A DNA stretch of 42,343 nucleotides from Candidatus Nomurabacteria bacterium GW2011_GWB1_40_7 (lineage in GTDB: Bacteria > Patescibacteriota > Minisyncoccia > Phycocordibacterales > UBA9973), in the NCBI GenBank assembly GCA_000994705.1, contig LBZL01000001.1, forward strand, positions 11,207 through 53,549, given 5' to 3'. How positions within the stretch are numbered: position 1 is the first letter of the stretch; every line of letters begins with the position of its first letter. A model generated the notes under the pieces. It saw nothing but the letters and a program-made list of their open reading frames with translations. It searched no databases and was not told where the DNA came from. Below are positions 1-42,343 of the stretch, in pieces. The position numbers and the translations under genes are program-made.

Positions 1-2
1 CG

Positions 3-278
3 CGAGGCGGCAAGCCCCGGCTTTCCGACCTAAGAGATTCCGGCTCCATAGAACAAGACGCGGATGTGGTAATGTTCATCCACCGCGAAGATAAAGGAAA
101 AGATGAGTCGGAGAAAACAAATATCGCGGAAATTTTAATTGAAAAGCATCGCAACGGCCCGACGGGTAAAATTGAGCTTTATTTTGATGAAAAAACCACC
201 ACTTTCTTAAATCTTGAAAAAAGCAATATCAGCGAATTCGCTCCGTCAAAAATAAGCGGGGAATTGGATGAATTCTAA
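3..278 (+). CDS. dnaB: Replicative DNA helicase DnaB, C-terminal fragment
   Basis: The frame is open from the window edge and reads through [19 protein letters not shown], the conserved RecA-like motor segment near the C-terminus of DnaB. It continues with FIHRED and [15 protein letters not shown], where DnaB contacts DNA and closes the ring. Only about 91 C-terminal residues lie in the window; the start is upstream. The GTG/ATG codons near 66-72 are internal. DnaB unwinds the replication fork as a hexamer. It lies 33 nt before recR on the same strand, so the two may be cotranscribed. The tail after the helicase core is short and acidic. Confidence 0.93.
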
Positions 279-282
279 AATC

Positions 283-312
283 AATTACGAATTAAAAATT
301 ACGAATTACGAA
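283..312. repeat. ATTACGAATT-type AT-rich repeat abutting the recR start
   Basis: Three ATTACGAATT-like units fill the dnaB-recR gap and end directly at the recR ATG (acga|ATG). The same units, also ending at or near a start codon, lie upstream of dnaJ, rpsK and rpsD. No Shine-Dalgarno sequence is present. Confidence 0.7.
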
Positions 313-920
313 TGGATATAATCGACAGGTTAGCAGAAATTTTTAAAGAATTTCCCGGTATTGGAGAAAGGCAGGCAAAACGTTTTGTTTATTTTTTGAT
401 GGCCAGAAATTCTGCTTATAGTGAAAATCTGGTAGAGCTCATAAAAGATTTAAAAAAAGAAACGGCTCAATGTAAAGAATGTTTTAGGTTTTTTATTGTC
501 TCAAAAAACGAGAGGGTCTGCGATATCTGCGCTAACGCCAACACCGATTCCTCCGTCTTGATGATAGTAGAAAAAGATTCTGATTTAGAAAGTATAAGAA
601 AAAGCAGAGTTTATCATGGAAAATATTTTGTCCTGGGTGGGTTAGTCCCTATTGTTGAAAAAACTACCAAAAGCAGAGTCCGCATTTTAGAATTACAGGA
701 AAAAATAAAACGCGAAAAAGAATTAAAAGAAATAATTCTTGCTTTTTCCATAAGCCCTCAAGGCGACCATACTGATACTTATGTACGTCAGCAATTAAAA
801 GATATTTGCGACAAATCAAGTATAAAAATTTCTTCTCTCGGCAAAGGTCTCTCCACCGGCACGGAGCTCGAATATTCCGACAATGATACTCTAAAAAATG
901 CCCTAAAAAATAGACAGTAG
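312..920 (+). CDS. recR: Recombination mediator protein RecR
   Basis: RecR loads RecA at gaps together with RecF/RecO. The 202 residues match the usual family length. Visible are the N-terminal helix-hairpin-helix (FPGIGERQAKRF, residues 14-25), the four-cysteine zinc finger (C54, C57, C70, C73) and the Toprim domain from about residue 82, ending in the conserved GTELEYSD segment. ATG at 312 is the only start keeping the N-terminal helix and has no Shine-Dalgarno. The last 16 codons are repeated twice downstream (1632-1678, 2489-2535), which makes the 3' end an apparent boundary for inserted cassettes. Confidence 0.95.
   Translation: MDIIDRLAEIFKEFPGIGERQAKRFVYFLMARNSAYSENLVELIKDLKKETAQCKECFRFFIVSKNERVCDICANANTDSSVLMIVEKDSDLESIRKSRVYHGKYFVLGGLVPIVEKTTKSRVRILELQEKIKREKELKEIILAFSISPQGDHTDTYVRQQLKDICDKSSIKISSLGKGLSTGTELEYSDNDTLKNALKNRQ
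874..920 (+). repeat. recR 3'-end repeat, copy 1 (native)
   Basis: These 47 bp are the last codons of recR, encoding SDNDTLKNALKNRQ-stop. Two other 47-bp copies occur at 1632-1678 (3 differences) and 2489-2535. All differences fall at codon third positions and are synonymous, so the other copies look like pieces of genuine recR alleles rather than neutrally drifting duplicates. Confidence 0.9.
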
Positions 921-922
921 AA

Positions 923-950
923 AAGGCCAGCCCTTAATCGGGCTGGCCTT
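923..950 (+). terminator. recR terminator hairpin
   Basis: An 11-bp perfect stem (923-933 with 940-950) and 6-nt loop directly follow the recR stop. A related hairpin follows repeat copy 3 at 2538-2567, so the repeated unit includes the terminator there. The T-run after it is poor. Confidence 0.7.
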
Positions 951-967
951 CGATTGTTCTTAAAAAT

Positions 968-1315
968 TCAACCTCCTCTGTGTTGCGGGTTTTTTTCGTT
1001 GTCCATCCGGATAGCCTCTGCCAAAATTAGCAAGGCGACTCGAACCCGCGGACTCTGTCCGCCTCCCACAAGCGGCATACGAAACCGAAACGTACAAGAA
1101 AGCTCATTTGGATCAGGTTTGCCTATCACCTGTATCCATCCATCTCCATCAGGAGAAAAGGATATCCAAAGCGCTCCTTCTGGACTATCATCCTCGAATC
1201 GCGCGTACACCTCCTTGGTGGTCAGAGACGTTGGCCAAAAGTATGCTTCAAACAGAGCGTGGATGATTGACAACGGATCTTCCTCAATCGCTTTCTTGAG
1301 AATTGAAGTTTTCAT
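968..1315 (-). CDS. Hypothetical protein, 115 aa, cassette A second gene
   Basis: I do not recognise this family. I chose the ATG at 1315 over the longer frame from 1399 because it overlaps the upstream gene's TGA as ATGA, a classic coupling junction, with GAGG upstream. The protein is soluble and mixed alpha/beta, with an acidic N-terminal helix (KKAIEEDPLSIIHALFEAYF), a Trp-containing middle (ALWISFSPDGDGWIQVIGK) and a basic C-terminus. Codons are clearly GC-richer than dnaB/recR, suggesting transfer. It sits between recR 3'-end copies 1 and 2 and points against recR. Confidence 0.65.
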   Translation of the reverse strand: MKTSILKKAIEEDPLSIIHALFEAYFWPTSLTTKEVYARFEDDSPEGALWISFSPDGDGWIQVIGKPDPNELSCTFRFRMPLVGGGQSPRVRVALLILAEAIRMDNEKNPQHRGG

Positions 1316-1515
1316 TTTCCATACCTCGCTTTCCTGTAGGCCGAGTCGGCCTTTTTGGGTTGAATCTCGGTGAGTCTTTCCTGGAGTCTGCGAAAGCAAG
1401 CTAGCACCATCTTCCTCCCTCTCGGAGCGTTGTAGGTCGCATGAGCGACAAGCATAATTGAATCTGCCAAATGCTTACCGCATTTCTCGGCTACCGTTTC
1501 CTTATTTCCCAACAT
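1312..1515 (-). CDS. Hypothetical protein, 67 aa, cassette A first gene
   Basis: A small basic protein with no recognised family. Translation is supported by a strong Shine-Dalgarno (GGGAGG, 9 nt before the ATG) and by the 4-nt ATGA overlap with the following gene, so the two form one translationally coupled unit. The sequence is helical (LADSIMLVAHATYNAPRGRK, then a cysteine- and arginine-rich segment). GC-rich codons and a good Shine-Dalgarno set it apart from the AT-rich neighbours. Its leader shares a 13-nt motif with that of purB. Confidence 0.6.
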   Translation of the reverse strand: MLGNKETVAEKCGKHLADSIMLVAHATYNAPRGRKMVLACFRRLQERLTEIQPKKADSAYRKARYGK

Positions 1516-1541
1516 CGCAACAAACCTCCCTTCAGGGTTAT

Positions 1542-1554
1542 TATGTCAAAGGGC
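1542..1554 (-). promoter_or_regulatory. Leader motif shared with purB
   Basis: On the minus strand GCCCTTTGACATA lies 27 nt before the 67-aa gene; the identical 13-mer occurs in the purB leader (4044-4056), also followed by an A/T run, a CCCyTGAArGG stretch and the Shine-Dalgarno. TTTGACA resembles a -35 box, but no -10 follows at 17 nt, so its role is unclear. Confidence 0.4.
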
Positions 1555-1631
1555 AAATTTCGCCCGTCTATTATTTACACTATATTAAAACAAGAAAAAA
1601 GCAATAATGTCCTAACCATGTGAATTCAAAC

Positions 1632-1678
1632 ATTCCGACAATGACACTCTCAAAAACGCCCTAAAAAATAGACAGTAG
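1632..1678 (+). repeat. recR 3'-end repeat, copy 2
   Basis: 47 bp matching the last codons of recR at 44 of 47 positions. The three differences (GAT/GAC, CTA/CTC, AAT/AAC) are synonymous. No recR body precedes it and no hairpin follows it. The -35 box of the mntA promoter begins at its next base. Confidence 0.9.
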
Positions 1679-1706
1679 TTGAAAAACAAACAAGAATTGC
1701 TATAAT
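1679..1706 (+). promoter_or_regulatory. mntA promoter, leaderless type
   Basis: TTGAAA (1679-1684), 16-nt spacer, TATAAT (1701-1706), then exactly 6 nt to the mntA ATG. Transcription should start at or next to the start codon. Confidence 0.8.
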
Positions 1707-1712
1707 GTAAAT

Positions 1713-2084
1713 ATGAGAAAAAAGTTAATAATAATGTTTGGGTCGCAAATCTCCAAAAAAAACAACCTAGTTTCGGATTTTGATGTTGGAATTTTAGCCA
1801 AAAAGCCACTTACTATTGCAGACAGAACAAGGTTATCTGGATATTTGGCAAAAAAGTTTAATATAAATGAAGACAAAATAGATTTGACTGATTTGTATAC
1901 CGCCTCTCCTCTTTTGCTTTATGAGGTGGCCAAAAAGGGAAAACTTCTGGAGGGAAACGCTTTTGATTTTACTAGATTCCAAGTGCGAGCTTGGAAAATT
2001 TATCAAGACACCGCAAAATTTCGTCGTCTAAGCGGAAAAATGATTGAAAAATATGTCAAAGGAATTCATCTTCAAAAAACTTAA
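1713..2084 (+). CDS. mntA: MntA-type minimal nucleotidyltransferase antitoxin
   Basis: A minimal nucleotidyltransferase of 123 residues. The signature GSX10DXD is seen exactly: G10-S11, ten residues, D22-F23-D24. In characterised MntA-HepT pairs this enzyme adds AMP groups to the Tyr of the toxin's RX4HXY motif and so silences it. A second acidic site, DKIDLTDL, fits the third catalytic Asp. It is followed by, and overlaps by about 32 nt, an HEPN gene, the standard antitoxin-toxin order. The pair lies between recR 3'-end copies 2 and 3, as if carried as a cassette. AT-rich codons resemble the host. Confidence 0.88.
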   Translation: MRKKLIIMFGSQISKKNNLVSDFDVGILAKKPLTIADRTRLSGYLAKKFNINEDKIDLTDLYTASPLLLYEVAKKGKLLEGNAFDFTRFQVRAWKIYQDTAKFRRLSGKMIEKYVKGIHLQKT

Positions 2085-2478
2085 GCAAATAGCAACACTG
2101 ATTTCTGAAATGGAAGAAATTATATTCATTCCGTTTTCTGAGTTCAAAAAAAAATTTGTAAATGTCAGATCAGCCGAAAGAAACTTCCAATTAATTGTGG
2201 AACAAGCATGTGACATAAATAATCACATTCTTTTGGAAACAGGCCACGAAACTCCGGATACTTATCGAGCATCTTTCACGGGTCTGGAAAAAATTGGAAT
2301 TTTAGAAAATAAAATATCAAAAGAGTTGGTCAGAAGCGCTAATTTGCGAAATATCCTAATCCACGAATATGATTTTGATCAAGACAACTTTATCTTCTAT
2401 AAGTCTGTAAAAAAATTCATGCCTGTTTATAAAGAATATATAATAGCGATTCAAAAATATCTAAATAAAAAATCTTAA
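2053..2478 (+). CDS. hepT: HepT-like HEPN ribonuclease toxin
   Basis: An all-helical HEPN protein (DUF86 family) of about 141 residues. The catalytic/AMPylation motif RX4HXY is intact as RNILIHEY (R99, H104, Y106 from the ATG at 2053). HepT toxins are RNases, held inactive by AMPylation of that Tyr. An in-frame TTG at 2044 would add three residues; I prefer the ATG. It overlaps mntA, so the two are cotranslated. SAERNFQLIVEQACDINNHI is the usual helix carrying DUF86 core residues. Confidence 0.86.
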   Translation: MSKEFIFKKLKQIATLISEMEEIIFIPFSEFKKKFVNVRSAERNFQLIVEQACDINNHILLETGHETPDTYRASFTGLEKIGILENKISKELVRSANLRNILIHEYDFDQDNFIFYKSVKKFMPVYKEYIIAIQKYLNKKS

Positions 2479-2488
2479 TTCAGACTTA

Positions 2489-2535
2489 ATTCCGACAACG
2501 ACACTCTCAAAAACGCACTAAAAAATAGACAGTAG
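2489..2535 (+). repeat. recR 3'-end repeat, copy 3
   Basis: A third 47-bp copy that again encodes SDNDTLKNALKNRQ-stop with only synonymous differences. It is closer to copy 2 than to copy 1 (shared GAC, CTC, AAC) and is followed by a recR-type terminator hairpin. Confidence 0.9.
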
Positions 2536-2537
2536 AA

Positions 2538-2567
2538 AAGGGCCAGCCCGTAATCGGGCTGACCCTT
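2538..2567. terminator. Bidirectional hairpin between hepT and purB
   Basis: A 13-bp stem with one mismatch (2538-2550/2555-2567) and TAAT loop, similar to the hairpin after recR. It can end the mntA-hepT transcript and, with the TTTT on the other strand, the convergent purB transcript. Confidence 0.7.
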
Positions 2568-2582
2568 ATCGTATTTCAGATA

Positions 2583-4013
2583 TTACATTGATTTGAGATA
2601 TGCCTCAGCATTTCTGGCGATTTCGCAAGCCTTTGCCGTTGCATCACCAGTGTAGGCTCCAGGAGCGCTAAGCATCTGAAGTGTTTCTGCTGGAATGTTT
2701 TTCCAGATGTCTTCCTCTCCTACTGGATAATCCCAGACCGCACCCTTCACCGCTTCAAGCAGCGAAATACCATGCTCCTTTGCGTACGGCAAGGCAACAT
2801 GGTTCACCAGCTCGTGTGCATCACCTTCGAAACCTGCCATCTGCAGAGCTATGTAGATCGGCTCTGCAAGGATGGCGTCACCTTGAACTTTTAGATTTCG
2901 CTCACACGCAGTCTTGTCGACCGAAATGCGAGAGATGAAGGGCTTGCCGCCAGCTTCACGAAGTAGAGTGTTCAGCTGGTTGACGACGTTCACAACAATC
3001 GTCGGGAAATCCCGAGCGATAGAACTGCCAACCAAATCTCGTTGATGTTCGCTCGTCATGCATTCGAGCACCTTGTAGAACTCTACTTTGTTCTTCTTCC
3101 AGGTCCCTTCGAGATTCTCGAAATTAATCGGGTTCCTCTTGTGAGCCATGGTCGAAGAACCAACCTGCCCTGCTTCGAAGGGTTCCCCAAGTTCGGCGAT
3201 CTCGGTACGCATGAGGTGCCGTCCATCGAGTCCAAATTGGCCGAACGTAGCAGAGAGCTTCACACAAGCAAACAAGTAGTCCGCAAGTGGCTCCGGTGGG
3301 AGAATCTGCGTGCTGATCGGCGCGGGCTTAAGACCCAACTTCTCGAGCACTCGTTCTTCGAAGGTCTTGCTTCCGCAACGAGCGGAGATGCCAAGACCAA
3401 CCTGGGCATTGTACACGCCCACGGCACCCGAGATTTTTCCAACCAGTTTTTCCGCAGCAGCACTAGCGCTTTGAATGTTTGTAACAATCCGATTGAGAAT
3501 CGTCGCGAACCAGAAACCAACCGTGATGGGAAGAGCGTGTTGGCCGTGCGTTCGGCCAATCTGAGGCTGGTCAGCAAAACGGTAAACTTGCTCCGCAAAA
3601 TGCCCGATAACTTTGTTAGTGAGCCTTCTCACCACATTGTTGTGAGCCTGCACAAACTGCACGGCACGTGCAGTGTCAAGCGCATCATAACTCGTAAGCG
3701 GCACATGGACCCAACGACGAAGACTGGGTTCCATTTTGCTCTGGGCGATTCGCACCCAGGCACGAATGTCGTGCTTAGTTACTTTTCGCTCGATGTCATC
3801 GACCTCGCTCGTTTGTATCGCGCGAAGTTCTTGTTCAACCGCCGGAGTAAGTAGGTCGACGTCGGCTTTGGGAATAATCCCGATTTCTGCCAGTGTTATG
3901 ATTGTTGCGATCTCCACGTCGGCCACAGTACGAAATAGATTATCGTACCCAAAGTGTTTTTGAAGATCCTTTGGTTGGTAACGAGGATTTCCGGGAAGTG
4001 CTAAGTTTGACAT
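2583..4013 (-). CDS. purB: Adenylosuccinate lyase PurB
   Basis: Fumarase/aspartase-superfamily lyase of 476 residues, normal length. It splits SAICAR to AICAR plus fumarate and adenylosuccinate to AMP plus fumarate. Seen: TKHDIRAW near residue 80, GRTHGQHALP (general acid/base His around 156-159), and the signature loop GSSTMAHKRNP (285-295) with the catalytic Ser. Start by Shine-Dalgarno AAAGGAG before ATG. Codons are markedly GC-richer than in recR or rplU. It is divergent from the purC-purE fusion; together they cover AIR to AICAR. No other de novo purine gene is in the window, and purA is not seen either. Confidence 0.95.
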   Translation of the reverse strand: MSNLALPGNPRYQPKDLQKHFGYDNLFRTVADVEIATIITLAEIGIIPKADVDLLTPAVEQELRAIQTSEVDDIERKVTKHDIRAWVRIAQSKMEPSLRRWVHVPLTSYDALDTARAVQFVQAHNNVVRRLTNKVIGHFAEQVYRFADQPQIGRTHGQHALPITVGFWFATILNRIVTNIQSASAAAEKLVGKISGAVGVYNAQVGLGISARCGSKTFEERVLEKLGLKPAPISTQILPPEPLADYLFACVKLSATFGQFGLDGRHLMRTEIAELGEPFEAGQVGSSTMAHKRNPINFENLEGTWKKNKVEFYKVLECMTSEHQRDLVGSSIARDFPTIVVNVVNQLNTLLREAGGKPFISRISVDKTACERNLKVQGDAILAEPIYIALQMAGFEGDAHELVNHVALPYAKEHGISLLEAVKGAVWDYPVGEEDIWKNIPAETLQMLSAPGAYTGDATAKACEIARNAEAYLKSM

Positions 4014-4043
4014 GGGCAGCTCCTTTCAAGGGGTTAGAATATA

Positions 4044-4056
4044 TATGTCAAAGGGC
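4044..4056 (-). promoter_or_regulatory. purB leader motif shared with the 67-aa gene
   Basis: GCCCTTTGACATA on the minus strand, identical to 1542-1554, 31 nt before the purB ATG. It contains TTTGACA, but a properly spaced -10 is not evident. It could be part of a promoter or a conserved leader of one donor lineage. Confidence 0.4.
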
Positions 4057-4154
4057 GAATACGTTTTTGTAGACCCAAATTCAGACTATACCAAAACACA
4101 TAAAAAGCAACGCCAAATTTTTCTTTACTATTTTAGTTATTTGTGTCATATTTT

Positions 4155-4209
4155 GACTGGAATAAAAAACTGGGAATAACTCCCAAAAGCTGATACGGCT
4201 TTCCGTATC
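4155..4209 (+). promoter_or_regulatory. purCE promoter/leader region with two hairpins
   Basis: TTGACT at about 4154-4159 could be a -35 box with a weak AT-rich -10 about 17 nt on. Two hairpins follow: TGGGA/TCCCA (4171-4185) and a perfect 7-bp stem GATACGG/CCGTATC with a CTTT loop (4192-4209). The Shine-Dalgarno AAAGGGG lies 7 nt before the ATG. I do not recognise a known purine riboswitch. Confidence 0.4.
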
Positions 4210-4236
4210 GTTCGTTGAAAAGAAAGGGGTACAATC

Positions 4237-5562
4237 ATGGGAATACCAGAAGAGGCTCTTTCCTTCCCCCCCATTGCCGAGGGCAAGACAAAACGGATCT
4301 TTGAGATGACCGACGGACTCGCAAGGGTCATCGTTGTCTCCAAGGACGACATTACCGCTGGCGACGGCGCCAAGCACGACATCATTGACGGCAAGGCAAA
4401 ACTCGCCAATCAAACAACCTGCAACGTGTTCCGTCTTCTCAAAGACTGCGGTATTCCCGTGGCCTTTGAGGAAGAATTCGCATCCTCGGACATTCCCGCC
4501 TACGGATTCACGGCACCGAAATGCGCGATGCTACCCTACGAGGTCGTGGTTCGACGTGAAGCGCACGGCTCCTACCTGAAGCGTGCGCCACACCTGGCAA
4601 AGGGCCACATTTTTCCGCAACTCGTCCTTGAGTTCTATCTCAAAACCAGCGGAAAGAAATGGAAGAACCATGAGCTCGTCTGCGACGACCCGCTCATGAT
4701 CTACGACGCGGCCGAGAACCTGGTCCACCTCTACAACCCGAAGCAACCCAACCTCCCCCAAACGCCAGCACAGCCATTTTTGGTGCTTCCTGGGGAAGAA
4801 GTGGAAAGCAGGGGCAATGAGAGAGTTCTCCGGGAAATCATGGGAACCTGCGCGAAGACGACTTTTCTCATTCTCGAGAAGGCCTGGCAACTCCAGGGAA
4901 GAAAGCTCGTCGATTTCAAGGTGGAGTTCGGCCTCAGTCCCAACGGCGTGCTTATGCTTGCCGACGTGATTGACAACGACTCCTGGAGAGTCATGGACGC
5001 CTCCGGTGGCTACATCGATAAACAGGTCTACCGCGATGGCGGTGACCTGAACGAAGTGACGTCCAAGTACCAACAAGTTGCCGAGTTGACCAGCCGATTT
5101 TCTCTCCCGCACCAACAACTCATCCTCTGGCGTGGCTCGGACAAAGACGACTTCAACCTCTTTCACGGGCCACTCCGGAAGCTGATCCCAGGGTACGAGC
5201 TCAAAACCAGCGAAGTCACCTGCTCCATGCACAAACAACCAGCGCGTGCCTATCGGATGCTTCAGCGGCTCATCTCGGAGGTTCCAGACAGCGTACTCCT
5301 CGCCTATGTCGGCATGAGCAACGGCGCTGGTCCAACCCTCGCGGCCAATGCCACGGTACCGGTGATCACCGTGCCGGCGAGCTACAAAAAATTTCCGGAA
5401 GATGTATGGTCATCGCTCCGCATGCCGAGTAACGTGCCGGTCATGACCGTGCTCAACCCCGCGAACGCCGTGCTCGCGGCACTCCAAATCCTCGCCATAC
5501 GCAATCCTGCGATTTACGCCGCCCTGCGGTTCGAGCAGGAAAAGCGCTTGACGGAGATCTAA
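4237..5562 (+). CDS. Bifunctional SAICAR synthetase / AIR carboxylase (PurC-PurE fusion, PAICS-like)
   Basis: 441 residues. The N-terminal PurC domain (about 11-285) shows AEGKTKRIFE, KDDITAGDG, RREAHGSYLKR and ADVIDNDSWR. It joins aspartate to CAIR using ATP. The C-terminal PurE domain (about 293-441) shows RGSDKDD, CSMHKQPARAYR, GMSNGAGPTLAANATVPVI and DVWSSLRMPS; the last motif resembles animal PAICS, pointing to a class II PurE that carboxylates AIR directly with CO2. The domain order is that of vertebrate PAICS. GC-rich codons and a strong Shine-Dalgarno match purB and differ from rplU, suggesting joint acquisition. A strong terminator follows. Confidence 0.92.
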   Translation: MGIPEEALSFPPIAEGKTKRIFEMTDGLARVIVVSKDDITAGDGAKHDIIDGKAKLANQTTCNVFRLLKDCGIPVAFEEEFASSDIPAYGFTAPKCAMLPYEVVVRREAHGSYLKRAPHLAKGHIFPQLVLEFYLKTSGKKWKNHELVCDDPLMIYDAAENLVHLYNPKQPNLPQTPAQPFLVLPGEEVESRGNERVLREIMGTCAKTTFLILEKAWQLQGRKLVDFKVEFGLSPNGVLMLADVIDNDSWRVMDASGGYIDKQVYRDGGDLNEVTSKYQQVAELTSRFSLPHQQLILWRGSDKDDFNLFHGPLRKLIPGYELKTSEVTCSMHKQPARAYRMLQRLISEVPDSVLLAYVGMSNGAGPTLAANATVPVITVPASYKKFPEDVWSSLRMPSNVPVMTVLNPANAVLAALQILAIRNPAIYAALRFEQEKRLTEI

Positions 5563-5587
5563 AATCATCCCGTTCAGCAATGAACGC

Positions 5588-5630
5588 AATACTCCGGAGG
5601 GGTCACACCCTCTGGAGTATTTTGTTTTTT
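5588..5630 (+). terminator. purCE rho-independent terminator
   Basis: A 14-bp stem with one wobble (AATACTCCGGAGGG / CCCTCTGGAGTATT) around a 6-nt loop, followed by TTTGTTTTTT. Confidence 0.9.
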
Positions 5631-5642
5631 AATACAAATTAC

Positions 5643-5679
5643 AAAAAATCCCCATTCGACTATGCTCAGGGGATTTTTT
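5643..5679 (-). terminator. rplU terminator
   Basis: An inverted repeat AAAAAATCCCC / GGGGATTTTTT around a 15-nt loop, touching the rplU stop codon. It offers a T-run in either direction. Confidence 0.7.
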
Positions 5680-6013
5680 ATTTGATAGAAGTGATTTTTA
5701 CTTTGAAAAATGGCTGGCGGTGGCCGTTACGCTTTAGATAACGAGATTTTTGTTTATATTTTACAACCATCACTTTTCGAGAACGACCGATTTCTACAAT
5801 TTCTGCATCCACTTTCGCGCCTTTTATGTAAGGTGTACCTATGGTCGTATCTTTACCATCATCCACTAGCAAAACTTTATCGAAGGAAAGCTTATCTCCT
5901 TTTTTATACTCAATTCCTTTTGCCTTTATTTTCTCAATAGAAACGAAGCCCCCCTCGGAGACTTTGTATTGCTTGCCACCTGTAGCTATTACTGCAAATT
6001 CCCCCTTCTTCAT
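5678..6013 (-). CDS. rplU: 50S ribosomal protein L21
   Basis: 111 residues. Family landmarks are AVIATGGKQYKVSEG at the N-terminus, GKDTTIGTPYIKGAKVDAEIV in the middle and KYKQKSRYLKRNGHRQPFF at the C-terminus, the 23S rRNA-contacting loop. It stands alone: no rpmA follows, and the downstream neighbour is the convergent purCE gene. A TATAAT box lies 10 nt before the ATG and no Shine-Dalgarno is visible, so the leader must be very short. Confidence 0.95.
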   Translation of the reverse strand: MKKGEFAVIATGGKQYKVSEGGFVSIEKIKAKGIEYKKGDKLSFDKVLLVDDGKDTTIGTPYIKGAKVDAEIVEIGRSRKVMVVKYKQKSRYLKRNGHRQPFFKVKITSIK

Positions 6014-6023
6014 ATTGGCTTAT

Positions 6024-6029
6024 ATTATA
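6024..6029 (-). promoter_or_regulatory. rplU -10 box
   Basis: TATAAT on the minus strand, 10 nt before the rplU ATG, with TTGCCT 15 nt further upstream. The predicted leader is only a few bases. Confidence 0.6.
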
Positions 6030-6034
6030 TGATA

Positions 6035-6064
6035 TTTCACAAAAAGGCAACCTTCTGCTATAAT
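6035..6064 (+). promoter_or_regulatory. Promoter of the AI-2E family gene
   Basis: TTTCAC (6035-6040), 18-nt spacer, TATAAT (6059-6064), with the ATG 9 nt downstream: a near-leaderless arrangement divergent from the rplU promoter. Confidence 0.65.
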
Positions 6065-6073
6065 AACGCTTAT

Positions 6074-7099
6074 ATGATGCAAACAAAAATTATAGAGAAG
6101 TATTTTTTCTTCGGGTTATTGTTCGCCACCTTTGTTTTTACTTTTTTTATTTTTCGCCCTTTTTGGGTAGTCTTGGTGCTTGGAATTTCTTTTTCCATCG
6201 TGCTTTATCCCGTGTATGAATGGCTCAATGGCAGAAAATTGCCCAGCTGGCTTTCTGCGTTATTGACTGTATTTCTTTTCACAATAGTTTTATGGGGTCC
6301 AATTTTGGGCATCGGTGTTATGGTTTTTAATCAAAGCCAAAATGTTTATTATTTGATTGTAAATGACGGGAACGCCGAGCCATTCTTAAATTTGATAGAA
6401 AGCAAAGTCAACAACATCTTGCCTGAAGCAATAAGTTTTGATATTAATCAGAAAATAACTGATCTTATTTCTTATATATCAAAAAACATAGCCAATATAT
6501 TTAGCGCCATGCTCTCCGCCTCTTTTTCCTTTTTATTGATACTTCTAATAATTTTTTATTTTCTGAAAGATGGAACAAGATGGAGAAAAGCTGTCGTGAT
6601 GCTTAGCCCGCTCGGAGACAAGGAGGACGAAAAGATAATTTCCAGACTGATATTTTCCGTCAATGCTGTGATAAGGGGATATTTTTTTATAGCCGTTCTT
6701 CAGGGAATACTTATGGGAATCGGACTCTGGCTGTTTAATGTCCCGAATCCCGCGCTATGGGGAGTGGTGGCCGCCGTATCTTCGCTTCTGCCCACGATTG
6801 GGACTTCTCTTGTTTCAATTCCCGCAATTATTTTTCTTTTTGCCACGGGAAATATCGCCTCGGCTATCGGTCTTTTGATTTGGGCAATCGTGATAGTGGG
6901 AATGATTGATAATTTTTTGAGTCCGCTGGTAATTGGCGGAAAAACGAATATCCCTCCGCTTTTGATTCTTTTTTCCGTACTCGGCGGAATCTCGCTTCTG
7001 GGACCAGTCGGCATTTTAATAGGGCCGTTAACGGTGAGCTTGCTGTACACTCTTATCTCAATTTATAGAAATGAGCTTAAACAAAATGCAGTTTTATAA
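6074..7099 (+). CDS. AI-2E family transporter (PF01594-type permease)
   Basis: A polytopic membrane protein of 341 residues. Hydrophobic spans include the pairs FFFGLLFATFVFTFFIF / FWVVLVLGISFSIVLYPVY at the N-terminus, a long periplasmic-type stretch at about 85-135, then LLILLIIFYFLKDG and several C-terminal spans with the family-typical ISLLGPVGILIGPL. Members have been linked to autoinducer-2 export, antiport and general permease roles; substrate cannot be told here. I start at 6074 because the longer frame runs back through the promoter into rplU. Its 3' end overlaps cysS by 14 nt. Confidence 0.88.
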   Translation: MMQTKIIEKYFFFGLLFATFVFTFFIFRPFWVVLVLGISFSIVLYPVYEWLNGRKLPSWLSALLTVFLFTIVLWGPILGIGVMVFNQSQNVYYLIVNDGNAEPFLNLIESKVNNILPEAISFDINQKITDLISYISKNIANIFSAMLSASFSFLLILLIIFYFLKDGTRWRKAVVMLSPLGDKEDEKIISRLIFSVNAVIRGYFFIAVLQGILMGIGLWLFNVPNPALWGVVAAVSSLLPTIGTSLVSIPAIIFLFATGNIASAIGLLIWAIVIVGMIDNFLSPLVIGGKTNIPPLLILFSVLGGISLLGPVGILIGPLTVSLLYTLISIYRNELKQNAVL

Positions 7100-8468
7100 C
7101 ACTCTGACGCGCAAAAAAGAAATTTTCTTACCCATTAATCCAAAAGAAGTCCGGATGTATAGTTGCGGACCAACGGTCTACGACTATGCTCACATAGGCA
7201 ACTTGCGCGCTTATGTTTTTACAGATATATTATGCCGTACTCTTAGATATGACGGCTTAAAATTAAAACAGATAATGAATATTACTGATGTAGGACACTT
7301 AACGAGCGATGCAGATTCAGGTGAAGATAAAATGACCAAGGGACTTTTGCGAGAAGGAAAAGAATTGACATTAAAAAATATGCGGGAGCTTGCAGAATTT
7401 TATGCAGAAAGTTTTAAAAAAGATCTGCACTTACTTAATGTAAAAATGCCGAGCGGGATGTATTTTGCCAGTGACTATATAAAAGAAGATGTGGATTTGA
7501 TAAAAAGATTAGAAGAAAAGGGATATACATACAAAATCAGCGATGGAATTTATTTTGATATTTCTAAAATGCCCGACTATGGAATATTGAGAGGAGGTAT
7601 TGCCAAAAGAGAAGAATCAAAAAACAGAATTGCTGAAAATCCTGAGAAAAAAAATCCGGAAGATTTTGTACTTTGGAAATTTGATGACAAAATCGGTTTT
7701 GATTTAGAATTAGGAAAAGGTTTTCCAGGTTGGCACATTGAATGCTCGGCCATGAGTATGCATTTTCTCGGCGAACAGTTTGATATTCATACCGGGGGCA
7801 TAGACCATATTTCTATACACCATACCAATGAGATAGCCCAGAGTGAATGCGCAACGGGGAAAAAGCCTTCAGTTAGGTTTTGGATGCACAATGAACACGT
7901 GGATTTTGGGGGTGTAAAAATGGCTAAGTCTGATAGAAACTTTTTTAAACTGGGAAGTATCGTCGAAAAAGGTATAGCTCCCCTTGCCTACCGTTTTTGG
8001 CTTTTAATGGCTCACTACCGCACCAAAATGAATTTTAACTACTCAGCCCTAGAGGGTGCAGAAACAGCCTTAAAACGCCTTTACGGCCTTTATTTAGGGC
8101 TTGGAAATGATATTGGGCACGTTCACAAGGAATACCAAAATAAGTTCAAAGAATATATCGAAGACGACCTAGACACACCAAGAGCATTAACACTTCTTTG
8201 GGATGTAGTAAAAGATGAAAATATGTCAGACAAAGACAAGAAAGCTACTATTTTAGATTTTGATAAGGTGCTCGGGCTCGGTTTTGAAAATATAAAAGAA
8301 GCAAAGAGAATCAGCATTCCTGAAAATATTTTAAAACTCGCGAACGAACGTGAGCAGGCTCGCAAAGATAAGGATTTTAAAAAATCAGACAAATTGCGCG
8401 ATAAAATAAATTCCATGGGATATGATATTAAAGATACTCCACAAGGTTCGAAGATTTTAAAAAATTAA
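7086..8468 (+). CDS. cysS: Cysteinyl-tRNA synthetase
   Basis: Class I synthetase of 460 residues, standard length. I start at the ATG of MQFYNTLTRKKE, which matches the normal N-terminus; an in-frame ATG at 7071 lies 15 nt upstream. Seen: YSCGPTVYDYAHIGNLRAY (zinc Cys and HIGH motif as HIGN), WHIECSAM (second zinc Cys), GGIDHISIHHTNEIAQSE (zinc His/Glu), and the KMSKS loop as VKMAKSD. The C-terminal ILKLANEREQARKDKDFKKSD is the anticodon-stem-contact helix. It overlaps the upstream permease by 14 nt and is followed after 12 nt by the agmatinase-family gene. Confidence 0.95.
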   Translation: MQFYNTLTRKKEIFLPINPKEVRMYSCGPTVYDYAHIGNLRAYVFTDILCRTLRYDGLKLKQIMNITDVGHLTSDADSGEDKMTKGLLREGKELTLKNMRELAEFYAESFKKDLHLLNVKMPSGMYFASDYIKEDVDLIKRLEEKGYTYKISDGIYFDISKMPDYGILRGGIAKREESKNRIAENPEKKNPEDFVLWKFDDKIGFDLELGKGFPGWHIECSAMSMHFLGEQFDIHTGGIDHISIHHTNEIAQSECATGKKPSVRFWMHNEHVDFGGVKMAKSDRNFFKLGSIVEKGIAPLAYRFWLLMAHYRTKMNFNYSALEGAETALKRLYGLYLGLGNDIGHVHKEYQNKFKEYIEDDLDTPRALTLLWDVVKDENMSDKDKKATILDFDKVLGLGFENIKEAKRISIPENILKLANEREQARKDKDFKKSDKLRDKINSMGYDIKDTPQGSKILKN

Positions 8469-8480
8469 TAAAAAATAATT

Positions 8481-9368
8481 ATGATAGATAGAATTGTAAA
8501 CACAAAAGATATAAAAAAAGCAGACATGGTTATTTTAAGTGCTCCGTACGAGCACAGTGTCTCTTTTATGGGAGGCACAGCTAGAGCTCCTAAAAAAATA
8601 ATTGAAGTACTAGACAATAATCTAGAACTTTTTGACGTTAATCTACACTATGAACCAGCAAAAATGATTAGAACAGCTCACAAAGAAGTTGCTGGCATTA
8701 GAAAACTTATTCCGCAAAAAGCAGCTGAAAAAATTAGCGCAGAATATCAAAAATTATTTAAAGACGATAAATTTATAATTATGTTAGGAGGTGAACACAC
8801 AGTATCCCTCGGAGCACTTTCCGCAATCGCAAAGGTAGAAAATCCTAAAGACATTACAATCTTACAAATAGATGCGCACCAAGACCTTCGTGACGACGAC
8901 AGCGATTATAGTAATAAAAAGGAGAAGTATGCTCATTCCTGTGCAATGCGTAGAGTACACGAACTCGGCTTCCCCATTGTCCAAGTAGGCATCAGAACGT
9001 ATTCAAAATACGAATATGAATATTGGCAAAAAAATAAAAAAACCATAACCGTTTTTGAATGGAAAAATAAACCTATCTCAATTGAAGAAATTATTGCCTC
9101 AATAAAAACAAAAAATGTCTACATTACAGTTGATGTAGATGGTTTTGACCCAGCGCATATGCCTGGCACTGGCACCCCAGTACAAGGAGGACTTGATTGG
9201 CATTACGGATTAGATTTAATCGAAAGGGCTATCGACAAAAAAAGATTGGTAGGCGCTGATATCGTAGAAGTCTCTCCCCAGAGAGACTCAGTACTTACCG
9301 AATTCGGTGCCGCGCTTATCTGCTACAGAATAATGGCACACAAATTTAGAATGAAAAACGGGAAGTAA
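8481..9368 (+). CDS. Agmatinase/arginase-family ureohydrolase
   Basis: 295 residues with all Mn-binding motifs: GGEHTVSLGA, DAHQDLRDD and VDVDGFDPAHMPGTGTP. These supply one His, the DAHxD cluster and the DVDxFDP Asp pair, so the metal centre looks complete. The family hydrolyses guanidino groups (agmatine, arginine or formimidoylglutamate); substrate cannot be fixed from the motifs, although length and the GTGTP form favour agmatinase-like SpeB. No other polyamine or arginine gene is in the window. It follows cysS closely and converges with the next gene, overlapping it by 23 nt. Confidence 0.88.
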   Translation: MIDRIVNTKDIKKADMVILSAPYEHSVSFMGGTARAPKKIIEVLDNNLELFDVNLHYEPAKMIRTAHKEVAGIRKLIPQKAAEKISAEYQKLFKDDKFIIMLGGEHTVSLGALSAIAKVENPKDITILQIDAHQDLRDDDSDYSNKKEKYAHSCAMRRVHELGFPIVQVGIRTYSKYEYEYWQKNKKTITVFEWKNKPISIEEIIASIKTKNVYITVDVDGFDPAHMPGTGTPVQGGLDWHYGLDLIERAIDKKRLVGADIVEVSPQRDSVLTEFGAALICYRIMAHKFRMKNGK

Positions 9369-9933
9369 TTTTCTTCCGGTAAATAAAATAAATTTCAACA
9401 ATATTCGCGAGAATTAGATATATTGGAAAAGAATATATTGCGAAGGTCCAATTTTTGATAATTAGTAAGGAAATAAAATTATTTATTATTCCTCCTAAGT
9501 ATATAGAACTTGTTTCGGTTTCTGGATTTTTCCAGGTTTTAATAAACGTTGGAATATAGGCTAGAAAATCGCTGGCAATGGCAAAAAGAATGGATATCCA
9601 CAAGTTACTGGTCATTACATAAATAACCAAAGCTAAAATAGAAAAAATTCCACAAACTATATCAAATAGCTGTATTTTCCAAAAAGCATTTTTTTTTAGC
9701 AAAGAAAAGATTACCACCAAAAATGGCGCAAAACCAGCCATAAATACTCCCATCACAGACCATCCAGCTCCTGCTTTCAATTGTAAAAATACTCCGATAA
9801 ATGGCGCCAAAGACCAAATAAACCAAGAAACAGGATTCGGCCTCGTATCTCCTTTTAATACATTTTTTATATACCAAAATGAACAAAGTAAATTTATTAG
9901 AACTCCGATAATTATTATTTTTTCTGGAAACAT
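9346..9933 (-). CDS. Polytopic membrane protein, PQ-loop-like duplicated fold (family A, copy 1)
   Basis: 195 residues, about seven hydrophobic spans. The N-terminal half has YIKNVLKGDTRPNPVSWFIW and the C-terminal half YIPTFIKTWKNPETETSSIY, both of the form aromatic-x-P/I-x-x-K...S followed by a span. This suggests an internal duplication like PQ-loop/SWEET-type carriers. The gene at 17842 has the same two elements and length, so they are one family. The gene lies 13 nt after an ArsR-type regulator, probably one operon. Function is unknown; small-molecule transport is an inference. Confidence 0.7.
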   Translation of the reverse strand: MFPEKIIIIGVLINLLCSFWYIKNVLKGDTRPNPVSWFIWSLAPFIGVFLQLKAGAGWSVMGVFMAGFAPFLVVIFSLLKKNAFWKIQLFDIVCGIFSILALVIYVMTSNLWISILFAIASDFLAYIPTFIKTWKNPETETSSIYLGGIINNFISLLIIKNWTFAIYSFPIYLILANIVEIYFIYRKKITSRFSF

Positions 9934-9946
9934 AAATCTTTGATTA

Positions 9947-10216
9947 TTACAACATTTTGCAAAATGACAGAATAGACTTTCCTCTGTTCGTAATTGTATG
10001 AATTACAAAACGACCTTTATATTTCTTCTCAACCAAGCCAGCATCAGATAACTTCCGCACATGGTCAGCAATGGTCACAAAGTTAACATTAAGATTTTGA
10101 GATATATCGTCCACGGACAAGTTTGGAGTTTTCGCTAAAAGTTCTAAAACCTGTAATCTTCTATGATTTGCAAAACTTTTTACTATTTTCTCAATTTTTT
10201 TATATTGCAAACTCAT
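9947..10216 (-). CDS. ArsR-type winged-helix transcriptional regulator
   Basis: 89 residues. The fold is a winged helix: FANHRRLQVLELLAKTPNLSVDDISQNLNV, then the recognition helix NFVTIADHVRKLSDAGLVEKK and a basic wing KGRFVIHTI. There is no CxC or histidine metal site of classical ArsR/SmtB sensors, so the inducer is unknown. It precedes the membrane protein gene by 13 nt. A palindrome ATTTTGCAAAAT lies both upstream of its start, over a plausible -35, and at its 3' end just before the membrane protein, suggesting auto- and co-regulation. Confidence 0.85.
   Translation of the reverse strand: MSLQYKKIEKIVKSFANHRRLQVLELLAKTPNLSVDDISQNLNVNFVTIADHVRKLSDAGLVEKKYKGRFVIHTITNRGKSILSFCKML
9953..9966. 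promoter_or_regulatory. Candidate operator 2 for the ArsR-type regulator
   Basis: A perfect 14-bp palindrome CATTTTGCAAAATG inside the last codons of the regulator, 20 nt before the membrane-protein start. Its 12-bp core is repeated at 10243-10254. Confidence 0.5.
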
Positions 10217-10234
10217 ATTTTTAATTTTATCATC

Positions 10235-10254
10235 ATTACGTAATTTTGCAAAAT
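10235..10254. promoter_or_regulatory. Candidate operator 1 for the ArsR-type regulator
   Basis: ATTACGTAAT (10235-10244) overlaps ATTTTGCAAAAT (10243-10254), both perfect palindromes, 18-38 nt before the regulator ATG. On the minus strand TTGCAA within it sits 17 nt before AAAATT, so a bound dimer would cover the promoter. Confidence 0.55.
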
Positions 10255-10263
10255 GTCATACAG

Positions 10264-12009
10264 TTAATACACTTCTTGTTGATAACATTTTTCGCAATAA
10301 ACAATTTCCGGACGTTTTGGTGCATAGGAAGTCTCAAATTCTACTTCACACTTCCCTTTGTGGGTATGGTTCTCTTTGTCGCACATACAAGTTCTGTGCC
10401 AGAGTTTCAAAGGGTTGCGTTGTTTTAATCTTTGGTAGTGTCTGCAGTTGGGACAGAGATGCGGTATCGGTAGATTCATTCTTTGATAGAATTGCAGTTC
10501 AGCAGGAATGATTTTGAAGGCTTCGGTGCATTGTTCGTTGCAAGTGCCCTTGTGTTCACACCCCAGGACCTTACCGATTATTTCATCGTTTATGTCTTTG
10601 ATATTGTCAAGAATATCTTCGTTTTTAATGTCTATAGTATAATTTCTCTCTTCTCTATCTTTCCAGCGATATCCTTGGGCTAATGCTTCTTCTTTAGTTA
10701 AAGGAAAATATTCTTGAGCTATGGTTTCGTTGTAACAAAAGGGACTTAATTCTGGTGGGAAGAATTCTCCGTATTTGTAGATTCTGCCTTTACTGTCTAT
10801 GTAGGGCATATCGTTCATGTGCTCAATAATTTTGGAGACGAGTTCTTCGTATTCTTCTTTGGTGTATTGTTTATTAAGGATGCAGTAGGATTTCTTTCTT
10901 AGACCGATACAACCAAACAAATTTGAGGAATTATAACAGTTAAAACTATACTGTATATTATGCGAGTCATATACAACACTAGAAAAATATATCTGTGAAT
11001 TCTTAACCATATCGAAGCAGTCATATAATAATTCTGAATAATCCCCTGTCCCTGGAGCAGCATCATATGAATCTCTTAAAACAAAACCTCCCCAGGATGA
11101 GAACTTACAATCTTCAATATCCTTAAGATCAAAACAGTAATGCGAGTTTTTTGAATTGACTAAGTTGTCCCCAGTCGAATTAACTGAAGAAATTATTTGC
11201 GCATAACGATAAATTTGTTTTTTTCTATATTGTCTAAAAAGTTTGGTAAAATTTAGAATACCAGTTGTAGCCGACAAATTATATTTTTCTAATTCCTTTT
11301 TGTATTCTTCCTTAGTGTATTGTTTATTAAAAATATAATAAGATTTATTTCGTAAATTAATACAACCAAGACAATTTGAACAATCGCGACAATCGTAGAG
11401 AAACGCAGAATCTAAACATTCCCTGCAATTATTACTAAATAAAAGTCTAAAAGAACTCTCGCAATTGACAATTTCATAACATAATTCACATTTGTGCACA
11501 ATATAAGAATCTTGAGTATCCTTCGAATACGAAATTCTGTTTGCATAAGCCACTCGTTCGTTTTCATATGCCGCAGACATAAGATAACAATTCTTGCTTT
11601 TATCATTCACATTACAATATTCGCTATTTTCTGCACGTGAATTTGACATTGCGACATGGGGAAAAATTTTATTGAGTTCTCCCCACTGGTTAAAAAATGA
11701 AATATTAAAATCATAAATACGTCCATATGATAGCGGATCCCATTCATCAGACCACCAATATTTATAATCATAAACTGGGATTAAACTGTCTTGCGAATAA
11801 ATAGAGACAATTTTTTCGACATGTTTATTGGCTAAACACGTACGATGGTACATAGACATTTCATTGCGCCAAATAAAACGTCTAACCGTCCTGCACTCCG
11901 GACAAAAAGTCGGTGGAGGGACTTTTATTTTTTCGTAAAAGTCAAAATCCTTTGGCTCTATGACAAAGTCCTTTTTGCAGTTCTGACAATTTTTTGTTCC
12001 GCTTTTCAT
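10264..12009 (-). CDS. Cysteine-rich double zinc-ribbon protein, uncharacterised
   Basis: 581 residues. An N-terminal zinc ribbon (C8/C11 and C36/C39, then RRFIWRNEMSMYHRTC) is echoed near the C-terminus (CPNCRHYQRLKQRNPLKLWHR, 519-539) with a terminal CEKC pair. The middle (about 125-390) is a run of short Cys/Asn/Tyr-rich turns suggesting a beta-helix. It is duplicated: GCINLRNKSYYIFNKQYTKE (215-234) recurs as GCIGLRKKSYCILNKQYTKE (366-385). I remember similar proteins from Parcubacteria, sometimes annotated 'Caib/baif', but know no function. It lies 37 nt after dnaJ in the same direction and is probably cotranscribed. Confidence 0.85.
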   Translation of the reverse strand: MKSGTKNCQNCKKDFVIEPKDFDFYEKIKVPPPTFCPECRTVRRFIWRNEMSMYHRTCLANKHVEKIVSIYSQDSLIPVYDYKYWWSDEWDPLSYGRIYDFNISFFNQWGELNKIFPHVAMSNSRAENSEYCNVNDKSKNCYLMSAAYENERVAYANRISYSKDTQDSYIVHKCELCYEIVNCESSFRLLFSNNCRECLDSAFLYDCRDCSNCLGCINLRNKSYYIFNKQYTKEEYKKELEKYNLSATTGILNFTKLFRQYRKKQIYRYAQIISSVNSTGDNLVNSKNSHYCFDLKDIEDCKFSSWGGFVLRDSYDAAPGTGDYSELLYDCFDMVKNSQIYFSSVVYDSHNIQYSFNCYNSSNLFGCIGLRKKSYCILNKQYTKEEYEELVSKIIEHMNDMPYIDSKGRIYKYGEFFPPELSPFCYNETIAQEYFPLTKEEALAQGYRWKDREERNYTIDIKNEDILDNIKDINDEIIGKVLGCEHKGTCNEQCTEAFKIIPAELQFYQRMNLPIPHLCPNCRHYQRLKQRNPLKLWHRTCMCDKENHTHKGKCEVEFETSYAPKRPEIVYCEKCYQQEVY

Positions 12010-12046
12010 ATTTTGACTATTCGCCCATTCGCGCGAATTAGAGATA

Positions 12047-13135
12047 TTATATTCCCTCTTTCTTTAATTCTTCAATAATTTCGCGGGATTTACGAGAAAG
12101 TTTACTTGGGAGTTTAATGTGAAGCTTGATTAGCAAGTCTCCACGTTTACTTTTAGACATCGGTACGCCCTTGCCACGCACGCGAAGAATTTCATTAATG
12201 GTGACGCCTTCCGGAATCGTCACTTCGATTTCTCCGTCAAGAGTCTGAATAGAATATTTTGTACCCAAAAGCGCATCAGATAGTTTCAAATTTAAATTCA
12301 TTACCAAATCATTGCCCTCACGTTTAAATACCAGATGTGGTGTCACATTTATTTTTATATACAAATCCCCAGCTGTTCCTTTCGAAATCGCTTCTCCGTA
12401 GCCCGACATGCGAACCATTTCACCATCGCGAATGCCTGCTGGAATAACAATTGAAACTTCTTCTTCACGACGAAGCACTCCTTTGCCTTTACATTTTTCA
12501 CACAATTCATGTGGCACTTCACCCGCGCCTAAACAAGCATCGCAAATTTTTGTATTGGCAATAGTTCCGAAAATTGTTCTCTTTTGTTCGCGAATTTTTC
12601 CTTGACCATTGCAATGTTTACAAGTTTCCATCTTTGAACCAACTTTTGCGCCAGAACCATTACAAGTTAAACATTTGGATGTTTTAGTAATTAATACTTT
12701 TCTATTTACACCAAAAATAGAATCCGCAAAAGAAATTTGAATTTCAGTGGAAATATCTCTTCCTCTTCTCGCCTGTTGTCTTCCCCCGCCCATTCCACCT
12801 CCGAAAAAATCGCTGAAGATGTCATTCAGATTTCCAAAATCGAAATCGGCTCCGCCCTGCTGGAACCCGGAAAAATCCCAGCCAGAGGTTGGTCCGCCTT
12901 CGGCGGAAAAACCTCCGTAATTCGCGCCGTCGGCAGTTCCAAATTGGTCGTATTTGGAACGTTTGGCGTCATCCGAAAGCACTTGATAGGCCTCATTAAC
13001 TTGTTTGAATTTTGTTTCGTCGCCTCCCCCTTTATCGGGATGGTATTTGTGCGCTAATTTATAAAAGGCCTTTTTAATTTCCTCTTTGGAAGCACCCTTA
13101 TTTACTCCTAGAATTTCGTAATAATCTTTTTGCAT
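12047..13135 (-). CDS. dnaJ: Chaperone DnaJ
   Basis: 362 residues, type I J-protein. J domain with HPD ([10 protein letters not shown]), a Gly/Phe-rich linker, four CxxCxGxG repeats ([32 protein letters not shown]) binding two zincs, then the C-terminal substrate-binding domains ([20 protein letters not shown]). It stimulates DnaK ATPase and delivers clients. Unlike many bacteria it is not next to dnaK or grpE but follows a TraG-like ATPase. Its ATG is preceded directly by the ATTACGAATT-type repeat. Confidence 0.95.
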
Positions 13136-13158
13136 TTTTAATTCGTAATTTTTAATTG
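13136..13158. repeat. ATTACGAATT-type repeat upstream of dnaJ
   Basis: On the minus strand CAATTAAAAATTACGAATTA runs up to AAA|ATG of dnaJ, matching the elements before recR and rpsK. Confidence 0.65.
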
Positions 13159-13162
13159 ACTA

Positions 13163-14665
13163 TCATATCATGGGCTCTCCTTCTTGTGAAGTTTTTTCTT
13201 TTTCTATTTCTTCTGTTTTACCCTCCTCAACTTCCTCACCCCTATCTCTTCCTCTTTTTTTGCCTTTTCCTTCAATTATCGCTTTTTCTTCCGCGCTTCG
13301 GATTATCGTCGCCTCTTCCTCCGCGATGAGTTTCGCCGCGTCATCTTTGGATATAGAATATTTTGCGCGAGATGCCTCTATAATTTCTTCTCTACACGAC
13401 GGATGGGTCGGCGGAAGGACCCGAAGAGTTTCTGCCGAAAATGGATCATAGGATTCTCCGTCAATCGTCATTTTGATATAAAATTCCGCGACCGCAAGGT
13501 TGATCATATCTTTCACATCAAAGAGCGGCGCAAACTCCGGTTTCAATTTAACCGCGTCCTCGCCACCTACCCGAAAAGTAATAATGCTGCCGCAATTGCC
13601 GAGCACCGCCTGGTGAACTCTGGCAATAATTTGTCCGACATATTGATGGGCCATGGTAAGATTAAGCCCGTATTTTCTCGCCTCTGATAAAATGTTTTCA
13701 AAAGTTTGCGTCACCACGTTTTGAAACTCATCTACATAGATATAAAAATCTTTGCGTTGCTCTTCCGGAATCGCGGCACGCTCCATACCCGCTTGTTTGA
13801 TTTTCGTCAAAAAGATAGAGCCAAGAAAAGAGGAATTTTCCTCGCCGAGGCGACCTTTGGAAAGATTAATCAAAATAATTTTTTCTTCATTCATCAATTT
13901 ACTTATATCAATCTTGTTTTGTTTCTGCCCGAAAATATTGCGTAACAATGGGTCAGAGAGGAATTGCCCAAGCTTGTTGACGAGCGGAATAATAGCATCG
14001 GTGTCAAATTTCTCGGACCAATCGGCAAATTCTATGGCAAAGAATCTTTTCACCATATCATCTGTAATATACTCCACAACTTTTTGTCGATAATTTCTGT
14101 CGGTCAACATTGAAATCATCCCACGCATGGTGGCATGCGGATAGTCAAGTAAGGCCAAGCAAGTAAAACGAAAAACGTGTTCGAGACGTGGCGTCCAGTT
14201 CGCTCCGAATTGTTTTTGGAAAACTTCAATCAACCCCTGCGTCAACTGGAATTTAAACATTGGGTCGACATTTGCGAGCGGATTAAAGGAAGCAGGAAAA
14301 TCAATATCGGTCGGGTCAATGATGCAAACATCCTGAATGCGTTCGCGCGGTATATAATCAAGCATCGCCTCTATCACATCGCCGTGCGGGTCAATCAAAC
14401 ATAAACCATGGTTGTATGAGATGTCCTGACGAAGCATTAATTCAAGAAGTTTTGTTTTTCCCACACCTGACTTTCCGATAATATAAAGATGTCTTCGCCT
14501 GTCTATACGCTTGATGCCGAAGATAAATTTCTTTTCTTCAAGAGACGCCACATAATTCGTCCGTCCAATAAAAGAAACCTCTTCGGGCTTGACCTTGCCA
14601 AAGACGGGCAATTCCGGCGGGGGCGGACCGTATTTAATTATTTGCACTCTATTCGGTTTCGGCAT
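13163..14665 (-). CDS. TraG/VirD4-like DNA-translocation ATPase (copy 1)
   Basis: 500 residues. A RecA-like motor of the TraG/TraD coupling-protein type: Walker A IIGKSGVGKTK (about 62-72), GLCLIDPHGD after it, Walker B KDFYIYVDEFQN, LSEARKYGLNLTMAHQY and an arginine-finger-like ITFRVGGEDA. Residues past about 440 are a charged Lys/Glu tail. It has no membrane anchor; the 452-aa protein at 34561 looks like the anchoring half. The paralogue at 15381 shares the whole motor. Such ATPases pump DNA or protein in conjugation and type IV secretion; their role in this lineage is unknown. It is followed after 27 nt by dnaJ. Confidence 0.87.
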   Translation of the reverse strand: MPKPNRVQIIKYGPPPPELPVFGKVKPEEVSFIGRTNYVASLEEKKFIFGIKRIDRRRHLYIIGKSGVGKTKLLELMLRQDISYNHGLCLIDPHGDVIEAMLDYIPRERIQDVCIIDPTDIDFPASFNPLANVDPMFKFQLTQGLIEVFQKQFGANWTPRLEHVFRFTCLALLDYPHATMRGMISMLTDRNYRQKVVEYITDDMVKRFFAIEFADWSEKFDTDAIIPLVNKLGQFLSDPLLRNIFGQKQNKIDISKLMNEEKIILINLSKGRLGEENSSFLGSIFLTKIKQAGMERAAIPEEQRKDFYIYVDEFQNVVTQTFENILSEARKYGLNLTMAHQYVGQIIARVHQAVLGNCGSIITFRVGGEDAVKLKPEFAPLFDVKDMINLAVAEFYIKMTIDGESYDPFSAETLRVLPPTHPSCREEIIEASRAKYSISKDDAAKLIAEEEATIIRSAEEKAIIEGKGKKRGRDRGEEVEEGKTEEIEKEKTSQEGEPMI

Positions 14666-14776
14666 AGTTTAATATAAAAGAATCTTATAATTTTTTTACA
14701 ATTTTTGTTATTTCTATAGCTACATTATTATAGCATAATTTTGACCTATTTTCCACTCAACCAATGCGACACGACA

Positions 14777-14805
14777 AAAAACAGCCCTTTTAGGGGCTGT
14801 TTTTT
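14777..14805 (-). terminator. Terminator after the zinc-knuckle peptide
   Basis: An 11-bp stem AAAAACAGCCC / GGGCTGTTTTT with a 6-nt loop, directly after the small gene. T-runs exist in both directions. Confidence 0.85.
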
Positions 14806-14810
14806 GAAAA

Positions 14811-14909
14811 TTACTGAGCTGGAGTTTCCGGGGTTTCTGGAGTTTCTGGTTTAGGACATGTGCATGGATCATTGCCACAAACTGGGCATTTGGTTGTTTC
14901 GTCTGCCAT
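14811..14909 (-). CDS. 32-residue zinc-knuckle peptide with PET repeats
   Basis: A short frame, MADETTKCPVCGNDPCTCPK followed by (PET)n-PAQ and TAA. Four Cys in CPVCGNDPCTC form a plausible metal knuckle; the tail is ETPETPETP. Support: TATATA lies 6 nt before the ATG as in other leaderless genes here, and a strong terminator starts 6 nt after the stop. It is thus a self-contained transcription unit between the two TraG-like ATPase operons. Function unknown. Confidence 0.7.
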   Translation of the reverse strand: MADETTKCPVCGNDPCTCPKPETPETPETPAQ

Positions 14910-15025
14910 ATTATTTATATATCCAATTAATGATAAAAACGCTAACAGCCAAGCTGACTAAACTGGCTCCCGAACGCTTTGCGCATTATAAAAAAAATCA
15001 ACAATAAAATCAAGACTCAATTATT

Positions 15026-15376
15026 CTATAGAATTTTAGAATAGATATTCATAAATTTATATGAAAAAGGTTCAGCGTATTTTTCTAAAATAGTTCTCTC
15101 GTATGTGTCTAATTTATCAAATCCTAAAATAAAATTTTTAATTACGCTCCATTCTTCGCGCCCGGCAGGTTTAATATCTTTAAAAGATAAAATCTTATCT
15201 ATAATATCTAAAGAGCGTTTTTGAGTATTTAGTGTAGCTTCAACCTTACCAGAATCAAAAAAAGAAAAAAGCCTCCCAATTTCAGGATAAAGATTGGCCA
15301 TATAAAAAAGCGAGTCTTTTTTTATCTTTTTTTTCATTTTTGAATTAGTTTTATAATCTAAAATCTTTATATCCAT
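15026..15376 (-). CDS. Hypothetical protein, 116 aa, downstream of TraG-like ATPase
   Basis: Starts 4 nt after the stop of the 670-aa ATPase, so it is in its operon. The N-terminus is basic (KTNSKMKKKIKKDSLFYMAN) and the rest helical (DTYERTILEKYAEPFSYKFMN). No family is recognised and no transmembrane span or signal is seen. AT-rich codons match the host. Confidence 0.65.
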   Translation of the reverse strand: MDIKILDYKTNSKMKKKIKKDSLFYMANLYPEIGRLFSFFDSGKVEATLNTQKRSLDIIDKILSFKDIKPAGREEWSVIKNFILGFDKLDTYERTILEKYAEPFSYKFMNIYSKIL

Positions 15377-15380
15377 ATTT

Positions 15381-17393
15381 TTATTCTAAAATTTTTTTCA
15401 AAACGTCCTCCGGCACCTCTTTGACCTTGCTTTCATTCTTTTGTTTATCTTTTTCTTTGTCTTCTTCGTCTTTTTTTGCCTCCCCGCCTACAATACTTTG
15501 CGTAGCAATGCGGGCAGGCGTTTTTTCTGAAATCAAATTTTTTAATTTATTCATTTCTTCGGCGCTAGCGGCGCGGGCTTTGGACGGCACGGTTTTATTT
15601 AAAAGCTCTCTTAAGGCTAAATTTTCCCCGCCTGCGGGACGGGCAGGTTTTGTAAAAATTTTCTTAATGGCTCCAAAGACACTGGGCTTCGCTGGAGCAA
15701 AGGACTTACTCATCGGAAGAGAAGGTTTGCGTATATCAGGCGAGGATTTGCCCGACGGATAAAAATCTTTTTCCCCTCTTTCGTGATACCTGCCTTCTTC
15801 CTCAACCTTGCCTCCGCTTTTTTGTTCAAATTCTATGCCTAAATCCGCTAGCGGTTTAAAGAATCTAGAATTATCATATTTGATTTGATTTTCTGAACCT
15901 TTTTGCACCTTGACTTCTCCAGATTTTATTTTGGCAATGCAATCCTTACAATAAACCGGCCTGCCGGGTTCCGGCTTGAAAGGCACTGTTTTTTCCAAAC
16001 CGCAAAGAGAGCAAATAATTTTAAATTTTTCTAAAATTCCTCCTCCCGGAGAATAAGAAGAAGATCCGCTGTCGTCTCCAAGCGACATACCGCTCCAATC
16101 ATTTATTTCTTTTTCCACAACTTCTTTGGACCGGCAGTAAAGATTGCGAGAAGATTTTATAACTTCTTCCTCTACCTTTTTATTGCCCGATTTCACCATT
16201 TGCGGCAATGTTTTGGCGGAAAAAGGACGCGAAGTCACGCCATCTATCATTAATTTTAAATAAATTTTATAGTTCGGCAAATTCACGATGTCTTGCGGAG
16301 TGAATTCCGGGTCAAATTCTTTTTCTAAAAAATCCGCATCGTCCGAACCGACCCGAAAAACTATCATCGTCCCAACGTTGCCGAAAACAGCGTCCCGCAC
16401 CGCGGAGCTTTTATCCGAAACAAGCTGGGCGGTGTATTGATGAGCGACAGTAAGGTTTAATCTGTATTTTCTAGCTTCAGATAAAATACCTGCGAAGGCC
16501 TCGGTCACGAAATTTTGGAATTCGTCCACATATAAATAAAAATCTTTACGATGTTCTTCGGGAATACGCACGCGTTCCATCGCTGCTAATTGGATCTTGG
16601 TAATAATCATTCCACCAAGCAAAGCAGAATTATCCTCTCCGATACGCCCCTTGGAAACATTCACGAGAAAAATCTTGCTGTCATTCATTATGTCAAAAAT
16701 ATTTATCGTGCTCTTGGACTGACCAACGACATTTCGAATTATGGAAGTGGAAAGAAACTGCCCGACTTTGTTTTGAATCGGCGCGATGGCTTCGTTGCGG
16801 AATTTATCCTGCCAAGCTTCATATTCGTGCACCCAGAAAGCTTTGATGACCGGGTCTTTCAAATTAGAAATTATTTTCTGGCGATAATCTTTGTCCACGA
16901 GCATTCTTGGAATGCCAAGAAGCGTCGTTCCCGGAGTATCTAGCAAGGCCAAGATGCAGTTGTTCAAAATATATTCCATTCGGGCGCTCCAAGCATTTGC
17001 CCAAATCTTCGTAAAAATACCCATTAGACCGGACGCCACCAAATGCTTGTATTGCGGGTCAATAAGTTCTAGAACGTTAAAACCGACATGATAATCCGTA
17101 TCCGCCGGATTGAAATAAACCACGTCTTTCATGCGATGTTGTGGAATGGCCGAGAGCACTCCTTCCACAAGCTCTCCGTGCGGATCAACTACGCAAACAC
17201 CTTCGCCATTCTGAATGTTCTGAATAATCATATTAAACATCAGCACAGATTTACCGGTGCCGGACTTTCCGAGAATATAAACATGCTGACGCCTGTCTTT
17301 TCGTTTTATTCCAAAAAGCTGATTTTTATCCCGAAAAGTTGTGAGGCCGAGATAAGTAATGTCTTTATTTATAGGTATTTCTGGTAAGTCCAT
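15381..17393 (-). CDS. TraG/VirD4-like DNA-translocation ATPase with zinc finger and long tail (copy 2)
   Basis: 670 residues. The motor matches copy 1: HVYILGKSGTGKS (38-50), GVCVVDPHGE, KDFYLYVDEFQNFVTEA, LSEARKYRLNLTVAHQY and IVFRVGSDDAD. Past about 450 it carries a treble-clef-like zinc site CSLCGLEKTVPFKPEPGRPVYCKDC, split as CxxC...CxxC, then a disordered charged tail. The tail holds two in-frame palindromic insertions (PARPAGGE at 583-590 and PARIATQSIVGGE at 626-638). The start codon overlaps the edge of the GIY-YIG element's inverted repeat, so that element sits exactly at the 5' end of this gene. Confidence 0.87.
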   Translation of the reverse strand: MDLPEIPINKDITYLGLTTFRDKNQLFGIKRKDRRQHVYILGKSGTGKSVLMFNMIIQNIQNGEGVCVVDPHGELVEGVLSAIPQHRMKDVVYFNPADTDYHVGFNVLELIDPQYKHLVASGLMGIFTKIWANAWSARMEYILNNCILALLDTPGTTLLGIPRMLVDKDYRQKIISNLKDPVIKAFWVHEYEAWQDKFRNEAIAPIQNKVGQFLSTSIIRNVVGQSKSTINIFDIMNDSKIFLVNVSKGRIGEDNSALLGGMIITKIQLAAMERVRIPEEHRKDFYLYVDEFQNFVTEAFAGILSEARKYRLNLTVAHQYTAQLVSDKSSAVRDAVFGNVGTMIVFRVGSDDADFLEKEFDPEFTPQDIVNLPNYKIYLKLMIDGVTSRPFSAKTLPQMVKSGNKKVEEEVIKSSRNLYCRSKEVVEKEINDWSGMSLGDDSGSSSYSPGGGILEKFKIICSLCGLEKTVPFKPEPGRPVYCKDCIAKIKSGEVKVQKGSENQIKYDNSRFFKPLADLGIEFEQKSGGKVEEEGRYHERGEKDFYPSGKSSPDIRKPSLPMSKSFAPAKPSVFGAIKKIFTKPARPAGGENLALRELLNKTVPSKARAASAEEMNKLKNLISEKTPARIATQSIVGGEAKKDEEDKEKDKQKNESKVKEVPEDVLKKILE
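15480..15518 (-). repeat. In-frame palindromic element (39 bp) in the TraG-like ATPase
   Basis: 39 bp starting CCTGCCCG and ending GGCGGGGAG on the coding strand, translated PARIATQSIVGGE. It aligns with 27154-27192 in infA over its whole length. Confidence 0.75.
15624..15647 (-). repeat. Short in-frame palindromic element (24 bp) in the TraG-like ATPase
   Basis: CCTGCCCGTCCCGCAGGCGG and four more bases, translated PARPAGGE; the same ends as the 39-bp form with the centre deleted. Confidence 0.7.
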
Positions 17394-17672
17394 CCCGTTA
17401 GAGATAGGAAGCGCCTAATCTATTTTTCAGATAACGCTTGCCCATTCCCGATTTTAAGTATAATTCTCTCGACCTCGCTTTGCTTTCTAATAAACACGCC
17501 TCGTAATATATCAATATAAATGGGCCTCTACCTTTCGTATACGTTGATAAGCCTTTATTGTGCTGGTCCAGGCGCTTCCGTAGGTCTTGCGTATATCCCG
17601 TGTATATTTTACCATCCTTTTTACTTTTTAATATATAGGTGTAATAAAACATTAAGTGATCTCTAACGGGAT
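17392..17672. mobile_element. Putative GIY-YIG mobile element with 14-bp terminal inverted repeats
   Basis: ATCCCGTTAGAGAT (17392-17405) and its exact reverse complement (17659-17672) bound 281 bp holding only a GIY-YIG nuclease gene. The nuclease stop codon lies within the left repeat, and the left repeat supplies the first two bases of the TraG-like ATPase start codon. No clear target-site duplication was found. Confidence 0.65.
17398..17652 (-). CDS. GIY-YIG domain endonuclease (UPF0213-like)
   Basis: 84 residues from the ATG of MFYYTYILKSKKDGKIYTGY; an in-frame start at 17676 would add MDPVRDHL, but those codons read through the right inverted repeat. The fold is minimal: YTYIL (GIY), YTGYT (YIG), LRKRLDQHN with the catalytic Arg, and the Glu-containing SKARSRELYLKSGMGKRYLK. 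Stand-alone proteins of this type are common and their function is mostly untested; relatives are UvrC-like or homing nucleases. Here it is the only gene inside a pair of terminal inverted repeats. Confidence 0.85.
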   Translation of the reverse strand: MFYYTYILKSKKDGKIYTGYTQDLRKRLDQHNKGLSTYTKGRGPFILIYYEACLLESKARSRELYLKSGMGKRYLKNRLGASYL

Positions 17673-17755
17673 CCATATATTATTATTTTACAATATAATA
17701 ACCTTTTTTGCTAATTGATTTTGCCTTTTCTGTTTTGAACTCGGGTACGTATAAT

Positions 17756-17784
17756 TTGACAAATTCATGAAAATATGTTAAATT
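17756..17784 (+). promoter_or_regulatory. Sigma-70-type promoter of the membrane gene at 17842
   Basis: TTGACA (17756-17761), 17-nt spacer, TAAATT (17779-17784). The leader is about 50 nt with a consensus AAAGGAGG 8 nt before the ATG, unlike the leaderless neighbours. Confidence 0.8.
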
Positions 17785-17841
17785 CTTATTTGAAATCAAC
17801 ACATCGACAACAAAATAAACCAAAGAAAGGAGGAATCTGCG

Positions 17842-18450
17842 ATGAAAGATCTATGCGTGTGGCTCGTTGGTTTTGTGATGATAACATCCGCAATTCGCTG
17901 TATGTATCAAATCCGAAAACGTGACGGCGTAAGCCCCACCCTTTCAACCTGGATTATCTTCTTTGCTGGAACAATACTGAGCCTAACGACCTACATCATC
18001 GCGGAAAAACATGACCTGCGCTCTGGCGTTCTCAACATTGCGGACGTCGTCGCAACAGCAATCATTTTTCTTTCGGTCATCATCTGGGGAGAACGTGGGA
18101 TGCGTTTTAGGCCGTTTGAGAAATGGTATCTCGGTGGCGTCGTAGTAATTGTTGTTTATGGTCTCTTTTCTGGAGACGCCTGGGGTTCCAACATTTTCAC
18201 CCAAGTCCTCATTAGCGCTGGATACTTCCCCACCATACAAAAACTACTTACGGAGAAGAGAAATACTGAATCGTTCACCGTGTGGGGACTTATCGTTGTT
18301 GCTGGGTTGCTTGCTTTATACCCGGCGATGGCCAACGGCAATTTCCTTGCCGTTGTGTATGCAACTCGGTCTGTTGTTTCCGTGTCTATCGTTATCGCGA
18401 TTATGACTTACTTTGAACTCCGTTCAAGAAAAGCATTGTCGCAAACCTAA
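17842..18450 (+). CDS. Polytopic membrane protein, PQ-loop-like duplicated fold (family A, copy 2)
   Basis: 202 residues with about seven spans. MYQIRKRDGVSPTLSTWIIF in the first half and YFPTIQKLLTEKRNTESFTV in the second are equivalent motifs, matching the protein at 9346 (WYIKNV...PNPVSWFIW and YIPTFIKTW...TETSSIY). The common plan suggests a carrier built from two triple-helix bundles, as in PQ-loop proteins; this is an inference from weak motifs. Unlike copy 1, codons are GC-rich, the promoter and Shine-Dalgarno are consensus and a terminator follows, so it looks separately acquired. Confidence 0.7.
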   Translation: MKDLCVWLVGFVMITSAIRCMYQIRKRDGVSPTLSTWIIFFAGTILSLTTYIIAEKHDLRSGVLNIADVVATAIIFLSVIIWGERGMRFRPFEKWYLGGVVVIVVYGLFSGDAWGSNIFTQVLISAGYFPTIQKLLTEKRNTESFTVWGLIVVAGLLALYPAMANGNFLAVVYATRSVVSVSIVIAIMTYFELRSRKALSQT

Positions 18451-18488
18451 CCCGCCATGTCGCAAGACCTCTGGCGGGTAGTTTTTTT
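18450..18488 (+). terminator. Terminator of the membrane gene
   Basis: ACCCGCCA / TGGCGGGT, 8-bp stem starting at the stop codon, with a 14-nt loop and then AGTTTTTTT. Confidence 0.85.
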
Positions 18489-18554
18489 ATATACCAAAAA
18501 TTTACCCAAACTAAAAAGCCCCTATGATTGTTTGGGGATAAAGTAAAAATTATT

Positions 18555-19214
18555 TTAGTTATATATAATAAAAGATCTAGCTGGTTTTTTTGTAATAATA
18601 AAACTTCTAATATAAGATGCGCCTTTTAGATTTTTCCATTCTTCATCGCAGTTAATAGAAAAAAGAAATCTCGCTGGTCTTAGACTATTCTGGCTTACTA
18701 CAACAATTTCAAAAACATACTTGCCAAACTCTAGCTCGTTTTTAATTGTTCCACTTGGAAATCCTTCAGACATTAAATGTAATATATTTTCACCTTGACA
18801 CATAAAACAAACATCTAATCTTCTAGAATTTCTAGGTAGTATATCTATAGGAAAAATAGCAGCCTCGTGTGACCATTTTAATTTTACAGGAGCTCTGAAT
18901 TTTTCAACTTTTACGAATGACCCAAATTTATCTTTTTTCCAAATCTGAGATATATATGCTTCTGCATTTTTGGACATCTCAAAACCTCTATTTTTTATAA
19001 TTAATTGTAACCAATATGACTGGGGTTGTAAGGGATGATCTAACAGGGTTACCTCTTGATAGGTTTCTTTTGGTTGAAAAGATATTTTATGTCTAGCTTT
19101 GTAAATGACTAACCTAAAAAATGCATACGGAATTGCCGCGATTGTAAATAATGCGGCAATTTGTTGAAGCCAAGTGGTTGATCTCCAGAAATTCAAAGAA
19201 AGTAAATTATCCAT
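18555..19214 (-). CDS. Membrane-anchored hypothetical protein, 219 aa
   Basis: One N-terminal span (LQQIAALFTIAAIPYAFFRLV, about 16-36) followed by a soluble beta-rich domain with Ig-like features (YWLQLIIKNRGFEMSKNAEA, YVFEIVVVSQNSLRPARFLF). No family is recognised. Its start overlaps the stop of the zinc-ribbon gene by 8 nt, making it the third gene of the dnaK unit. It might interact with or respond to envelope stress, but that is only inferred from context. Confidence 0.65.
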   Translation of the reverse strand: MDNLLSLNFWRSTTWLQQIAALFTIAAIPYAFFRLVIYKARHKISFQPKETYQEVTLLDHPLQPQSYWLQLIIKNRGFEMSKNAEAYISQIWKKDKFGSFVKVEKFRAPVKLKWSHEAAIFPIDILPRNSRRLDVCFMCQGENILHLMSEGFPSGTIKNELEFGKYVFEIVVVSQNSLRPARFLFSINCDEEWKNLKGASYIRSFIITKKPARSFIIYN

Positions 19215-19419
19215 TATGGTTTACTAAGGAAAAAACACTAGCGGATGGATTAGAAATTGATATTGTTGTATTACCTCTATCTTCTTGGACAAAACTTTGC
19301 TCCGGGGGATGTATCAAAGAAACATGGTCACATTTAGGACAATGAACTAGTTCAGAAACAAAAACCATTGTCAGCATAGTACCACAACCTAAACATTTAA
19401 TTTTTGTATCGTAATTCAT
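19207..19419 (-). CDS. Small zinc-ribbon protein coupled to dnaK
   Basis: 70 residues. A two-knuckle ribbon, IKCLGCGTMLTMVFVSELVHCPKC, occupies residues 7-31; the remainder is polar. Its ATG shares one base with the dnaK stop (TAATG), and its own stop overlaps the next start, so dnaK, this protein and the membrane-anchored protein should be translated together. A role as a DnaK accessory factor is possible but untested. Confidence 0.65.
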   Translation of the reverse strand: MNYDTKIKCLGCGTMLTMVFVSELVHCPKCDHVSLIHPPEQSFVQEDRGNTTISISNPSASVFSLVNHNG

Positions 19420-21338
19420 TATTGCTTTGGTGTTTCTCTTTCTTCCCCTTTTTCTTTAAATTCAGCATCGTGAACTTCCGGATTTTGTTCTTCAGGGATA
19501 GGATTTGCTCCTGGTTGTGCCCCGACTTTCGCCATCGCTTCGCCGATTTTAGACATTTCGGCAGAAAGTTCTTCAGTGGCTTTCTTAATAGCTTCGCCGT
19601 CTGTACCATCTTTCACTCCGCGCAAAGCAGTTATTTTTGCGTTTACGTTGTCTTTTAATTCTTGAAACTTGGCTTCATTACCTGCCTGCGCAGGCAGGTC
19701 TTTCAAAGCTTTTTCTGCGGTATAAATAATCATTTCCGCGGTATTTTTGACTTCAGCATTTTCCTTCTTTTTTTTGTCTTCTTCCGCATGCGCTTCCGCG
19801 TCGGCTTGCATTTTTTTTATGTCTTCATCTTTTAGACCTGAGCTTGCTTCTATTCTGATTGACTGGGTCTTGCCAGAAGCCTTGTCTTTTGCCGTCACAT
19901 TCAATATTCCGTTCACATCCACATCAAAAGAAACTTCAATCTGCGGCATACCGCGAGGAGCCGGCGGAACTCCATCTAGGATAAATCGTCCTAGAGATTT
20001 ATTGTCAGATGCCATCGGACGTTCGCCTTGTACGATGTGTATTTCTACAGAGGTCTGATTGTCCGCCGCGGTAGAAAATGTCTGGGATTTGGAAGACGGA
20101 ATAGTGGTATTTCTGTCAATTAACTTTGTCGCTACTCCGCCCAATGTCTCAATGCCAAGGGAAAGCGGAATAACGTCAAGCAAAAGAACGTCGCGTACTT
20201 CTCCCTGAAGTACTCCTGCTTGCACAGCGGCGCCCAAAGCTACAACTTCGTCAGGATTGATGGACATATTCGGGTCTTTGCCAAAAAGATTTTTAACCGC
20301 TTCAACCATCTTCGGCATGCGGGTTTGTCCGCCCACCATAATAATTTCGTTGATTTCATTTATCTTGAACGGCGAAGCGGCTAGGGCTCTCTTGGTAATT
20401 TCAATAGAGCGATCAATATATTCTTTTGCAAGAGATTCCAGAGTTGCGCGAGTCATTTTCATGAGCAAGTGTTTTGGCCCGGAAGCGTCAGAAGTGATAA
20501 AAGGAATATTTATTTCGGTTTCTATGGTGGTGGAAAGCTCATGTTTTGCTTTTTCGGCCGCCTCTTTCAATCTCTGATGCGCGAGAGGATCTTTAACCAC
20601 ATCAATACCCGAATCTTTTTTATATTCCTCGGCGATATAAGCTATTATTTTTCTATCAATATCGCCTCCGCCCATGTGGCTGTCGCCATCGGTTGATTTT
20701 ACCTCTATGACATCATCGCCGATTTCCAGCACAGATACATCAAAAGTTCCTCCGCCGAAATCGTAGACGACTATTTTTTCATTTTTCTTTTTATTAAATC
20801 CGTAGGCGAGCGCGGCCGCTGTTGGTTCGTTGATGATACGCTTCACATCCAATCCGGCAATTTGTCCCGCATCTTTTGTGGCTTTTCTTTGCGCGTCATT
20901 GAAATATGCCGGCACAGTGATAATTGCTTCGGTGATTTTTTCTCCCAGCTTTGCTTCCACGTCGGTTTTTATTTTCTGCAAAATCATGGCGGAAATTTCT
21001 TCCGGCCGATAAAATTTGTCCGACATCTTTACTTTCACTCCACCGCCATCTCCGGCTTCAATTTTGAAAGAGGCGGTCGTTTCGTCTTTTTGCACCTCCG
21101 GGTCGTCAAAACGGTGCCCCATATAGCGCTTGATTTCGGAAATTGTATTTTCCGGATTGGTTACCGCTTGCCTTTTCGCAAGAAGACCGACGATGCGATC
21201 TCCGTTTTTTGCCGTAGCGACGACAGAAGGTGTCGTGCGATTGCCCTCAACATTCTCAATAATTTTCGGCGCGCCTCCTTCAATGATAGCAACTGCCGAA
21301 TTTGTTGTACCCAAATCTATACCTATGATTTTTGACAT
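19419..21338 (-). CDS. dnaK: Chaperone DnaK (Hsp70)
   Basis: 639 residues, full length. [20 protein letters not shown] with the phosphate-1 loop, [29 protein letters not shown], the linker [12 protein letters not shown] and the substrate-binding domain; the lid ends in an acidic tail without EEVD. DnaK folds clients with DnaJ and GrpE, both encoded elsewhere in the window. The lid carries a 20-bp perfect palindrome, giving LPAQAGNE at about 546-553. It is followed by two translationally coupled small genes. No HrcA/CIRCE operator was recognised upstream. Confidence 0.96.
19680..19699. repeat. Perfect 20-bp palindrome inside dnaK
   Basis: ACCTGCCTGCGCAGGCAGGT is self-complementary and encodes the centre of LPAQAGNE in the helical lid. 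It is the shortest member of the CCTGCCCG...GGCGGG family. Confidence 0.6.
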
Positions 21339-21427
21339 ATAATTTATAAGGTTAAATTAATAATTAACATATATTTTGCGACCACTAAAAACTTGTATAA
21401 TAAGAGTATATATGATAAGCTATAAGC

Positions 21428-21982
21428 ATGTCAAGCAAATCCAAATATTCCAGTAAAATACTGAAGATATTAGGCGAAAAAAGCGCCATTTCATTGCCGG
21501 AACTTGCAAATAAAATTGAAAACCCTTCCCTAGCCCCCCAAAAAAGAGAGGAAAAAATTAAGCAAAAATATGCTATAACTCGAGCGTTTAAGGGACTCAA
21601 GGAGGCCGGATTGGTAGAGCAAATTTCTTCTCCTCAAAAAGAATACGTGCGCCTGACGAAAGAAGGCAGAAAAAAAATGCATAGTTTAGAATTAGAGAGT
21701 GACACAACTCTTGTGAATACTTCCTGGGATGGATTTTGGAGAATCATACTGCTTGACTTACCGGAGAATAGAAAAGCTGAACGCGAAAGTTTGCGCTACT
21801 TGCTCAAAAAAGCCGGTTTTGTGTGTTTAAAAAATTCCGCCTGGATTTCCCCTTTCCCCTATGAACACTTATTTGCGAATATAAAAAAAGATTTGGGGTT
21901 CGCAACAGAAATGATGATCATCGTCACAGAATTTATAGACGATGAAACAAAGAAAGTTTTATTTGAAACTTTCGGAAAATAA
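21428..21982 (+). CDS. Winged-helix regulator with PaaX/Cas2-like C-terminal domain
   Basis: 184 residues. The N-terminal part (ISLPELANKIE... KYAITRAFKGLKEAGLVEQI) is a winged helix. The C-terminal half (WDGFWRIILLDLPENRKAER ... LLKKAGFVCLKNSAWISPFP) is the ferredoxin-like domain shared by PaaX-type repressors and Cas2. No CRISPR repeats or other cas genes are near, so this is a regulator, not an adaptation protein. It is transcribed alone, divergent from dnaK with an 89-nt gap that could hold promoters of both. Confidence 0.8.
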   Translation: MSSKSKYSSKILKILGEKSAISLPELANKIENPSLAPQKREEKIKQKYAITRAFKGLKEAGLVEQISSPQKEYVRLTKEGRKKMHSLELESDTTLVNTSWDGFWRIILLDLPENRKAERESLRYLLKKAGFVCLKNSAWISPFPYEHLFANIKKDLGFATEMMIIVTEFIDDETKKVLFETFGK

Positions 21983-21996
21983 AAGATAAAAATTAT

Positions 21997-22302
21997 TTAG
22001 GCAACCTCTTCCATCATCCATTCTTTGTAAGCTCTATTGATTCTGCGAACATCCACGCCGGCAATCATCGGGGTGGAATAGCTGTGGTGCTTGGAAATTA
22101 AATCATTTACATCTTCGAGTTTGGATTCAAAAGTAGTAATAACTATCATGACCTCTTCAACATTTTTGAATTTCCCCTTCCAAGTGTACATCGAGTTGAT
22201 TGACCAATAATGTACACACGCACCCATTCTGTTGTCAATAATGAGCTTGCCCAAATCTTCCGCTTCCTCCTTGGTTGCACAAGTTGTATGTATAAATACC
22301 AT
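21997..22302 (-). CDS. cutA: CutA-like divalent-cation tolerance protein
   Basis: 101 residues. The trimeric ferredoxin-like CutA1 pattern is clear: MVFIHTTCATKEEAEDLGKL, GACVHYWSINSMYTWKGKF, EVMIVITTFESKLEDV, HHSYSTPMIAGVDVRRI and a C-terminal YKEWM. The biochemical role of CutA is unsettled; it has been linked to copper tolerance and to trimeric scaffolding. It lies 91 nt after grpE, same strand. Confidence 0.9.
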   Translation of the reverse strand: MVFIHTTCATKEEAEDLGKLIIDNRMGACVHYWSINSMYTWKGKFKNVEEVMIVITTFESKLEDVNDLISKHHSYSTPMIAGVDVRRINRAYKEWMMEEVA

Positions 22303-22393
22303 AAAATAGAGATAGATGTCTTACAAATAAATGTTCGACCTTTATATTATTATACTACTTATCTGGAAAAGCAAAATAAGATAGAATTTATAT

Positions 22394-22987
22394 TTATTCC
22401 CTCGGTTCTCCGTATTCATACACATTCACCCTGGCTGGGCGAATTACACGTTCACCCATTTTAAAACCTTTTTGGATAACATTCGCAATTTTGTGTTCAA
22501 GTTCTTTGTCGTCGGTTTCTACCATATCGATGGACTGATGAATATTCGGGTCAAACGCTTCGCCCTCTTCGCCTATCGGCCTTACTCCATACTCCTCAAA
22601 TATCGCATTCATTTGAGAATAAATATATTCAACACCTTTACGCCAGTTGTCGTCTACTTTCTCCCAGGCTTCTTTGTTTGCAAAAGCCATATTGAAACTA
22701 TCAAGCACAGAAAGAAAACGCATTAAAATTCGCTCGCGCATGCTTTCCGAAAACATCGCCCTACGGTCATCTTCTTGTTTCCTATAATTGGCAAACTCCG
22801 CCCGCTCTTTCTGCCAGCCATTCAAATAATCTTCTTTTTCTTTTTTACACATCTTCAAGTCAGCTCTCAGTTTTTTGAAGGTTTTCTTTAAATCTTCCTC
22901 CCCGTCTTCATTAAATTCAAACTCAAGAACCTCAGAATCTTCTGGTTCGGGAATAGTTTCATCTTTTTTTTCTTCATCATCTGACAT
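22394..22987 (-). CDS. grpE: Nucleotide exchange factor GrpE
   Basis: 197 residues: an acidic disordered N-terminus, a long coiled coil (LKKTFKKLRADLKMCKKEKE through ERAEFANYRKQ), a four-helix part (RFLSVLDSFNMAF) and the beta wing ending in GFKMGERVIRPARVNVYEYG. GrpE releases ADP from DnaK. TATATT sits 6 nt before the ATG, so the message is predicted leaderless. Confidence 0.95.
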   Translation of the reverse strand: MSDDEEKKDETIPEPEDSEVLEFEFNEDGEEDLKKTFKKLRADLKMCKKEKEDYLNGWQKERAEFANYRKQEDDRRAMFSESMRERILMRFLSVLDSFNMAFANKEAWEKVDDNWRKGVEYIYSQMNAIFEEYGVRPIGEEGEAFDPNIHQSIDMVETDDKELEHKIANVIQKGFKMGERVIRPARVNVYEYGEPRE

Positions 22988-22993
22988 AGAGAT

Positions 22994-22999
22994 AATATA
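22994..22999 (-). promoter_or_regulatory. grpE -10 box, leaderless type
   Basis: TATATT on the minus strand exactly 6 nt before the grpE ATG. Confidence 0.65.
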
Positions 23000-23010
23000 A
23001 CATAAAAAGA

Positions 23011-23064
23011 ACCTCTCCCCAACCCTCTCCTTATTAAGGAGAGGGTGCCGAAGACGGGTGAGGT
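23011..23064. repeat. GC-rich palindromic intergenic repeat between rpsI and grpE
   Basis: An inner perfect 11-bp hairpin (ACCCTCTCCTT / AAGGAGAGGGT, loop ATT) is nested in an outer ACCTC / GAGGT pair, giving a cloverleaf-like fold. It begins 5 nt after the rpsI stop and may end that operon, though no T-run follows. Similar CCCTCTCC...GGAGAGGG intergenic repeats are familiar from many bacteria. Confidence 0.7.
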
Positions 23065-23068
23065 GAAT

Positions 23069-23485
23069 CTATCGTTTAGACCACTGAGGCGCCTTTCTTG
23101 CTTTCTTTAATCCAAATTTTCTGCGTTCCTTCGCCCGAGAGTCGCGCTTCAAAAATCCCAATTTCTTTAAGCCTCCGCGCAAAGCAATATCTGAAACCAC
23201 CAACGCTCTTGAGAGCCCGTGACGAACAGCTTCTGCCTGAGAATGCACTCCGCCACCGGATACATGCGCCTCAATGCTCCATTTTTTAGAACCTGCAGGC
23301 AAACCCTTCACCATCGGGTCTAAAATCAAACGGCGTTCTGACTCTGTTTTGAAATACTCCTTGGCATCTTTTCCATTCACAGCAAAATGCGCTTTGACAG
23401 ATTCCGAAATACGCACTCTGGCCGTTGAAGTTTTGCGTCTTCCTACCGCTTCAACGTATTTTGTCTTTATTTTATCTTTATCCAT
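23069..23485 (-). CDS. rpsI: 30S ribosomal protein S9
   Basis: 138 residues with YVEAVGRRKTSTARVRI at the N-terminus, VSGGGVHSQAEAVRHGLSRA in the centre and the invariant C-terminal QWSKR that reaches the P site. It is the last gene of the leftward ribosomal cluster, 27 nt after rplM. Confidence 0.96.
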   Translation of the reverse strand: MDKDKIKTKYVEAVGRRKTSTARVRISESVKAHFAVNGKDAKEYFKTESERRLILDPMVKGLPAGSKKWSIEAHVSGGGVHSQAEAVRHGLSRALVVSDIALRGGLKKLGFLKRDSRAKERRKFGLKKARKAPQWSKR

Positions 23486-23512
23486 CCCGTATTAAAATTT
23501 TAATTAATAATG

Positions 23513-23869
23513 TTAATCTTCAATCTTTAAATTTTTCATCATTTCCCGGCGCAATTTATTGTCCGGAAGCATTTGAAAAGTCGCAAGCTTGATTAATTCT
23601 TTTAATCCTTTTTTCTCTGCCGTTTCTGCCCCCTTCAGGGTTCGCAATCCGCCTCTCATTCCGGAATATCTTGTATGAAAAATCTCATCAAGTTTTTTCG
23701 CGGTAATAGCAAGATTGGAAGCATTTATTACTTTTACCGAAACACCGGAATATCTATTGCGCTCAAAAGTAGCTTTTGTTTTGCCCATTAGAGACATCGC
23801 CACTTCGCTTGCCACTCTTCCTAATGTCCTGCCACTTGCGTCTATTGTCTTAATCGTATTATTTTTCAT
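23513..23869 (-). CDS. rplM: 50S ribosomal protein L13, short form
   Basis: 118 residues from the ATG of MKNNTIKTIDASGRTLGRVA, against about 142 in E. coli. Both the N-terminal extension and the C-terminal tail after KLRREMMKNLKIED are missing. Core landmarks are TLGRVASEVAMSLMGK, VKVINASNLAITAKK, YSGMRGGLRTLKG and MLPDNKLRREM. The longer frame to 23908 would overlap rplQ and lacks homology. It precedes rpsI, the usual order. Confidence 0.93.
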   Translation of the reverse strand: MKNNTIKTIDASGRTLGRVASEVAMSLMGKTKATFERNRYSGVSVKVINASNLAITAKKLDEIFHTRYSGMRGGLRTLKGAETAEKKGLKELIKLATFQMLPDNKLRREMMKNLKIED

Positions 23870-23873
23870 TTTT

Positions 23874-24227
23874 TTAGATAAATTCAATAATCGCCATTTT
23901 CGCGCCATCCGACTTTCTGGCTCCTAATTTTAGTACTCTCGTGTATCCTCCCTTTTTATCGGCATATTTCGGCGCCAGAATTTCAAAAAGTTTTTTTACT
24001 TCTTTCCCGCGATTAGAAAGTTTGGCGGCAACAATCCTGCGCGTCGCCATATCTCCTTTCTTCGCGCGAGTAATAAGCTTTTCAATAAATGGCCGAAGTT
24101 CTTTCGCTTTCGGTTCAGTCGTTTTTATTTTTTCGCGCGCAATTAAGTTAAGAGCTAAAGAATTTAGTAAGGCCCTTTTCTGCGTTTTATCTCTGCCGAA
24201 TTTTCTTGTATTGTTATGATGTCGCAT
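23874..24227 (-). CDS. rplQ: 50S ribosomal protein L17
   Basis: 117 residues starting MRHHNNTRKFGRDKTQKRAL, the typical basic N-terminus, with LIAREKIKTTEPKAKELRPF and the C-terminal GGYTRVLKLGARKSDGAKMA. It starts one base after the rpoA stop region and is followed by rplM after 4 nt. Confidence 0.96.
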   Translation of the reverse strand: MRHHNNTRKFGRDKTQKRALLNSLALNLIAREKIKTTEPKAKELRPFIEKLITRAKKGDMATRRIVAAKLSNRGKEVKKLFEILAPKYADKKGGYTRVLKLGARKSDGAKMAIIEFI

Positions 24228-24228
24228 A

Positions 24229-25212
24229 TTATTCTTTCAAATTAAGCCCGAATTTATTCAAAACTTTTTTAATCTCGGCAATCCCTTTCTCGCCGATACC
24301 TTCAACTTCAAGCAAATCTTCGCGTTTCTTGCGAGCAAGCCCTCCGAGGGTTCGAATATTTGCGGAGGTCAATGCATTTAATGTTCTGGTAGAAAGATCA
24401 AGACTGTCTGTGCGAGTTTTCAAGACGTCGGCAAAATCACTTCCCCCGCCTGCATCAGCCGCGCCGGAGGCATGGCGGGCAGGTTTCTTTTCTTCTTTTG
24501 TCTCAATCTTTTCCTCTTCCGGTTCCTTGAAATCAATAATCGCTTTCAGCTGATTTATCATAATTTCAATGGAGCGTGAAAGCGCTTCGCGGGCCGTCAG
24601 GGTGCCGTCCGTTTCAATTGAAATCCTAAGGCGATTGTGGTTTATTTTGTCGCCAACGCGCATATTTTCAACTTCATAAGCCACTCGGCGAATCGGAGTA
24701 AAAATCGCGTCAACGGCAATTGTGCCGACGTCAACTTTTTCTTTTTGAAAAACTTCTTTGGCAATAAAACCGAGTCCTTTCTCAACCTTCATTTCTATGT
24801 TGAGATTTATTTTGCCGGTAACTTCAGCGATGTAAAGCTCGGGGTTTAAAATTTCCATCTGTCCGCCGGTCTTTATGTCTCCCGCGAGAACTTCCTTGGG
24901 GCCTTTTATGGAAAGGTTGACCGTCTGCGGCTCGTCCGAAAGCATTTTGAAACGGGTCTTTTTTAAATTCAAAATCATCACAATCACGTCTTCTTTGATC
25001 CCGTCTATTGTCTGAAATTCATGCGACACCCCGTCAATTTTGATAGAAGTAACGCTTGCCCCGGGAAGAGACGAAAGAATAATTCTTCGCAGACTGTTGC
25101 CCAAGGTATGTCCATATCCCGGATACAAGCCGTCTATTTCAAATACTCCTTTGTTGCCCTCTTCCAAAACAACGCGAGGATTGGAAGGCATAATTATTTT
25201 ATATTCAGACAT
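24229..25212 (-). CDS. rpoA: DNA-directed RNA polymerase subunit alpha
   Basis: 327 residues from MSEYKIIMPSNPRVV; the longer frame to 25320 is rejected because it covers the intergenic palindrome and rpsD. The NTD has YPGYGHTLGNSLRRIILSSL and assembles the enzyme; the CTD (from about 262) has LSTRTLNALTSANIRTLGGL and binds UP-element DNA and activators. The NTD-CTD linker contains a 42-bp palindromic insertion (PARHASGAADAGGG, residues 244-257), a place that tolerates length change. Confidence 0.96.
   Translation of the reverse strand: MSEYKIIMPSNPRVVLEEGNKGVFEIDGLYPGYGHTLGNSLRRIILSSLPGASVTSIKIDGVSHEFQTIDGIKEDVIVMILNLKKTRFKMLSDEPQTVNLSIKGPKEVLAGDIKTGGQMEILNPELYIAEVTGKINLNIEMKVEKGLGFIAKEVFQKEKVDVGTIAVDAIFTPIRRVAYEVENMRVGDKINHNRLRISIETDGTLTAREALSRSIEIMINQLKAIIDFKEPEEEKIETKEEKKPARHASGAADAGGGSDFADVLKTRTDSLDLSTRTLNALTSANIRTLGGLARKKREDLLEVEGIGEKGIAEIKKVLNKFGLNLKE
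24442..24483 (-). repeat. In-frame palindromic element (42 bp) in the rpoA linker
   Basis: On the coding strand it starts CCTGCCCGCC and ends GCAGGCGGGGGA, coding PARHASGAADAGGG. Ends match those in infA and the TraG-like ATPase; it is three bases longer, keeping the frame. Confidence 0.75.
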
Positions 25213-25247
25213 AAAAATATTTTTATAATTAATTTTAATAATATTCG

Positions 25248-25262
25248 CCCGCCTCTGGCGGG
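25248..25262. repeat. Short palindrome between rpsD and rpoA
   Basis: CCCGCC-TCT-GGCGGG, a perfect 6-bp stem just after the rpsD stop, resembling the GC-rich ends of the in-gene elements. It could weaken read-through into rpoA. Confidence 0.5.
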
Positions 25263-25267
25263 AAAAT

Positions 25268-25870
25268 TTAGCGACTGTAAAATTCAAGCACGGCGTTAAG
25301 GTCAAGAAATGTTTCGGCATTTTTCGGTTTGGCCAGAATTCCTCCTTCCATGCTGCTTAAATCAAAAACAACCCACGGAGGAGAATTATAATCTTTTAAT
25401 CTGTCCGCTAGACTCTGAAAAATTTTTTTGTTTTTGCTTCCTTCACGAATTTTTATGATATCTCCTATTTTAACTTCGTATGACGGAACAGTAATTCGGT
25501 GATTGTTCACAATAAAATGCCCGTGAGAAACCATCTGCCGAGTAGCGCGACGACTCGCCCCGAGACCCATGCGATAAATTACATTGTCAAGACGAGATTC
25601 AAGATTTTCAAAAAGTTTGAGGGCTGTGCCGGCGCCTTTGATGTGAGAAACTTTTTTAACATAATTGGAAAGTTGGCGTTCGGATATGCCATATGAAAAA
25701 CGTATTTTTTGCTTTTCTATAAGCTGTGTCCCATATTCAGTGGGAGCTTTTGGGCGTTTGCCTCCGGGTAAAGTTTTTGTGGCAGATGAAGCAAATTTAG
25801 AAGTTTGACATTTATCGTAAACTCCCGGACCCAATCTTCTGCAAATTTTAAATTTTGGCTTGCTTATCAT
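25268..25870 (-). CDS. rpsD: 30S ribosomal protein S4
   Basis: 200 residues: N-terminal KFKICRRLGPGVYD, middle KQKIRFSYGISERQLSNYVK, the S4 RNA-binding domain (ESRLDNVIYRMGLGASRRAT, RQMVSHGHFIVNN) and the C-terminal region ending EFYSR. S4 nucleates assembly of the 30S body and often represses its own operon. It lies between rpsK and rpoA as in the standard alpha operon. Confidence 0.96.
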   Translation of the reverse strand: MISKPKFKICRRLGPGVYDKCQTSKFASSATKTLPGGKRPKAPTEYGTQLIEKQKIRFSYGISERQLSNYVKKVSHIKGAGTALKLFENLESRLDNVIYRMGLGASRRATRQMVSHGHFIVNNHRITVPSYEVKIGDIIKIREGSKNKKIFQSLADRLKDYNSPPWVVFDLSSMEGGILAKPKNAETFLDLNAVLEFYSR

Positions 25871-25882
25871 GTTTTAAATTTT

Positions 25883-25908
25883 TATTCGTAATTTATAATT
25901 TGTAATTA
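25883..25908. repeat. Diverged ATTACGAATT-type repeat between rpsK and rpsD
   Basis: On the minus strand AATTACAAATTATAAATTACG lies 13 nt before the rpsD ATG; a degenerate relative of the repeats before recR and rpsK. Confidence 0.5.
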
Positions 25909-25912
25909 AATC

Positions 25913-26362
25913 TTATACTCTTCGCGGTTTTTTAGCCTTTGGCCCGTTATGCGGAACCGGTGTCGCGTCTAAAATAGAAGTAATTTCAATTCCATGAGCC
26001 ATAAAAGCCCTGACTGCCGGCTCGCGTCCGGACCCGACCCCTAAAATAACAACATCAGCATCTTTTACCCCGAGCGCGGATGCCTTGCCGCCGATTACAT
26101 CGCCTACCTTGGAAGCGGCAAACGGGGTTCCCTTTTTTGCTCCTCTAAAACCCAGACTTCCCGCGCTTGACCAAAACAAAGTATTGCCTAATTTATCCGC
26201 AAAAAGAACTTTTGTATTATTAAAGGTGGCTTCCACATGCAAAACACCGGAAATTACTTTTTTCTTTGCTGTTTTTGATGGGACTTTTTTGTTTTCTGCC
26301 TCCCTCTCCGAAGCAGTAGCCTCAACAATCTTTTCTTCAGTTGTAATTTTTGTCTTTCCCAT
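25913..26362 (-). CDS. rpsK: 30S ribosomal protein S11
   Basis: 149 residues. After a 35-residue Lys/Glu-rich extension the core is standard: SGVLHVEATFNNTKVLFADK, GSLGFRGAKKGTPFAA, GVGSGREPAVRAF and the C-terminal DATPVPHNGPKAKKPRRV that lines the E-site platform. The usual residue pattern KGPGxGR reads LGVGSGR here. Its ATG is directly preceded by an ATTACGAATT-type repeat. Confidence 0.96.
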   Translation of the reverse strand: MGKTKITTEEKIVEATASEREAENKKVPSKTAKKKVISGVLHVEATFNNTKVLFADKLGNTLFWSSAGSLGFRGAKKGTPFAASKVGDVIGGKASALGVKDADVVILGVGSGREPAVRAFMAHGIEITSILDATPVPHNGPKAKKPRRV

Positions 26363-26393
26363 TCGTAATTCGTAATTAATAATTCGTAATTAA
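26363..26393. repeat. ATTACGAATT-type repeat abutting the rpsK start
   Basis: On the minus strand AATTACGAATTATTAATTAC followed by GAATTACGA runs straight into the rpsK ATG, nearly the same as the element before recR 26 kb away. Confidence 0.7.
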
Positions 26394-26395
26394 TT

Positions 26396-26776
26396 TTATG
26401 TCTTGCTTTCTTTTCTCTTGCCGGATGCCATTGTTTTCCTGACATTGCCTCGGACAGTTCGCGAATTCGTCTTCGTGCGTTGTCCGCGGACCGGCAATCT
26501 TTTCATGTGACGAATGCCCCGAAAACTTTTTATATCTTTTAATCTTTTAATGTTTGCGGCTGTTTCTCTTTTTAAATTTCCTTCAATCGGAATTTTTTCC
26601 ACAATCAGGCGAATTTTGTTTTCTTCCTCTGGAGTCAGATCTTTGGCTTTTTTTCCGCGGTCAATGCCAACTTGATCTAAAATCTTGCGGGCAGACGAAA
26701 TTCCGACACCGTAAATGCAAGTTAAGCCGATCTCAAGTCTTTTTTCGTTTGGTACTGTGATTCCAAGAATTCTCAT
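26396..26776 (-). CDS. rpsM: 30S ribosomal protein S13
   Basis: 126 residues: RILGITVPNEKRLEIGLTCI, YGVGISSARKIL (helix-two-turn-helix), then FRGIRHMKRLPVRGQRTKTN and the basic tail that reaches the P site. It follows rpmJ after 2 nt. Confidence 0.96.
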   Translation of the reverse strand: MRILGITVPNEKRLEIGLTCIYGVGISSARKILDQVGIDRGKKAKDLTPEEENKIRLIVEKIPIEGNLKRETAANIKRLKDIKSFRGIRHMKRLPVRGQRTKTNSRTVRGNVRKTMASGKRKESKT

Positions 26777-26778
26777 AA

Positions 26779-26889
26779 CTATTGTTTTTGTTTGTGCTTA
26801 GGATTGGAGCAAATTATTCTTAAATGCCTGGCACGTCTTACCATTTTACAATTATCACAAATTTTTTTTACGGCTGATTTGATTTTCAT
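26779..26889 (-). CDS. rpmJ: 50S ribosomal protein L36
   Basis: 36 residues: [20 protein letters not shown] followed by [16 protein letters not shown] and TAG. The zinc ligands are present (CDNC, the downstream Cys of IICSNP and the His of PKHK). Position between infA and rpsM is canonical. Confidence 0.95.
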
Positions 26890-26975
26890 AAAAACTCTTA
26901 TTTTACATTACGCAAAAGAAAAACAAGGAAAAGACCCTTATTTTCCAATACTATTGCTTTTTAGAAACTGCGTTT

Positions 26976-26981
26976 ATTATA
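26976..26981 (-). promoter_or_regulatory. Possible -10 box before rpmJ
   Basis: TATAAT on the minus strand in the infA-rpmJ gap, about 87 nt before rpmJ. No good -35 at 16-18 nt. Confidence 0.35.
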
Positions 26982-27012
26982 ATACACCATTATTAAAAAA
27001 ATAACAACTTTT

Positions 27013-27279
27013 TTACAACCTTTTAATTATCCTGCCTTTCCCCCCATAAGAGTCAAGCACTACCTCCACTTTGTCCCCGACCAAAACCTTGATTCTGTGC
27101 ATTCGCATTTTTCCTCCGAGATACGCAAGAATTTCTTCTTCTACTTCTGTATCTCCCCCGCCTGAATCAGATTGTGTTGCATTATGGGCAGGTATTTTTA
27201 CTCTAAACAAAGTATTGGGTAAAGCTTCGGTGACTACTCCCTTTGCCGTCACAATTTTTTCATTTTTTGTATCACTCAT
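27013..27279 (-). CDS. infA: Translation initiation factor IF-1 with an inserted loop
   Basis: 88 residues instead of about 72. The OB fold is clear (GVVTEALPNTLFRVKI, LAYLGGKMRMHRIKVLVGDK, GGKGRIIKRL). The extra residues, PAHNATQSDSGGG at 30-42, fall between strands and are encoded by a 39-bp palindromic element also found in a TraG-like ATPase and, longer, in rpoA. A TATATT box is 6 nt before the ATG, so the mRNA starting the alpha operon is predicted leaderless. Confidence 0.95.
   Translation of the reverse strand: MSDTKNEKIVTAKGVVTEALPNTLFRVKIPAHNATQSDSGGGDTEVEEEILAYLGGKMRMHRIKVLVGDKVEVVLDSYGGKGRIIKRL
27154..27192 (-). repeat. In-frame palindromic element (39 bp) in infA
   Basis: Coding strand starts CCTGCCCATAATGCAACACA and ends GGCGGGGGA. 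Same length and ends as 15480-15518; peptide PAHNATQSDSGGG against PARIATQSIVGGE. Confidence 0.78.
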
Positions 27280-27285
27280 GTATAG

Positions 27286-27291
27286 AATATA
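27286..27291 (-). promoter_or_regulatory. infA -10 box, leaderless type
   Basis: TATATT exactly 6 nt before the infA ATG. Confidence 0.65.
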
Positions 27292-27341
27292 ACTATAATA
27301 AAATTAAGGGTGTGTGTCAAACACCTTTAACTGGGAAAAAT

Positions 27342-28583
27342 TTATTTCGGATAATTTACTATCACTTTTATATCTTCTAGTTTGTCCGGAATGGACATTT
27401 TCCACATTGGGGTAAGCGATAAATTGGCAGAATCAATATTGGGATATTGCGAGAGGATTTGATTAAAATCTTTTTTTGATCTTTCCAGTAAATCAGCCGT
27501 AAATTTTTCTTCGTCCAGTTTCCAAACAATTTTTGCCGGACCCGATAAATTAAAATTTATAGTTTGCGCTCCTCCGAACGAAACATTTTCTTTGTCCGCA
27601 AGAATAAAAGTCAAATCTCTGATATTCGGGATATAAACCTCGCTTTCGTCATATTCTTCAATATTGTCTTTGGCGATTTTTTTTGTCAGTTTTCCTTCAT
27701 TAAAGAGAAAACCGTATAACGCGCCTTTAAGTGTCAACGTTGCGTTGTTGTCTTTGTTGTCGGTCAGGGAAACATTTGAGTCATCAATCTTGATAAAAAT
27801 CGCATCTTCAAATAAAATAAATCCGTTCGGAATTTGATTTGTCGCTTTTTGTGAAAGTTTTGCCGACAAAGCGGTTTTTAAATCAGCTAGAGCAGAAGCC
27901 TTGTCCTCATCGGAAACAACCGGAACTTTGCCCGTAAAACCGCCCGTTATTTCGCCTTTTGACCTTCCGTAAAATTTTGCATACTTTGGAGTTCCCTTAA
28001 AACCGATAATTTTGAAGTCAAGCGGCGAACTATTATAATCCGCGCCCGCCACGCTAGCGTAAATTTTCACCTCGACTGATCCCGGGACGCCTTTCTTATC
28101 CATCCCCGGCACAACTGTTTTTGCCTGCGTTTTATAAATTTTTCCATTTGAACCTTCCAGCCTTGTGTCTATGGCAAGGGTTTGGGCGGATGCGCCGAAA
28201 GCATTGTAAATCACGGTTGTTCCCGTAGCTTTTATGACGACATCTTTTTCTCCCGCGGCTTTTATGGTTTTGTTTTCTTCACCCCCGATAACCACTAAGT
28301 CAAAAGACAAGTCGCCGTTTGAATCTTTGTTGGCGGACAAATTGTCATTCAAGACAACATCTTTTGTTTTCGGATTTACTGTGATCTCCGCTTTTGAAAA
28401 CAGAAACGAAACAGCGAAAAAGAAAAATGCCACAGAAATTATCGCCACAAACCAAAGCATGTATCCGGACCTTTTTTTGTCATAAGCGGTTTCCTTGCTC
28501 ACCCTTTTTTCTATTTTCCGGGGTCTGGGATCTTTTCTGATATCTTTAATTTTTATCATATCTTTTAGCAAAAGTTTGGACAT
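27342..28583 (-). CDS. Membrane-anchored baseplate-J-like protein
   Basis: 413 residues. A basic cytoplasmic N-terminus, one span (YMLWFVAIISVAFFFFAVSF, about 41-60), then a long extracytoplasmic beta-rich domain. GSNGKIYKTQAKTVVPGM and GSVEVKIYASVAGADYNSSP resemble the baseplate-J/gp47-like domain found beside PilM-like genes in these genomes; that link is from memory. It begins 2 nt after the PilM/FtsA-like gene and likely works with it in a cell-envelope or pilus-like assembly. Confidence 0.65.
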   Translation of the reverse strand: MSKLLLKDMIKIKDIRKDPRPRKIEKRVSKETAYDKKRSGYMLWFVAIISVAFFFFAVSFLFSKAEITVNPKTKDVVLNDNLSANKDSNGDLSFDLVVIGGEENKTIKAAGEKDVVIKATGTTVIYNAFGASAQTLAIDTRLEGSNGKIYKTQAKTVVPGMDKKGVPGSVEVKIYASVAGADYNSSPLDFKIIGFKGTPKYAKFYGRSKGEITGGFTGKVPVVSDEDKASALADLKTALSAKLSQKATNQIPNGFILFEDAIFIKIDDSNVSLTDNKDNNATLTLKGALYGFLFNEGKLTKKIAKDNIEEYDESEVYIPNIRDLTFILADKENVSFGGAQTINFNLSGPAKIVWKLDEEKFTADLLERSKKDFNQILSQYPNIDSANLSLTPMWKMSIPDKLEDIKVIVNYPK

Positions 28584-28585
28584 AA

Positions 28586-29767
28586 TTATATTTTAGCCAA
28601 AAGACGATTAATGTAAATGGAATCAATGATGAGACGCGGTTCGCGAATGGCGCCTTCCTCAAAGACCACACTGTCGTAAAGCAACTCAATGTTTAAAAAA
28701 ATAACTTCAAACTTTGATTCGGTCAAGGTGTATTGGCTGAATTGCTCGCTTTTGATTGCCTCCCCAAAAAAATCAGCCAAATCCCTGTCTATAATTATGT
28801 AAATGGCCGCCGGAATAGAAATATCATTGGAAAGATTGACCAAAGATTCTTGAAATTTTTCCAGCCATTTTGCTCGCAAACTGTTTATGATTAAAGCGAG
28901 TTTTTTGGCCGTGGATTCTTCCGCGTGCCCGTCCTTTAAAAGGGAAATAAAAGAATCCGCTTCGCCTAAGGTGCAATTCAAACCGACCGCCACTCCGCGA
29001 GTCAAAAAATTACGGCCCAAAGGAAAAGAAATTGATTCGCGCAAGGTGTTTTTCTTTACCATAAAAATATCCGTTACTTCTCCGCCGATATCAACCAAAA
29101 GAAAATTCTCCCGCTCCGCATGCATATCGCGCGCCACGGTAAAAGAAGACAAGGCAAAAGAGAGGAATTTTATCTGTTCAAAATGGAAGTATTTTCTTAT
29201 CACATCCTCTATTTTTTTTAAGACTTGTTCTCCGCTTACGGAAATAAAAATGTCCATTTCCAACTCTTTGGCCTTTTGGTTCAAAGGTCTTGGCGTTTCA
29301 TAGCCGTTTAACATTATTTTAATGTTTTTAAGCTCAATGGCGCGAACCGAATTCTCAGCATTGACGTATTTCGCCAAATGTTCTTCTTCAAAAAGCTTAA
29401 TTTCTTTTTGGATTAATTCATCCGCCAGTTTTTCCGTAAATACAAAAGGGGTATTTTTTCTTAGATTGATTATCCGTGTTTGAGAAACGCACCAAGGAGA
29501 AGAAAGAACGCAAAAAATCTTCCCGGGAGCGCCAAGGCGGGCTCCATAAATTTTATTGGCAACAATCTCCAGCGATTGGACAGCCAAAGACAAAAATCTG
29601 TTCGTGTCAATTTTCTCCTCGATTTTTATCGGCTCTTTGGCAGAAAAAATAATTTTGGGGACTTTGGATTTTTGCGCCCAAAAAAGCGCTCCTTCCACCG
29701 AGGAAGATCCGATATTGAAAACCAATATCAGTTCGTCTTTTTTTTTGGATTCGGGGAAAATACCCAT
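28586..29767 (-). CDS. PilM/FtsA-like actin-fold ATPase
   Basis: 393 residues. The actin-like signatures are an N-terminal phosphate-1 loop (ILVFNIGSSSVEGALFW) and a second phosphate loop (NFLLVDIGGEVTDIFMVKK), with an FtsA/PilM-type insertion between. PilM is the cytoplasmic ATP-binding ring of the type IV pilus alignment complex. No pilN/O/Q-like gene beyond the adjacent membrane protein is in the window, so pilus function is an inference. TATAAT lies exactly 6 nt before the ATG. Confidence 0.75.
   Translation of the reverse strand: MGIFPESKKKDELILVFNIGSSSVEGALFWAQKSKVPKIIFSAKEPIKIEEKIDTNRFLSLAVQSLEIVANKIYGARLGAPGKIFCVLSSPWCVSQTRIINLRKNTPFVFTEKLADELIQKEIKLFEEEHLAKYVNAENSVRAIELKNIKIMLNGYETPRPLNQKAKELEMDIFISVSGEQVLKKIEDVIRKYFHFEQIKFLSFALSSFTVARDMHAERENFLLVDIGGEVTDIFMVKKNTLRESISFPLGRNFLTRGVAVGLNCTLGEADSFISLLKDGHAEESTAKKLALIINSLRAKWLEKFQESLVNLSNDISIPAAIYIIIDRDLADFFGEAIKSEQFSQYTLTESKFEVIFLNIELLYDSVVFEEGAIREPRLIIDSIYINRLLAKI
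28590..28595 (-). promoter_or_regulatory. Possible internal -10 box before the baseplate-J-like gene
   Basis: TAAAAT on the minus strand exactly 6 nt before the ATG, inside the end of the preceding gene. Confidence 0.4.
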
Positions 29768-29773
29768 AGCATG

Positions 29774-29779
29774 ATTATA
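29774..29779 (-). promoter_or_regulatory. -10 box of the PilM-like gene, leaderless type
   Basis: TATAAT exactly 6 nt before the ATG, in the short alaS-pilM gap. Confidence 0.7.
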
Positions 29780-29788
29780 ACACGAAAA

Positions 29789-31453
29789 TTACTCAAGTAT
29801 TGCCTTTATCCTGCGAACGCCCTGCGAACTTGTTTCTTCTTTGGTAATCCTAAAATGCCCTAATTCTTTAGTATTGGAAACGTGCGGACCGGCGCAAAAT
29901 TCTTTGGAAATAACGTTGCCATTCTTACCTGACCCGTCCTTGGCGGGTTCTTCTATAAAATATAGAGACACAATATCCGGATATTTCGTCCCGAATTCCA
30001 TTTCCGCGCCGATTTTTTCCGCTTCGGAGAGAGGCATTTCACGGCACACAACATTCAAACCTTCTTTAATTTTATCATTGACCCAATCTTCCACTTTTTT
30101 CTTTTCTTCGTCGGTCAATTTACGACCACACAGAAAATCCATGCGTAAGCGTTCTTCGGTGATATTGCTGCCTCGCTGTTTTATGTTTTTATCAACAATG
30201 GCTTTGAGCCCGGCTAGAAGTAAATGGTGCGCGGTGTGAAGTTTGATTGTCTTTTCATTATGATTTGCCAATCCGCCCTTGAACATTCCCGCTGAAGATG
30301 TTTGCGAGAGCTTTTGATGCTCCGCCATTTTTTTATGAAAATCTGCAAGATCTATATTCCTACCTTTTTCTTTTGCCAATTCCTGTGTTAATTCAATCGG
30401 GAAACCATAGGTGGTCGCTAGGATAAATGGGTCTACTCCTTTCTCAAATTCTTTCAAACTATGTTGTAATGTTTGTCTAAATTTATTTTCTTCCTCCTCA
30501 ATCCCCCCCTTATCATCAAGAATGTATACACCTTTGTAAATTTTTTTTATTTTTTCAATTTCTTGCGCCAACGGCTGTTTAGAAAATCTAACTGCCCGCC
30601 TGATTAATCTTCTTAGCACATATCCCGCCCCAGTATTTGACGGTGTTACTCCATCCGAAATCATAAAAAGGGATGCCTTTACATGGTCAGCAACAATTCG
30701 CTCCTCCTTGGTTTTTTCATTATTAAACAAATCCGTTTCATAAACATTTTTCTTTTTTTGTACGGTTGCCAGCAATCGCTCAAAACCCATGCCAGTATCA
30801 ACACCCAGGACATCTAATTTTTCCAGACTGGCTTCGCCTTTGTCTAGCTTCTCGCGCGAACCATTACAAAAATATTCATTAAAAACTATATTCCAAATTT
30901 CCACATCTTCGCCCGCCTCATTTTTGCAATAAATTTCCGTAGTTGGACCGCAAGGACCGGAATTTCCCGTGGGTCCCCAAAAAACATCGTTGCCGTCTTC
31001 TCGTATGTTCTTTACTCCCAATTCTTGCCAAATTTTCCGTGAATCTTCGTCGCGAGGGACATTGTCATTTCCTTTGTAAAAAGTCACATAAGAAATTTCC
31101 AAGCCCAGTTCTTGAGCGATAAAATCATGCGCGTAGGCAATGGCTTCGCGTCTGCCATATCCGCCGAAAGAAAAATTTCCGAGCATTTCAAAAAATGTCA
31201 GGTGCGTCGCGTCGCCAACTTCCTCAATATCGCCAGTCCGCACGCACTTCTGCACAGTTGTGATATTTCTACTGCCAAAATCTTTATCCGCGTTTTGCGA
31301 GTTAGTATAATATGGCTTGAATTGCTGCATCCCGGCAGTCGTAAAAAGCACGGAGGGATCATTTTCCGGTATCAAAGAAGCGGAGGAAATTATTTTATGT
31401 CCTCGGTTTTCAAAAAATTTTAGAAATTTTGACCTGATCTTGTTTGCCTCCAT
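29789..31453 (-). CDS. alaS: Alanyl-tRNA synthetase, short form without C-Ala
   Basis: 554 residues against about 875 in E. coli. The class II core (FTTAGMQQFKPYY, motif 2 THLTFFEMLGNFSFG, GPCGPTTEIY, GVDTGMGFERL), tRNA-binding part (GAGYVLRRLIRRAVR) and editing domain (HTAHHLLLAGL, EFCAGPHV) are present; the C-terminal oligomerisation/C-Ala domain is absent, a known feature of CPR enzymes. In the editing domain the peptide PAKDGSGK (about 502-509) comes from a GC-rich palindromic insertion. It is followed after 21 nt by the PilM-like gene. Confidence 0.95.
   Translation of the reverse strand: MEANKIRSKFLKFFENRGHKIISSASLIPENDPSVLFTTAGMQQFKPYYTNSQNADKDFGSRNITTVQKCVRTGDIEEVGDATHLTFFEMLGNFSFGGYGRREAIAYAHDFIAQELGLEISYVTFYKGNDNVPRDEDSRKIWQELGVKNIREDGNDVFWGPTGNSGPCGPTTEIYCKNEAGEDVEIWNIVFNEYFCNGSREKLDKGEASLEKLDVLGVDTGMGFERLLATVQKKKNVYETDLFNNEKTKEERIVADHVKASLFMISDGVTPSNTGAGYVLRRLIRRAVRFSKQPLAQEIEKIKKIYKGVYILDDKGGIEEEENKFRQTLQHSLKEFEKGVDPFILATTYGFPIELTQELAKEKGRNIDLADFHKKMAEHQKLSQTSSAGMFKGGLANHNEKTIKLHTAHHLLLAGLKAIVDKNIKQRGSNITEERLRMDFLCGRKLTDEEKKKVEDWVNDKIKEGLNVVCREMPLSEAEKIGAEMEFGTKYPDIVSLYFIEEPAKDGSGKNGNVISKEFCAGPHVSNTKELGHFRITKEETSSQGVRRIKAILE
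29927..29950 (+). repeat. Palindromic element (24 bp) in alaS, opposite orientation
   Basis: ACCTGACCCGTCCTTGGCGG then GTTC on the plus strand aligns with the short element of the TraG-like ATPase, but alaS reads it from the other strand as EPAKDGSG. Confidence 0.55.
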
Positions 31454-31461
31454 CTTTTTCG

Positions 31462-31941
31462 TTAACTGGTTTTAGACTGATCTATTTCATTGGAAATTTT
31501 TCTAATCGGCTTTTCAAGAATGTTTATCAAAATCAGAATTAAAAGAACCAAAATAGTAATAATTATGGCTAAGCTGTAAAATCCAAATCCGACAGCCATG
31601 CCGATGCCAGCCATGACCCAAAGCCCCCCCGCGGTAGTTAAACCCCTCAATTGTGAACCATAAACCATTATAGAGCCAGCTCCCAAAAACCCAACACCAA
31701 CGATTATTTGGCTAGGAATCATAATGGGATTAAATCCCGGAAGATTCATATATTTTTGCACCAGAGCCTCAGAAATTAATACAAAAACAGCTGAACCCAA
31801 AGAAACCAAAGCATGCGTTTTCATACCCGCGCCTTCACCTTTGTGCACAAAAAACCTCTCCACTCCCACTAAAAGCCCAAGCGCTACTGCGAGCACTAAT
31901 TTTAAAGTAACTTCACTGTTTTGTATAAAAAATTGTTCCAT
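31462..31941 (-). CDS. MgtC/SapB family membrane protein
   Basis: 159 residues with about five spans and the family motifs LVGVERFFVHKGEGAGMKTH, ALVSLGSAVFVLIS, GVGFLGAGSIM and RGLTTAGGLWVMAGIGMAVG. Family members support Mg-limited growth and inhibit the F-ATPase in some pathogens. The C-terminal ACT-like domain of long MgtC proteins is absent. TATAAT is exactly 6 nt before the ATG; alaS follows after 8 nt. Confidence 0.9.
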   Translation of the reverse strand: MEQFFIQNSEVTLKLVLAVALGLLVGVERFFVHKGEGAGMKTHALVSLGSAVFVLISEALVQKYMNLPGFNPIMIPSQIIVGVGFLGAGSIMVYGSQLRGLTTAGGLWVMAGIGMAVGFGFYSLAIIITILVLLILILINILEKPIRKISNEIDQSKTS

Positions 31942-31947
31942 AAGCTA

Positions 31948-31953
31948 ATTATA
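31948..31953 (-). promoter_or_regulatory. mgtC-family gene -10 box, leaderless type
   Basis: TATAAT exactly 6 nt before the ATG, overlapping the mnmA stop region. Confidence 0.7.
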
Positions 31954-33085
31954 CAACTACCCCCCCGCCCAGGCAAACATCGCCGTTATAAATAACGCAA
32001 GACTGACCGGAAGCAACTAGAATTGGCTTATTAAAAATCACTTGTGCAACACTCGGTGTTGAACATTTAACTTGACAGGATAAAAATTCGCCGTGATAAC
32101 GAATTTGCGCTAAATATTTTTTATTCTCTTTTGGGACTTCAGAAATCCAATTGGCATCTTTTAGTTTTACAAAATCCAAAACGATACTTTTCTCATCTGG
32201 GCTTTGCCTAGTTAAGTTTTGTGATACGTACAAAATATTCTTCTTTACATCTTTACCGATAACGTAATACGCCCCGTCTTTTGGAGTTTTTTTGGTAATG
32301 GTAAAACCATGCCTTTCTCCTAGGGTGTGAAAAACCGCTCCGTCGTGATAACCAATTTCTTCTCCAACCATATTTAGAACCTTTCCTCTTTTGACTTTAA
32401 TGTAGTGTTTCAAAAATTCTTTCAAATTCACCGCGCCCAGAAAACATATGCCTTGGCTGTCTTTTTTTTCGGCTACCGGCAAATTAAATTTTTTTGCCAA
32501 TTTGCGAACTTCTATCTTTTTTAGATTTCCAACTGGAAATAAAATTTTTTCCAATTGTTTCTGCTTTAATGTCCACAAAAAATAACTTTGATCCTTAGAT
32601 GAATCAATACCCTTATGTAAATGAAAATTAAAAAAATTTAAGCGTCGTGGGTTCCCTGCCCTCTTGTCTCCGAGGGCGAAGGCGCCAAATTTTTTTGAAT
32701 TTTCATTTACGGCATAATGTCCCGTCGCCACAAAATCAGCACCCATGGAAATAGCTTTTTTAAGAAATGCGCCGAATTTAATTTCTTTATTGCACAGAAC
32801 ATCCGGGTTGGGCGTTTTGCCAGCTTTATATTCCCGTATCATATAATCCGCTACTTCTTTTTTATAAACATCTTCAATATCAAAAGTTAAAAAAGGAATA
32901 TCCAAACGCGCCGCCACGCGCATGGCATCGTGGCGTTCTTCTTCTTCGTTGCATTCTAAAAAATCCGGATGCCAGGTTTTGATAAAAACCCCAACAACTT
33001 TATATCCTTGTTTTATTAGGAGCGCAGCCGAAACGGCGCTGTCTACCCCACCGGAAAGACCGACAAAAACAATATCCCTTTTCAT
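31949..33085 (-). CDS. mnmA: tRNA-specific 2-thiouridylase MnmA
   Basis: 378 residues. PP-loop FVGLSGGVDSAVSA, VFIKTWHPDF, catalytic Cys in NPDVLCNKEIKFG, the target-recognition segment GKDVKKNILYVSQ and second Cys in ASGQSCVIYNGD. It thiolates U34 of tRNA Lys/Glu/Gln. Between ATGHYA and SSKDQSYFLW the usual short loop is replaced by about 30 residues (126-156, with FALGDKRAGNPRRLNFF), encoded by a large inverted repeat. It lies 9 nt after the exonuclease gene. Confidence 0.94.
   Translation of the reverse strand: MKRDIVFVGLSGGVDSAVSAALLIKQGYKVVGVFIKTWHPDFLECNEEEERHDAMRVAARLDIPFLTFDIEDVYKKEVADYMIREYKAGKTPNPDVLCNKEIKFGAFLKKAISMGADFVATGHYAVNENSKKFGAFALGDKRAGNPRRLNFFNFHLHKGIDSSKDQSYFLWTLKQKQLEKILFPVGNLKKIEVRKLAKKFNLPVAEKKDSQGICFLGAVNLKEFLKHYIKVKRGKVLNMVGEEIGYHDGAVFHTLGERHGFTITKKTPKDGAYYVIGKDVKKNILYVSQNLTRQSPDEKSIVLDFVKLKDANWISEVPKENKKYLAQIRYHGEFLSCQVKCSTPSVAQVIFNKPILVASGQSCVIYNGDVCLGGGVVV
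32617..32710. repeat. Large inverted repeat (94 bp) inserted in mnmA
   Basis: Arms GTAAATGAAAATT-AAAAAAATTT (32617-32639) and its complement (32687-32710) pair over 23 bp with one bulged base; the GC-rich centre has a further GCCCTC / GAGGGC pair. It is read in frame by mnmA and lies in a loop that is normally short. Confidence 0.7.
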
Positions 33086-33094
33086 AATTTAAAC

Positions 33095-33622
33095 TTACAA
33101 TTCCATCAGCTTTTTGTAAAGCTCAAAGGTGGCGCGCGCGTCGGAAAGGGCTGTATGGGCGCGCTCGTTTTTTATGCCGAAACGCGCGCACAAATCACGA
33201 AGGGAAAAATGCTCTAAATCCGGCTCTTTGTGCAACTTAGCCCAAGCGATAGAAATTGTATCCAGCTTGTGATAATGCATGCTGTTTTTAATTCCCGTCT
33301 TGGTAAAAGCATATTCCAGAAATCCGGAATCAAAAGCGACATTTTGCCCGACCATAATGCAATCTTTTGTTTTTTCGGAAAAAATTTTCATTGCCTCTGC
33401 CAATGTGCGCGCGGATTCCCATTCCGCGGGATTATAATGGCTGATTCTTAGAGACACCGGGTCAGCGTCTGAAATTCGTTCCGGTTTTATTTTCAATTCA
33501 AATTCCTCAAGAATTTTAAAATCTGGCGTTGCGACAACGCAACCAATTTCAATAATCTCGTGCTTTGCCAGATCAAGTCCGGTTAATTCAATATCTATAA
33601 AAGCAAAATTATGTTTTCTCAT
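33095..33622 (-). CDS. DnaQ-like 3'-5' exonuclease
   Basis: 175 residues of the DEDDh family: FAFIDIELTGLDLAKHEIIE (ExoI, with D/E pair), GQNVAFDSGFLEYAF (ExoII) and HTALSDARATFELY (ExoIII, catalytic His). It is a stand-alone domain and could be a polymerase III epsilon-like proofreader, an RNase T/oligoribonuclease-type enzyme or a repair nuclease; sequence alone does not decide. It is tightly packed between mltG and mnmA. Confidence 0.85.
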   Translation of the reverse strand: MRKHNFAFIDIELTGLDLAKHEIIEIGCVVATPDFKILEEFELKIKPERISDADPVSLRISHYNPAEWESARTLAEAMKIFSEKTKDCIMVGQNVAFDSGFLEYAFTKTGIKNSMHYHKLDTISIAWAKLHKEPDLEHFSLRDLCARFGIKNERAHTALSDARATFELYKKLMEL

Positions 33623-33623
33623 T

Positions 33624-34559
33624 TTAATTTCCTAGATATTTTAACTTATTTTTTATATGCTCTGAAAAACTTTTCGCATAGTGAATATTGCCGTTTTTGC
33701 CATGTAGATAATAAAGATAAGGCGAACTTTGCGGATGAATGGAGGCCTTAATAGAAAGCAATCCGGGGTTCGCAATCGGATTTTCCGGCAAACCCCTTTT
33801 TTCATAAGTTTCCATCGCGGCATCAACCTGCAATGGCATATTTATAGATATTCTCTTCCACAAAATTCCAGAAATAATATCCCTATCAGCATCGCCGTTT
33901 GCTTCTCTTTCAATAATTGAAGCCATTACAATAATATCTTTTTCATTTTTGCCGGAAGAAATAATTTCCGGAAGAAACGGAGCGATTTTTTTCTCAAAAT
34001 TTTTGCTCATAGATTTTATTACATTCTCTTCATTGTCTGTGGTTGAAAAAAAATAAGTATCTGGAAAAAGATATCCTTCTAATTTTTCCGCTTCAAGCAA
34101 AAACTTTGATTTATTAAAATTCGCCAATTCTCCGACAAAGACATCCCCGATTTGATTAACATCAAAACCTTCCGGGATAGTAACCGAAATAGGCGCCATC
34201 TCATGCTCCCCCCTTGCTATCCGTCTCACAACTTTATAAACCGATAATTTATTTTTAAAATAATAGTTTGCTGATACTATCCGTTTTTCTCCGCCAAAGA
34301 TTATCACAAAAGCTTCAAACGCTATTCGAGAGCGTATAATGTGCTCATTTTTTAATTTTAAAGATACACCCCGCAGAGTCATCCCCGGCTCTATTTCTAC
34401 CATAGTCCCGGCTGGAAAATTCCTCGGCGAGCTCAAAAAGAAAAAGTAAAAAAGCAAGATTAAAACAATCAAGCCAATCGCGCAGAAGGCAATTTTTTTA
34501 ATTTTTGTGATGTTGGACACCGAGTGTTCAACATTATCTGGCAAGAAAGAATTTTCCAT
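33624..34559 (-). CDS. mltG: Endolytic murein transglycosylase MltG-like
   Basis: 311 residues from MENSFLPDNVEH; the longer frame overlaps the upstream gene. One span (FCAIGLIVLILLFYFFF) then the YceG domain: a LysM-like part (GTMVEIEPGMTLRGVSLKLK) and the catalytic IVMASIIEREANGDADRDII with the Glu that cuts glycan strands, and PLQVDAAMETYEKRG. It ends growing peptidoglycan strands. It starts one base after the stop of the TraG partner gene. Confidence 0.92.
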   Translation of the reverse strand: MENSFLPDNVEHSVSNITKIKKIAFCAIGLIVLILLFYFFFLSSPRNFPAGTMVEIEPGMTLRGVSLKLKNEHIIRSRIAFEAFVIIFGGEKRIVSANYYFKNKLSVYKVVRRIARGEHEMAPISVTIPEGFDVNQIGDVFVGELANFNKSKFLLEAEKLEGYLFPDTYFFSTTDNEENVIKSMSKNFEKKIAPFLPEIISSGKNEKDIIVMASIIEREANGDADRDIISGILWKRISINMPLQVDAAMETYEKRGLPENPIANPGLLSIKASIHPQSSPYLYYLHGKNGNIHYAKSFSEHIKNKLKYLGN

Positions 34560-34560
34560 A

Positions 34561-35919
34561 TTATATAGGCAAATTCGTAGGCGGAGAAGCTTCTTTGGAT
34601 TCAATGCGCTCAAGAGTGGGAACTTTCAAAATCTGCCCCGGGAAGTGCCACAGAGTCGCCAACTCTTCAACATTTAAAACAAAAGTTGAAGGATGAAAAT
34701 ATGGTAGCCAAAATTGCTTAATAAAAAATAAAAGAAATTTCGGAATAGTGTGATTATTTAAAATATGGCGCATTGGAAGATGAAAAAAGGAACGTTCTTG
34801 AAATTCATGAAGCATTCTGTTTGCCAAAATCATCACTTTCTCTGAAGAAAGCGGAAAAAATTGGGTATTAAAAGCGTCTGCCTGAGTAGAGTTTACGCGG
34901 GTAAATGCGTTAGAATCAGGTCTTTCGTATTGGCGGAAAATGAGACGAATATTTCTTCTATTGTTCATGTCAAACGCTTCTTTTTTCCCCATATACATAA
35001 CTCGAATACCGGTATCAAAACCTATTTTGGAAACTTTTGAAACCATCCCTTCTACGGTTTTTTTCAAATAGTCCGGAACACGAACCTCTATTCTCTCTCC
35101 TTCGTCATGTATTTTGGTATAGGGCTTTAAGAATTTAAGCTGTTGGTTTCTGGCTTCCTCTACCCAGTCGTGTTTACCAAACCATGTGCCATATTCTTTT
35201 TTTGAAGGCGTAATGACAATTTGCATCCACATTTGTTCTCCTTTTTGGAGCGATCCGAAAAGCTCTATCACTGGAGAAATAGGGTCAACCTTAAACTCTT
35301 CGTCCGGGTCCTTATCTAATCCGAAATCAACATAGGTCTTGATTGGATAGGCTTCTGGTTTTACTAAAGCGAATTCACATCCCCAGCCGTTCCAATCGCT
35401 CTTCGAAGAAATTTCATCAACCGCTAAAGTGTAATCTTCCACCGTCTTTATTTGCGCTTGGGGGTATTGCGCGTATATTTGCGTTTCAATTAAACCCTTG
35501 ACGCGCGTCGGCGTTCGTATATAAAAATGCACTTGCCCGTCTATGGAGGCAATCTCCAAGGAAAACCAAAACCATACGGCTCCCTGCCAATATTGCTCTT
35601 TGCCTCCTTTCATGCTCCAGTGATAAAGAGCGTTGGTTATAAAAAGCTCCATTGCTTTCGGACTTCGTAAAACTTCGCGCGGAGGAATTATTTCAAGCAG
35701 AACAAAATCTATTCCGGAAATAAAATCCTGCTGAATGTAATGGATCCAAAATTTCCAAGCCACCCAGCCCAAAAAGGCTGTTCCGGTCAAAGATAAAACT
35801 CCCATTACCAGATTGAATTTCCAAACAAAAAAACCAAGGACTATAATCGCAATCCAAATCCAATGTTCTTTTATAAAATTAAAAAAAGATTCCTCAATCG
35901 AAGCGCCTTCTTCAGTCAT
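34561..35919 (-). CDS. Membrane partner of TraG/VirD4-like ATPases, uncharacterised
   Basis: 452 residues. Two N-terminal spans (WIWIAIIVLGFFVWKF and VMGVLSLTGTAFLGWVAWKF), then a soluble alpha/beta domain with IPPREVLRSPKAMELF, DGQVHFYIRTPTRVKGLIET and the C-terminal LATLWHFPGQILKVPTLERI ending in PPTNLP. I believe this domain is the N-terminal half found fused to, or beside, TraG-like motors in CPR; the motors at 13163 and 15381 lack anchors and begin right after where this protein ends. It heads the mltG-exonuclease-mnmA run. Confidence 0.65.
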   Translation of the reverse strand: MTEEGASIEESFFNFIKEHWIWIAIIVLGFFVWKFNLVMGVLSLTGTAFLGWVAWKFWIHYIQQDFISGIDFVLLEIIPPREVLRSPKAMELFITNALYHWSMKGGKEQYWQGAVWFWFSLEIASIDGQVHFYIRTPTRVKGLIETQIYAQYPQAQIKTVEDYTLAVDEISSKSDWNGWGCEFALVKPEAYPIKTYVDFGLDKDPDEEFKVDPISPVIELFGSLQKGEQMWMQIVITPSKKEYGTWFGKHDWVEEARNQQLKFLKPYTKIHDEGERIEVRVPDYLKKTVEGMVSKVSKIGFDTGIRVMYMGKKEAFDMNNRRNIRLIFRQYERPDSNAFTRVNSTQADAFNTQFFPLSSEKVMILANRMLHEFQERSFFHLPMRHILNNHTIPKFLLFFIKQFWLPYFHPSTFVLNVEELATLWHFPGQILKVPTLERIESKEASPPTNLPI

Positions 35920-35925
35920 GCTTAT

Positions 35926-35931
35926 ATTTTA
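35926..35931 (-). promoter_or_regulatory. -10 box of the membrane-partner gene, leaderless type
   Basis: TAAAAT exactly 6 nt before the ATG. Confidence 0.55.
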
Positions 35932-35961
35932 ATACAAATAAAGGAAAAAATACAGCAAAAG

Positions 35962-36610
35962 TTAATTTATGTACTTTAGAATTTCTCCTTCTAACCTTTT
36001 GGCATTGCCATGTCTAAGTAGCCCCAAATAAGATTGCACGGTATCAAAATTTCCTCGTTTCTTTTTTATACCATGAAACATCCTGCGTTTTGTTATAGTC
36101 CTTACTACTCTATGGTCTGGAAACAAAACCCAACCCAAAAAGTCCACACCTGAAGCGACAGAGCTTATAGATAATTTTGCTGGATGCAAAGAAAGTTTGA
36201 GTTCATTTTCCAGAAAATATTTTATTTTAACTTACCTTCTCAAGCCATTTTCTATCTTGAAACAAAATTACAAAATCGTCCGCATAGCGAATATAATATT
36301 TCGCTTTGATTTTATGTTTCATAAATTGGTCAAATTCATTCATGTAAATATTTACCAGCAGTTGTGAAGTTAAATTACCCAGTGGCAAACCCTTCTTGCA
36401 TATATCAGCGATAGCGTATATATGTTTTTGAGAAGAAAAGCTATCTATCACCTGTCCCAACAACCAAAGAATGTCTTTATCCTGTATATATTTTTCCAAA
36501 ATTGATTTTAAAATGTTGTGATCAATGTTCGCAAAGAATTTTTTGATGTCTCCTTTTAAAACCCAAACGGCTTTCGTATGGTTTTTTGATACTTGATACC
36601 TTGAAAATAC
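35962..36610 (-). pseudogene. DGR-type reverse transcriptase, truncated and frameshifted
   Basis: Two frames make one RT. The first (about 36603-36222) has LKGDIKKFFANIDHNIL, KGLPLGNLTSQLLVNIYMNE and YYIRYADDFVIL; GNLTSQ instead of the group II intron QGGxLSP is the mark of DGR enzymes, and YADD is the catalytic centre. After WLEKVS one extra T brings a stop; skipping it gives KIKYFLENELKLSLHPAKLS, then GVDFLGWVLFPDH to the end. The N-terminal 100 or so residues (early RT motifs) are missing: similarity stops near SKNHTKAVW, where an Avd-like fragment begins on the other strand. Sequencing error cannot be excluded for the frameshift but not for the missing end. Confidence 0.85.
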
Positions 36611-36762
36611 TTCTGATGGTGTTGTGGGAAGCAAAATCAATAGACGATAAAAAATATATTGCTCTGTCTGTAAAAATAGAAGAAATTGGAAAGATGCTCG
36701 GGGGTTGGAATGGACAGCTCCTAAAACAAAACTCTCCCGCCGTAAGGACGAGAGAGAAATGA
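36595..36762 (+). pseudogene. Avd-like four-helix-bundle fragment (C-terminal part)
   Basis: An open frame without a start, 55 codons, reading DTLKILLMVLWEAKSIDDKK, then KIEEIGKMLGGWNGQLLKQN and TGA. The pattern (helix with LW-E-K, KKYIALS, IGKMLGGW) is that of the C-terminal helices of DGR accessory protein Avd / S23-type four-helix bundles. The N-terminal half is absent; upstream the frame runs antisense into the RT remnant. It ends 8 nt before the template repeat. Orientation is opposite to the RT, which is unusual. Confidence 0.55.
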
Positions 36763-36770
36763 AGTGATTT

Positions 36771-36895
36771 GCGGAGGAGGCAGCGGGGTTGTTGTCGTTC
36801 CAATCGTTGTCGAGCCAGTTGTAGTTCGAGATGACCTTGCCCTCGTTCCAGTACCCATACCGGACATACAGGTTGCCGTTCGACGGGTTGCGGAA
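36771..36895 (-). repeat. DGR template repeat (TR)
   Basis: 125 bp. Compared with the variable repeat at 37232-37356 it differs at 18 positions; in every case the template base on the minus strand is A. The template is rich in AAC/TAC codons, e.g. ISNYNWLDNDWNDNNPAA, typical for maximising diversity at A. The 18-bp A-free end (GGGG...CCGC side, 36771-36788) is identical in both and is the expected initiation site of mutagenic homing. Confidence 0.96.
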
Positions 36896-37139
36896 ATATG
36901 TAAGATGCCTTCCGTGCCACCACCCCTTGAATGCTCTCGAGGTTGTATCGTATTTGGCATCTTTAATGCCCTAGCACCTTACACCAAGTAACTTCATTTT
37001 TGAAGTGTCTACGTATATCACCCTATTTGAAACCTTAGTCGCAAATACTCTCGATATACGGATACTGGATTCGGTAGCGAGAAACCGTAGTCGCCCGCGT
37101 ATTCACCTACTACCATATTTATTTTATCAAAATAGAAAC
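36896..37139 (-). ncRNA. Presumed TR RNA upstream region
   Basis: No convincing gene lies here. On the minus strand, upstream of TR, small hairpins are seen: ACTTC/GAAGT and GGCAT-TAAAG-ATGCC. DGR template RNAs need flanking structured sequence, so this is probably the 5' part of the TR transcript; the exact ends are unknown. A 32-codon frame near 37018-37113 lacks support. Confidence 0.4.
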
Positions 37140-37168
37140 AAAAATGCCCCTTCCTTTCGGTTGGGGCA
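37140..37168 (-). terminator. Terminator after the DGR target gene
   Basis: On the minus strand TGCCCC / GGGGCA, 6-bp stem with a 12-nt loop followed by TTTTT, 60 nt after the target gene stop. Confidence 0.75.
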
Positions 37169-37211
37169 CCCGTTATACGCACATCGGGAGAGCGGTTGGC
37201 CAAAATTGGCC

Positions 37212-37229
37212 GATCTGAGCGCTAAGATC
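37212..37229. repeat. Inverted repeat just downstream of the variable repeat
   Basis: GATCTGAGCGCTAAGATC, palindromic except for one G/A pair, starting 3 bp after the variable repeat and overlapping the stop codon. In phage BPP-1 a hairpin/cruciform a few bases after VR promotes retrohoming; this has the same place. Confidence 0.65.
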
Positions 37230-37787
37230 AAGCGGAGGAGGCAGCGGGGAGGTTGACGAGCCAAGCGCCGTCGAGCCAGCGGTAGCTCGAGATGACCTTG
37301 CCCTCGCTCCAGCACCCACACCGGACACACAGGTCGCCGTCCGACGGGTCGCGGAAGATATCATCCCAGAAAACCTGACTGTCCTTCTTCCAGTTTTCCG
37401 GGTAGAGTTCGGGGTGTTCGACGAGGTAGTCGAGCACCTTTGCACTCACGTTTCCGCCTCTCTTCTCGAGCTCCTTGCGGAGGGTGTGGCCTTCGACCAT
37501 CTTCCCATTCTTCTGCTTACGCGAGAAAAACAGGCCGAGTGGCTTACCGTTGAGGCAGAGGTCGTCTCCGCGACGTTCGAGCTTGACGATACCCGCACCG
37601 CGGTGAACTTCGAGCACGGCGCCGTCAAACGGCAACCGGGCCGGTGAACCGAGGTCGATCACGTGATCGATCGGCTTGATCTCGTGCGTGCCGTGGAGCA
37701 CGCCCAAGATGGCGGAGAGCTTGTCCTCGTGGCCGTGATTGCGAGCTCGTGAGAAACTCCGACACTAATTTCGGACGCGGTTGCCAT
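37228..37787 (-). CDS. DGR target protein with C-terminal variable lectin-like domain (apparent frameshift)
   Basis: The ATG at 37787 has a Shine-Dalgarno (AAAGGA) and reads MATASEISVGVSHELAIT. Near 37733-37737 the frame must slip by one base to continue as GHEDKLSAILGVLHGTHEIK and on to the stop at 37228. Otherwise only a TTG at 37707 could start the main frame. About 185 residues. The C-terminal part (DGDLCVRCGCWSEGKVISSY) is the C-type-lectin-like scaffold holding the diversified residues; VEGHTLRKELEKRGGN precedes it. No signal peptide is visible. Codons are GC-rich. Confidence 0.85.
37232..37356 (-). repeat. DGR variable repeat (VR)
   Basis: 125 bp at the extreme 3' end of the target gene. 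It changes 14 residues relative to the TR reading (N to D, S, R, G or L; Y to C; D to A or V), for example ISNYNWLDNDW to ISSYRWLDGAW. There are no differences at non-adenine template positions. Confidence 0.96.
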
Positions 37788-37861
37788 TTGGCACATCCTT
37801 TCTTTGACACATCCCGTCAGGACGCATCGGTTAGGTTTTTGCCAGAGGACCAACCACTACG

Positions 37862-37914
37862 GTGGTCATAGCCATAAAATTCCGAACATGTCAGAATCTC
37901 GTGGCTACGACCAC
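37862..37914 (-). promoter_or_regulatory. Long hairpin in the target-gene leader
   Basis: GTGGTCATAGCCA (37862-37874) pairs with TGGCTACGACCAC (37902-37914) over 13 bp with a single wobble; loop of 27 nt. It lies in the roughly 155-nt 5' leader of the DGR target, the longest leader in the window. Confidence 0.6.
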
Positions 37915-37950
37915 ATTCAGGGGTGAATTAAGGAAAAGAACTACCTTTAA

Positions 37951-37978
37951 ATGATAGCATATTTTAGCAAAAAGTCAA
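37951..37978 (-). promoter_or_regulatory. Promoter of the DGR target gene
   Basis: On the minus strand TTGACT (37973-37978), 16-nt spacer, TATCAT (37951-37956). Confidence 0.65.
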
Positions 37979-37994
37979 GAGAATTCAGATTTTG

Positions 37995-39026
37995 TTACGC
38001 TAAAGTATAAAGTCCGTTTTTGGTCTTTTTGAAATATTTTGAGTTGGCTAGGTTTACCAAAATAGTATTTTTCTTGAAATATCTTTCTTTCATTACTTTC
38101 GCCACAATATCATCTTTTGATAACGGCTCCTTTCCCCTCTTCAAAATATCTTGAATTACTTCTCGAGCAATGCCGGTCTTATAACCCCATTCAGCCAAGG
38201 CATACATTCCCCTGCCGACTAGAACAAAACGAAGATCTCTAATGAGCTCGTTGTGGCAAGTGGCATAGTGTATTTTCTTGCCGAAAGTTTTAGAAATAGC
38301 GTCCGCCACTTCTTTAAAATGCATAGGCGAGCCATGCCGTCTCATTACCAGAAAAGCGTAATCCTTGACTCCGCGGGTGCGGATATTGGGTGAAGAAGCC
38401 TTGCCCCATTCGCCCAATGGATTTTTTGCCACAGACTTGGACATGGAAAGCCATCTCTTGGCAATTTCTTCATCTCTATACTGTTCGGAAACATTTTTCA
38501 TTTGCTCAAAGAATTTTTTAATCATTTCTGTCTCAGGAATAAGGTCTTCGTCTTTCAAGCTCGCGTAAAGTTTTTTGAGAGCATCGTGCACTTTGTCGGT
38601 CATTTCGTCATCCACGCTCCAACGGGCGTGGAAGTGCTCATCTTCGCGGTGCTTTTTGAAGGCATCGCCCAGCACTAAGAAAAAATTGATATGGTTTTGA
38701 GTTGCCTTATCTTTTGAAATATGGGGCAGTAATTCATGCTCGGCGACAATTGACCCTAATTTATGTATCAGCTGTTTAAGCTCGGCGAAAACCGCCTGCT
38801 CGTTTTTATAAGCATCAGATTTTTTGATTAAATTAATTGCCGCATCTTCAACTTGGCGAACCCGCTCTCGGGTAATACCGTATTTTTTGCCAATTTCTTC
38901 AAGCGTCTTTCTTTTTCCGTCAACCGTCAAGCCGAAACGATTCATAATCACGTCCCCCGCGCGGCTTTGAAGATGTGAGGTTATTTTTTGAGTGACTTTT
39001 TTAGGTTTGAAAGATATTGTTGGCAT
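37995..39026 (-). CDS. Sigma-70 region 4 / HARE-HTH fusion protein
   Basis: 343 residues. Residues about 22-70 are sigma region 4: MNRFGLTVDGKRKTLEEIGK, then the HTH YGITRERVRQVEDAAINLIK. No regions 1-3 are present. A long helical middle leads to HARE-HTH (MHFKEVADAISKTFGKKIHY ... LRFVLVGRGMYALAEWGY) and a second small winged helix (LSKDDIVAKVMKERYF ... YFKKTKNGLYTLA). HARE-HTH occurs in RNA polymerase delta and chromatin proteins. The combination suggests an RNA-polymerase-associated regulator; mechanism unknown. TATAAT is exactly 6 nt before the ATG. Confidence 0.82.
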   Translation of the reverse strand: MPTISFKPKKVTQKITSHLQSRAGDVIMNRFGLTVDGKRKTLEEIGKKYGITRERVRQVEDAAINLIKKSDAYKNEQAVFAELKQLIHKLGSIVAEHELLPHISKDKATQNHINFFLVLGDAFKKHREDEHFHARWSVDDEMTDKVHDALKKLYASLKDEDLIPETEMIKKFFEQMKNVSEQYRDEEIAKRWLSMSKSVAKNPLGEWGKASSPNIRTRGVKDYAFLVMRRHGSPMHFKEVADAISKTFGKKIHYATCHNELIRDLRFVLVGRGMYALAEWGYKTGIAREVIQDILKRGKEPLSKDDIVAKVMKERYFKKNTILVNLANSKYFKKTKNGLYTLA

Positions 39027-39032
39027 AATTAT

Positions 39033-39038
39033 ATTATA
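39033..39038 (-). promoter_or_regulatory. -10 box of the sigma-4/HARE gene, leaderless type
   Basis: TATAAT exactly 6 nt before the ATG. Confidence 0.7.
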
Positions 39039-39052
39039 TCATTAAAATTTTT

Positions 39053-40849
39053 TTATTCTCTTTTCGCTTTAACTCTGTCAAGTTCAGTCAGATGCCTTTT
39101 CCGAAGTCTAACAGATTTCGGCGTAATTTCCAAATACTCGTCTCCGCCCATAACTTCAAGGCCCCGTTCAATGCTCAAAGTAAAAATAGGGTTTAAGGTA
39201 ATGGCTTCGTCCGTGCCTGAAGCTCGCATGTTAGTAAGCTGTTTCCCTTTGGTGGGATTCACGGACATATCGTCTCCTTTTAAGACATTGCCTATTACCA
39301 TCCCTTCATAGACCTCCGCGCCGTGACCTATGTACAATATACCACGTTCCTGTAAATTAGCAAGAGAAAAAGCAACCGCCTTGCCTGCTATCATAGAAAC
39401 CATGGAACCATATTCCCTTTTTTTTATTTCCCCCGCGTATTCTTTAAAACCCGTAAATCGCGAAGACATTATTCCTTCTCCCTTGGTGTCTATGATGAAT
39501 TCACTGCGATATCCCAAAAGCCCGCGTGTCGGTATATCAAAAACGACCCTAGCAATTCCCTCTTTTTCTGTCATATCTTTCATAATGCCCCGTCTTTTGC
39601 CGATTTTTTCAATCACACTGCCGGAAAATTCCATCGGAACATCAATTACCAGTTCTTCGTAAGGTTCCGTTTTAATTCCATCTTTTTCTTTGATAATTAC
39701 TTCCGGCTGTGAGACCTGTATTTCAAAACCTTCCCGGCGCATATTCTCAAGCAAAATGGCAATATGGAGTTCTCCCCGTCCATATACTTTTCCGCCAGAG
39801 ACGGATTCACCTTCGGCGGAAAAAAATTCAACCTTTAGACCAACATTTATTTCCAATTCCTTTTCCAGTCTCTCCTTAATTTGTCTTGAAGTAACAAATC
39901 TTCCTTCCCGGCCCGCAAACGGAGAATCGTTGACTAAAAAATTAAGAGAAAGTGTCGGCTCATCTATGGCGATATGCGGCAATATTTCCACGCTCTCATC
40001 TTCACAAATTGTTTCTCCTATATAAATATCCGGAATTCCCGCCAAAAGAACAATATCACCCGAAGTGGCATTTTCCACTTCTTTTCTGTTTATTCCCTCA
40101 AAAGAAAATAATTTTGTGATTTTTCCCTTTCTTGTGCCACCCTCTCCCTTTATAAAAACCTGACCTCCAGAATATATTTCCCCTGAATAAATCCTTGCCA
40201 CCGCCATTCTGCCCAAAAAATTATCGTACCCTAGGTTAAAAACTTGCGCGGACATTTTCCCGGTTTTATTAGCGGAAGCTGGCGAAACTTTTTCTAAAAT
40301 CACGTCTAAGATTGGAGAAAGGTCTGTGGATTTATCGTTTAAATGTTTAAAGGCCAATCCAGCTCGTCCGATAGCGTAAATTGTTTCAAAATTCGCTTGT
40401 TCCTCATTCGCGCCTAATTCAAAAAATAATTCTAAAACTTCTTCATGCACTCTACGCGAGTCGGCCGCCGGTTTGTCTATTTTATTTATAACCACTATTG
40501 GTTTAAGTCCAAGCTCAAGCGATTTTTTTAAAACAAATCTCGTCTGTGGCATCGGTCCTTCTACTGCATCTACCAATAATAATACTGAATCAATTGCTCG
40601 CAAAACACGTTCAACTTCTGAACCGAAATCCGCGTGACCCGGGGTATCTACGATATTTATTTTTGTGCCCTTATAATAAATGGACGTATTTTTGGAATAA
40701 ATAGTAATACCGCGCTCTTTTTCAATATCGTTTATATCCATCGTAAAATTTTCTTCCGGCAAGGTCCCAAACTGCCGCATAAGCGCGTCAGTCAAAGTAG
40801 TCTTCCCGTGATCCACGTGAGCGATTATTGCTATATTTCTAATTTCCAT
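39053..40849 (-). CDS. typA: GTPase TypA/BipA
   Basis: 598 residues from MEIRNIAIIAHVDHGKTTLT; the longer frame to 40939 has no homology. G motifs AHVDHGKTT, DTPGHADFGSE and VINKIDKPAADSRRV identify a translational GTPase; GYRSEFIIDTKGEGIMSSRF and the C-terminal NMRASGTDEAI mark TypA. It binds the ribosome near the A site and helps 50S assembly under stress. Divergence from neighbours is none: it lies 26 nt before the sigma/HARE gene in the same direction. Confidence 0.95.
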   Translation of the reverse strand: MEIRNIAIIAHVDHGKTTLTDALMRQFGTLPEENFTMDINDIEKERGITIYSKNTSIYYKGTKINIVDTPGHADFGSEVERVLRAIDSVLLLVDAVEGPMPQTRFVLKKSLELGLKPIVVINKIDKPAADSRRVHEEVLELFFELGANEEQANFETIYAIGRAGLAFKHLNDKSTDLSPILDVILEKVSPASANKTGKMSAQVFNLGYDNFLGRMAVARIYSGEIYSGGQVFIKGEGGTRKGKITKLFSFEGINRKEVENATSGDIVLLAGIPDIYIGETICEDESVEILPHIAIDEPTLSLNFLVNDSPFAGREGRFVTSRQIKERLEKELEINVGLKVEFFSAEGESVSGGKVYGRGELHIAILLENMRREGFEIQVSQPEVIIKEKDGIKTEPYEELVIDVPMEFSGSVIEKIGKRRGIMKDMTEKEGIARVVFDIPTRGLLGYRSEFIIDTKGEGIMSSRFTGFKEYAGEIKKREYGSMVSMIAGKAVAFSLANLQERGILYIGHGAEVYEGMVIGNVLKGDDMSVNPTKGKQLTNMRASGTDEAITLNPIFTLSIERGLEVMGGDEYLEITPKSVRLRKRHLTELDRVKAKRE

Positions 40850-40872
40850 TTTATATTTTGCGTTAACGAAAT

Positions 40873-40888
40873 AAAAAAGCCCGAGGGC
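40873..40888 (-). terminator. Weak terminator before typA
   Basis: GCC-CGAG-GGC with a TTTTTT run on the minus strand, 56 nt after the end of the 74-aa gene. The stem is only 3-4 bp. Confidence 0.35.
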
Positions 40889-40944
40889 CTCTGTATAAAT
40901 CCCCATAATAATAACATAAATATTCCAAAAAACAAGCAAAAGTC

Positions 40945-41169
40945 CTACGGCGTGTTCCCTTTTTCTTTTATTTTCTCAAGTATTTCTTTAATATGTTCTT
41001 GCTCTTGCTCTGCAGCTAATCTTTCATTATCTTCCTTATTTGCAAAATGCTTTCTTAAAACATCCATATTACTTGCCATTAAGTCAACAGGAATAGCACC
41101 TGGCAAAACTGGTTGCTCTTGTTTTTCCTTTTTATCTTTTCGTGGCTTGCTTTTATCTTTTCCTTCCAT
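40945..41169 (-). CDS. Hypothetical charged protein, 74 aa
   Basis: A Lys/Glu-rich protein: a basic N-terminus (MEGKDKSKPRKDKKEKQEQP), a short hydrophobic piece (VLPGAIPVDLMASNMDVLRK) and a coiled-coil-like C-terminus (EDNERLAAEQEQEHIKEILE). No family recognised. It starts 3 nt after the preceding gene's stop, so it is cotranscribed with it and may be its partner. Confidence 0.6.
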   Translation of the reverse strand: MEGKDKSKPRKDKKEKQEQPVLPGAIPVDLMASNMDVLRKHFANKEDNERLAAEQEQEHIKEILEKIKEKGNTP

Positions 41170-41172
41170 ATT

Positions 41173-42291
41173 TTATTTTTTAAATCGTAAAATGTTCCTT
41201 TCCGTTTTTCTCTTGTTATTTCCCGACAAATTTCTTGGATCACTCCTTTCTATTTTACCAGTTTTCTCGCCAATAACAACAGTAACAGAATTTACATCTG
41301 GGTCCTTGAGAGGCTCAAGTTCTTTCTCTAATTTTCGAATTCTATCTTCCAGTTTTTTTATCGCATCCAGAACTGCATTCGTATATTCCTCGTTTAAATT
41401 ATATTCTTTTTGAATGCCGGGAACCATTCTTCTTAAGAGTTTTGCGTACCTCAACAATATATACACTTTGTGCCTGTCATTTATTTCCCCAAGATCAAGA
41501 GTGGCTATAAATGCATCGGGCTTAAATTCCCTCTTTTCCGGATCGCTACAAATATCAAGAAGCAAATCTTTTGCCTCCGCAGAATTTTTTTTAAGAACCT
41601 CTTCGGTTAATTTTTCCAAAAAAATATTCTTTTGTCTCAATTCAAAACTATTTACAGAATCATTCCATTCTTTGTGGTCATTAAATATATCTTCTCTTTC
41701 TTTCGGTGATAATTCCCCCGATTTAACCTGTATTAAGTTGATAGTCTCAATTATCAGTTCACCATGTTCATTTGCACTGGTTTCTACCTCGATAAGGTCA
41801 ATTTTGTACCTAGCGTCAAGATTATTTTCAAAAAAATAATGAAGCTTATTGGTAGAGTTTTCAAAGACTTTTTCTCTGGACCTAATGTATTTTATGGCAC
41901 TTTTTATTCCAACGGAATCTAGTTGTTTACCTGTCAAATCATTACTATATCCGGTTTTTTCGTTAAGATATGCTCCGAAACGGGTATTAAATTTTTTAAC
42001 AAGCGTGTCAATTTGCTCATCTGTAAATTCTAAGCATTTAGCAATAAATCTATTTCCCACCATGGCTAATGGTACAGCAAACGATCCAGCAACACCCAAC
42101 TTTCTCCTGTGCTTCATCAAAAAACCATTAAGATAAGCCGAAAGAAGTTCCTCGTTATTGACTAATTCTTCTTCTGCTGATTTTTCTTTATCTAAATCCC
42201 CCACCAATTCCAATTTTCTTTTAAATTTTTGACCTTCTGATGTATACAATTCCGGCCTCGATGGTGGAAAATTTTCAGCTAAATTGCGCAT
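41173..42291 (-). CDS. Uncharacterised protein, 372 aa, possible PD-(D/E)XK-like core
   Basis: I start at the ATG at 42291 (MRNLAENFPPSRPELYTSEG) because TATAAT lies exactly 6 nt upstream; a frame to 42306 would begin inside that box. The protein is mostly helical and charged. The middle has RYKIDLIEVETSANEHGELI followed by ETINLIQVKSG, an order (Asp/Glu hairpin then Q-x-K) seen in PD-(D/E)XK nuclease folds; this is only suggestive. The C-terminal 100 residues are Lys/Glu-rich. No homologue is recognised. Confidence 0.6.
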   Translation of the reverse strand: MRNLAENFPPSRPELYTSEGQKFKRKLELVGDLDKEKSAEEELVNNEELLSAYLNGFLMKHRRKLGVAGSFAVPLAMVGNRFIAKCLEFTDEQIDTLVKKFNTRFGAYLNEKTGYSNDLTGKQLDSVGIKSAIKYIRSREKVFENSTNKLHYFFENNLDARYKIDLIEVETSANEHGELIIETINLIQVKSGELSPKEREDIFNDHKEWNDSVNSFELRQKNIFLEKLTEEVLKKNSAEAKDLLLDICSDPEKREFKPDAFIATLDLGEINDRHKVYILLRYAKLLRRMVPGIQKEYNLNEEYTNAVLDAIKKLEDRIRKLEKELEPLKDPDVNSVTVVIGEKTGKIERSDPRNLSGNNKRKTERNILRFKK

Positions 42292-42297
42292 ATTCAT

Positions 42298-42303
42298 ATT
42301 ATA
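42298..42303 (-). promoter_or_regulatory. -10 box of the 372-aa gene, leaderless type
   Basis: TATAAT exactly 6 nt before the ATG at 42291; it decides the start over the in-frame ATG at 42306. Confidence 0.65.
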
Positions 42304-42343
42304 CAAGATTTTACTAAATAAACCTCGTTAAGAAAAAGAGTGC

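What the first reader, a model, noticed from the sequence alone, without database searches (positions are those of the whole stretch)
36771..37356. Diversity-generating retroelement with a purely adenine-directed TR/VR pair
The 125-bp repeats at 36771-36895 and 37232-37356 align without gaps. I count 18 differences, and all 18 are at positions where the minus strand of the template has A. Together with a GNLTSQ/YADD reverse transcriptase next door this identifies a DGR. The template is built from AAC/TAC codons and VR sits at the very C-terminus of its target. DGRs are known in CPR genomes, but this target type is uncharacterised.
Basis: partly seen in the sequence, partly recalled or inferred. 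Interest (0 to 1): 0.9.

Follow-up and report, generated by a model that had tools for sequence, protein, structure and literature searches.

The report
Crippled diversity-generating retroelement, intact structured RNA
This is the damaged remains of a bacterial system that deliberately scrambles one gene: its reverse transcriptase is half deleted, but the template and a conserved folded RNA in front of it, found here across Candidate Phyla Radiation bacteria and in no RNA catalogue searched, are intact and suggest how such systems mark their template.

Summary
The repeat pair is real: 125 bp, 18 differences, all at template adenines (31 of 125; P ~9e-14). It is a DGR signature, but not of a working DGR. 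Against ~75 CPR relatives with fixed order target–TR–avd(antisense)–RT, the window has lost ~610 bp: the 5' halves of the divergent genes avd and RT (clean junction at 36594/36595). The remaining RT is also frameshifted, and the target has a 46-bp frameshifting deletion near its start. No other RT or avd is assembled in the 93%-complete genome, but contig C19 breaks inside a second DGR.

The unexpected part lies between VR and TR: a conserved ~200-nt noncoding leader with a -10-like box and very strong covariation (34 of 36 pairs; 97% paired versus ~40% when slid). A long-range helix joins the leader to the TR 3' flank (0/50,000 permutations), followed by an intrinsic terminator. It is absent from Rfam 15, occurs across CPR, and 63 of 75 RT loci carry it. 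In phage BPP-1 the structured RNA is 3' of TR; here it is 5'. About 6 of 35 RNA loci lack a nearby RT, yet some have purely A-directed VRs, suggesting cassettes served in trans. Activity and RNA expression are not shown.

The parts
37228..37787 (-). Target gene, decayed: ATG of the MATASEIS... start at 37787, 46-bp frameshifting deletion at 37726/37727 relative to the intact 74%-identical homologue, remaining open frame 37707-37228
   Evidence: family in other DGR loci
37232..37356 (-). Variable repeat (VR), last 41 codons of the target
37198..37229 (-). Inverted repeats just downstream of VR (GATCT..AGATC, then GGCCAATTTTGGCC), candidate counterpart of the BPP-1 hairpin/cruciform
   Evidence: window alone z -1.2; mean z -2.3 over 33 loci
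37121..37129 (-). -10-like promoter box (TGATAAAAT; TATACT/TATAAT types in relatives) directly upstream of the leader
   Evidence: alignment; not tested for function
36914..37114 (-). Structured 5' leader of the TR RNA (helices 1-7), covariance model R1 hit 178.7 bits at 36954-37114
36991..36999 (-). Leader segment AAATGAAGT that pairs with the TR 3' flank
36771..36895 (-). Template repeat (TR)
36757..36765 (-). TR 3' flank ACTTCATTT, partner of the leader segment
36723..36756 (-). Intrinsic terminator (10-bp stem + TTTTGTTTT), overlaps the antisense end of avd
   Evidence: same in nearly all relatives
36595..36762 (+). avd 3' remnant (C-terminal ~55 residues of Avd), antisense to everything else; 5' half deleted
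36594..36595 (.). Deletion junction: ~610 bp lost (5' parts of avd and RT and the region between)
36227..36594 (-). RT remnant, middle part (KGDIKKFF, GNLTSQ, YADD)
35962..36219 (-). RT remnant, C-terminal part, in another frame (about 2 nt lost between the two parts)

Best explanation
The locus is an RT-deficient, decaying derivative of the CPR type of diversity-generating retroelement. Originally a promoter in front of the leader would make a short TR RNA (structured leader, TR, terminator), and the divergent avd and RT genes would make the Avd-RT complex. The leader folds into a conserved structure and pairs through a 9-bp helix with the sequence just 3' of TR, so that the TR 3' end is held next to the folded domain; I infer that this marks the RNA for the RT-Avd complex and places the start of cDNA synthesis. 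Error-prone copying at template A and homing into VR then rewrote the target's C-terminus. A ~610-bp deletion later removed the 5' halves of avd and RT, and small deletions frameshifted RT and target, while leader, TR, VR and terminator stayed unblemished. Shown by sequence: TR/VR pattern, gene order, deletion, frameshifts, RNA covariation, long-range helix. Inferred: transcription, RNA-protein binding, priming, time order.
For: 18/18 differences at template A. avd antisense to RT in 73 of 73 scorable relatives with a gap of median 608 nt (403-652) between the points that abut in the window; DNA similarity to relatives breaks cleanly at 36594/36595. Only a truncated avd and a truncated, two-frame RT in the whole held genome. 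46-bp target deletion against L105. Leader: 28 of 41 pairs with changes on both sides, 97.2% of cells paired versus 36-44% when slid; 78-row set 34 of 36 pairs, 96.9% versus 35-52% (fitted alignment). Long-range helix: cognate duplex -5.98 kcal/mol versus -4.32 +/- 0.20 permuted, 0 of 50,000, also within each subset. Leader in 63 of 75 RT loci with enough upstream sequence and phylum-wide (57 of 380 genomes). Of 36 loci chosen by RNA alone, about 29 have avd and RT next to them in the same order. 58 loci: 938 A versus 44 other TR/VR differences.
Against: TR and VR show no non-A difference at all, and the window leader scores highest of all loci, which sits oddly with a long-dead element; so the decay must be recent, or the cassette is still used in trans. 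A MAG assembly error at the junction cannot be excluded without reads. The permutation test ignores phylogeny; the A-versus-other counts in relatives come from an aligner that penalises A mismatches less. In the window a local hairpin (ACTTC-AAAAA-TGAAGT) competes with the long-range helix. RNA expression is untested.
Confidence: 0.82

Rival explanations
1. The cassette is non-autonomous but alive: its TR RNA is still copied by an RT-Avd complex made by another DGR of the same cell, probably the one whose leader is cut by the end of contig C19. (A refinement of the best explanation rather than its opposite.)
For: Second leader at C19:1-118 (120.5 bits, own target gene) ends at the contig edge so its RT/avd may be unassembled; 85% identical to the window leader. 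RT-less leader+TR+VR cassettes elsewhere keep purely A-directed VRs: L150 26 A/0 other, L121 17/0, with RTs elsewhere in those genomes; the L150 leader is 94% identical to the resident leader 42 kb away that has RT and avd, versus 77-83% to other genomes. Window TR/VR has no non-A difference.
Against: The target has a 46-bp frameshifting deletion at its start; no complete RT or avd is in the held assembly.
Confidence: 0.35
2. A complete, active DGR; the deletion and frameshifts are assembly errors.
For: The genome is a draft of 26 contigs; leader, TR, VR, terminator are perfect.
Against: Three separate lesions (deletion, RT frameshift, target deletion) all fall in the DGR while flanking ORFs such as the 628-aa and 378-aa ones are intact; the junction is clean; other genomes show like RT-less loci.
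Confidence: 0.1
3. The leader is a cis-regulatory element of the target or of avd (for example a riboswitch) and not part of the TR RNA.
For: It lies between two genes; no transcript data.
Against: It lies downstream of the target's stop and antisense to avd, 54-154 nt 5' of TR in 58 of 61 loci, with its own -10-like box, and pairs with the sequence that follows TR.
Confidence: 0.05
4. TR/VR differences arose by ordinary mutation after duplication.
For: None found.
Against: 18 of 18 at template A, P 8.6e-14; same pattern in dozens of relatives.
Confidence: 0.005

Closest known systems
BPP-1 diversity-generating retroelement of Bordetella phage (NC_005357; Guo 2011 PMC3240598; PMC12875486)
   Same: DGR-type RT, Avd, intergenic TR, VR at the 3' end of the target, A-directed change, inverted repeat after VR
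   Different: In BPP-1 mtd, avd, TR and brt lie on one strand and the structured spacer that recruits bRT-Avd and primes cDNA is 3' of TR (PMC12875486). Here avd is antisense between TR and RT, the conserved structure is 5' of TR with its own promoter-like box, TR is followed within ~15 nt by a terminator; model R1 does not match BPP-1.
CPR (Patescibacteria) DGRs, 'clade 2' of Roux et al. 2021 (PMC8144416)
   Same: Same host group, cellular; relatives of the window RT are nearly all CPR by record title
   Different: The window copy is RT- and avd-deleted; in that paper the words antisense and Avd do not occur and no leader RNA was found in the passages read
ANMV-1 archaeal virus DGR (KP703175; PMC4372165)
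   Same: DGR RT 39% identical to a full-length relative of the window RT
   Different: Target and RT on one strand in the normal order, no R1 leader
Retron msr-msd RNAs and noncoding RNAs of defence-associated RTs
   Same: A structured RNA domain joined to an RT template in a short noncoding transcript (from general knowledge)
   Different: Template here is a repeat of a protein-coding VR; the RT matches the DGR RT chain far better than retron or DRT chains

Membership tests
Diversity-generating retroelement (complete, autonomous) | TR/VR pair with changes confined to template adenines | tested here: met
   18 of 18
Diversity-generating retroelement (complete, autonomous) | VR inside, usually at the 3' end of, a target gene | tested here: met
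   but the target has a 46-bp frameshifting deletion upstream
Diversity-generating retroelement (complete, autonomous) | Intact RT of the DGR group | tested here: not met
   N-terminal ~130-140 residues deleted, rest in two frames; what remains is of DGR kind. Hence filed as an RT-deficient derivative, not as a complete DGR
Diversity-generating retroelement (complete, autonomous) | Accessory protein (Avd) | tested here: not met
   Only the C-terminal ~55 residues remain (bAvd 4.7e-06)
Diversity-generating retroelement (complete, autonomous) | C-type lectin fold of the VR domain | tested here: inconclusive
   Model of relative L041: residues 77-200 pLDDT ~85; the best solved matches are mostly C-type lectin-like domains but Z only up to 5.4
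Diversity-generating retroelement (complete, autonomous) | Inverted repeat (hairpin/cruciform) just after VR | tested here: inconclusive
   Present in the window, z -1.2; 17 of 33 loci z < -2
Diversity-generating retroelement (complete, autonomous) | Ongoing mutagenic retrohoming | not testable with these tools
   Needs reads or a culture
CPR-type DGR TR RNA (defined here by model R1) | Conserved leader structure 5' of TR | tested here: met
   178.7 bits, (the window was among the model's sequences)
CPR-type DGR TR RNA (defined here by model R1) | Leader - TR 3' flank helix and terminator | tested here: met
   9 bp, -8.8 kcal/mol; terminator 36756-36732
Any Rfam 15 family | Match at a meaningful E-value | tested here: not met

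The most novel reading that the evidence does not exclude
CPR DGRs use a self-contained TR RNA gene with a permuted layout: the structured domain is 5' of the template and reaches round by a long-range helix to the template's 3' end. Because the RNA gene is separable from the RT, RT-less cassettes of leader, TR and target exist and are hypermutated in trans; the window is one such cassette formed by deletion.
Probability: 0.5. Interest if true: 0.8.

Novelty: new variant of a known kind. Interest (0 to 1): 0.6.

Why it matters
How a DGR RT selects its template and where it primes is known in detail only for BPP-1, where the signal is 3' of TR. A strongly covarying RNA with the signal 5' of TR, present across CPR, gives a second RNA architecture, makes the recognition question directly testable in vitro, and gives a covariance model that can find TRs and RT-less DGR cassettes that RT-based searches miss. 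The window itself warns that a perfect A-only TR/VR pair does not prove an intact DGR.

Tried and rejected
Other TR/VR copies of this template in the genome: none beyond the pair. Local hairpin of the leader J segment: not conserved in all loci, replaced by the long-range helix; a first version of that test used poor anchors for several loci and was redone. The 18-bp difference to L105 just before VR was first taken for a deletion, but other family members have the same short form, so only the 46-bp deletion is counted. Programmed frameshifting in RT rejected because the N-terminal part is missing altogether. Rfam snoRNA hits of E ~4 are chance. Target fold search gave no confident match. Literature on a leader RNA or RT-less DGR cassettes: none found in the held open-access library; Paul et al. 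2017, the main CPR DGR paper, is not held, so prior description cannot be excluded.

Full report
Observation. The window holds one long direct repeat in 30-42 kb, 125 nt at 36771-36895 and 37232-37356, ungapped, 86% identical. On the minus strand the 36771 copy (TR) and the 37232 copy (VR) differ at 18 positions, every one an A in TR; TR has 31 A in 125 bases, so P = 8.6e-14. VR is the end of an ORF at 37228-37707(-).

What stands next to it. Minus-strand ORFs at 36640-36227 and 36189-35962 carry RT sequence (Pfam RVT_1 1.4e-15, PHROG RT 2.2e-45 for the first), but similarity to relatives starts only at about residue 16 of the first ORF. On the opposite strand 36595-36762 encodes the C-terminal ~55 residues of an Avd protein (bAvd). 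In the relatives (20 of 41 genomes of the neighbourhood, 80 loci of mostly CPR genomes) the order is target - TR - avd on the other strand - RT. In 73 of 73 loci that can be scored avd is antisense to RT, and the two points that touch in the window lie a median of 608 nt apart (403-652). DNA alignments to relatives end at 36595 from the avd side and 36594 from the RT side. So one deletion took the 5' halves of avd and RT and the start region between them. About 2 nt are also missing between the two RT parts, which puts them in different frames. The closest target homologue (L105, 74% aa identity, intact 211-aa ORF) shows a 46-bp gap in the window about 60 bp after the start codon, which shifts the frame. 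The whole held genome has no other RT or avd.

The leader. DNA conservation did not stop at TR: about 240 bp upstream of it are roughly 70-83% identical to relatives, with no conserved ORF. The conserved block starts GGTAGTAGGTGAAT a few bases after a TGATAAAAT/TATACT-like box. On an alignment of 30 loci made by sequence alone (A1), RNAalifold gives a structure with 29 of 43 pairs supported by changes on both sides; counted as 41 pairs in seven helices, 28 have changes on both sides and 97.2% of cells pair, against 36-44% when the 3' partners are slid by 1-3 columns. A covariance model (R1) extends this to 78 distinct sequences: 34 of 36 pairs with changes on both sides, covariation score 0.66 versus 0.24 shuffled (this second alignment is fitted to the model). 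Rfam 15 has no match.

Long-range helix and terminator. In the window AAATGAAGT in the leader (36999-36991) is the exact complement of ACTTCATTT just 3' of TR (36765-36757), which is followed at once by a terminator hairpin and TTTTGTTTT (36756-36723). Across 64 distinct loci the two segments fit each other better than permuted partners: mean duplex energy -5.98 versus -4.32 +/- 0.20, 0 of 50,000 permutations; also 0 of 50,000 within loci that keep TGAAG and within those that do not. Examples with changed but matching arms: L043 GTGAG/CTCAC, L076 ATGAAGG/CCTTCAT, L032 AAAGAAA/TTTCTTT, L030 AACAAGA/TCTTGTT. Nearly every locus has the same CTC...GAG-TTTTGTTTT terminator. The permutation does not correct for relatedness, but the divergent examples look like independent changes.

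Association. The leader is found in 63 of 75 RT loci with at least 1250 nt upstream; the failures are mostly of a divergent RT group. Starting from RNA hits alone, about 29 of 36 loci have avd and RT beside them in the same order. In 58 of 61 loci TR lies 55-154 nt after the model end and VR 83-192 nt before the RNA start; TR/VR differences total 938 at A and 44 elsewhere (the aligner favoured A mismatches, so the ratio is somewhat inflated; the window's own pair was found by an unbiased tool). The model hits 90 of 297 genomes of the order and 57 of 380 drawn from the phylum and none of three virus DGR records.

RT-less cassettes. L121, L125, L132, L133, L136 and L150 have the leader but no RT within ~1.3-1.5 kb downstream and no full avd. 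L150 has 26 A and 0 other TR/VR differences, L121 17 and 0, L132 3 and 1; L133 has lost TR. Genomes of L121, L125, L132, L133 and L150 have RTs elsewhere (for G168 only a distant one); in G401 the RT-less leader is 94% identical to that of a copy 42 kb away that has RT and avd, and 77-83% identical to most leaders of other genomes. In the window's genome, contig C19 starts inside a second leader (120.5 bits, 85% identical), preceded by its own target gene (187 aa), and contig C17 has a third target followed by a remnant of the leader's first hairpin. An intact RT could lie in the gap at C19.

Mechanism. Shown: pattern, order, deletion, RNA structure, long-range helix, terminator sequence. Inferred: the leader recruits the RT-Avd complex and the helix brings the TR 3' end to it, so this RNA would do with a 5' domain what the 3' spacer does in BPP-1 (PMC12875486: the spacer 3' of TR folds, recruits bRT-Avd and primes cDNA). 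VR lacks the ACTTCATTT flank, which could keep the target mRNA from being used as a template.

Membership. As a complete DGR it fails on two tested features (intact RT, Avd), so it is filed as an RT-deficient derivative of a CPR-type DGR. It works, or worked, like a DGR. The DGR kinship of the RT rests on the full-length relative L061: best solved match 8ub7_A at E 1e-46, next 2.5e-21; that 8ub7 is the BPP-1 complex is from my own knowledge.

Target. Family without Pfam, NCBIfam or PHROG match, found upstream of TR in about nine other loci. A model of L041 (A4) is confident only for residues 77-200 and its best solved neighbours are mostly C-type lectin-like domains at Z about 4-5, in line with the fold known for DGR targets (PMC8144416) but not proof.

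Limits. No reads, no expression data, no culture. Paul et al. 2017 on CPR DGRs is not in the held library, so the leader may have been noted before; it is at least not in Rfam 15 nor in the papers searched.

Noticed in passing
L146 (own genome contig C19) 1-863: Second DGR of the same genome: 187-aa target of another family (ends ...VVVGWVWLGVGWSSRGPALRFSK) and a leader RNA cut by the contig start; TR, avd and RT not assembled.
   Followed up: partly
L147 (own genome contig C17) 4229-5082: Third DGR-like target (225 aa, VR-like C-terminus) followed only by the first hairpin of the leader (35.7 bits): a remnant.
   Followed up: partly
L150, L121, L132 (other CPR genomes): RT-less leader+TR+target cassettes, two of them with purely A-directed VRs; possible non-autonomous DGR elements.
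   Followed up: partly
60 nt after VR in L066, L072, L053, L075 and others: Long imperfect hairpin after VR built of ~5-bp stems separated about every 7 nt by symmetric 2-nt mismatches; possible cruciform with a regular ladder, unlike the short BPP-1 hairpin.
   Followed up: partly
L105 (G039) 1495-2130: Target gene 74% identical to the window's, in a different family of the order, with no leader or RT match in that genome: a lone target, perhaps spread by transfer.
   Followed up: no
window 37200-37950: Target region is 58-61% G+C against 40% for the window and 33% for the RT remnant, as if template and target have a different compositional history.
   Followed up: no
L093-L099, L015, L017: A divergent group of CPR DGR RTs (about 46-54% identity) with the same avd orientation but no or only partial R1 match; may have a diverged leader.
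   Followed up: no
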